Shown one piece after another: positions 1-36,714 of a DNA stretch of 36,714 bases. The DNA is taken from the NCBI GenBank assembly GCA_016867835.1, contig VGIQ01000012.1, positions 1 through 36,714 on the forward strand. Direction: 5' to 3'. The notes under the pieces were generated by a model. That model was not told the origin of the DNA. It worked only from the letters and a program-made list of their open reading frames with translations, and did not search any database. Position numbers and translations under genes: made by a program. The DNA comes from Calditrichota bacterium (GTDB lineage: Bacteria > Electryoneota > AABM5-125-24 > Hatepunaeales > Hatepunaeaceae). Position 1 is the stretch's first letter, and each line of letters opens with the position of its first letter.

Positions 1-50
1 ACGCGTTGCCAGAAGGCATCTGACACTTCCCAAGATTCGATGCGAGGCAT
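1..50 (-). CDS. Transposase, N-terminal fragment (IS5/IS4-like), cut by window edge
   Basis: Read on the minus strand from an ATG at 50, the frame stays open to the window edge and gives 17 residues, MPRIESWEVSDAFWQRV. This resembles the N-terminus of IS5/IS4-type DDE transposases, which often start with a few residues followed by a W-x-[IVL]-[ST]-D-x-x-W motif. The start is supported by a GGGGG ribosome-binding run at about 53-58 and by a near-consensus promoter at 80-108. Only the first few percent of the gene is in view, so the family assignment is tentative. It could also be a truncated relic. Confidence 0.5.
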   Translation of the reverse strand, partial: MPRIESWEVSDAFWQR

Positions 51-79
51 AAGACCCCCGTTTGAACACCTTGGGAAAC

Positions 80-108
80 AATATAAGGAACGATTGACGA
101 AAAGTCAA
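80..108 (-). promoter_or_regulatory. Promoter of the left-edge transposase
   Basis: On the minus strand TTGACT (108-103) is followed after exactly 17 bp by TATATT (85-80). Transcription would start near 73, leaving a short leader of about 23 bases before the ATG at 50. The -35 box lies inside a small inverted repeat, TTGAC-5-GTCAA (94-108), which may be an operator or part of the IS end. Confidence 0.6.
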
Positions 109-133
109 TTATTTACGGATAAGCACTAAAATC

Positions 134-154
134 TACATTCGACATTCCACATTC
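134..154. repeat. Tandem heptamer repeat (GAATGNN) at the spoIID stop
   Basis: On the minus strand three contiguous heptamers GAATGTG, GAATGTC and GAATGTA occupy 154-134. The first two bases of the first unit (GA) complete the TGA stop codon (155-153) of the SpoIID gene. The same GAATG-core heptamer recurs inside purL (11517-11551) and at the sco start (19971-20005). Confidence 0.7.
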
Positions 155-1907
155 AATAGACCTTATCGACCTTTGTGCCGGGGTAGTAGTGTGTCAGGAT
201 GTCCTTAAACTTCTTGCCCTGCGACGCCATAACCCCTGCACCCACCTGACACATCCCGACCCCATGCCCCCAACCGGCGCCCTTCAGATGGAAATTAATC
301 GGCCGGCCATCCTCGCCATACTCGACGATAATCGCAAAGCAAGCGCTTTTTAGATAGCGTAGGCTGAGCGTCGCGCGGATGTTCAGTTCGCGCTGAATGC
401 GAAGGTTCTTCTTGGTGCCCTGAATCTCGATCTCCATCAGCCGTCCCGAAATGCCGCGCCGGATTGGGACGACGTCGATCAACTGGCCGATGTCTTCGCC
501 CGACTTACGCTTGATGATATCCTCCAACTCCCGGCGGGTGTAGGTTACCTCCCACCGGAAGTTGTCCGACGCCTTCTGCAGAATCGTCGGAAGGTCGCCG
601 AAAGCAGCGGTATTGCACCAGACCTTCGGCTTCGCTTCGACCCACCGGGCAATTTGCCGCTCGCTTGAAAGATCGATCCCCTCCAGGCCTGCCACCGGCT
701 GGTCGGCATCCCAACGCCCCTTAAGGTGCGGTGCATCGGGTGGATTCCAGACGTTCACCTTGTCTTCGCTGTGTCCGCCGCAGGTCGAGGAATAGACCGC
801 TTCGGCGACTGCGTGGTTCAGCATCAGCACCATACCGCGCGTCTCTTCGACGGCCTTGGCAGCGCGCTTATCGTCGTTAGTGCTTCCGGTGTAGGCTTGA
901 CAGTGCACGTGAGCGCATAGGTCGAACGGGTCGTTGGGGTGCTTGGCTCCCATCTTGGCAAGGACTTCGCTGCGCGCGGCAATAGATTGGGCCTTAAGCG
1001 CATCGAGCGGATACGAAGCCGGCATTTCCGACGGTACGACACCCTTCAGGTAAAGTTCGAGCGGCAGTTCGGTATAGGCCATGAGAAGCGCACGGTGATC
1101 GACGGCGATTTCGATCACGCCGGGGTATTTCCGATCCACTTCACGTTCCCAGTGAAAGCCGGTGCCTTCGCGGACGTCGTAAAGCGTTACCTGAGTGGCT
1201 TCGCCCGCAGTGGCGATACGGAAGCCGTCGGAGGCTTTGAATCGTCGTCCGCTGCTGTCAGCTTCCTCGACGATGTCGAGGGACCCGGTTGCCGGACGGA
1301 CGACCTGGCGAATGACGCGGGGGGCAAACTCCTCGCGAAACGGCTCCAGTCCGCCCTTGGCTTCCTTTTCGGTGGGCCACCGTCCGACCAGGACGCGGTA
1401 TTTGACGTTGTCAGCGATGAGGCGCCCGTCGATATAGACTTGATCGCCGATCTCGGCAACCCGTGCCGGATGGCCCTCGGTGATGAGGCGGTCACGCAGA
1501 CTATCGGCCGAATCGCGGTCGGCAAAAGCGGTGGTCAGTATACTGAACGCAACACGGGCTTCGTCGGTCTCATCGGGGAGCACCATCCAGCGCGACTGCG
1601 ATGACACTGCGGAGGCGATCACCACACCTCCTTTGCCAATTAGATCGAAGGGGCCATCGACCGAGAATTCGATGCGGTCGTATTCTTCCATGATGCCGAC
1701 GCGAACGATCGGGTCGGGACCTCGCAGATCGCGCCGATAGGCTTTTTCGGCGCGACGCGGTGCGATGGTAGTATCGGCCGCTACAAATCGCGGCTTCGGC
1801 TTGGCCATTGGTTCCTCTAAGAAACGCTTGCTACAGGCGCTTAACAGGAAGGTCGCAGGGATAAACGCGACGACCGTCCGGTAAGCAAGGGAAAATCTCG
1901 AACTCAC
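153..1907 (-). CDS. SpoIID/LytB-domain lipoprotein with SPOR-like domain
   Basis: Predicted envelope-bound peptidoglycan hydrolase of 584 residues, starting at a GTG that overlaps the lysC stop by 4 bp. Residues 1-25 are a lipoprotein signal with lipobox LLSAC (Cys25). Residues about 105-195 look like a SPOR domain, which binds glycan strands lacking stem peptides. Residues about 275-584 form the SpoIID domain, with the PSEMP motif near 290 that holds the family's catalytic Glu, a conserved YSSTCGGHSE stretch, and the C-terminal GWGHGVGMCQ motif. SpoIID proteins are lytic transglycosylases acting on denuded glycan. In non-sporulating Gram-negative bacteria this architecture probably serves cell-wall turnover or division. 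Its place at the end of the lysine/diaminopimelate operon fits a cell-wall role. Confidence 0.88.
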   Translation of the reverse strand: MSSRFSLAYRTVVAFIPATFLLSACSKRFLEEPMAKPKPRFVAADTTIAPRRAEKAYRRDLRGPDPIVRVGIMEEYDRIEFSVDGPFDLIGKGGVVIASAVSSQSRWMVLPDETDEARVAFSILTTAFADRDSADSLRDRLITEGHPARVAEIGDQVYIDGRLIADNVKYRVLVGRWPTEKEAKGGLEPFREEFAPRVIRQVVRPATGSLDIVEEADSSGRRFKASDGFRIATAGEATQVTLYDVREGTGFHWEREVDRKYPGVIEIAVDHRALLMAYTELPLELYLKGVVPSEMPASYPLDALKAQSIAARSEVLAKMGAKHPNDPFDLCAHVHCQAYTGSTNDDKRAAKAVEETRGMVLMLNHAVAEAVYSSTCGGHSEDKVNVWNPPDAPHLKGRWDADQPVAGLEGIDLSSERQIARWVEAKPKVWCNTAAFGDLPTILQKASDNFRWEVTYTRRELEDIIKRKSGEDIGQLIDVVPIRRGISGRLMEIEIQGTKKNLRIQRELNIRATLSLRYLKSACFAIIVEYGEDGRPINFHLKGAGWGHGVGMCQVGAGVMASQGKKFKDILTHYYPGTKVDKVY

Positions 1908-3037
1908 AATCCGCCGGCTACTGCGGGCAGCGGTTTGACATCCCGACCGAGCCAGCCGAACCGGTCGGCAAGGTCGTGTAGAAGACGGGCGGCAGCCTCG
2001 CCTTGGGGCGATTTAACGACGACTGACACGATGCCGGGTTGAGCGACCAATGCGAGACGGGTCAAACCATTCCCGTCGAGCAGAGCGATCAGTTCACCGG
2101 GAATGTTGCCCGGGACACCCCCGCTCCATCCGATCAGGGTAACCAGGTCGACATCTCCCGCACCGGCGGCTCGGATGAGGGACCAAACTTCGCTCCCGTG
2201 CGTGAAATGGAGTAGGTACTCGCCTGATCCCGGAACTTTCGCTGAACTGCCGCGACTCCAGTGCAGACTCCGCGCCAAAGTTATGGCGGTTGCCGGCCCC
2301 TCAAGACTCGGATGCGCCACGACCCGGGTTCCCTGCGACTCGAGTCCCTTGATCGCGAGCGGCACCTGCCATTGACGGGCGATCGCTGCGGCCCGCGTTT
2401 GAACGACTCGCGCACCCGTCGAAGCCATCCGCTCCAATCCTTCGTAATCGATTTCCCGAATCGGCCGGGCGCTTCCCACGATCATCGGATCGGCAGTGAA
2501 AAGACCTCCGGCCTCCTTGATCAACTCGCATCGATCGGCCTTCAAGGCAGCGGCGAGGGCAACCGCTGTCGCATCCGACCCCCCCCGGCCAAGGGTGGTG
2601 ATCTCGCGCTCGGTCGAGACCCCTTGGAAGCCGGCAACAATCGGAATGCGACCTTGTTCGAGGGCGTCGCGAACGCGGTCGCCTTTGACGTCGATGATGG
2701 TGGCGTCGGTGTGCCGGGTGTCGGTGATAATGCCTACTTGCGACCCGGTAAACGAGACTGCAAAAGCCTCGCCGGTGGCATTTATGGCCATTGCAAGGAG
2801 CGCCATCGCCAATCGCTCACCGGTCGAAAGTAGCATGTCGAGTTCCCGCTCGTCGGGATGCGCGGCGACACGCCGCGCCAAGCGCATAAAGTAATCGGTC
2901 GTTCGGCCGGGTGCCGAGACAACGACCACCGGCCGGTCGCCGGACCTGTAGGCTGATACGATGTAGCCCGCCGCCCGCCCGATACGCGCCGGTGATTCGA
3001 GCAGTTTCCCGCCGAACTTCATCACCACCAACGCCAT
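1904..3037 (-). CDS. lysC: Aspartate kinase, divergent nucleotide-binding motif
   Basis: Aspartokinase-like protein of 377 residues, the first step from aspartate towards diaminopimelate and lysine. Recognisable family motifs are KFGG at residues 7-10, STGERL, the Ser/Gly-rich GRGGSDATAVALAAALKA stretch and FTADP. The C-terminal part, about 285-377, occupies the place of the ACT regulatory domain. Two normally invariant stretches differ: the usual KFGGTS reads KFGGKL, and the usual DVDG(V/I) before (Y/F)TxDP reads KEAGGL. The enzyme may therefore be biochemically unusual. It sits 1 bp after dapB and overlaps spoIID by 4 bp, so all four genes are probably translated from one message. The neighbours make the assignment solid; activity is uncertain. 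Confidence 0.85.
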   Translation of the reverse strand: MALVVMKFGGKLLESPARIGRAAGYIVSAYRSGDRPVVVVSAPGRTTDYFMRLARRVAAHPDERELDMLLSTGERLAMALLAMAINATGEAFAVSFTGSQVGIITDTRHTDATIIDVKGDRVRDALEQGRIPIVAGFQGVSTEREITTLGRGGSDATAVALAAALKADRCELIKEAGGLFTADPMIVGSARPIREIDYEGLERMASTGARVVQTRAAAIARQWQVPLAIKGLESQGTRVVAHPSLEGPATAITLARSLHWSRGSSAKVPGSGEYLLHFTHGSEVWSLIRAAGAGDVDLVTLIGWSGGVPGNIPGELIALLDGNGLTRLALVAQPGIVSVVVKSPQGEAAARLLHDLADRFGWLGRDVKPLPAVAGGL

Positions 3038-3038
3038 T

Positions 3039-3755
3039 TTACGCCTCAGCCGGAAGATCGTTCATGCTGTATAGCCCCGGAGCCTGCTTCACAATGAACC
3101 GGACGGCTCCGGCGATACCGCTGATGAAGGCTTTGCGCGACCAGGCGCGGTGGATCAGGATAACTTCTTCGTCGGCGCCGAGGAAGCGAACGACATGCTC
3201 GCCTGTCGCACCGCCGCCGCGCTGGGAGACTATCGGCACGTTAGTCCCCGTCGCTGCCTCCACCCTCGCCGCTATACGATGCGCGGTGCCGGACGGAGCG
3301 TCGGCTTTAGCCTTATGGTGCAGTTCCGAGAGGGCAATGTCATACTCCCCCCCCAGGAGCGTTGCCCCCTGAATCGCAAGGGTCTCCAGCACCCGAGCTC
3401 CTGAAGATAGATTCGGCGCTATCAGGAACGGCACAAACCTGGAAATCTCCTTCCAGTGCGCTTCGATCTCAGGCCCGAATCCGGTTGCGGCTACGATCAA
3501 GGGCTTGCCCCACTCTGCTGCGCGACGGGAATGCTCGATGGCAGCCCCTGCAAGGCTGAAGTCGAGCCAGACGTCGGCTGTAGGCAAAGCACCTCCATCG
3601 GCGAGCACTTCGACGCCGCATAACTGGCTGCCGACATCGGGATGATCCGGCCGCTCGATGCCTCCGGCAAGGGAGAGATCTACCGCATCAGCGATAGTCT
3701 CTGCCGATAGGCGGCCCATCCGACCGCAGATGCCGAAGAGCAGGACGCTCGTCAT
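3039..3755 (-). CDS. dapB: 4-hydroxy-tetrahydrodipicolinate reductase
   Basis: Second committed step to diaminopimelate: NAD(P)H-dependent reduction of hydroxy-tetrahydrodipicolinate in the cytoplasm. The 238-residue protein has the Rossmann motif GICGRMG at residues 8-14, the TGF segment at 91-93, PNLSSGARV at 114-122 and the active-site motif ELHHKAKADAPSGTA, with catalytic His146/His147 and Lys150. The length is slightly below the usual 240-270. Its start overlaps the dapA stop by 4 bp and lysC begins 1 bp downstream, which indicates translational coupling. Confidence 0.95.
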   Translation of the reverse strand: MTSVLLFGICGRMGRLSAETIADAVDLSLAGGIERPDHPDVGSQLCGVEVLADGGALPTADVWLDFSLAGAAIEHSRRAAEWGKPLIVAATGFGPEIEAHWKEISRFVPFLIAPNLSSGARVLETLAIQGATLLGGEYDIALSELHHKAKADAPSGTAHRIAARVEAATGTNVPIVSQRGGGATGEHVVRFLGADEEVILIHRAWSRKAFISGIAGAVRFIVKQAPGLYSMNDLPAEA

Positions 3756-4654
3756 TCGAGGTGAGCGGTCGCTGCAAGCGCCGCTCGGATCCGGGCCCGG
3801 GTAGCACTCGCTACCGGAGCCAATGGCAACCGGACCGGCCCCACCCGCAAGCCTACAAGGTTCATTGCCTCCTTGACCGGCGCCGGATTGGTCTCGAGGA
3901 AGAGCGCCTCATAGAGCGGCGCGAGTGCCCGGTCGATCGAAAGCGCCTCGGAAAACTGCCCCCTCAAAGCCAACGCTACAAGTTGCCCGACTGTCCTGGG
4001 CTTCAGGTTCGACACCACCGATACGACCCCGGTTGCTCCAATGGCCATCATCGGCAGGGTCAGCGGATCGTCGCCGGATAAGACCGCAAACTCCATTGGC
4101 ACTTGTCGTGCGATTTCGGCAACCCGCCGAACTTCACCACCGGCATCTTTGATGCCGATGATATTGGGATGCCGCGCCAGTTCGAGGGTCAGTCCGATCG
4201 ATAATCCGGTTCCGCTACGGGTGGGAATGTGATAGAGCACCATCGGGACGGGAGAGGCTTCTGCAGCGGCGAGAAAGTGGCGCCTTAGACCCTCCCCAGT
4301 CGGCTTATTATAATAAGGAACAACGATTAAGACGCCATCGGCACCGAGTTCGGCAGCGCGATGGATAAGTTCGATGGTATGACGGGTGTTATTGGTGCCG
4401 GCTCCGGCGATGACCTTTAGCCGACCGCTGGCGGAATTGACGACAGTCCCTACGACGAGTTCCCATTCGCGGCGCTCAAGTGATGGTGATTCCCCTGTTG
4501 TGCCGCAGGGAACAACGCCGGTTAGTCCGGCTCCGGCGGCTTGTTCGACCAGTTCGCCGAGTCGTCCGGTATCTATCCGACCGCGGGTAAAGGGCGTTAC
4601 AAGCGCGGTCCAGACTCCGGCAAGTTGGCCGGCACTTAACGACTGGCGAGACAT
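3752..4654 (-). CDS. dapA: 4-hydroxy-tetrahydrodipicolinate synthase
   Basis: Condenses pyruvate with aspartate semialdehyde in the (beta/alpha)8 aldolase family. With the ATG at 4654 the protein has 300 residues, the family norm. Visible landmarks are CGTTGES at 50-56, VPYYNKPTGEG at 112-122, Tyr141 in YHIPTRSG (proton relay) and the Schiff-base Lys169 in GIKDAGGE. An in-frame TTG at 4690 would add 12 residues, but that TTG is itself the first half of the -35 box of the promoter, so it cannot normally be in the transcript. The transcript start predicted from the promoter falls on or next to the ATG, implying a leaderless message. First gene of the dapA-dapB-lysC-spoIID operon. Confidence 0.95.
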   Translation of the reverse strand: MSRQSLSAGQLAGVWTALVTPFTRGRIDTGRLGELVEQAAGAGLTGVVPCGTTGESPSLERREWELVVGTVVNSASGRLKVIAGAGTNNTRHTIELIHRAAELGADGVLIVVPYYNKPTGEGLRRHFLAAAEASPVPMVLYHIPTRSGTGLSIGLTLELARHPNIIGIKDAGGEVRRVAEIARQVPMEFAVLSGDDPLTLPMMAIGATGVVSVVSNLKPRTVGQLVALALRGQFSEALSIDRALAPLYEALFLETNPAPVKEAMNLVGLRVGPVRLPLAPVASATRARIRAALAATAHLE

Positions 4655-4661
4655 AAGCCGC

Positions 4662-4690
4662 AATATAGCATTCCTTGCTGCTATTGTCAA
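4662..4690 (-). promoter_or_regulatory. Near-consensus promoter of the dapA operon
   Basis: On the minus strand TTGACA (4690-4685), a 17-bp spacer and TATATT (4667-4662). Transcription should begin about 5-8 bases after the -10 box, at 4657-4654, which is the dapA ATG itself. There is no room for a ribosome-binding site. Confidence 0.75.
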
Positions 4691-4729
4691 GCGCAGGTTA
4701 GCGTGGTGATGGCTGCGGTCGGGAGCGCC

Positions 4730-4759
4730 TTGCGTCGGGGAAGGGAAAGGTGTTATACT
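4730..4759 (+). promoter_or_regulatory. Promoter of the 4811-9050 gene run
   Basis: TTGCGT (4730-4735), an 18-bp spacer and TATACT (4754-4759) on the plus strand, back to back with the dapA promoter. The expected start near 4766 leaves a leader of about 45 bases to the ATG at 4811. Confidence 0.55.
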
Positions 4760-4810
4760 TTAGGTCTATGTTCTTCGGCTCTGGTCGAAGCGAAGCACCA
4801 CATCATTCAC

Positions 4811-5932
4811 ATGGCTCACTCCTACACCCCCGGTCTGCGTGTCGCCCGACAGACGCGCATTGTCAAAGAACGGCGCCTCCCCTTGCGCGGCGACGTCCTC
4901 GTCCAAATCGGCGACCTCGCTGCTGCACGTCAGGTTGTCGCCCGCACAGAACTACCCGGCAACGTCCACCCTCTCAACTGTTGCGGTCAACTCGGTATTC
5001 TGCCCGCCGACATCGAAACCGCACTTTTGCTGAAACCCGGTTCGCCCGTCGCAAAAGACCAGGAGATCGCGTGCGCGTCGAGTTTCTTCGGCCTCTTCAA
5101 GAGCCGGGTGCACTCGCCGATCGTCGGGACGCTCGAATCGGCTTCGCCGGTTACGGGCCAGTTAATCCTTCGCGAACCGCCGATTCCGGTTGAGGTCTCA
5201 GCCTATATCGACGGCACTGTGTCGCAGGTCTTTCCCGGTGAAGGGATCGAAATCGAGTGCCGCGGCGCGTTCATTCAGGGGATCTTCGGCATCGGCGGTG
5301 AGCGGCACGGGACGATCCGAATGATGGTCGCCTCACCCGACCGGCCGCTCGATGCTGCAGACATCACCGGCGATGTCGCCGGAATGATCCTCGTCGGTGG
5401 AAGACGGGTGACGCTCGAAGGCTTTCGCAAGGCGGTCGAAAAGGGCGCAGTCGCGGTCGTCGCGGGAGGTTTTCTCAACAACGACTTGAAGCGGCTTCTC
5501 GGCTACGAGCAAGGCGTCGCCATCACCGGGCACGAGGAGGTCGGTGCCACACTCATCCTTACCGAAGGCTTCGGGGATATTGCGATGGCAGCACGAACCT
5601 TTGGCCTCCTGAAGGAAAATGAGGGACGGGGCGCCTCCGTCTCGGGCGCCACCCAGATTCGTGCCGGAGTCATCCGGCCCGAAGTGATCATCCCGATCGA
5701 GACGGCTGTTAGCGGCGACGGTGAAGCGAAAGAGTCCGGCGGGCTCGACATCGATGACGTCATTCGGGTCATTCGCCAGCCCTGGTTCGGAAGGATCGGT
5801 CGGGTAACGGGGCTGCCGGCGGAATTGCAACTCCTCGAATCAGGCGCCAAGGTGCGGGTTCTCGAAGCCGATCTCGGCGATGGGGAGCGCATCATCCTGC
5901 CGCGAGCCAACGTGGAGTTGATTGAGGAATGA
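4811..5932 (+). CDS. Conserved protein of unknown function, beta-rich, KOW-like C-terminus
   Basis: With the ATG at 4811 this gives 373 residues. An upstream in-frame start at 4703 would lie before the predicted promoter and encode low-complexity residues, so it is disfavoured. No signal peptide or membrane segment is obvious. Residues about 10-150 look like a biotinyl/lipoyl-type hybrid motif (short beta segments such as RLPLRGDVLVQIGD, then GTLESASPVTGQLIL). A middle alpha/beta domain includes VGGRRVTLEGFRKAVEKGAVAVVAGG and a glycine-rich region. The last 50 residues (PWFGRIGRVTGLP..AKVRVLEADLGDG..ILPRANVELIE) resemble a KOW or SH3-like barrel. I recognise no named family. The gene heads a plus-strand run, and its stop overlaps the next possible start by 4 bp. 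Confidence 0.75.
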   Translation: MAHSYTPGLRVARQTRIVKERRLPLRGDVLVQIGDLAAARQVVARTELPGNVHPLNCCGQLGILPADIETALLLKPGSPVAKDQEIACASSFFGLFKSRVHSPIVGTLESASPVTGQLILREPPIPVEVSAYIDGTVSQVFPGEGIEIECRGAFIQGIFGIGGERHGTIRMMVASPDRPLDAADITGDVAGMILVGGRRVTLEGFRKAVEKGAVAVVAGGFLNNDLKRLLGYEQGVAITGHEEVGATLILTEGFGDIAMAARTFGLLKENEGRGASVSGATQIRAGVIRPEVIIPIETAVSGDGEAKESGGLDIDDVIRVIRQPWFGRIGRVTGLPAELQLLESGAKVRVLEADLGDGERIILPRANVELIEE

Positions 5933-6801
5933 GCGCCAATACACCGCGATCTCCGCGTCTCGGCGAGCGATCCGAGTTTCTAAAATCCTCTCATAGAGAC
6001 CTAAACCGACCCCCCGTGCAATTGAGACTTGTAGTCTTTGGACTGCTGGCTCTCCTGTTCGCCTTGCCGCTCCCGGCTCAGGACTTCCAATCCCGTCCCC
6101 TCGAACGGCTCATCGATGCTCCCGTTCCCGGTGGGCCGGCATCTGGAGGATATGAGTTCGCCCTGAAACTTTCGCCCGACGGAGGTGCGCTCGCAGCCTT
6201 CGATGTCGGCATTTTCGAGCGGTTTGCCATCGGCCTCTCCTACGGAGGCGATGGAGTAATTGGATACCAGAAGCCCGACTGGAATCCAGCACCGGGGGTG
6301 CGGGCTTCGCTGCGATTGCTAAATGAATCGATCTTCATCCCCGCCCTTGCCATCGGCTACGACAGCCAGGGCCAGGGCGCGTGGAACGACAGCCTGGCGC
6401 GGTATCGTTTCAAAGCCAAAGGCCTTTACGCAGCGCTAGCCAAGAACTTTGCGATGGGCAGTCTGGGTGAGATCAGTTGGATCGGGGGCGTCAACCGGAA
6501 TCCGCAGGAGGAGGGCCCAAAGCGGCTCGACGCCTTTGCCGGATTTGACTACCGACTCTTTGCAACGCTCGCCTTGCTGGGCGAGTTCACCGGTGCGCTC
6601 GACGACCGAAATGACCCGCGATCGCTCGGTCTTTCGCGAGGTTACCTAAATGCCGCCGCCCGCTGGTTGATCGGACGGCAGTTAGCCGTCGATCTGATCT
6701 TCCGCGACATCCTGTTGAACCAGCCTACTGCAGCCCGTGGCGGCGCTGGCATTGGGCGGGAGGTGCGCATTGTCTATGCCGAACGGCTCTTTGGCTCGTA
6801 A
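5929..6801 (+). CDS. Predicted outer-membrane beta-barrel protein (YjbH-like), unknown role
   Basis: Secreted protein whose signal peptide reads LRLVVFGLLALLFALPLPAQ. It is followed by about 230 residues of alternating beta-strand pattern (GYEFALKLSPDGG, FAIGLSYGGDGVIGY, FIPALAIGYDSQGQG, LYAALAKNF, VRIVYAERLF), as in outer-membrane barrels that end near an aromatic residue. The first start, ATG 5929, overlaps the upstream stop as ATGA and puts 29 polar residues before the signal. A GTG at 6016 would place the signal at the very N-terminus and is equally plausible. It resembles lipoprotein/barrel proteins of the YjbH type only loosely. Confidence 0.75.
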   Translation: MSANTPRSPRLGERSEFLKSSHRDLNRPPVQLRLVVFGLLALLFALPLPAQDFQSRPLERLIDAPVPGGPASGGYEFALKLSPDGGALAAFDVGIFERFAIGLSYGGDGVIGYQKPDWNPAPGVRASLRLLNESIFIPALAIGYDSQGQGAWNDSLARYRFKAKGLYAALAKNFAMGSLGEISWIGGVNRNPQEEGPKRLDAFAGFDYRLFATLALLGEFTGALDDRNDPRSLGLSRGYLNAAARWLIGRQLAVDLIFRDILLNQPTAARGGAGIGREVRIVYAERLFGS

Positions 6802-6816
6802 CAGGCGAATGTTGCG

Positions 6817-7680
6817 ATGACCCGGCACTTCAAGGCAGGACAATTCGACCTTACGCTCGGAGAGCGGACGCTGGTGATGGGCATCGTCAACGTAACGCCC
6901 GATTCGTTCTCCGACGGTGGGCTTGCCTTCGAACAGGAGGCGGCCATCGCCCGGGGACTGCAACTCGCCTCCGAAGGCGCCGATATCCTCGATGTGGGAG
7001 GGGAGTCAACCCGTCCCGGCAGCGAGCCGGTGCCGGCGGGTGAGGAACTGCGGAGGGTCCTCGCGGTAATCGAAGCCCTGGCCGGCGAGGTCTCGATCCC
7101 CGTCTCCATCGACACCTGCAAGTCGTCCGTCGCCCGGGAGGCGATCAAGGTTGGGGCTTCCATTGTCAACGACATCAGCGCCGGGACGTTCGATTCCGAT
7201 ATGGCCAGGGTAGTCGCGGATTCAACAGCCGGCGTCGTCCTGATGCACATCCAGGGAACTCCGCGCGATATGCAGAAGAACCCCCGTTACAACGACGTCG
7301 TCCGCGAAGTGGGCGACTACCTGAAGGGTGCGACTGTGCGCTTCGAGCAGTCCGGGGTGGCGCGGGAAAGGATAATGGTCGATCCCGGGATCGGCTTCGG
7401 CAAACTGCTTGAGCACAACCTGTTGCTCCTAAAGAACCTCACCGCTTTGCAAGGGATCGCTGCCGGAGTCTTGTTAGGCGTCTCGCGCAAGTCGTTCATC
7501 GGGCTTCTTACCGGACGACCTGTCGGCGAGCGAACTAACGGAACCCTGGCGACCATCTCATCTCTGGCTGGACGGGGCGCCGATGTCGTTCGGGTGCACG
7601 ATGTCGCCGCGACCGTTGAAGCATTGAAGATCGCCGATGCTATCCGTTCCGGTCACGCCGTTTGGCCGGTAGCAGGATAG
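6817..7680 (+). CDS. folP: Dihydropteroate synthase
   Basis: Folate pathway enzyme joining p-aminobenzoate to hydroxymethyl-dihydropterin pyrophosphate. The 287-residue protein has every signature: MGIVNVTPDSFSDGG near the start, DILDVGGESTRPGSEPV, PVSIDTCKSSVAREA, NDISAG, VLMHIQGTPRDMQ, VDPGIGFGK, LLGVSRKSFIG and the C-terminal RVHDVAATVEALK. The length is typical. It lies 15 bp after the barrel protein and 4 bp before the acetyltransferase, so it is probably co-transcribed with both. Confidence 0.96.
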   Translation: MTRHFKAGQFDLTLGERTLVMGIVNVTPDSFSDGGLAFEQEAAIARGLQLASEGADILDVGGESTRPGSEPVPAGEELRRVLAVIEALAGEVSIPVSIDTCKSSVAREAIKVGASIVNDISAGTFDSDMARVVADSTAGVVLMHIQGTPRDMQKNPRYNDVVREVGDYLKGATVRFEQSGVARERIMVDPGIGFGKLLEHNLLLLKNLTALQGIAAGVLLGVSRKSFIGLLTGRPVGERTNGTLATISSLAGRGADVVRVHDVAATVEALKIADAIRSGHAVWPVAG

Positions 7681-7684
7681 GACG

Positions 7685-8218
7685 GTGGCTGCGCGACGGC
7701 TGACGTCGTTCCCGGGAGTGGAGACCACCCTTCTTCCGGGCGGGCAGATCGTCCTGATACGCCCGCTGCGCATCGACGACATCGGCCAGGTGCGAACTAT
7801 CGAATGCCTGGCGTTCGACGACCCCTGGCCCGGGGAGTGGTTTGAGCAGGCTATCGCGTCCGGCGACATCTGCTGGGTGGCTGAAGCGGACGGGCACCTT
7901 GCCGGCTACCTCGTAGCCATGCGGGAGCGCGTTCAAGTGCATCTGGCCAACCTTGCAATCGCCGAACTGTGGCGGCGTCGCGGGTTAGGACGGTTGCTTG
8001 TTGAACGGCTCATTGCCTATGCCAGAGTGTCCGGCGCCATCCGCATCCGGCTTGAAGTCCGCCGCTCGAATAATCCGGCGCGAGCCCTTTATCGCAAGTT
8101 GCAGTTTCGCACCGGACGCATCCTGCCGGGCTACTATCGCGGCCAGGAGGATGCACTGGTGCTGATGCTGACTTTGACCCCCAAATCGGAAACTGACAAG
8201 CCTTATGGCCTGGTTTAA
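7685..8218 (+). CDS. rimI: GNAT acetyltransferase, RimI-like
   Basis: Predicted acetyl-CoA-dependent N-acetyltransferase of 177 residues with a GTG start. The acetyl-CoA loop RRRGLGRLLVERL is at about 98-110. The second half, LEVRRSNNPARALYRKLQF followed by GYYRGQEDALVLML, matches RimI-type enzymes that acetylate the N-terminal alanine of ribosomal protein S18. The first 25 residues are an extension beyond the usual RimI start. It overlaps accD by 14 bp. A different protein substrate cannot be excluded, as RimI homologues are numerous. Confidence 0.82.
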   Translation: MAARRLTSFPGVETTLLPGGQIVLIRPLRIDDIGQVRTIECLAFDDPWPGEWFEQAIASGDICWVAEADGHLAGYLVAMRERVQVHLANLAIAELWRRRGLGRLLVERLIAYARVSGAIRIRLEVRRSNNPARALYRKLQFRTGRILPGYYRGQEDALVLMLTLTPKSETDKPYGLV

Positions 8219-9050
8219 GCGCGACCGGGAGAAACTCACCTCGGACGAAAAGCGTCCGGTGCCGGACGGCGTATGGTTGAAGTGCGATTCGTGCGGTGAA
8301 ATCCTCTACCGCAAGGAACTTTCGCGCAACCTCGAAGTCTGCCCCAAATGCCGCTACCATTTCCGCGTCCCGGCGCAGGTCTTCATCGATCTGCTGCTCG
8401 ATTCAGGAAGCGTCGTCGAGCACGACCAGAAACTTCACTCGACCGACCCCCTTGAGTTCCGCGACAGCGCCAAGTATAGCGACCGGATCGTCAAATCGAT
8501 GGCTGCGACCGGACTCGGCGACGCGATCCGGTGTGTGTCGGGATCCCTTATGGAGCAACCGGTCGAGTTAGGAGTCATGGACTTCTCCTTTATGGGCGGG
8601 AGCGTCGGGTCGGCAGTAGGCGAGAAATTGGCCCGGGCAATCGACCGCGCCATCGCCGGCGGCAACGCGCTGGTAACAGTATCCTGTTCCGGCGGGATGC
8701 GAATGCAGGAGGGCGTATTCAGCCTAATGCAAATGGCCAAGGTCTCGGCGGCATTGGTTAAATTATCCCGCGCCCGGAAGCCCTATATCTCTATCATCGC
8801 CAATCCGACGACCGGCGGAACAACCGCCAGTTTCGCCATGCTCGGCGACGTCAACATCGCCGAGCCGCGTGCCTTGATCGGCTTTGCCGGGCCAAGGGTA
8901 ATCAAGCAGACCATCGGGCAGGACCTGCCGGAAGGTTTCCAGACCTCGGAGTTCCTGCTCGAAAAGGGCTTCCTCGACATGGTCGTCGAGCGAGTAAAGT
9001 TGAAGCAGACGGTCGGGACGCTGTTGGGGCACTTGATGGGAAGGAGTTGA
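8205..9050 (+). CDS. accD: Acetyl-CoA carboxylase carboxyltransferase subunit beta
   Basis: Beta half of the carboxyltransferase that makes malonyl-CoA for fatty-acid synthesis. The 281-residue protein begins with the diagnostic zinc ribbon, Cys27-x2-Cys30-x15-Cys46-x2-Cys49 (CDSCGEILY, CPKCRYHF). The crotonase-like core then shows MDFSFMGGSVGSAVGEK, SCSGGMRMQEG, PTTGGTTASFAMLGD and AEPRALIGFAGPRVI. The partner accA is not in the window. It is the last gene of the plus-strand run, with no downstream gene for about 500 bp. Confidence 0.96.
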   Translation: MAWFKRDREKLTSDEKRPVPDGVWLKCDSCGEILYRKELSRNLEVCPKCRYHFRVPAQVFIDLLLDSGSVVEHDQKLHSTDPLEFRDSAKYSDRIVKSMAATGLGDAIRCVSGSLMEQPVELGVMDFSFMGGSVGSAVGEKLARAIDRAIAGGNALVTVSCSGGMRMQEGVFSLMQMAKVSAALVKLSRARKPYISIIANPTTGGTTASFAMLGDVNIAEPRALIGFAGPRVIKQTIGQDLPEGFQTSEFLLEKGFLDMVVERVKLKQTVGTLLGHLMGRS

Positions 9051-9104
9051 TAGGGGGGGAAGGTGTGAGTGGTGTTTTTGTTGAAGATTGCCAGTTTAAA
9101 TGTG

Positions 9105-9126
9105 TGCCGGACGGCTTCGTCCGGCA
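9105..9126 (+). terminator. Hairpin after accD, possible terminator
   Basis: TGCCGGACG (9105-9113), loop gctt, CGTCCGGCA (9118-9126): a perfect 9-bp stem 55 bases after the accD stop. No T-run follows, so it may equally be one of the REP-like hairpins of this genome. Confidence 0.4.
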
Positions 9127-9217
9127 TGTGAGGGATAAGATGTGGTGCGACTGGAAGCAGAGGGGCTGCAGACTCTGCCAAGGCGCTGCTGCTGCGGGAG
9201 TGAGAAGGCAAAGGCGG

Positions 9218-9262
9218 CCCTGCGCTATTTCAAAAGATAGTAATTTTTGAAATAGCGCAGGG
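9218..9262. repeat. Perfect 18-bp inverted repeat
   Basis: Arms 9218-9235 (CCCTGCGCTATTTCAAAA) and 9245-9262 are exact reverse complements around a 9-base loop. It stands alone in an intergenic region. It could be a small mobile-element remnant or a transcribed hairpin. Confidence 0.75.
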
Positions 9263-9373
9263 GGGGTTTTCAAATTTTAGATAATCGCTGTAAGTGGTGT
9301 TAGAATGCGAACTTGGATCCTGCCTAATATCTGCTTGAGAAGATAAGCGCAAAAGGCACCGATCGTCTTGCCT

Positions 9374-9424
9374 GTGAAAGCGGGCATCCAGATGAAGTTG
9401 ACCTGGCTGGGTTCCCGCCTTCAC
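9374..9424. repeat. REP-like imperfect palindrome
   Basis: GTGAAAGCGGG (9374-9384) pairs with CCCGCCTTCAC (9414-9424) with one mismatch; the inner arms CATCCAG and CTGGGTT extend the symmetry partly. It is of the same kind as the shorter hairpin at 12198-12215. Confidence 0.6.
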
Positions 9425-9494
9425 GGTGACGACTCTCGAAATATCTGGCATTACTGCAAGTCACCATTAGTTCACCACTCCAGTCCACTATTCA

Positions 9495-9523
9495 TTGACA
9501 GGATTGGAATCCTGTTATACATT
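9495..9523 (+). promoter_or_regulatory. Promoter of purL
   Basis: TTGACA (9495-9500), a 17-bp spacer and TACATT (9518-9523); TATACA at 9516-9521 is an alternative -10 with a 15-bp spacer. The spacer includes the palindrome CAGGATT-gg-AATCCTG (9499-9514), a possible operator. The start would be near 9530, 23 bases before the purL TTG. Confidence 0.5.
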
Positions 9524-9540
9524 TTAGGTTCATTATTCAA

Positions 9541-9566
9541 GTCCTTGTCCCCTTGTCCCCTGATCC
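9541..9566 (+). repeat. Octamer repeat CCTTGTCC at the purL start
   Basis: CCTTGTCC is repeated in tandem and then degenerates to CCTGATCC. The TTG used as the purL start codon (9553) is the centre of the second unit. Confidence 0.55.
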
Positions 9567-11841
9567 TAATCCCCTCCTCACCGCAGCCTTAGCCCAGGGT
9601 CTGACCGCGGAGGAGTTCGCGAGCATCTGCGAAACTTTAGGCCGTGAGCCGAATCTGACCGAAGTGGCAATCTACGCCGTGATGTGGTCGGAGCACTGCT
9701 CATATAAAAACTCGATCCTCGAACTGAAGACGCTGCCCCGCTCCGGCGGACGGCTGCTCGCCCAAGCCGGTGAAGAGAACGCCGGGCTGGTCGATATCGG
9801 CGACGGCTGGGCGGTGGCGTTCAAGATCGAATCGCACAATCACCCCTCGGCAGTTGAGCCGTTCCAGGGTGCGGCTACCGGTGTCGGGGGTATCCTGCGA
9901 GACATCTTTACGATGGGCGCGCGGCCTATCGCGGTGCTCGACAGCCTCCGCTTCGGCATTCCCGAAGGCCGCGATAAGTCGCGGCAAGCCTACCTCTTCG
10001 ACGGCGTAGTCCGCGGCATTGGGCATTACGGGAACTGCTTCGGGGTGCCGACCGTTGCCGGGGAGGTGGCGTTCGATTCCTCCTATTCCGGCAACCCACT
10101 GGTCAATGCCATGGCCGTCGGCATCGTTCGCACCGACTGTATTTGCCGCGCCAAGGCGGCCGGTCCCGGCAATCCGGTTTATTACATAGGCTCCCGCACC
10201 GGTCGCGACGGCATCCACGGCGCGACCTTCGCTTCCGATGAACTCTCCGCCGATAACGAAGCGAAGCGCCCCTCGGTGCAGGTGGGCGATCCCTTCGCCG
10301 AAAAACTGCTCCTTGAAGCAACTCTGGAACTGGCCGCGACCGACGCTCTCGTCGCCATTCAGGACATGGGCGCGGCAGGACTTTCCTGTTCGTCTTCCGA
10401 AATGTCCGCCGCCGGCGGTGTGGGGATGTCTCTTGACCTCGACCGGGTGCCGCTCCGCGAGAACGATATGGAGGCGTGGGAGATCATGCTCTCCGAATCA
10501 CAGGAGCGGATGCTGCTCGTGGCAAAAGCCGGTCGGGAAGAGGAAATCGTCCGCACCGTTGGCAAATGGGACTTAAGTGCCGTAAAAGTGGGGACGGTCA
10601 CCGATGACGAACGGCTCCGTATAATGAGGCACGGCATCGAAGTCGCAAATATCCCGGCGAAGTCACTGGCGCTCGGTGGAGGCGCACCGCAATACCGCCG
10701 CGATTCGCGCCCTCCGGCTACGCTCGATGCGCTGACCGAATTCGATCCGCTGATGCTGCCCGATCCGGCCGATCCGGGAGCAACGCTCCTGAACCTGCTT
10801 GCCCATCCTGACATCGCCTCTAAATGGTGGGTCTTCGAGCAATACGACCAGTCGGTTCGGACCAACACGGTGCTCGAGCCGGGGCGCGGCGATGCAGCGG
10901 TTGTCCGCGTCGAAGGAACGACCAAGGGCTTGGCACTCAAGACCGACGGCAACGGTCGCAAAGTGCGCATCGATCCTCGTGTCGGGACGGCGCTTGCGGT
11001 CGTCGAAGCTGCTCGCAATGTTGCTTGCACCGGCGCGCTCCCGCTGGCAGTGACCAACTGCCTCAACTTCGGGCATCCTTACAAACCCGAGGTATATCAT
11101 TTCTTTCGTGAAGCCGTTGCCGGTATGGGCGAAGCCTGCCGCGCGCTCGAAACGCCGGTGACCGGTGGGAACGTCAGTTTCTACAACGAAACGGAAGGCG
11201 AAGCCGTCCTTCCAACACCGGTCATCGGTATGTTGGGGCTCCTCGACGATGTGCGCGACTTCGTCCCGGGATATTTCCAGAGCGAAGGTGACCTTATTTA
11301 CTTACTCGGCACGGCATCAGGTCACGGTCTGGGGGGGAGTAGTTACCTGAATGCCGTTCACCATTTGATGGCGGGAGCGCTCCCAGTGCCCGACTTTGTC
11401 GCGGAGCGATGTCTTCATAACCTGCTCGTTTCTGCGGCCAAGGCAAAATTGATCCGTTCCGCGCACGATGTATCCGATGGTGGTCTCGCGGTAGCACTGG
11501 CGGAATGTTGCATTATGAATGCAGAATGCAGAGTGCAAAATGCAGAATGGACTTTTGATTCGAAGACGGTGTATGGAGCAACTATTGATTACCCGGTAGA
11601 GAGATCCACTGCGGCGCATCTATTCGGCGAACCGCCAGGCTTGGTAGTGGTGAGCGTGAGGGCGGAGAGTGCGGCGCAGTTTGAGAGTCTAACCCGGGAG
11701 AACAGCGTCGCAGCCCGGCAAATCGGTCGGACAGGCGGTAGTTCGTTGAATTGGAGAGACGTCTTCGAATTGCCACTCAACCTGCTCATTGACGCCTACT
11801 ATAGGTCGATTCCTTTATTGATGGAAAATCAGAAGGGATAA
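9553..11841 (+). CDS. purL: Phosphoribosylformylglycinamidine synthase subunit PurL
   Basis: ATP-dependent synthetase subunit of purine synthesis, the small type that needs PurS and PurQ (not in the window). The 762-residue protein carries [10 protein letters not shown] with the catalytic His, [59 protein letters not shown] and [13 protein letters not shown]. The start is a TTG inside an octamer repeat; no ATG or GTG fits. Between [13 protein letters not shown] and GATIDYP about 20 extra residues (around 652-673) include [11 protein letters not shown], encoded by five tandem heptamers at 11517-11551. This is an in-frame repeat insertion that the normal enzyme lacks. Confidence 0.96.
11517..11551 (+). 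repeat. Five tandem heptamers (GAATGCA type) inside purL
   Basis: Units GAATGCA, GAATGCA, GAGTGCA, AAATGCA and GAATGGA follow without gaps. Three 7-bp units make 21 bp, so the translated period is seven residues. The tract keeps the purL frame. Confidence 0.85.
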
Positions 11842-11845
11842 AGCC

Positions 11846-14230
11846 TTAACGCATTAGGACGGCTTTGACGGTGCGGGAATGGGAGCCGGACTGAAGGCGG
11901 AGGAAATAGACTCCCGATGGCATATTGACTTCTGATGTCATTCTGAACGAAGTGAAGAATCTGAACTGATGCGTGCCAGGCGAGAGGGGCCCGTCGTGGA
12001 GGCGGAGAATTTCCCTGCCGTCTATCGCGTAGAGGCTGAGCCGGACAGGAAAGAGACCCCCTACCTGTGCACTTGGAGGGCGGACATTCTTGTCCGCCCT
12101 TAGGGCGGGCAGGAATGCCCGCCCTCCAAGATCAACTGTCACCATCGCTTGGTCGTTAAACGGATTCGGCGCAATCGAGATCATGAGGGGATCATCATTC
12201 CGGCGAAAGCCGGAATCCAACCCAAAATCATCCACACTCAGCATTCCCACATTCACCGCCCATCTTTGCACATCCTCCTCCCATTCCTCCTCGCCGACCT
12301 GCTCCCGCGCATACCCGCTCACAACATACCTGCCGGTGTCTTGAAATGAAATGGACAAAGTGGACTCAATGGATAAAGTGTCCGCTCCGTCCAGTGTCCA
12401 CCAGAACTCAATCGAGTCGTTGTTGGCATTGAAGGGGATTAGTTCGAAGGTCGCTTCCTGACGAGGCTCAAGGGAAATTTCGGGCACATTCGGCTCGAAG
12501 GCCCGAATGACGCCGCGCACTTGAATCGCCCACTGGACGCTGTCTGCAGGCACCGGATCGACATTCGGGTCGAAGACCCTGGCTTTCAGAGCATACCCGC
12601 CCGTCCAGTCGAACGCGTAGGACCGGATTCCGATCCGGTCATCCCCTCCCACTTCCTCCCACCGCACCGCTGCGGAGTCGTAGAGCAACCACTCATACCG
12701 CAGGTTCTCCCTATCGCCAATGTAGGCAACCGAGTCGAGAGCGAATTCGATTTCGCTGTTGCGTTGGAGGGTGATGGAAAGTGTATCGGGGGTGTGGGAG
12801 GCGATTAGCAGGTCGCGGACGTGGACGAGCCAGCCAGTTTCTATCTCGCTATTTCCAGCCAAGACCTGGCAGGAAGCGCGAATATCACCGGTAGTTCGAA
12901 ATGTATATATCAGAATAGTGTCCTGACCAGCTGGCTCTCCGTCGACCATCCACCGATATTCCATTTCGGCCTGCCAGGGATTTCTGGCACCAACGCTGAA
13001 TGTGAATTCTTCATCCTTGAGAAGAGTCAGGATTGAGTCAGGAGGTGAAATATGATAGAACTCAAGTCCTAAAATCAGAGGCTCGAGCCTGATTAATGCG
13101 CCGTCTTCACCACTTTCTTCATCATCCCAGTTCTTCAATGTTCCTGCGATTACGGCTTCCCGTCCATTTCGAATCACCACAGACTTGTAGTCAATTCGTG
13201 TATTCGGCGTCAGGCGATCGGCCATCGCCACCGAGTCAGCGATATCTATGACTTCTCCATCCGGATTGATGCGCAGCACAAGCGGAACATGAGCCGAACC
13301 TCCTCCGAGAATCGGAGCATGCGACCAACCAACGAGAAGCAAAGTCCCGTTTGCGAATTGTGCCAGACTCTCACCGGCAGGGCTGCCACCACGTTCAAGG
13401 CGATAGGCTCGTTGAAAGATGAGGTCTCCGTTATTTTCTATATATAGGAGATAGACAGCTCCTCGATCTCGCAACTCCCCCACCTGACAAATTCCACCAA
13501 TGTAATATCCGCCGTTACGACTCGATATCATAGACGTAAAGGTGGTCGAAGAGTAGCGATGCTCGTCGATAATGTAATCGCGAGACCAGTCAACATCGCC
13601 ATCAAAATCGACCTTCCATATCCGGCCATAAAGCCTCGATCCTTGAGCATCGGCATGACGCCCGGCAGCGAGGATTCCATCCTCCATTTCGCGAATGGCA
13701 AAGATACCGCTTTGATAACCGTCCGGATCGAGATTGCGCTCCCACACTGGATCGCCATCGGAATTGGTCAGCGCGATATAACTCGAATAGCGCGTGGCTC
13801 CTCCTGCGAGGACGAACCGCTCGTCTTTAAGTTCAATCACAGCCTGGCAGCGAGTGGCATCGTAAGTCCGTTCCCAGAGTTGCTCGCCGTCAGCAGCAAG
13901 CAGTCCGGCTACGAAGCGGGTGTTTGGGAAGCCGATTTCGCCACCATAGAGGATATTGCCGGCATTGGTCTCTATAACTGAGTAGTTATCTGATCTCTCG
14001 CCATCCCTAACCCGCTGCCAGACCATATCACCTCCCTCATCGGTCCTGAGAATCCACGCCTCGAGGCGAGATGATCCTACGGCAACCATTCCGCCATTGT
14101 CCAGAGGAAAGAGGTCGTTGAGAATCTCAAAAGTTGCCTCACCGGCGTCGTAAAGATCAACCTGTGCTGCGCCCTGGGCGAATGACAATGCCGGACATAT
14201 TAAGGGCAAAATGTACTTATAAAGGCTCAT
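11846..14230 (-). CDS. Secreted beta-propeller/Ig-like protein with T9SS C-terminal sorting domain
   Basis: Protein of 794 residues, probably delivered to the cell surface by the type IX secretion system. Residues 1-19 are a signal peptide (MSLYKYILPLICPALSFAQ). About 25-390 contain repeated segments of the form GG(M/Y)VAVGSS..AWILRTDEGGDMVW and GRIWKVDFDGDVDWSR, resembling beta-propeller or delta-60 repeats. About 395-655 look like two or three Ig/PKD-like domains. The end (ISIAPNPFNDQAMVTVDL ... GVYFLRLQSGSHSRTVKAV) is the Por_Secre_tail sorting domain. Several repeats are translated inside it: the double hairpin 12072-12130, the palindrome 12192-12219 (DSGFRRNDD), the 11936-11966 repeat (FFTSFRMT) and a nonamer tract 12352-12378. 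The ligand is unknown. Confidence 0.85.
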   Translation of the reverse strand: MSLYKYILPLICPALSFAQGAAQVDLYDAGEATFEILNDLFPLDNGGMVAVGSSRLEAWILRTDEGGDMVWQRVRDGERSDNYSVIETNAGNILYGGEIGFPNTRFVAGLLAADGEQLWERTYDATRCQAVIELKDERFVLAGGATRYSSYIALTNSDGDPVWERNLDPDGYQSGIFAIREMEDGILAAGRHADAQGSRLYGRIWKVDFDGDVDWSRDYIIDEHRYSSTTFTSMISSRNGGYYIGGICQVGELRDRGAVYLLYIENNGDLIFQRAYRLERGGSPAGESLAQFANGTLLLVGWSHAPILGGGSAHVPLVLRINPDGEVIDIADSVAMADRLTPNTRIDYKSVVIRNGREAVIAGTLKNWDDEESGEDGALIRLEPLILGLEFYHISPPDSILTLLKDEEFTFSVGARNPWQAEMEYRWMVDGEPAGQDTILIYTFRTTGDIRASCQVLAGNSEIETGWLVHVRDLLIASHTPDTLSITLQRNSEIEFALDSVAYIGDRENLRYEWLLYDSAAVRWEEVGGDDRIGIRSYAFDWTGGYALKARVFDPNVDPVPADSVQWAIQVRGVIRAFEPNVPEISLEPRQEATFELIPFNANNDSIEFWWTLDGADTLSIESTLSISFQDTGRYVVSGYAREQVGEEEWEEDVQRWAVNVGMLSVDDFGLDSGFRRNDDPLMISIAPNPFNDQAMVTVDLGGRAFLPALRADKNVRPPSAQVGGLFPVRLSLYAIDGREILRLHDGPLSPGTHQFRFFTSFRMTSEVNMPSGVYFLRLQSGSHSRTVKAVLMR
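11936..11966. repeat. Dispersed repeat translated as FFTSFRMT
   Basis: This segment (tgtcattctgaacgaagtga and onward to 11966) splits the sorting domain between GTHQFR and MPSGVYFLRLQ. I recognise this sequence type as common intergenic repeat material in bacterial genomes; that part is from memory, not computed. Confidence 0.5.
12072..12130. repeat. Double-hairpin REP-like element inside the T9SS gene
   Basis: Two perfect 10-bp hairpins lie in tandem: AGGGCGGACA-ttct-TGTCCGCCCT (12077-12100) and AGGGCGGGCA-ggaa-TGCCCGCCCT (12102-12125). The outer flanks CTTGG and CCAAG are also complementary, so the whole 59-bp element is a palindrome. It is read in frame by the host gene. Near-identical architecture occurs at 29160-29216. 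Confidence 0.85.
12198..12215. repeat. REP-like hairpin inside the T9SS gene
   Basis: TTCCGGC (12198-12204), loop gaaa, GCCGGAA (12209-12215). It is translated on the minus strand as part of LDSGFRRNDD, the peptide that this palindrome type gives when it lies in a coding region. Confidence 0.65.
12352..12378. repeat. Nonamer repeat TGGACNNNN inside the T9SS gene
   Basis: TGGACAAAG, TGGACTCAA and TGGATAAAG on the plus strand, antisense to the gene, which reads it as LSIESTLSI. It belongs to the same nonamer family as 15314-15340 and 18102-18146. Confidence 0.65.
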
Positions 14231-14253
14231 TATCTATAGATCATTGAATCAGC

Positions 14254-14286
14254 AAGCGGGCATCACTTCACACTTGATGCCCGCTT
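14254..14286 (-). terminator. Hairpin between the two secreted-protein genes
   Basis: AAGCGGGCATCA (14254-14265) and TGATGCCCGCTT (14275-14286) form a perfect 12-bp stem with a 9-base loop just past the 14298 stop codon. There is no T-run. It may act as a terminator for the upstream minus-strand gene, or may be a repeat. Confidence 0.45.
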
Positions 14287-14297
14287 ACAATGGCATG

Positions 14298-14714
14298 CTA
14301 CCTCTGCGGTCCCGCGCTGTAATCGACCCAATCAGGTTCGATGTCCTCCCAATCCCATTCGGCTTCTATGGGGGGCACCTCGTTGCCACCGGAGATGAAT
14401 GCGTAGTTGTTCACCTCATCCACCCACCAGGTGATCACCCAATTGGTCGGTGCGTCGATCGGCGCAACCTCGGCATTGGTAATTGTCGTCGTCCATAAGG
14501 TGTAAGCAGTGTTTGGAGGGAGAGGTTCGCGGTGGACCTCGTTCTGACCGCTGAAAACGATGATTTCGGCTTCAACGTCATATTCGATAAAGGGGCCCCA
14601 GTCGAAAGTCACGGCGACTTCTACCTGCGCCAACGCCTCCCCCGGCGCGGTGAAGAGGGTGATCGCCGCCAGCAGGAGCATCGCGGCGAAGGTGAAGTTT
14701 GAGTGTCGGTCCAT
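14298..14714 (-). CDS. Small secreted hypothetical protein
   Basis: The 138 residues start with a clear signal peptide (hydrophobic core FAAMLLLAAITLF, cleavage after ALA-Q near residue 30). The mature part is acidic and rich in aromatic residues (VAVTFDWGPFIEYDVEAEI, NVVITWWVDEV-like strands, EAEWDWEDIEPDWVDY), suggesting one small beta-sandwich. I recognise no family. A GAGG ribosome-binding site lies 7-8 bases before the ATG and a promoter-like element at 14773-14801. A 12-bp hairpin follows the stop. Confidence 0.7.
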   Translation of the reverse strand: MDRHSNFTFAAMLLLAAITLFTAPGEALAQVEVAVTFDWGPFIEYDVEAEIIVFSGQNEVHREPLPPNTAYTLWTTTITNAEVAPIDAPTNWVITWWVDEVNNYAFISGGNEVPPIEAEWDWEDIEPDWVDYSAGPQR

Positions 14715-14772
14715 CGTTCAGTCCTCAGTTTGGGATCTACGGATGGCCCAGGCGGATGCCTATGCTGAAAGA

Positions 14773-14801
14773 AAAGTAACACCCAAAAGGCTGCCTGTCA
14801 A
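14773..14801 (-). promoter_or_regulatory. Possible promoter of the small secreted protein
   Basis: On the minus strand TTGACA (14801-14796), a 17-bp spacer and TACTTT (14778-14773). The -35 is perfect and the -10 is weak. The predicted leader is about 50 bases. Confidence 0.4.
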
Positions 14802-14901
14802 TGGACAGGACGCGACTCGCGGGAAAGATCTCGCCGGTCATCCCGCCCGAGCGCACATCTCATCGCAAGTCAGCCTCGAGCGCTCACCCCCCAAACCCTC
14901 C

Positions 14902-15306
14902 CTAATGCCCCGCGGCTGGAACTTTGGACTGGAGCGTATCCCCGGGCAGCGCCGGGTGGTAGATCACCGCGTCCGGCCGGATCGGATGCTCGACCTGCTC
15001 GTAGATGTCGCCACGACGCGTCGTGTCGAGCATCGTCAAAGTGATGAAGATGCCGAGGAAGACTACCGCCGAAACGAACACCAGCGAGTAGAGCCGGTGA
15101 TCATACTTCAAGTGCATGAAGTAAAGCCCGACCAGCGTTGCCTTGACAACCGCCACCGCAAGCGCTACGATGAGGTTGAGCGGTCCCAAGTGCACCTGAG
15201 CCACGGCAACCGTAACGATGGTGAGGAAAAAGAGCGCGCCGCCGATGCCGAGATAGATCTTCATCGGCATCACGTGCGGTTCGGAATGAGGTGCCGAAGG
15301 GTTCAA
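14902..15306 (-). CDS. coxD: Cytochrome c oxidase subunit IV family protein
   Basis: Small 134-residue membrane subunit of the haem-copper oxidase (prokaryotic subunit IV, COX4_pro type). Three membrane segments are visible: IYLGIGGALFFLTIVTVAVA, LIVALAVAVVKATLVGLYFMHL and LVFVSAVVFLGIFITLTML. The motif KATLVGLYFMHLKYD is typical of the family. The charged C-terminal tail of about 40 residues is probably extramembrane. It is the last gene of the act/cox cluster, 34 bp after coxC, with a nonamer repeat in the gap. Confidence 0.9.
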   Translation of the reverse strand: MNPSAPHSEPHVMPMKIYLGIGGALFFLTIVTVAVAQVHLGPLNLIVALAVAVVKATLVGLYFMHLKYDHRLYSLVFVSAVVFLGIFITLTMLDTTRRGDIYEQVEHPIRPDAVIYHPALPGDTLQSKVPAAGH

Positions 15307-15313
15307 TTCAAAC

Positions 15314-15340
15314 CCCTTTCCATTTCGTTCATTTCGTCCA
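15314..15340. repeat. Nonamer repeat between coxC and coxD
   Basis: On the minus strand TGGACGAAA, TGAACGAAA and TGGAAAGGG occupy nearly the whole gap between the coxC stop (15341) and the coxD start (15306). Same family as 18102-18146. Confidence 0.7.
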
Positions 15341-16027
15341 TTACCCTATTAAATAAAGCAGTGGAAAGAGGAAGATCCAGACCATATCGACGAGGTGCCA
15401 GTAAAGGCCGGTTACCTCGACCGGCGTGTAATAGGCGCTCGAAAAGTCGCCCCGTCGGGTCCGAATGATGAGCCAGGCGATGACTGCCATCCCGACCAGC
15501 ACGTGTAGTCCGTGCAGCCCGGTCATCCCGAAATAAATGCTGAAAAAGACATGCGGATTGGTGCCTTCGATGCCGGTGTAGGTGTAGAACTTGCCGGGCA
15601 ACTGGCCGACGTGGAACTTATGGGAGTACTCGAAATACTTGATGACCATAAAGGTCGCGGCCAGGAGCCAGGTTGCGACCAGCAATCGGGCGGCTTCGCT
15701 GCGGCGGTTAAGTTGCAGCGACCGGATCGCGACCGCGATCGTTACCGACGATGCGACGAGCACCAGCGTGTTGAGCCCGCCGAGCCGCCAGTCGAGCGCC
15801 AGGTGCGCGTTAGTGAACATCCCCGGATTCCAGGCGCGGTAGATCGCATAGGCGCAGAAAAGCCCGCCGAAGAAGAGCACCTCGGTCAGGAGGAAGACCC
15901 ACATCCCGAGTTTCGCCGCGTCCCGCTGTTGGTCGGCATCCGCAAAGTGGTGCTGGAACCAGGAGGGAGGGGCTGAGGGAATGAGGGGATGAGGGGATGA
16001 GGGATGCGAAGTATCCATGTACTGCAT
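15341..16027 (-). CDS. coxC: Cytochrome c oxidase subunit III
   Basis: The 228-residue subunit III of the caa3 oxidase, with about five to seven membrane helices. Conserved stretches are [26 protein letters not shown], the [11 protein letters not shown] motif and the closing [24 protein letters not shown]. Starts at 16027 and 16018 are both possible. The first 25 residues ([13 protein letters not shown]) are encoded by a tandem octamer repeat at 15975-16005, not by conserved family sequence. The start lies 3 bp after the stop of the frameshifted four-helix-bundle gene, so its translation may depend on that gene. Confidence 0.93.
15975..16005. repeat. Octamer repeat in the 5' end of coxC
   Basis: On the plus strand GAGGGAAT, GAGGGGAT, GAGGGGAT and GAGGGATG. 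It is inverted relative to the related tract at 16484-16528, so the two flank the four-helix-bundle pseudogene as inverted repeats. Confidence 0.75.
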
Positions 16028-16030
16028 AGG

Positions 16031-16410
16031 TTAGGATTTTGAATCGCTCTTTGATCTAAGTTTGATTATCATTGACATCAGCATTGCTTCCAACTCACGC
16101 AAGCGTGAGAAATGGTCGTCGAAACGTTCTTCGACTATCAGACGCAGACGGCGGGCAAGTTCGAGTTGGGTCTCGATTTCCAGCAATGACCCACGCGCAA
16201 TATGAAGAGAGTGAATGTCCTCCGGACGGGAATGACGCCCGAATCCCCCGGCTATATTGCAGGGATTGAAGCGGCAGCCCGGCGCATCTGTTGAGTCAAT
16301 CCATAAATTTCTTCCTTCGGGAAGTGACCGGTTAGGACATAAATGGACTCGGCCAAGGTCATTGCCTTCTGCCAAACCTGCAACTCTCTAAAAGATCCGA
16401 TCTTTGCCAT
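16031..16410 (-). pseudogene. Four-helix-bundle (S23-type) protein gene, frameshifted
   Basis: From the ATG at 16410 the minus strand reads MAKIGSFRELQVWQKAMT and on to RRAAASIP, a textbook N-terminus of the four-helix-bundle family related to 23S rRNA intervening-sequence proteins. It then meets TAG at 16254-16252. Shifting by one base at about 16258-16260 restores the family motif ANIAGGFGRHSRPEDIH and continues through LEIETQLELARRL to a TAA at 16031-16033. One missing base (GCAATATAG for GC-N-AATATAG) explains it. Restored length would be about 126 residues, normal for the family. It interrupts the cox operon between coxA and coxC and is flanked by inverted octamer tracts. A sequencing or assembly error is possible. 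Confidence 0.85.
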
Positions 16411-16483
16411 CTCTGTTCACTATTGAGTTTGAATCAGTTGGATTTATCGAAAATTCAATTAAACAAATGTACCCTTTTCTCTT

Positions 16484-16528
16484 TCCCCTCATCCCCTATC
16501 CCCTCATCCCCTTTCCCCTCATCCCCTC
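16484..16528. repeat. Octamer repeat CCCCTCAT at the coxA 3' end
   Basis: CCCCTCAT alternates with CCCCTAT and CCCCTTT for about six units. The tract supplies the last codons and the TGA stop of coxA (FKRG, then stop). It is the inverted counterpart of 15975-16005. Confidence 0.75.
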
Positions 16529-18159
16529 TTGAACTCATACGGTCCCCCCTGCACCACCGGCGTTTGGGTGAAATTGTGCGGATGGGGCGGCGAAGAAGTT
16601 TTCCATTCCAGTGTCTCAGCCCCCCAGGGGTTGTCGCCGGCCGGCTTGCCCTTCCAAAGCGATGCGACCAGATAAACAGCGATGATCGTCAACCCGGCGC
16701 CAAGTATGAATGCTCCCACCGACGAGAATCCGTGCAGGCGCGTGAACTGCGGCAAATAATCGAAATAGCGTCGCGGCATTCCGCGGGTTCCAAGGATGAA
16801 CTGCGTGAAGAAGGTGAGGTTGAAGCCGACGAAGACGAGCAGCCATGCTATCACCGCCCAGAACCGACTGTACATCCGCCCGAACATCTTCGGCCACCAG
16901 TAGTGGATGCCTCCCAAAAGCGCGATAACCGTCCCGCCCATCATCACATAATGGAAATGCGCCACTACAAAATAGGTGTCGTGCAGATGGACGTCCGCCG
17001 AGAGCGTGCCGAGGAAGATGCCGGTTAGACCGCCGATGCTGAAAAGAAAGAGAAACGCCAGCGCGTAAAGCATTCCCGCTTCGAGGCGAATCGAACCCTT
17101 GTAGAGCGTCGCCGTCCAGTTAAAGACCTTCACCGCCGAAGGTATTCCGACGAAAAAGGTGAGAAACGAAAAGACCGCCGACGAGAGTTCCGACTGACCC
17201 GAAATGAACATATGGTGTCCCCAGACGAGGAACCCGAGCAGCGCAATGCCGAGCGACGATGCAGCAACCGAATTGTAGCCGAAGATATTGCGCTTGGAAT
17301 AGGCGGTGATCAGTTCGCTGATGATCCCCATCCCGGGCAGGATCATGATGTAAACCGCCGGGTGGCTGTAGAACCAGAAGAAGTGCTGAAAGAGCACCGG
17401 ATCGCCGCCCATCTTAGGGTCGAAGATTCCCATCCCAAAAGCGCGTTCCAGAACGAGCAGGAGTAGTGTAATACCCAGCACCGGCGTCGCAAGAACCTGA
17501 ATCAGAGCCGTCGCATAGATTGCCCAGACGAAGAGCGGCAGCCGGCCCCAGGTCATCCCCGGAGCCCGCATCTTATGGATCGTTACAATGAAATTGAGGC
17601 CGGTGAAGATCGACGAAAAGCCGAGTATAAACGCGCCTAATGTCATCGAAATGACTGAGGTGTTGGTCTCGGTTGAATAAGGCGTATAGAACGTCCAGCC
17701 GGTGTCCGCCGCGCCGCTCACCATCGAATAAACGGCGAAGCAAGCCCCGAAGATATAGACATACCAACTGGCCAGATTGAGACGGGGAAAGGCGACGTCC
17801 TTGGCGCCGATCTGGAGCGGCATTATGAAATTCCCCAGCGCTGCCGGAATCGAAGGGATAATGAAGAGGAAGATCATTATCGCGCCATGGAGCGTGAACA
17901 TCTGGTTATAGACGTCCGAACTCATGAACTGCCCGCCCGGCCGCCAGAGTTCAAGGCGGATCAGGAGCGCAAAGAGGCCGCCGAGAAAGAACGCGATCGA
18001 GATGCTGATCAGGTAAAGAACGCCGATCCGCTTATGGTCGAGCGTCGTCAACCAGGAGAGCAGTCCTTTCCCGCCATCTTCGATGTAATTAGGGCGAGCC
18101 CGTGAGTCCATCTCGTCCATCCTGTTCATCACGTCCAGACTGTCCACTTTGCCCTCCAT
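16519..18159 (-). CDS. coxA: Cytochrome c oxidase subunit I, type A2
   Basis: Catalytic subunit of the haem-copper oxidase, 546 residues, twelve predicted membrane helices. Haem a ligands are His91 (FTLHGAIM) and His403. Haem a3 is bound by His401 in [12 protein letters not shown]. CuB is bound by His266, His315 and His316 (WGHHMF), and Tyr270 is the cross-linked tyrosine. The motif is FYSHPAVY: a Tyr-Ser pair (264-265) sits where A1 oxidases carry the D-channel Glu. That is the A2 signature of caa3 enzymes. Five nonamers at 18102-18146 encode the N-terminal residues that include MNRMDEMDS. The start overlaps the coxB stop by one base (TAATG). Confidence 0.96.
18102..18146. repeat. Five tandem nonamers in the 5' end of coxA
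   Basis: On the minus strand TGGACAGTC, TGGACGTGA, TGAACAGGA, TGGACGAGA and TGGACTCAC run without gaps. Since 9 is a multiple of 3, any number of units keeps the frame. It encodes part of the variable N-terminus of subunit I. Confidence 0.85.
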
Positions 18160-19103
18160 TACTTCAGCCCTTTCAGGAACGCCACCAGCGCGTCGATCTC
18201 ACGGTCCTTGAGAAGCCCCTGATAGGTCGGCATGATCGGCTGAAAGCCGGCCACTACTTTCGCTGTCGGCGTCAGGATCGACTCCCGGATATAGTTTTCA
18301 TCCACCATCACCGACCGCCCGTCAGCGAGTTTCACGTCGTGCCCAAAGATGCCCTTGAAGGTCGGCCCGTTGCCCGGCGAGCCATCGAGCGAGTGGCAGG
18401 TGTAGCAGGCCTTCGACTGGTAGAGTTTCGCCCCATATTCCTCGGGGGTCATGCCCTCGCCCGCACTCGATGCAGCGTCGAGCCAGTCGGCAAATTCCCT
18501 CTCGCCGACAACCTTCACCTTGCCCAGCATTGCCGAATGCTTCGAACCGCAGTATTCGGTGCAGTAGAGGTCGTATTCGCCCACCTGCGTGGCATGAAAC
18601 CAGGCAATGGAGTATCGATTAGGCAGGACGTCCTTTTTGATGCGAAACGCCGGGACGAAGAAACTGTGGATCACGTCCTTCGACGAGAGAAGCAACTTTA
18701 CATTGCGGCCAACCGGAACGACCATTTCGTTAACTACGGCTGCTCCTTCAGCATAGTCGAACGACCAGAACCACTTCTGACCATTCACTTTGACTTCATA
18801 GGCTTCCGCCGGAACGATCGAGAGCCTGAGGTAACCCCGAAAACCCCAGACGAAGATAACGAGCACCAGCAGCGTCGGAATCACTACCCAGGTGACCTCG
18901 AGCCAGAGCGGGTGATGCGGTGCCGGACGGAGCGCTTCGCCTTCGACGCGACGTCGGTAGCGCAAGGTGAAATAGGTCGCCAGCGCTACGATCAGGACGA
19001 AGAAGAACAGCGACATCCAGAAGAGAAAGTGGAGAATGGGATCCACTTCCCCCACGGTTGTCGAAGCCGCAGGCGGCAGCCAGAATGATCCGGAGGAGTT
19101 CAA
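18159..19103 (-). CDS. coxB: Cytochrome c oxidase subunit II with fused cytochrome c domain (caa3)
   Basis: The 314-residue electron-entry subunit. Two membrane hairpin helices (about 22-47 and 72-90) precede the cupredoxin domain, whose CuA ligands are His146, Cys181, Cys185, His189 and Met192 ([14 protein letters not shown]). Residues about 222-314 are a fused monohaem cytochrome c with C233YTCH237 and an axial Met in PIMPTYQG. The fusion defines a caa3 oxidase that takes electrons through its own cytochrome. The start is a TTG; upstream in-frame stops leave no better choice. The gap to sco is filled by a degenerate heptamer repeat (19106-19133). Confidence 0.95.
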
Positions 19104-19105
19104 GG

Positions 19106-19133
19106 AATAACTTATGACCGATTACTAATGACT
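19106..19133. repeat. Degenerate heptamer repeat between sco and coxB
   Basis: On the plus strand AATAACT, TATGACC, GATTACT and AATGACT have a period of seven. It covers the sco stop region and ends 3 bp before the coxB start. Confidence 0.55.
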
Positions 19134-20003
19134 TATCGTGCGACTCTGTGCGCCCGGAACTTCGGCGGGAGTCTTGGCTCGCCGCAGTTCCCCGCGCCTC
19201 AGGCGCCAAAGAAAAAACACTAACAGAATAGCCGTTATGGCTCCCCCGAGCCGCATCAAATTCCCGGCGAAGAGAACATAGCCCCGGGCTGCCGGGTCGT
19301 AATGAAAGCAGTAGAGCAGGAGACGCTCGGCGGTGCTGCCGATCCGGCCCTGGGATGCTTCCAGCAGCGCCAGCCTCAGGTCGCGCTCTTTATACTCGAT
19401 ACCGTAGAGGTAGCGCGACAGGACGCCATCGGGCGTCAGGAACATCGCCACGGCCGAGTGGGCATACTCGTCGCGCTCGGGAACGTAGAAGAACCGGAAT
19501 CCGACGGCGTCCGCGAGTCGCGCAATGGCAGCCGAGTCTGCAGTGAAAAACTGCCAGCCATCGCTTCCAGATCCGCTTGGGAGATACTCCCGGTAACGCG
19601 TCTCGCCGGCCGCGCTCTTATCCGGCGTCTCGCGCGGGTCGATGCTGATGGTGACAATCCGGTAGTCGATCCCGGGCCGGTAGGCAACGCTTTGGATGCC
19701 CTTGCCAAGCCCGGTCAGGACCATTGAGCATAGCATCGGGCAGTCTGCATAGTAGAAGGCGAGCAGAACCGGCTGGTCCTCCTTCAGGAGCGATCCGATT
19801 TCGACCGCCTCGCCGTTACTGGCGATCAGCAGGATGTCGCGCGGGAGGGAGGCGCCGTACTGTTCGACGACATCGATCCGCTGCAAGTCATCAGGAACGT
19901 GCTCCGCTATCTGGGCAAACAGGATCGCGGGCAGGATGAGAATCAGAAAACCGGCAGCTCTTCCCCGCGCATCATTCTGCAACCCGCATTCCGCATTCCG
20001 CAT
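19125..20003 (-). CDS. sco: SCO1/SenC copper chaperone for CuA assembly
   Basis: Thioredoxin-fold copper protein that delivers copper to subunit II. With the ATG at 20003 it has 292 residues. Landmarks are an N-terminal hydrophobic anchor (FLILILPAILFA, 19-30), the copper ligands Cys88 and Cys92 in ADCPMLC, and His183 in EYAHSAVAMFL. A C-terminal membrane helix (ITAILLVFFLWRL) is an addition seen in some bacterial Sco proteins. A longer start at 20078 would run into the preceding gene. The chosen ATG lies inside a GAATGCG heptamer tract, and the first ten residues (MRNAECGLQN) are repeat-encoded. It lies directly before coxB, as expected. Confidence 0.92.
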   Translation of the reverse strand: MRNAECGLQNDARGRAAGFLILILPAILFAQIAEHVPDDLQRIDVVEQYGASLPRDILLIASNGEAVEIGSLLKEDQPVLLAFYYADCPMLCSMVLTGLGKGIQSVAYRPGIDYRIVTISIDPRETPDKSAAGETRYREYLPSGSGSDGWQFFTADSAAIARLADAVGFRFFYVPERDEYAHSAVAMFLTPDGVLSRYLYGIEYKERDLRLALLEASQGRIGSTAERLLLYCFHYDPAARGYVLFAGNLMRLGGAITAILLVFFLWRLRRGELRRAKTPAEVPGAQSRTISH

Positions 20004-20005
20004 TC
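19971..20005. repeat. Five tandem heptamers (GAATGCG type) carrying the sco start codon
   Basis: On the minus strand GAATGCG, GAATGCG, GAATGCG, GGTTGCA and GAATGAT. The ATG of the first unit (20003-20001) is the predicted sco start. Confidence 0.85.
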
Positions 20006-20331
20006 TACTTCCCCTCAGCCGCCAGCAATTGCATCGCCCGCTCGATAGGAATGCGATAGAGGCCCCTCGCAGAGTCAACGACGCCGTAGGTGGTGAGCGC
20101 TTCCATCTCCTTTGCTCTCAGACTGCGCAATGTGCTCGATTGCGGCTTCAGCGCAACCTCGTAGTGCAGTTCCTCCTGCGCCGTCCGGAAGAACTCGTTT
20201 AGACCCACCAGCATTCCAATCAAGATCAGGGCCGAGATGATGCCCGTCAAGGTCAGTTTCAGGACGTTGGCGTCGCGCCGCTCGTAGCCCGGAGCGGCGT
20301 CGGGATGTGGTTCGGTGCGGTGTTCGATCAT
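20005..20331 (-). CDS. Small membrane protein of the alternative complex III / oxidase cluster
   Basis: The 108-residue protein overlaps the actF stop by one base (TGATG) and ends 1 bp before sco. One membrane helix, LTLTGIISALILIGMLVGL (about 27-45), is followed by a soluble tail with LRSLRAKEMEALTTYGVVD and RIPIERAMQLLAAEG. From memory, similar tails with an R-I-P-I-x-x-A-M motif occur in small proteins encoded in act/cox clusters of other bacteria; no function is known to me. It may be an accessory subunit linking complex III and the oxidase. A longer frame extending to 20748 lies on top of actF and is disregarded. Confidence 0.75.
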   Translation of the reverse strand: MIEHRTEPHPDAAPGYERRDANVLKLTLTGIISALILIGMLVGLNEFFRTAQEELHYEVALKPQSSTLRSLRAKEMEALTTYGVVDSARGLYRIPIERAMQLLAAEGK

Positions 20332-21500
20332 CACTTGTTCACAAACTTGAGGGAATCTTCGAGACGGGGATCGTTCACCGGCACGAGCGGCCGGGCGCCC
20401 AGCCGCTTCCAAAGAAAAGCCATGAAAAGCCCGCCGGTGAAGAGCATCGTTGCGCCGTCGAGGTAACTGAACGTCGCGCCTTTGGGATGAAGTATCGGAA
20501 TGACGTTCCAATAGAGGTCGATCCAGTGCATCGCCAATAAGCCCAGGGCAATCGTGCCGAGGAAAGCCGGATTCCGCTTGGCAGGGCGGTTGATCAGGAG
20601 AAAGAAGGGAACCGCGAAATGACCCAGCGGCAAGAGGAGCGAGATTGCCTTCCAGCCGCCTATCCAGCGATGACGGTAGAAGATCGTCTCCTCCGGCAGG
20701 TTGGCATACCAAATCAGGAAATACTGCGAAAAAGCCATATACGCCCACATGATCATGAAGGCGAAGAGCAACTTGCCGAGGTCATGATAGTGCTCGGCGG
20801 TCACCGCGCCCTGCAGCGCGCCCTGCCGGCGGGCGGCATTTACCATCCGGACGACGAGCGCGAACATCGCCATGATCCCGCCCATGACGATATAGACGCC
20901 ATAGATCGTCGAATACCAATGCGGATCGAGCGCCATCAACCAGTCGAAAGCAGCAAAGGTCGCCGAAAAGGCGAAGAGGATCATCCCCGGCGCGGCGATC
21001 TTTGCAAACGACCCGGAGACCGCTTCGCCCCTATCCTGCCGCTCCGAAAGCGCTGTCAATCGCCAGACCAGCAGACTCCATATTGCGAAATAGAGCGCCG
21101 CCCGGATCGTCCAGAAAGGAACATTGAGATAACCCGCCTTCTTCTGCAGGATTGTGTCCGTGGCAACGGCTTCGGGGTGACTCCAGTGATAGAGTTCGTG
21201 CGCCCCGACCAGCACCGGAATGAAAAGGAACGCCATCAAATAGAGGTTCTTCGCCACCGCCTCGAAGAATCTCCGCACGACGATGCTCCAGACCGACCCG
21301 GTCAAGTGGTGGATCATCAGGAAAAAGAGTCCGCCGAGGGCGATCGTCGTCCAGAAGGCGAAGGCAACCAGATAGGAAAAGTGAAACTGCCGGTGGTCGG
21401 AGATGACGCCCCAGAGGCAGAGTGCGGCTCCGACAGCGGCTACAATCCACCAGATGCGGGCGCGCCCCGCCGCGTTGGCCAGCAGATATTCCGGCTTCAC
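20331..21500 (-). CDS. actF: Alternative complex III, membrane subunit ActF
   Basis: Polytopic membrane subunit of quinol:cytochrome c oxidoreductase, about 389 residues from the GTG at 21500; an ATG at 21569 would give 412 but overlaps actE by 50 bp. About ten helices are visible (for example VAFAFWTTIALGGLFFLMIHHL, WSIVVRRFFEAVAKNLYLMAFLF, LFAFMIMWAYMAFSQYFLIWY). Family marks are HELYHWSHPEAV, KAGYLNVPFW, ALDPHWYSTIYGVY and FSQYFLIWYANLPEET. ActF and ActC are the paired quinone-side membrane subunits. Its stop overlaps the next small gene. Confidence 0.92.
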   Translation of the reverse strand: MKPEYLLANAAGRARIWWIVAAVGAALCLWGVISDHRQFHFSYLVAFAFWTTIALGGLFFLMIHHLTGSVWSIVVRRFFEAVAKNLYLMAFLFIPVLVGAHELYHWSHPEAVATDTILQKKAGYLNVPFWTIRAALYFAIWSLLVWRLTALSERQDRGEAVSGSFAKIAAPGMILFAFSATFAAFDWLMALDPHWYSTIYGVYIVMGGIMAMFALVVRMVNAARRQGALQGAVTAEHYHDLGKLLFAFMIMWAYMAFSQYFLIWYANLPEETIFYRHRWIGGWKAISLLLPLGHFAVPFFLLINRPAKRNPAFLGTIALGLLAMHWIDLYWNVIPILHPKGATFSYLDGATMLFTGGLFMAFLWKRLGARPLVPVNDPRLEDSLKFVNK

Positions 21501-21519
21501 AGGCGATGAGGCGGTCGGG

Positions 21520-22122
21520 CTAACGGATGCGGCCACGCATCTCCTCCGGAATGTCGGCGAGCGTTGCATGCTGGCTGCGCTGCAAGGCCCGGATGTAGTT
21601 GACGATCAGCCAGCGATCTTCGACCTTGATTTGCGCTCCATGTGCCGGCATGTTGCGCAGTCCGTAGGTGAGTGCGCGGTAGTAATGCCCGTCGCTGTAG
21701 TTTCGCACTAGGTCGCTGTGGAACGAAGCCGGCGGCGGGAAACCCTTCTGCAGCATGATCCCCTTGCCGTCGCCGGTCTGACCGTGGCATACCGAGCAAT
21801 AGATGTTGTAGCGCTCTCGCCCCCGCTGCAGTCCCGATTCCGCCGCCGGGACCGGCGACGTTAGTACCGGCTGACCGGTCGCCGGATCGAGCCCTTCATA
21901 GTAGCGGACGTCGTCGCGCAGGTGTCCCCGGGCGACCGTCCCAGCCGGAGGCACTCTCATCGAAGCCGCGTCGGCGAAGTTCGGATTGGCGCTCTGCGCC
22001 TTGAACTTCGGCTGGTTGTCCATATTCGGATTGATGTGGACCGGCGGCCGGTCGGAGGGACGACCCTGGCAGCCGATGATGACAATGGCCAACAATGCGG
22101 AGTAGAGAAGGCTATTCCGCAT
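21520..22122 (-). CDS. actE: Alternative complex III, monohaem cytochrome c lipoprotein ActE
   Basis: With the ATG at 22122 the protein has 200 residues and starts with a lipoprotein signal (LLAIVIIGC, Cys18). The segment NPNMDNQPKFKAQ is a family mark. The haem site is C109SVCH113 and the probable axial Met is in GLRNMPAHG. It hands electrons from the complex to the oxidase. An upstream in-frame start at 22206 would place 28 charged residues before the signal and lies within actD, so it is rejected. Overlaps actD by 11 bp. Confidence 0.93.
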   Translation of the reverse strand: MRNSLLYSALLAIVIIGCQGRPSDRPPVHINPNMDNQPKFKAQSANPNFADAASMRVPPAGTVARGHLRDDVRYYEGLDPATGQPVLTSPVPAAESGLQRGRERYNIYCSVCHGQTGDGKGIMLQKGFPPPASFHSDLVRNYSDGHYYRALTYGLRNMPAHGAQIKVEDRWLIVNYIRALQRSQHATLADIPEEMRGRIR

Positions 22123-22654
22123 CGTGCACTGCCTCCATTTCGACTGCGCCGAGTGCCGCCAGTTGCTCTCGCAACCGGGCTTCCTCGAATAGCGGATCAT
22201 CGGCATTTATTGCGATGATGAAGCCGTCGTCGGAAAACCGCGCAAAGAGCGGACTCTCGAAGAGCGAGTGATGGAACTTCACCCCGGCGAGCGCGATGAA
22301 CCCGGCAAGCGAGCCGAACGCCGCCAGCAGCACGGTGATCGCAAAGATCGGCGGGAAGAAAGCCTGGTAACTGAAGAGCGGCTTGCCCGAGACGATCACC
22401 GGGTAGGCAATGACGCTGGCCCAGTAGATAAGCGCCAGCAGCCCCGTGCCGCCCGCAATTGCCCCCGCCGCGGCGACGTAACTGACCCGCGAACGAGGCT
22501 CTCGCATCGCGTCGTCCATGCCGTGGATAGGGTAGGGTGAATGCGCATCGAACTGCTTCAGTCCAACCTCCCGGAGCGACCGGGCGGCTTTCAGAAGCGC
22601 TCCCGGCGTCTCGAACCGCGCCACCAGCCCCTTTACCGGCGCTTGCCCGATCAT
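22112..22654 (-). CDS. actD: Alternative complex III, ActD (DUF3341)
   Basis: Membrane subunit of 180 residues with an N-terminal soluble alpha/beta part (VKGLVARFETPGALLKAARSLREVG, YPIHGMDDAM) and two helices (about 60-83 and 101-126), as in DUF3341 proteins. The ATG at 22654 is chosen because a GGGGGA ribosome-binding site lies just before it. The frame is open up to a GTG at 22711, but that would add a run of six Asp codons. Just upstream are six ATG triplets in tandem (see the repeat at 22663-22680). Confidence 0.92.
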   Translation of the reverse strand: MIGQAPVKGLVARFETPGALLKAARSLREVGLKQFDAHSPYPIHGMDDAMREPRSRVSYVAAAGAIAGGTGLLALIYWASVIAYPVIVSGKPLFSYQAFFPPIFAITVLLAAFGSLAGFIALAGVKFHHSLFESPLFARFSDDGFIIAINADDPLFEEARLREQLAALGAVEMEAVHDAE

Positions 22655-22662
22655 ATTCCCCC

Positions 22663-22680
22663 CATCATCATCATCATCAT
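22663..22680 (-). repeat. Six tandem ATG triplets before actD
   Basis: On the minus strand six ATG codons in a row are followed by GGG GGA ATA and a TGA that overlaps the actD start as ATGA. Read as a peptide this would be six Met, two Gly and Ile. Most likely a microsatellite. Confidence 0.6.
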
Positions 22681-22682
22681 CT

Positions 22683-24137
22683 TTAGTGCGTCTCCGCCTG
22701 CGGTAGGACACCCTTCACTTCAGACATCGCGATCATCGGCAGGAAGCGCAGGAAGAGCAGGAAGAGGAAAAGGAAGAGCCCGATAGATCCGACGAAAGTC
22801 ATTACATCGACCCAGGTTGGCCGGAAGTAAGCCCAAACCGCCGGCAGGTAGTCATTGGCGAGCGAACTGACGATGATCACAAAGCGCTCGAACCACATCC
22901 CGATGTTGACGAAGATCGACAGAACGAAAAGCACCGGCACCGATGTGCGCAGCCGCTTGAACCATAAAATCTGGGGAATCAGAACGTTGCAACTAACCAT
23001 CGTCCAGTATGCCCAGGCATAAGTCCCAAAGGCGCGGTTGATGAATGTGAACCGCTCGATGTCGTTGCCTGAATACCACGCAATGAAGAACTCCATCGCA
23101 TAGGCATAGCCGACCATCATCCCGGTTACCATCAGCACCTTGGCCATCTTCTCAAGGTGGTTGATGGTGATGTAGTCCGAGATCGGATAAACGAGTCGCG
23201 CCAGTATCGCCAGCGTCATCACCATCCCAAAGCCGCTGAAGATTGCTCCAGCAACGAAGTAAGGGGGAAAAATCGTGGTGTGCCAACCCGGGATGACTGA
23301 CGTGGCAAAGTCCGTGGAGACGATAGAGTGCACCGAGAGCACCAGCGGCGTCGAAATCCCGGCCAGAATCAGATAAGCCAGTTCGTAGTGCTTCCATTGC
23401 CGGTTGCTGCCCCGCCACCCGAGCGCAAGAAGCCCAAATGCAACCTGCCGGATGCGGGTTCCGATCTCGCGGGCACCCGACCGGATCCGCGCCGTCGCCC
23501 GGTCGCGCAAAGTTGCCAGGTCCGGCACCAGACCGAGATACCAGAAGAGGAGCGAGACCGTGAAATAGGTCCCGACCGCAAAGAAGTCCCACAGAAGCGG
23601 GCTGCGGAAATTAGGCCAGAGCGCCATCTGGTTCGGGATCGGCATCACAAAGTAGAGCAGCCAGGGTCGTCCGACGTGGATGGAGGGGAACATCGCCGCG
23701 CAGAGCACCGCGAAGAGAGTCATCGCTTCGCTGAACCGGTTGATCGAGGTGCGCCATTTTTGGCGCAGGAGGAACAGGATCGCAGAAATCAGCGTCCCCG
23801 CATGCCCGATGCCGACCCAAAAGACGAAGTTGGTGATGTCCCAACCCCAGCCAACCGGCACTTGAAGCCCCCAAACGCCGGTGCCTTCCCAGAAGAGGTA
23901 GCCTATCAGGCCGACCAGCATAAGGCTCAAAAGTCCCGAGATGCCCGTCGCGATCCACCACCATAGCCCCGGTCCACGTTCGACGATGCCGCTGATCCGC
24001 TCCGAAACATCGCGAAACGACGGCTGGCCCTGAATCAGAGGCGCTTCGAGCGAAGTGTTATGTATTGATGTCGATGCCAATGACGGATGATGATTGAACC
24101 CTAATCCGGCGGTAAGTGTGCCGTCGGATGTCCCCAT
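22683..24137 (-). CDS. actC: Alternative complex III, NrfD-like membrane subunit ActC
   Basis: Polytopic quinol-site subunit of 484 residues with about ten helices. Family marks are the segment from about 33 ([16 protein letters not shown]), [48 protein letters not shown] and [13 protein letters not shown]. The only ATG, at 24137, lies inside the double-hairpin element 24117-24177, so the first few residues (MGTSDGT) are repeat-encoded and the conserved part begins near residue 30. A TTG at 24080 is an alternative. In most bacteria actC follows actB directly; here a DUF4287/AHSA1 gene lies between them. Confidence 0.93.
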
Positions 24138-24177
24138 CCGACGGCGGAGCGGTCAGATGAGGACATCTGACCGCACA
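24117..24177. repeat. Double-hairpin REP-like element at the actC start
   Basis: CCGTCGGATG-tccc-CATCCGACGG (24121-24144) and GCGGTCAGATG-agga-CATCTGACCGC (24149-24174) are two perfect stems of 10 and 11 bp in tandem. The outer TGTGCCGTC and GACCGCACA are also nearly complementary. The actC ATG is in the loop-proximal part of the first hairpin. Confidence 0.85.
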
Positions 24178-24258
24178 ATTGGCTTCCACCCCAGAGGTGA
24201 AAACAGCAAACGCCTATCGCTGGATCAGGGTTAATGACTAAAGATCAATGCCGATCCT

Positions 24259-24942
24259 TCAGACCCCTGTTCTCTCCGCTTTCCATTCCTCAAACCTGAT
24301 CCCGCGCCCGGTTTCAAGCCATGACTTCAAACTCTCCATCGCCCAACTCCAGCCTTCCCTCAGGTCATCGCAATCCTCGCGGGTCTGCAGTTTGCGATGT
24401 TCGAGGGCGACCCGCACCTTGCCAGAGTCCATCGTCTCCAAGGTAATCGTCACCTCGCTGCCGGGCTGGTGCTGAGGTTGTTCCCAGGTGAAGCGCAGCC
24501 GTTTGTGCGGCTCGACGATCTTGAACTGGCCGGCGTCTTTGTCATCGTTGGAGAATCGCCCACCGACCCTCAGATCGACCTTTGCACCGGAGGTGAACCA
24601 GCCATTCAGTCCCGCCGGAGTCGCCCATGCCGCCCAAGCCGCTTCAAGCGTCGCTGCCACCGTCCGATGGACGGTAAGGTCATAAGTCCGGTCGGCTCGC
24701 TGGCGCACTTCTCTTAAGCCTCGTGTGCGCTCGTATTCGACGGTAATCGTCTGTGCCCACCACGCCGAGACCGGCTCCAACTCTCCCAGCCGGCGTGCCA
24801 TCTCCTTGTGCCCGAGTGTCGGGCCGTTCCATCGATCGAGCAGCGCAAACCAATAGTCGTAGTCGTGCCCGGTAGCCTTGATGACGGAGTCGGATTTAGG
24901 CGGCCGGTAGGTTTGTCCAGCGCTCACGCTTCTACCTGACAT
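24259..24942 (-). CDS. DUF4287 + AHSA1/SRPBCC-domain protein inside the act operon
   Basis: The 227-residue cytoplasmic protein has two parts. Residues about 20-80 are a DUF4287-like helical domain (GHDYDYWFALLDRW, GHKEMARRLGEL, WWAQTITVEYERTRGLR). Residues about 90-210 are an SRPBCC/AHSA1 fold (TVAATLEAAWAAWATPAGLNGWFT, VGGRFSNDD, KRLRFTWEQP, GWSWAMESLKSWLE). Such proteins bind hydrophobic ligands, and the family name comes from a similarity to activators of Hsp90. Nothing links it to respiration. It begins 20 bp after actB on the same strand and is separated from actC by a REP-like element, so it looks like an insertion into the operon. An assembly-factor role is conceivable but unsupported. 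Confidence 0.85.
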   Translation of the reverse strand: MSGRSVSAGQTYRPPKSDSVIKATGHDYDYWFALLDRWNGPTLGHKEMARRLGELEPVSAWWAQTITVEYERTRGLREVRQRADRTYDLTVHRTVAATLEAAWAAWATPAGLNGWFTSGAKVDLRVGGRFSNDDKDAGQFKIVEPHKRLRFTWEQPQHQPGSEVTITLETMDSGKVRVALEHRKLQTREDCDDLREGWSWAMESLKSWLETGRGIRFEEWKAERTGV

Positions 24943-24962
24943 AGTCCCAAGGTCCCGGCAGC

Positions 24963-27900
24963 CTACCCCAACGCGGGGTTGGGGTTGCGCACCCGAGCCA
25001 GATAACTGGTGCGAGGCCGGGTGTTGATGTCGGCCAGAAGTTCATAGTTGCGGGCATCGCGCTTAAGTTGCGAGACCCGCGAGTTCGGGTCGAGGATATT
25101 CCCGAAGACGATGGCTCCAGCCGGACAGGCTTCGGCACAGGCCGGCAGGACGTCGCCGTCGCGGAGCGGCCGGTCGCCCTCCAATTTCGCTTCATGCTTG
25201 GCGCGGTTGATGCGCTGAATGCAGTAGGTGCACTTTTCCATCACTCCACGCGACCGGACCGTGACGTCCGGGTTCTGCACCATTTGCACCAGAGAATCGA
25301 GTTTATTGGTGTAATTGAAGAAGTTGAAGCGTCGCGCCTTGTAGGGGCAGTTATTGGAGCAATACCGGGTCCCGACGCAGCGATTGTAGGTCATCACATT
25401 GAGGCCTTCGGCGTCGTGGTTCGTCGCAGCAACCGGGCAGACCTGCTCGCAGGGCGCCATCTCGCAGTGTTGACAACCGACCGGCTGAGCCACCGACTGC
25501 GGGTCCTCGACCGGGCCGGTGAAGTAGCGGTCGAGCCGAATCCAGTGCATCTCGCGGCTCCGTTTCACCTGTTCGCGCCCGACGATCGGAATGTTGTTCT
25601 CGCTCTGACAGGCTATAGTGCAGACATTACAGCCGGTGCAACTGTTCAGGTCGATGGCCATCCCCCACTGGTAGCCTTGGTCGTATTGCCACTCTTTCCA
25701 GAGTGACGGCTCGGCACCCCGGGGGACCATATCGTGAGCAAAATCGGGATTCTCCCGATACTCACCCAGGCTCGCTTCCCGGACGATTGGACGGCCTTCC
25801 ATCGACCAGTGCTCCTGTGTGGTGGCCAATGAGGAACGGCGGCCCGTCGGCACCACCTTCAAACCACCTGCAACATCGCCCTCTTCACTTGTGCTTGCAG
25901 GCTTCAACCGGTAGACATTGAATCCGACGCCGGCAGCGATTCGTCCGAACTCGCGCCCGTAGCCGAGAGGCAGTGTAACCGAGTCGTCGGAATGACCGGG
26001 CAGGACCAATACCGGCGCCTCGACGAACGCGTCGCTCAGTTCAAGGCGGACGACATCGCCAGTCTTGAGGCTCCACTGGACCGCGCTCTTTGGGCTTACG
26101 AGCGCGGCGTTGTCCCAGGTCAGTTTAGTCATCGGATCGGGCAGTTCCTGCAGCCAGCCGTTGTTGGCGAACCGCCCGTCAAAGAGGGCTGGAGAAGGCC
26201 GGAAGACGGCTTCGATGCCGGACGCCGTTTTCGGCCAGTGCGAGGCAATGAAGCCGGTTAGGGCGCTCACGTTCAAGACGGACGAGAGGACTTGCCCGCC
26301 GCCCGCCGGTGCGCCGTCGTGCAGCGTCTTGCGCCACTGGCTCTCGTAGTCCACCCCGGGCAGGAATCCCCGCCAGGTCTCGCGCACCAGTTCGTAGCCG
26401 CGCGCTTCGCTACCGGTTAGAAGAAATCCGATAAGTTCTATTCCGCTCCAGCCGCCGAACATCGGCTCGATTTGCGGCTGAGCCAGCGATGGCGCGCCCG
26501 ACGCGTCAAAGGCGTCCCCCCACGCTTCTAGAGTGTGCGCCTGCGGCAGATGCCACCGGCAGGCGGCTGACGTCTCGTCTTCCCAGTAGCCGAGCCGCAA
26601 CGATTGCGGGACCTTGTTCAAGAGCGCCTTCCAATCGACTCCCGCTCCGCCGTCATAGACCGGGTTACCGCCCAGGAGGATGAGGCCGGTCACACTCCCG
26701 GCTGCGATGTCGGATGCCAGATGCTGTTCGCCGGAGTGGTCGATTCGGGCGGATTCCGGCAGCGGTGAGTAAATGACCGTCGCCCCCCGGTTGCCGAGCG
26801 CTTCGTTCAAGGCGATGACGAGGGCTTGGACGGAAGCGGGCTGATGCCGTCCGGCGACGAGGATCGACCGGCCGCGGCAGGCGAGCAGATCCCCGGCTAA
26901 TGCCTTAAGCCAGACTCTCCCGGATGCCGTCATGTCGCCCTCCGGCAGCCCGTTAATCATGCCATCGAGCCCCAGTCCGCCGGTCGCATTCAGTTCTTTT
27001 GCGAGCGCGAGCGTGAATTTTGCGATCTCACTCGAACGGATGCGGAACCGGTGATCGGCGTTGGCTCCGGTCAGGGTGAAGTTCGACTCGGCTACATAGA
27101 GCCGGTTCATCTTCTGTTCGCTGTCGGGATTGCGACGGCGGGCGAAGCCTCGCGCGGCCGATACCGCCCCCGGCTCGGTGCCGAAGATGTCGGCGTCGAG
27201 TGCGAGGGTAACGTCAGCAGCGCCGTAGTCATACCGCACCCGGCACGGCATACCGGATGAAACTTCGAGCGCACTCTGGAGGCTTGCGCTCCCAACCGCC
27301 TCACGGACGATCCACCTGGCACGGGGGAATACCTGCCTGAATTCGCTCTGCAATCGCGCCATCGTCGGAGCATCATAGGCTTCGGAAAGGACAGCCAGTC
27401 CCTCGCCCTGACGGGCTAAATACTCACTGCGAAGGCGGCGCAGGAATTCGACAAATTCCGACCGGTCGCGAGTTTGACCTCGTTCCTTTATATGCCGTGA
27501 GCGATCCGGGTCGTAGAGATCGAGGATCGCTGCCTGCGCCCAAATCGAACTGCCGCCCCCCGACGAGGGATGGAGCGCATTGCCGTCGATCTTGACGGGA
27601 CGGCCTTCGCGGGTCGTTACGAGCAGCCCCAGCGTATCGCCGGCTATCTGCATCGCCGTGGCATAACGTTCCGGACGACCGAGGACGATATCTTCGGGAG
27701 CCTTTACATAGGGGACGATGGTCTCAAGCGGCCTCCGGCAGCCGGTGAGCGCCGCCAGCGCCATCGATGCTCCCATCAAGCCGAGGAAGGTCCGGCGGCT
27801 CACCGGATCTGTAAGTTCGCTTGCGGCTTCGGGGAACTCGCGGTGGAGTTGCTCGATGAAGACGGGATCGCCTATGAGTTCGCCGGAACTGCGCCAGTAG

Positions 27901-27968
27901 GATTTGTTTATCCCACGGCTCCCCGACTCGTCGGGGATAGTTGGAAGGGTTTGCACCGGGGTCATCAT
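24963..27968 (-). CDS. actB: Alternative complex III, molybdopterin-like/iron-sulfur subunit ActB
   Basis: The 1001-residue periplasmic subunit. A Tat-like signal, SRRTFLGLMGASMALAALTGC, lies unusually far in (about 57-77), as is usual for ActB. The first two thirds resemble molybdopterin oxidoreductases but in this family bind no cofactor. The last 250 residues are ferredoxin-like with four cysteine clusters: CTGCNVCTIAC, CQHCEMAPCEQVC, CVGTRYCSNNC plus CTYC, and CAEACP. These would hold three [4Fe-4S] and one [3Fe-4S] cluster in known complexes. The N-terminal KSYWRSSGELIGDP segment and RPLETIVPYVKAPE are family marks. Overlaps actA by 4 bp. Confidence 0.95.
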   Translation of the reverse strand: MMTPVQTLPTIPDESGSRGINKSYWRSSGELIGDPVFIEQLHREFPEAASELTDPVSRRTFLGLMGASMALAALTGCRRPLETIVPYVKAPEDIVLGRPERYATAMQIAGDTLGLLVTTREGRPVKIDGNALHPSSGGGSSIWAQAAILDLYDPDRSRHIKERGQTRDRSEFVEFLRRLRSEYLARQGEGLAVLSEAYDAPTMARLQSEFRQVFPRARWIVREAVGSASLQSALEVSSGMPCRVRYDYGAADVTLALDADIFGTEPGAVSAARGFARRRNPDSEQKMNRLYVAESNFTLTGANADHRFRIRSSEIAKFTLALAKELNATGGLGLDGMINGLPEGDMTASGRVWLKALAGDLLACRGRSILVAGRHQPASVQALVIALNEALGNRGATVIYSPLPESARIDHSGEQHLASDIAAGSVTGLILLGGNPVYDGGAGVDWKALLNKVPQSLRLGYWEDETSAACRWHLPQAHTLEAWGDAFDASGAPSLAQPQIEPMFGGWSGIELIGFLLTGSEARGYELVRETWRGFLPGVDYESQWRKTLHDGAPAGGGQVLSSVLNVSALTGFIASHWPKTASGIEAVFRPSPALFDGRFANNGWLQELPDPMTKLTWDNAALVSPKSAVQWSLKTGDVVRLELSDAFVEAPVLVLPGHSDDSVTLPLGYGREFGRIAAGVGFNVYRLKPASTSEEGDVAGGLKVVPTGRRSSLATTQEHWSMEGRPIVREASLGEYRENPDFAHDMVPRGAEPSLWKEWQYDQGYQWGMAIDLNSCTGCNVCTIACQSENNIPIVGREQVKRSREMHWIRLDRYFTGPVEDPQSVAQPVGCQHCEMAPCEQVCPVAATNHDAEGLNVMTYNRCVGTRYCSNNCPYKARRFNFFNYTNKLDSLVQMVQNPDVTVRSRGVMEKCTYCIQRINRAKHEAKLEGDRPLRDGDVLPACAEACPAGAIVFGNILDPNSRVSQLKRDARNYELLADINTRPRTSYLARVRNPNPALG

Positions 27969-28612
27969 CTATGGCAGGCCGAGCAGTTGGTGGGCGGATT
28001 GATGCGCTTTACCTGCTTCCATTCACGAACGAAGCGGTCGAAGTCGGCCGGAGGCTCCCAGTTGAGGTTGGTGATCTCCGAAACCGGCCGAAGGTGAGGA
28101 TCGGGATTTCGGTGGCAGTCAAGGCACCAGGACATCGAGAGCGGCTTGCGCAGAGTAACGACCTCTTCCTGCGGAATGTTGCCGTGACAGGAAAAGCAGG
28201 AGACTCCGGCTCGCAGGTGCGCCGAATGGTCAAAATAGGCGTAATCCGGCAGTTCGTGCACTCGCACCCATTGCACCGGCTTGCCCGACGCGGCGGCTTC
28301 GCGGATCGGGAGCAGTTTCGGCGATTCCTTCAAGACCTGACTATGGCAGTTCATACAGGTTGCAATAGCCGGGATATTGGCATGAACCGACTGCTCGACC
28401 TGGCTGTGACAATAGCGGCAATCCATCCCGAGATCGCCGGCGTGCAGTTTATGGCTGAACGGCACCGGCTGACGGGGCCGGTAGCCGACGTCGGTCCACC
28501 ACGGCGAGCCGAAGTACCAGAAGAACCCGACGACTCCGCAGACTGCTGCGAATACCACGAGCCCGGCGAGCGAAGGAATGCGATCGACCCATTTGGGAAA
28601 GATTTGCGCCAC
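27965..28612 (-). CDS. actA: Alternative complex III, pentahaem cytochrome c ActA
   Basis: First gene of the cluster, 215 residues from a GTG. One N-terminal membrane anchor (LAGLVVFAAVCGVVGFFWYF, 15-34) is followed by five CxxCH haem sites at Cys65 (CRYCH), Cys86 (CMNCH), Cys139 (CFSCH), Cys163 (CLDCH) and about Cys210 (CSACH). Conserved PVPFSHKLHAGDLGMDCRYC and LPDYAYFDHSAH provide distal His ligands. It receives electrons from the ActB iron-sulfur clusters. No convincing promoter is visible in the 300 bases upstream. A small hairpin, CGGACG-gaggt-CGTCCG type, lies at about 28715-28735. Confidence 0.95.
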   Translation of the reverse strand: MAQIFPKWVDRIPSLAGLVVFAAVCGVVGFFWYFGSPWWTDVGYRPRQPVPFSHKLHAGDLGMDCRYCHSQVEQSVHANIPAIATCMNCHSQVLKESPKLLPIREAAASGKPVQWVRVHELPDYAYFDHSAHLRAGVSCFSCHGNIPQEEVVTLRKPLSMSWCLDCHRNPDPHLRPVSEITNLNWEPPADFDRFVREWKQVKRINPPTNCSACHR

Positions 28613-28864
28613 GAACCAGTTGCCCTATCTGCCTGCGGGGGGAAAAGGTGACGGGGACCCCCGGCCGGTAGCCGTGCTCTTTTTTATGGTAAGCAGGAAG
28701 CGGCAGTGTCCCCGGCGGACGGAGGTCGTCCGTCCAAAGTCATAGAAAGAATCTACGAAGTGGAGATACACCTGTTGGAACACTCGTCAACCGGATGGAC
28801 AGGGCGTGAAAAAAAGTGCATCGACCAAAATCTTGGGAGCACCGGTATCAGGGGGCAGGAAGGC

Positions 28865-28894
28865 TTGACGCCGGACTGAGGCAGGGCGTATAAT
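28865..28894 (+). promoter_or_regulatory. tRNA promoter
   Basis: TTGACG (28865-28870), an 18-bp spacer and a perfect TATAAT (28889-28894). Transcription would start about 7 bases before the tRNA. Confidence 0.8.
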
Positions 28895-28907
28895 ATGAGG
28901 TTGACTT

Positions 28908-28981
28908 GCGCCCGTAGCTCAATTGGATAGAGCATCTGGCTACGGACCAGAAGGTTGGGGGTTCGAGTCCCTCCGGGCGTG
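28908..28981 (+). tRNA. tRNA-Arg (anticodon ACG)
   Basis: Full cloverleaf. The acceptor stem GCGCCCG pairs with CGGGCGT through a terminal G-U. The D arm is GCTC/GAGC. The anticodon stem TCTGG/CCAGA holds loop CTACGGA, giving anticodon ACG (inosine-modified, reads CGU/CGC/CGA). The T arm carries TTCGAGT. The discriminator is G. CCA is not encoded in full (only CA follows). Confidence 0.95.
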
Positions 28982-28988
28982 CATCTCC

Positions 28989-29020
28989 ATCGGCAGGCGT
29001 TGAGCCTGCCGATCACTTTT
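28989..29020 (+). terminator. Terminator-like hairpin after the tRNA
   Basis: ATCGGCAGGC (28989-28998), loop gttga, GCCTGCCGAT (29004-29013), then CACTTTT. A 10-bp GC-rich stem with a short T-run, 8 bases after the tRNA. Confidence 0.65.
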
Positions 29021-29159
29021 GGGCGAAGATGTCATCTTGTGTTATCCTCCCTGCTTCGCGGGGGGAATGAAGGGGGGGAGATTCCGGTCTTTCCACTTGC
29101 CCCACCCCACAAGGCGGGAGGGTGCTGGATATTTTAATGGGAGCATCAAACAATAGCAT

Positions 29160-29216
29160 CAGTAGGACGGAAATTCTTGTCCGTCCTAAGGGCAGGCAGG
29201 AATGCCCGCCCTACTG
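29160..29216. repeat. Double-hairpin REP-like element
   Basis: Outer CAGT and ACTG close two tandem hairpins: AGGACGG with CCGTCCT (29164-29187) and AGGGCAGGCA-ggaa-TGCCCGCCCT (29189-29212, one mismatch). It matches the element at 12072-12130 in layout, loops and part of the sequence. Intergenic here, between the tRNA and the lipoprotein gene. Confidence 0.8.
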
Positions 29217-29242
29217 GAGAATAACACTATTGTCCGCACCCA

Positions 29243-29920
29243 TTAATAATGCAGTAGCAGCGTCGCCAGACCCGGCTCGGTGAGACGATGCAGCGTCAGG
29301 GCATCGTCGGGCGCGAGCCGGACTGTAATCCTCGCCGCTCCAAACGGCTTGCGCAGCGCCGTCCGGGCCTCGATCACCCGGTTTGCCAATGTTGACCGCG
29401 GCCTCCCTTCTATCTCGCTTACCACATCCATCATCAGGCTCTCGCTCCAGTAGATGCGGAATCGCTCCGGCACGTCGCGCTGGAGTAGTTCCTTCTTCAC
29501 ATTAAGCGCTTCGCTTACGATTGCCAACACCGAGTCAGGGGTCTTCTCCTGCGCGGCAAAGAGGTGCAAGCCGGCTACCGGCCGGACCCAAGTCTTGCTG
29601 CCGCCGGTGAACTTCCGGGTGAACCGGTCGAGATCGCCGCGATCGGACTCGATTAGATCAAGTCGCGTCGTCCAGACCGGCGTCCCCTTGAGGCGCACTT
29701 CCAAAAGCGTATCGGGTACGTTTAGCACCAGATAGGGCTGTCCCGAATCGGCGAGACTCAGTTCGGTTCGCAGGCGGGCGTATTCGACCTCCGGGGAAAG
29801 CGCGCCGCCGGACGGGATCGCGGGCGGCGTTTCCGCCTCGCGCTTGTGACAGCCGACGGCGAGGATAAGCATCACCATCGGCGCCATTCTCAAGATCCGA
29901 GGGTGCAGCCTCGTCCACAA
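29243..29920 (-). CDS. Lipoprotein resembling an L,D-transpeptidase without active site
   Basis: The start is decided by a strong ribosome-binding site, GGGGGAGGA, five bases before a TTG at 29920. This gives 225 residues with a lipoprotein signal (MLILAVGC, Cys24). An ATG at 29887 is second choice; the frame further upstream overlaps the transpeptidase gene. The segment QPYLVLNVPDTLLEVRL followed by VWTTRLDLIE resembles the opening strands of L,D-transpeptidase domains (compare GLYVVIDTHANLLYLR in the neighbour). No HG or SHGC motif follows. The C-terminus, ARITVRLAPDDALTLHRL, may be a closing strand. Probably an envelope pseudo-enzyme or accessory; I know no named family. It is 19 bp after the transpeptidase. 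Confidence 0.7.
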   Translation of the reverse strand: MWTRLHPRILRMAPMVMLILAVGCHKREAETPPAIPSGGALSPEVEYARLRTELSLADSGQPYLVLNVPDTLLEVRLKGTPVWTTRLDLIESDRGDLDRFTRKFTGGSKTWVRPVAGLHLFAAQEKTPDSVLAIVSEALNVKKELLQRDVPERFRIYWSESLMMDVVSEIEGRPRSTLANRVIEARTALRKPFGAARITVRLAPDDALTLHRLTEPGLATLLLHY

Positions 29921-29939
29921 CCCCGTCCTCCCCCTGTCT

Positions 29940-30590
29940 CTATATGATATAGACCGGTGTGCCGTAGGTCGCCCGCTTGAAGAGGAAATCGAGGTCTTCG
30001 TTGCCGAGCCGGACGCAGCCATGCGAGACTGCAACGCCCAGGAGCCGAGTGTAGAGCGTCCCGTGGATGAAATAGCCGTTGCCGAAGCCGAGGGCATACT
30101 TGCCGAGCATATTGGAGTCGTAGCGTTCACGAGGGTCGTCGGGCGGCTTTTCGCCTTCCTCAATGAAGGCCCAGTCAGGCTTGCGCCACCAGGGGTTTTC
30201 GACCCGGCTGTTGATCTTGAAGACGCCCTGTGGGGTGTTGAAAATCCACTTGCGACCGGTCGTCGAATCGGTCAGTTCACCACCGTAACCGGTCGAACAG
30301 GTCGCTTTCATCAGGACCGAGTCCTGCGTTCGCAGGTAGAGCAGATTGGCGTGGGTGTCGATTACGACGTAAAGGCCTTTGGGGCGCAGCGCCGTCAAGG
30401 CTTTCTGAGCGCGCTGCAATTCCCGTTTGGCTGCCTTTGGATCGGACGGAAGTCGAAAGGCTGCCGTGTCAGCAGACGCCAAGTGATGGTTCGCTTCGAT
30501 GATCACCGGTGCTACCGACCGGCCATAGAACCATAGTCCAGTCAGAGCAAGCGGTAGAATGATGGCGAGGATCCAAAGCAACCGCTTCAT
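29940..30590 (-). CDS. L,D-transpeptidase (ErfK/YbiS type)
   Basis: Membrane-anchored periplasmic enzyme of 216 residues that exchanges peptide bonds at meso-diaminopimelate, giving 3-3 cross-links or attaching lipoproteins to peptidoglycan. One N-terminal helix (WILAIILPLALTGLWFY, 6-22) and a short helical hairpin (about 33-68) precede the YkuD catalytic domain (about 73-216). Catalytic residues are His176 (FIHGT), His190 and Cys192 (SHGCVRL). NTPQGVFKI is typical. It overlaps the larger transpeptidase gene by 4 bp, so the two are co-translated. Confidence 0.93.
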   Translation of the reverse strand: MKRLLWILAIILPLALTGLWFYGRSVAPVIIEANHHLASADTAAFRLPSDPKAAKRELQRAQKALTALRPKGLYVVIDTHANLLYLRTQDSVLMKATCSTGYGGELTDSTTGRKWIFNTPQGVFKINSRVENPWWRKPDWAFIEEGEKPPDDPRERYDSNMLGKYALGFGNGYFIHGTLYTRLLGVAVSHGCVRLGNEDLDFLFKRATYGTPVYII

Positions 30591-31663
30591 AGGTCTTTCC
30601 CATCATAGCGGCGGACGATGGTAACCGGGGTGCCGACCCGGACGTGGGGTATCAGATTGTCCATATCGCTGTTGGCGAGAGCGACGCAGCCATCGGTCCA
30701 GTCCCGGCCGTGACCGCCATCGCCGTGGATTTCAATAAGCCCGCCGATGCGGGCATTGCGTGAGATGATGCCGCGCCGTTTATTCTCTTCGAACCGCTTC
30801 CGATCAGAGTCGTTCGGATAGTTGATGAGCAAGGCGCGGTAAAACTTGCTGTTGCCGTCCTTCACCTTGGAGATTTGATACTGACCCTCGGGCGTCGCGC
30901 CGTCTCCGGAAAAGTGCTTCTGGCTGGCTGAGTTGTAGCCGACGTCGCTGGCGTAGGTCCGGACCGTTTTTCCATTCTTAATAAGATAAGTCCGGTGTGC
31001 AGTCTTATCGACGATGATGGCGGGGGCGTCGTTGTCGCGTGACCAGGCGATAGTCTCCTCTACCCAATTTCGCCACTGAATCATTTGGGTCGCTTCATGA
31101 TTGGCTTGCTCGGCAAGAAGAGCGCCAACGCGGGCAAGCGCCTTGCGCCCGAGAGCCGCCGACTTGACAGCTTCAGTATATTCGCCATCCTGAAACAGCC
31201 GGCGCGCGGTGCGGAGGTGCATCCCGGCTTGGGACCACCAGCGCTCAGCGCTGTAGAGGATGAGGGTGCCGTTGAGCGCCTCCCGCCATATCTTCAGTTC
31301 CTCTTCCAGGCCAATGTAGGCTTCGCGGGCCTGCAGTTCCTGCAGGGCAAGGGAATCGAGAGCAGCGCGAGCGCCCCGTTCAGCCCAGATCTCGGCCGCA
31401 AGCAGGATCGAGTCCGCCCGAGTGTAGTTGCGAAAGAGGTAGATCCGGCCGTTCTGGCGACCGATTTCGTTCCAGCCGATGGCAATCAGATGCTCGGCGT
31501 TGCGGTAGGCCGTTTCGGAGTGGCGAATCGCGCCTGAGCGACGGGCGCGTTCGAGCGCGTCGCGGGCGTTCTGAAGCCGGGCCATCGGGGGAGCCGGAGC
31601 CTCGAAAAGGCCGCAGCCGGCAAGGAAGAGCGTCAGGGCGAGCGTCGGGAGCAGTCTAAACAA
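30587..31663 (-). CDS. L,D-transpeptidase lipoprotein (YafK-like) with helical domain paralogous to neighbour
   Basis: The 358 residues start with a lipoprotein signal (TLFLAGC, Cys17). Residues about 27-195 are helical and align along their whole length with the lipoprotein at 32017-32616: AYRNAEHL with AYRTANDT, YLFRNYTRAD with ALFRSYSGSK, LFQDGEYTEAVKS with DYNNGKYLTARSK. Residues about 213-355 are a YkuD/YafK-type catalytic domain with ATPEGQYQI, His313 in EIHGDG and Cys326 in WTDGCVALAN. The usual Arg after the catalytic Cys motif is Ala, as in YafK-like enzymes. The arrangement suggests an outer-membrane-anchored transpeptidase that recognises its partner lipoprotein through a shared helical fold. 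Confidence 0.92.
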   Translation of the reverse strand: MFRLLPTLALTLFLAGCGLFEAPAPPMARLQNARDALERARRSGAIRHSETAYRNAEHLIAIGWNEIGRQNGRIYLFRNYTRADSILLAAEIWAERGARAALDSLALQELQAREAYIGLEEELKIWREALNGTLILYSAERWWSQAGMHLRTARRLFQDGEYTEAVKSAALGRKALARVGALLAEQANHEATQMIQWRNWVEETIAWSRDNDAPAIIVDKTAHRTYLIKNGKTVRTYASDVGYNSASQKHFSGDGATPEGQYQISKVKDGNSKFYRALLINYPNDSDRKRFEENKRRGIISRNARIGGLIEIHGDGGHGRDWTDGCVALANSDMDNLIPHVRVGTPVTIVRRYDGKDL

Positions 31664-31699
31664 GCCGGATCCGATTCCTTAAGGCAGAAGGTAGAGGGA

Positions 31700-31738
31700 A
31701 ATAGTCCGCGGGAAGTGGGAAGGCGACAGTGTCGTTTG
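31700..31738. repeat. 39-bp direct repeat, copy 1
   Basis: Starts aatagtccgcgggaagtggg and matches 31866-31904 at 38 of 39 positions. It contains the small palindrome CGACAGTGTCG. It lies 37 bases upstream of the large transpeptidase start. Confidence 0.85.
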
Positions 31739-31749
31739 AATGATTCGTG

Positions 31750-31826
31750 GTGTCAGGTGTCTCACCTGACACTGACATGCCTTATTAACAATTACTTCCC
31801 GACGGGTGAGGACACCCGACGGCACA
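31750..31826. repeat. Pair of REP-like hairpins between the direct repeats
   Basis: GTGTCAGGTG-tct-CACCTGACAC (31750-31772) and, 27 bases on, CGACGGGTG-agga-CACCCGACG (31800-31821, imperfect). The loops and stems resemble those of 24117-24177. The two hairpins are further apart than in the other elements. Confidence 0.65.
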
Positions 31827-31865
31827 CCCCAGCGCATTCCGAGGCAGTCTGAAACGGCAAAAGGC

Positions 31866-31904
31866 AATAGTCCGCGGGAAGTGGGAAGGCGACAATGTCG
31901 TTTG
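31866..31904. repeat. 39-bp direct repeat, copy 2
   Basis: Second copy of 31700-31738, differing by one base (ACAATGT for ACAGTGT). Together the copies bracket a 127-bp segment with two hairpins. Confidence 0.85.
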
Positions 31905-31959
31905 CATAACTGGAGTCCTCCCCTCCGGGCTTCTTCCTCTATCTTTCATCCTTACGAGA

Positions 31960-31987
31960 AGGGGGTCGTCGTTGCCGGCGACCCCCT
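31960..31987 (-). terminator. Hairpin after the helical lipoprotein gene
   Basis: AGGGGGTCG (31960-31968) and CGACCCCCT (31979-31987) form a 9-bp stem 30 bases past the stop codon at 32017. There is no T-run on the minus strand. It may be an attenuator that gives more lipoprotein than transpeptidase. Confidence 0.45.
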
Positions 31988-32016
31988 CCTCTCGGTTCGG
32001 TCGTGCGGGGCGTCGG

Positions 32017-32616
32017 TTAGCGCTTGCCGCCTTTGGCCATGGCTTTGGCTTGCTCGATTTGTTGCATGATGGACGCAGTCCGCTGCATCACGGCATTCAC
32101 TTTGGAGCGCGCCGTGAGATACTTACCGTTGTTGTAGTCCATCTGGGCGTCGTCGTAAGCCGTCATCGTCGATGCGAGATCGTTCTTGATCAACTCGATG
32201 TCCGCTTTGTTGCCTTTGCCGACGGGCGCTTTGGCGAGCGCGGCGGAGGCGGAATCGAGGTCGCTCTTGGCCTGGGTTAACATCCCTTCGACTTCCGCCT
32301 TCACGCGGGCCTTTTCGGTCGCGGCGGCGGTTGCAGCCTCCTTGGCCAGCGCCTCAGCGCGAACAAAGAGGTTCTTCGAGCCGGAGTAACTACGGAAGAG
32401 CGCGAATTTCGCATCCTGTTCAGCCTTGGCTGCAGAAGCAGCGCCGAGCGTGTCGTTGGCCGTGCGATAGGCTTTGGGCGCGTATTGCTCGGCTTCGGCG
32501 GACTTGGCGGCGGCGAGGGCGTCGTTGGCAGCCTTCATTTCCATTTCGGGCGGCTTCGAGCAACCGACGACCACCAGCAGGGCAAGCGCCAGCGCGAATT
32601 TGCCGTAACGGATCAT
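32017..32616 (-). CDS. Alpha-helical lipoprotein (DUF4398-like), possible peptidoglycan tether
   Basis: With the ATG at 32616 it has 199 residues; AAGGA lies 8 bases upstream. The longer frame to 32676 would begin inside the predicted promoter. Residues 1-19 are a lipoprotein signal (LALLVVVGC, Cys19). The rest is nearly all Ala/Lys/Glu-rich helix (about 30-190), of the DUF4398 type, with no catalytic motif. The C-terminus ends in GGKR, so a lysine lies one residue from the end. It is paralogous along its length to the N-terminal half of the next transpeptidase. A Braun-lipoprotein-like role, held in the outer membrane and joined to peptidoglycan by the neighbouring enzymes, is my inference. 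Confidence 0.82.
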   Translation of the reverse strand: MIRYGKFALALALLVVVGCSKPPEMEMKAANDALAAAKSAEAEQYAPKAYRTANDTLGAASAAKAEQDAKFALFRSYSGSKNLFVRAEALAKEAATAAATEKARVKAEVEGMLTQAKSDLDSASAALAKAPVGKGNKADIELIKNDLASTMTAYDDAQMDYNNGKYLTARSKVNAVMQRTASIMQQIEQAKAMAKGGKR

Positions 32617-32655
32617 TCCTTTGGTCCTTAAGTTCTGCCGGTTGTTGGAGATTTG

Positions 32656-32683
32656 GGTATGACGGGCCCGGCCCACCCGTCAA
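32656..32683 (-). promoter_or_regulatory. Possible promoter of the lipoprotein/transpeptidase cassette
   Basis: On the minus strand TTGACG (32683-32678), a 16-bp spacer and CATACC (32661-32656). Good -35, weak -10. The leader would be about 35 bases. Confidence 0.4.
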
Positions 32684-32771
32684 TATCCAGTCTTTCCTAT
32701 TAGTCTTAAAGACCCGGCCCCAATCTGCGAAAAAAAAGCCCCTTCATCCACCGTCCCTTACGGCCCGGCAG

Positions 32772-32820
32772 TTGGAAAAGGCATTGACGCAGGTGGGCAT
32801 TGCTTCGAGGCAGCAGGCGC
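32772..32820 (+). pseudogene. Possible S4-domain remnant (pseudouridine synthase-like)
   Basis: The plus strand reads LEKALTQVGIASRQQA, close to the S4 RNA-binding start of RsuA/RluB-type pseudouridine synthases (pattern L-x-K-x-L-A-x-x-G-[VI]-A-S-R). The expected continuation (LIxxGRVxVNG) is missing in all three frames; GC-rich inverted sequence follows. Either a truncated relic or chance. Confidence 0.3.
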
Positions 32821-33012
32821 GGCCGGGACGGTCGGGCCGCCTCGCGCCGGGTCCGGCGCCTCGAAAACCGGGATTATAGTTATTCAGACGGCCTAATTTA
32901 CGACCGCTGCAAGAGTCTGTCAAGCCTTAAAGCACTTATTTCTCCAAAAATTTATGATTCCGGCCTCGATACGTCGTTCCGTGCGCCTAAATCGGCAACT
33001 TTCCCCCGACTC

Positions 33013-33042
33013 TTGCGTTTCATACCGGGGAAGCCTTAATAT
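33013..33042 (+). promoter_or_regulatory. Promoter of the DUF2723 gene
   Basis: TTGCGT (33013-33018), an 18-bp spacer and TAATAT (33037-33042). Same -35 variant as at 4730-4735. The leader would be about 100 bases with the TTG at 33147. Confidence 0.5.
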
Positions 33043-33146
33043 AGTAAATAGGCTAAGCCGGCCGCAACGGACGGTTCTCTATTCGCTTCATCTATGGGAC
33101 GAGGTCAGCAATCAAGATCACTCCTCATCGCCTGACGGCCGGAGCC

Positions 33147-35999
33147 TTGTTCTTCGGAACATTGGCGGTCTATATCAGCACCGTAGCCGATACGGTCAGT
33201 TTTTGGGATTGCGGCGAGTTTATCGCGGCATCCTTTAGTTTCGGAGTGCCCCATCCACCCGGCGCCCCTTTCTATCTGATGCTGGGGCGCCTCTTCTCAC
33301 TCTTACCGACAGCATCCGACATCGGCCTCAGGGTCAACCTCATGTCGCCGCTCGTGTCGGCGATCTCAGTGCTCCTGCTATACCTCTCCACCGTCCGGTT
33401 GATACGGCTCTATCGCGGGCGGGAAGCGACCCGCCTCGACCGGATCACCATCTACGGCGCTGCCGCCATCGGAACGCTCGCCTTCGGCTTCTCGACCTCG
33501 TTCTGGTTCAATGCGGTCGAGGCTGAGGTTTATGCGATGAGCATGATATTTACGGCGATCGTCTTCTACCTCATACTGCTCTGGCTCGACCACTCCGACG
33601 ACCCGGCTGGCAACGCGATCCTCCTCTTTATCTTCTACCTCTTCGGACTATCGAGCGGGGTGCACCTGCTCAACATCCTGACGATTCCGGCGCTAACCTA
33701 TGTCGTAGCCTTCAAGCGGTTCCCGGCCAATATCCGGACTTTCTTCTGGGCGAGTCTGATCGGCTGTCTATTGACTCTGGCGATCTATCCGGGCCTCATT
33801 CAGGGGATACCAGCGCTGATCAACCGCTTTTCGATCTACGGCCTTCTGGTGCTCCTGATCGCTGCCGTATGGGGCGTTGTCTGGTCTATCCGGAACGACC
33901 AGCGCGTGGCCGGGATGTCGCTCCTGGCTTTGCTGCTCGTCGTTGCCGGCTACACCACCTTCATGACCATCAAAATCCGTTCCGGCCTCAATCCGTTCCT
34001 GGACGAAAACGACCCTGAGACATGGTCGAAACTGCTGGCCTATATCAACCGCGAGCAATACGGCACCGAGAGTCTCTTCCTGACCATCTTCGAGCGCAAG
34101 GCGCCCTTCTGGTCCTACCAGATCCGCGACATGTATCTGCGCTACCTCGGCTGGCAGTATTTCGAGCCTTCGAGGTTCTTTGCGATCCCGCTGCTGCTCG
34201 GATTAGTTGGCTTCGTTCAGCACTTCTACCGGGATGCCCGTCACGCCCTCGCGGTGCTCGCGCTCTTCTTCATGACCGGGCTGGCGATCATTCTCTACGT
34301 CAACCAGGACGATCCCCAACCACGCGAACGGGACTACTCCTATGTCGGCTCATTCTGGGCTTTCGCGATCTGGATCGGGATCGGGGCGCAAGTGGTGATC
34401 GATGCGGCATTGAAGTCGTTTGGCAAGTTACGGAAGGAACTCGTGGCGGGCGGACTGGTGGCGGGACTGTTGGTGGTAGCGCCGGTCAACATGCTGGTCA
34501 AAAACTACCGTCATCAAGACCGGAGCGGCAACTTTGTCGCCTGGGACTATTCCTACAACCTGCTGATGACTTGCGAGCCTGATGCGATCCTTTATACCAA
34601 TGGCGACAATGACACCTTCCCGCTCTGGTATCTTCAGGTGGTCGATGGTGTCCGTACCGACGTCCGGGTGGTGAACCTCAGTCTCCTCAACACCGGCTGG
34701 TTCATCCAGCAGATAAGGGACAAAGAGCCGAAGTGCCCGATGACGTCAAAGGTCACTGACACCTACATCGATAACGTCGTCGAAGGGCGCGATATGAACG
34801 CCCTGCGCGACCGGCTCTGGGCGCAAAGCCGCAAAGTGCAGGTTGAAGGCCCCACTCCGGAAGCGCCGAAACTGGTCTGGGACGTTCCCGGCCCCATGGT
34901 GATTCCGGTCGGCGGCGGGCGCAACGAATACTTCCTGCGAGTCCAGGACTTGATGATCCTGAACACTATCGCGAAGAACGCTGCCGACGGCTGGAAACGG
35001 CCGATTTACTTCGCGGTTACGGTCTCCGACAACAATCTGGTCGGCCTGCGCAACATCCGCGACCCGCAGAAGAACTACCTCGCGATGGAAGGTCTGGCTT
35101 TCAAACTCCATTCCCGGCCGGTCGATCTGATCGACGCCGACCGGGTGGCTGAGAGTATGATGAAGGTCTATAAGTATCGCAGCGTTTCGGACGACCGGGT
35201 CTATTTCGACGACAACATCATACGACTCCTCGGCAACTACCGGCAAGGGCTCATCCAACTCGCCTATCAGTGGCAGCAGGAAGCACTCGACAGCGGCAGC
35301 AACGATACAACCTTCCAGGACCTCCCACTTGCTGAGCGGGTCGAGCGATATACCGACCTGCCGCCGCGGGTCAAAGCGCTCACCGCGCTGGAGTTCATGG
35401 ACTCCACGATCCCTGAATCACGGGTGCCGATGCGCTACGACGCGCTCACCCTCAGCATCGGCCGTCTATACGCCGACCTCGGCCGTCCCGAAGAGATGCG
35501 CAGGAAACTCGACATCATCGTGAAAGACGACCAACTCGACGCTGCCAAAGCAATCGAGTATGCCAACTATTACCTTGCCGAAGCGCGCTCGCTCGACCGG
35601 GCACGCGATCTCTATAGTCGGGCGCTGGCTTTAAATCCTTCCGCCGATATGGTCTATAGAGTAGGCTACACCTGGCTTCAGTTCGGAGGCGACACGACGT
35701 GGGTGATAGACCTCTACAACCGCCTCCTGACCGCCGACGACTCCCACACGACGGCGATGAAAGCCGCCGGGCACGCGCTGAATCTCGGCCTCTTCGATCT
35801 GGCGGGATCGATCTACGAGCCTAAATGGCGATCGAATCCCCGCGACGGCGCGGCGCTCTCGGGGTTGATTGAAATGAACCGCCGCAAGGGCGACTATGCC
35901 CGCGCGCTCAACTATGTGAATGACTGGCTGGGCAACAACCCGGGCGACGAGGTGATGCTGAAGAAGCGCGACGAATTGACGGCGCTGGCGGGCAGGTAG
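33147..35999 (+). CDS. DUF2723 / GT117-type polytopic membrane protein with C-terminal TPR repeats
   Basis: The 950-residue protein belongs to the DUF2723 family (GT-C fold, listed as glycosyltransferase family 117). The N-terminal hallmark VSFWDCGEFIAASFSFGVPHPPGAP includes the acidic residues expected for GT-C catalysis. About eleven to thirteen helices span residues 1-450. A periplasmic part with NGDNDTFPLWYLQVVDGVRTDV and RPIYFAVTVSDNN follows, and the last 200 residues are TPR-like helices (YYLAEARSLDRARDLYSRAL). It probably transfers sugars from lipid carriers to envelope proteins. The start is unclear: the TTG at 33147 cuts into the first helix, and family-like sequence (ITPHRLTAGALFFG) continues upstream without an ATG, GTG or TTG before a stop at 33054. 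Confidence 0.9.
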   Translation: MFFGTLAVYISTVADTVSFWDCGEFIAASFSFGVPHPPGAPFYLMLGRLFSLLPTASDIGLRVNLMSPLVSAISVLLLYLSTVRLIRLYRGREATRLDRITIYGAAAIGTLAFGFSTSFWFNAVEAEVYAMSMIFTAIVFYLILLWLDHSDDPAGNAILLFIFYLFGLSSGVHLLNILTIPALTYVVAFKRFPANIRTFFWASLIGCLLTLAIYPGLIQGIPALINRFSIYGLLVLLIAAVWGVVWSIRNDQRVAGMSLLALLLVVAGYTTFMTIKIRSGLNPFLDENDPETWSKLLAYINREQYGTESLFLTIFERKAPFWSYQIRDMYLRYLGWQYFEPSRFFAIPLLLGLVGFVQHFYRDARHALAVLALFFMTGLAIILYVNQDDPQPRERDYSYVGSFWAFAIWIGIGAQVVIDAALKSFGKLRKELVAGGLVAGLLVVAPVNMLVKNYRHQDRSGNFVAWDYSYNLLMTCEPDAILYTNGDNDTFPLWYLQVVDGVRTDVRVVNLSLLNTGWFIQQIRDKEPKCPMTSKVTDTYIDNVVEGRDMNALRDRLWAQSRKVQVEGPTPEAPKLVWDVPGPMVIPVGGGRNEYFLRVQDLMILNTIAKNAADGWKRPIYFAVTVSDNNLVGLRNIRDPQKNYLAMEGLAFKLHSRPVDLIDADRVAESMMKVYKYRSVSDDRVYFDDNIIRLLGNYRQGLIQLAYQWQQEALDSGSNDTTFQDLPLAERVERYTDLPPRVKALTALEFMDSTIPESRVPMRYDALTLSIGRLYADLGRPEEMRRKLDIIVKDDQLDAAKAIEYANYYLAEARSLDRARDLYSRALALNPSADMVYRVGYTWLQFGGDTTWVIDLYNRLLTADDSHTTAMKAAGHALNLGLFDLAGSIYEPKWRSNPRDGAALSGLIEMNRRKGDYARALNYVNDWLGNNPGDEVMLKKRDELTALAGR

Positions 36000-36396
36000 G
36001 TTTTGAGCATAAGGCTCAAGGTGAGGAAGTTCGCGGAGGGGCGGATTCCAATCCGCCCATCTTGGGAGTGACTTATCGCGTAGGGGCGGATTCCGATCCG
36101 CCCGTTTGGGGAGTGACTTATCGCGTAGGGGCGGATTCCAATCCGCCCGTTTGGGGAGTGACTTATCGCGTAGGGGCGGATTCCGATCCGCCCGTTTGGG
36201 GAGTGACTTATCGCGTAGGGGCGGATTCCGATCCGCCCGTTTGGGGAGTGGCTTATCGCGTAGGGGCGGATTCCGATCCGCCCGTTTGGGGAGTGGCTTA
36301 TCGCGGAGGGGCGGATTCCGATCCGCCCGTTTGGGGAGTGGCTTATCGCGGAGGGGCGGATTCCGATCCGCCCCTGCACGATTATTCTACACGCCT
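36000..36396. other. Convergent intergenic region occupied by the hairpin array
   Basis: It lies between the 3' ends of the DUF2723 gene (plus) and a T9SS cargo gene (minus). The array at 36039-36373 fills it almost completely. Three overlapping open frames here arise only because 45 is a multiple of 3. Confidence 0.8.
36039..36373. repeat. Tandem array of eight hairpins, 45-bp period
   Basis: The 20-bp hairpin GGGCGGATTCCGATCCGCCC (loop TCCG or TCCA) starts at 36039, 36084, 36129, 36174, 36219, 36264, 36309 and 36354. The 25-bp spacers are nearly identical (GTTTGGGGAGTG(A/G)CTTATCGCG(T/G)A); variants are shared by neighbouring units, which points to stepwise duplication. The 8-bp stems are perfect. 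Confidence 0.95.
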
Positions 36397-36714
36397 TTAC
36401 TTCACCAGCAGCGCCTTCGCGGTGGCGGTTCGGCCCGATGCCTCCAGCCGCACCAGATAGACCCCCGACGGCAACCCACCGGCATCCCACGCCAGCCGGT
36501 GCTTCCCCGCACCATAATAACCATCCGCAACCACCCCCACCTCCCGGCCCGTCCCGTCCATCACCCCCAGACGCGCCAGACCCGCCTCACCCAACCCAAA
36601 CTCCACCCCCAAGCGCCCGTTGAAAGGATTCGGATAGAGCGCCCTTAAGCCAAACCCAACCGGCACCGCGACTTCACCAGCACCCTCCACCCGCAGCACC
36701 CCCCACCCACCCCC
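36397..36714 (-). CDS. C-terminal part of a T9SS-exported protein, cut by window edge
   Basis: The minus-strand frame is open to the window end, so only the last 105 residues or so are visible. They form a type IX sorting domain: LYPNPFNGRLGVEFGL, VMDGTGREVGVV, GKHRLAWDAGGLPSGVYLVRLEA and a closing ATAKALLVK. This is the same domain type as the end of the 794-residue protein at 11846-14230. A GTG at 36699 is not a real start, since the frame continues upstream. Confidence 0.85.
   Translation of the reverse strand, partial: GGGWGVLRVEGAGEVAVPVGFGLRALYPNPFNGRLGVEFGLGEAGLARLGVMDGTGREVGVVADGYYGAGKHRLAWDAGGLPSGVYLVRLEASGRTATAKALLVK

Follow-up and report, generated by a model that had tools for sequence, protein, structure and literature searches.

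Known lipoproteins that tie the outer membrane covalently to the cell wall are Lpp, in a subclade of Gammaproteobacteria, LimB, and a protein of Pseudomonas (PMC8263019, PMC12274547). DpaA hydrolyses the bond between Lpp and peptidoglycan (PMC8263019, PMC10653827), and DpaA-like proteins have been found in Acidobacteria, Bacteroidetes and others that lack Lpp, where the question of their substrate has been asked (PMC8263019). On the minus strand of the window, i.e., the whole 36,714-nt stretch analyzed here, ORF calls place four neighboring genes: a lipoprotein, LDT1, LDT2 and gene 4 (Table 1), a cassette of which we found no earlier description in the literature. Could these genes encode a tether of the Braun type although the lineage lacks Lpp, as the original prediction held?

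Cassette organization and distribution

Table 1. Features of the cassette, in coordinates of the 36,714-nt window.
Feature	Coordinates	Strand	Description	Basis
Lipoprotein	32017..32616	-	199 aa; lipobox VVGC-SKPPE, long helical stalk, APxGK loop, basic tail KGGKR	ORF, orthologues
APVGK loop (lipoprotein residues 130-134)	32215..32229	-	Predicted distal turn after helix 3; Lys134 nearly invariant; candidate attachment lysine	
KGGKR tail (lipoprotein residues 195-199)	32020..32034	-	C-terminal; holds proposed attachment lysine	Lys enrichment in orthologues
RNA hairpin	31956..31991	-	In 353-bp gap after lipoprotein	Fold -31.6 kcal/mol, z=-3.4
LDT1	30587..31663	-	358 aa, TTG start; N-terminal stalk paralogous to lipoprotein, plus YkuD domain of DpaA/L,D-carboxypeptidase type	
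LDT1 stalk domain (about residues 18-205)	31049..31612	-	Predicted all-helical	hhalign
LDT1 catalytic domain	30617..31021	-	Lys249 (= DpaA Lys83), His313, Cys326	
LDT2	29940..30590	-	216 aa; YkuD L,D-transpeptidase, SHGCVRLGN motif, Cys192	PF03734
Gene 4	29243..29887	-	214 aa; lipoprotein, degenerate YkuD-like fold, no catalytic His/Cys	

The start of LDT2 and the stop of LDT1 share four bases (an ATGA overlap), and the best start for gene 4 was 29887. Promoter and terminator scans stayed at or near chance level, with no terminator-like match on the strand of the hairpin; the hairpin itself is strong and lacks a good T-run, making a terminator or processing role possible only. Codon adaptation of the lipoprotein gene (0.674) was the highest of 26 window genes tested, yet within the ribosomal range, and does not clearly mark a protein of very high abundance.

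The order lipoprotein-LDT1-LDT2-gene 4 was found in all 11 genomes of the phylum that have the cassette (39 examined; one locus split by a contig break) and also in Zixibacteria, Acidobacteriota, Bacteroidota, Nitrospirota, Desulfuromonadales and Latescibacterota MAGs, so that the conserved neighborhood predicted for related genomes was recovered and extends to many other phyla that are little studied. When loci were found by lipoprotein motifs alone, the order was kept in about 70 of 80, exceptions lying mostly at contig ends. Further loci were sought by scanning genome contigs with the lipoprotein alignment as query; a single LDT1 sequence used as query gave none. A plasmid search returned partial matches only, and no record covering 80% of LDT1 was found. 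Across three sampled groups (11/39 genomes positive in the phylum, 20/149 and 13/98), the lipoprotein and full-length LDT1 occurred in an identical set of 44 of 286 genomes. The lipoprotein was present without a linked LDT1 in a few genomes (L142, L162 and L163), and since only 2 of 295 genomes were positive in a class-wide Bacteroidia sample, the system is patchy. LDT1 and LDT2 are the sole YkuD proteins of the window genome, as in 10 of the 11 cassette-bearing genomes of the phylum. Lpp (PF04728) was detected in 0 of 39 phylum genomes, the E. coli control being positive, and the locus is still best read as a Braun-type tether of bacteria that lack Lpp.

The lipoprotein and LDT1 share a stalk

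BLASTP of the lipoprotein against LDT1 gave E=2e-10, and hhalign of the two 11-sequence families aligned lipoprotein residues 3-187 with LDT1 residues 2-183 (179 columns, E=4e-16; 2.4e-11 for the mature parts, signal peptides removed), in agreement with the resemblance originally reported between the lipoprotein and the N-terminal helical region of LDT1. Reversed profiles reached 0.035-0.046 and the best of 60 column shuffles 0.078. In a tree of 30 + 30 sequences, a single branch (89/99) split all lipoproteins from all LDT1 N-domains, with the order of phyla mirrored on both sides; hence, judged from sequence, the two are true paralogues from one old duplication. Chance similarity of Ala-rich helices is ruled out by the reversed and shuffled profiles and the one-branch tree. 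The LDT1 stalk is predicted to be all-helical (helices 81-132 and 162-211), and by homology to this model the rod of the lipoprotein is predicted to be helical as well.

Paralogous stalks could also mean that the lipoprotein has no covalent link and instead serves LDT1 as a structural or regulatory partner, docking it in a hetero-oligomer and positioning LDT1 and LDT2 for peptidoglycan remodelling. Divergence of the two proteins is correlated as such docking would have it (r=0.95, for part of which shared ancestry alone accounts). However, this reading leaves both the lysine tail of the lipoprotein and the DpaA-like active site of LDT1 unexplained, and we consider it rather unlikely.

The YkuD proteins and gene 4

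LDT2 matched PF03734 with E=4.6e-24 (86.1 bits against a cut-off of 23.4) and bears the SHGC motif, of which H190, G191 and C192 were kept in 70/70 sequences. Its top NCBIfam matches were L,D-transpeptidases, at scores under the equivalog cut-offs of LdtA (43.6 vs 583 bits), LdtB (38.8 vs 517) and LdtE (38.5 vs 480). The protein has a hydrophobic N-terminus without a lipobox, a predicted membrane anchor, and no lipoprotein-like stalk domain. LDT2 is a canonical SHGC transpeptidase that fits the LdtA/B/E type.

LDT1 also matched PF03734 (E=1.3e-19). Among loci of many phyla, K249 was kept in 72/72, H313 in 70 of 71 aligned and C326 in 70/71, the remaining one having Ser. Its closest relative of solved structure by sequence was DpaA (8IKR; E=1.2e-6); Lys249 corresponds to the substrate-binding Lys83 of DpaA, and an equivalent of the catalytic Cys143 is also present. 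The score against the DpaA equivalog NF040599 (E=4e-6) was 26.1 bits, short of the curated cut-off of 365, so the activity is a putative one; LDT1 is best placed with the DpaA/L,D-carboxypeptidase type, i.e., among the enzymes that release Braun lipoprotein from the wall. The original prediction made LDT1 the dedicated enzyme that tethers the lipoprotein. While the shared stalk on which that pairing was built proved paralogous, LDT1 is an unlikely attaching enzyme because DpaA is its nearest relative of solved structure by sequence and the transpeptidase signature lies in the stalk-less LDT2.

A carboxypeptidase assignment could be taken further: LDT1 as an L,D-carboxypeptidase and LDT2 as a 3-3 cross-linker would give a wall-trimming operon accompanied by a structural lipoprotein anchored in the outer membrane. 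LDT1 is related just as closely to Csd6-like L,D-carboxypeptidases as to DpaA, Bd1075 (7o21) was the top Foldseek match of its predicted structure, and LDT2 also resembles LdtE. Yet LDT1 has a nearly invariant Glu311 where Csd6 has the carboxypeptidase-specific Trp158 of its D-Ala pocket, and wall trimming sits poorly with a lipoprotein and LDT1 that are inseparable across the 286 sampled genomes. We regard such an operon as decidedly improbable.

Gene 4 had no family match in a Pfam search, and no member of its family had a Pfam YkuD match. Foldseek with its AlphaFold model (pLDDT 76.5) returned L,D-transpeptidases with probability 1.00 and E about 1e-4, yet with a TM of only about 0.35. The transpeptidase likeness first noted for gene 4 is therefore retained as predicted fold and weak profile match only; no conserved catalytic His or Cys was found in the family, which rules out an active transpeptidase. 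Other phyla also have a gene at this position, and a catalytically dead YkuD-like partner is the best model for it.

Candidate attachment lysines

The lipobox Cys was kept in 11/11 phylum orthologues of the lipoprotein, which had no PF04728 match in a Pfam search. Lipoprotein and LDT1 stalk scored 12.4 and 13.1 bits against DUF4398 (PF14346), below the Pfam cut-off of 27.9; weak matches occurred in 7/11 orthologues (best 1.5e-5), and in Desulfuromonadales a related DUF4398 stalk bears a LysM wall-binding domain. The tail lysine pointed out in the original prediction is present in GGKR, where it is penultimate and the last residue is Arg. Among 78 scan orthologues, Lys was the last residue in 53 (background 11%) and lay within the last four in 75 (background 31%), so that nearly all homologues carry a lysine at or near the C-terminus; the counts were 14/28 and 27/28 for representatives below 60% identity, and 19/30 and 29/30 in an independent set. 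Mere composition is ruled out, Lys making up 12% of the protein and 68% of last positions. About one-third of orthologues, that of the window included, lack a terminal Lys. In Dickeya, one C-terminal Lys is enough for attachment (PMC12274547), and deletion of the terminal Lys of Lpp lowered attachment about 50-fold.

The lysine of the APxGK loop, instead of the tail, may be the attachment residue. The same tether system would then be linked via Lys134 at the long helix's tip, much as LimB of Coxiella is attached by an internal lysine, and the basic tail would only bind wall or enzyme. Pro131, Gly133 and Lys134 were each kept in 30/30 of the independent set, AP.GK occurred in 77/81 lipoproteins vs 0/72 LDT1 N-domains, and in almost all lipoproteins 108-110 residues separate the loop from the lipidated Cys, a nearly constant distance while tail length varies. 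Nevertheless, the near-universal Lys-rich tail would require another reason, and a C-terminal Lys is the attachment point of Lpp, OutB and Lpp-box fusions; we hold linkage through Lys134 to be unlikely.

Proposed tether cycle

We favor, with a probability of roughly 0.5, a self-contained cycle tethering outer membrane to peptidoglycan, in which LDT2 attaches, LDT1 releases and gene 4 regulates. The lipoprotein, lipidated at Cys19 and presumably located in the outer membrane, would be the tether, its helical stalk of fixed length presenting the lysines of basic tail and APxGK loop at the far end. LDT2, anchored in the inner membrane, would form an amide between the peptidoglycan stem (meso-Dap, position 3) and a tether lysine. 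LDT1, lipid-anchored on the duplicated stalk, would hold its DpaA-type active site at about the height of that lysine and hydrolyse the amide, and gene 4 would probably regulate LDT1 or LDT2. More tentatively, the cassette may represent a widespread covalent tether unrelated to Lpp, whose own ruler-length stalk was copied and fused to a DpaA-type domain to give the releasing enzyme. Enzyme and substrate would then have anchor and height in common and might form a mixed helical bundle, and a pseudoenzyme would act as regulator.

Comparison with known systems

The cassette is a candidate counterpart of the E. coli Braun lipoprotein system in Lpp-less bacteria. It offers a candidate substrate next to a DpaA-like enzyme, in the very groups for which the substrate question was raised, and adds candidates for the attaching enzyme and for a regulator. 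If true, at least some Lpp-less bacteria would thereby have a substrate for their DpaA-like enzymes, which can be tested directly in cultured Desulfuromonadales or Prolixibacteraceae.

Coxiella LimB and the alpha- and gammaproteobacterial OMPs offer another parallel, as LDTs join these outer-membrane proteins to Dap in bacteria without Lpp. LimB is attached via an internal Lys, whereas the OMPs are attached via their N-terminal Ala/Gly. DUF4398 lipoproteins share the lipobox and a PPxxEL...A helical hairpin in weak matches, but the cassette lipoprotein has a longer stalk, the APxGK loop and tail, and no LysM domain. With DpaA (LdtF/YafK, PDB 8IKR), LDT1 shares the GDxxTPEG signature, the Lys83 equivalent and the HG..GC active site; DpaA, however, has no stalk domain, and in LDT1 the Met133 position is occupied by Glu and the score stays below the equivalog cut-off. 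Like Lpp with LdtA/B/C and DpaA in E. coli, the cassette combines an outer-membrane-type lipoprotein, a predicted helical rod and a C-terminal Lys region with an SHGC transpeptidase and a DpaA-class YkuD protein. It differs in that its lipoprotein is unrelated to Lpp, being 199 aa long with no PF04728 match, that all genes lie in one cassette far outside Gammaproteobacteria, that its DpaA-class enzyme is a lipoprotein too and is built on a duplicated tether stalk, and that a fourth, apparently dead YkuD-like member is added.

Paralogy and organization of the cassette

The original prediction held that the helical region of the lipoprotein recurs in the N-terminal domain of LDT1, a lipoprotein that also carries a YkuD domain, and this relationship was borne out. 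BLASTP of the pair gave E=2e-10, and profiles built from 11 orthologues each matched at E=4e-16 over 179 columns (2.4e-11 without signal peptides), against 0.035-0.046 for reversed profiles and 0.078 for the best among 60 column-shuffled profiles. A maximum-likelihood tree built from 60 sequences separates lipoproteins from LDT1 stalks by a single branch (89/99), and phylum order is broadly mirrored within both groups, which places one duplication ahead of their dispersal across phyla. The stalks of LDT1 have evolved more rapidly than the lipoproteins.

Cassette genes in the window
Feature	Position	Strand
Lipoprotein	32017-32616	minus
LDT1	30587-31663	minus
LDT2	29940-30590	minus
Gene 4	29243-29887	minus

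The lipoprotein lies 52-425 bp upstream of LDT1; in the window the gap is 353 bp and contains a strong hairpin. A perfect 27-bp direct repeat (31701-31727 and 31867-31893) also lies there, with no other copy in the window. In the window, LDT1 and LDT2 share four bases (ATGA), an overlap also seen in 7 of the 11 cassette-bearing phylum genomes; the remainder have junctions of -1, -25 or +53 bases. Elsewhere, a 45-bp tandem repeat (36031-36373; 7-8 copies, 96% matches) adjoins a gene end (36397-36699) whose product by eye resembles a secretion/sorting-type C-terminal domain.

Distribution

The co-occurrence of these genes, which the original prediction named as a check, was also confirmed. Lipoprotein (strong hits) and LDT1 were found in the identical 11 of 39 phylum genomes, together with LDT2 and gene 4 in a constant arrangement; one cassette spans a contig break. 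Cassette-less genomes mostly have no YkuD protein, and any present is of a different kind. Lipoprotein and full-length LDT1 likewise occurred in exactly the same 20 of 149 genomes sampled from one Bacteroidota order and the same 13 of 98 from the order of a Desulfuromonas genome; the system is patchy, with 2/295 in a class-wide Bacteroidia sample. A GTDB genome scan using lipoprotein motifs only returned 80 loci, titled Zixibacteria, Calditrichota, Acidobacteria, Bacteroidetes, Nitrospirae, Desulfuromonadales, KSB1, Lindowbacteria, Eisenbacteria and Latescibacterota, although such MAG titles are unreliable taxonomy. LDT1 lay downstream of the lipoprotein in 71; the other nine comprised six contig breaks, one rearrangement (L142) and two loci having LDT2 without linked LDT1. 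In the latter (L162, L163), a tandem lipoprotein pair precedes LDT2, and one genome carries LDT1 on a separate contig.

Lysines and stalk of the lipoprotein

Lysine is the last residue in 53 of 78 complete lipoprotein orthologues and falls within the last four in 75, compared with 11% and 31%, respectively, among 386 neighbouring genes; no C-terminal lysine pattern of this sort was seen for LDT1, LDT2 or gene 4 of these loci. Among 30 orthologues gathered without motif selection, the counts were 19 and 29. In a rival reading, attachment would proceed through the internal APxGK loop (Lys134), whose lysine is present in 30/30 of that set; the loop was found in 77/81 of the scan set and in 0/72 LDT1 N-domains. 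The loop lies 108-110 residues from the lipidated Cys in nearly all lipoproteins, while a variable stretch of 60 to 87 residues separates it from the C-terminus. Helices of the LDT1 model measure 52 and 50 residues, ~75 Angstrom each (computed at 1.5 Angstrom/residue). We infer that the lipoprotein is a fixed-length stalk with lysines at its distal end.

In Desulfuromonas-order lipoproteins (L168-L173), a related short stalk of the DUF4398 hairpin type is fused with a LysM domain; these are possibly non-covalent outer-membrane tethers, and they show that such stalks can be paired with wall-binding heads. Short DUF4398-like lipoproteins (114-141 aa) also occur in phylum members (L032, L033, L034, L046), three without the cassette; in these proteins the APxGK loop is missing, as is most of the stalk.

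Catalytic domains and comparison with known systems

LDT1 and LDT2 are the only YkuD proteins in the window genome. LDT2 has an SHGC motif, best matches among L,D-transpeptidases, and a hydrophobic N-terminus without a lipobox. Gene 4 has a YkuD-like predicted fold with low TM-scores and lacks the catalytic His and Cys; a gene of this type occupies the same position at many other loci.

By sequence, the solved structure nearest the LDT1 catalytic domain was 8IKR (E=1.2e-6), which is DpaA (PMC10653827), an amidase releasing Lpp from peptidoglycan (PMC8263019); Csd6 was next. The top fold match was Bd1075, classed with L,D-carboxypeptidases (PMC10653827). Counting along the DpaA alignment from Cys143, LDT1 Lys249 (conserved 72/72) takes the position of DpaA Lys83, and Glu311 that of Csd6 Trp158 and DpaA Met133 (69/71 aligned). 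Like DpaA, LDT1 therefore lacks one half of the D-Ala pocket of carboxypeptidases, which favours a putative amidase activity. In two genomes, the lipidated Cys of LDT1 (L056, L057) is followed by Asp (CDT), a residue that would tend to keep a lipoprotein in the inner membrane in E. coli; in another (G010), the lipobox Cys is lost.

In the proposed tether system, LDT2 would attach the lipoprotein and LDT1 would detach it, the common stalk setting the releasing active site at bond height; the two stalks may also form a joint bundle. Besides attachment through the APxGK loop, rival readings are non-covalent scaffolding by the lipoprotein and plain wall trimming by the cassette. DpaA-like proteins have been reported from Lpp-less phyla with no substrate assigned (PMC8263019), and we found no description of the cassette in the literature on DpaA, DUF4398 and outer-membrane tethers, a coverage mostly outside subscription journals. 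The lipoprotein, tested for membership of the Lpp family, falls outside it. The cassette would work like Lpp/Ldt/DpaA, but with a tether that is not an Lpp.
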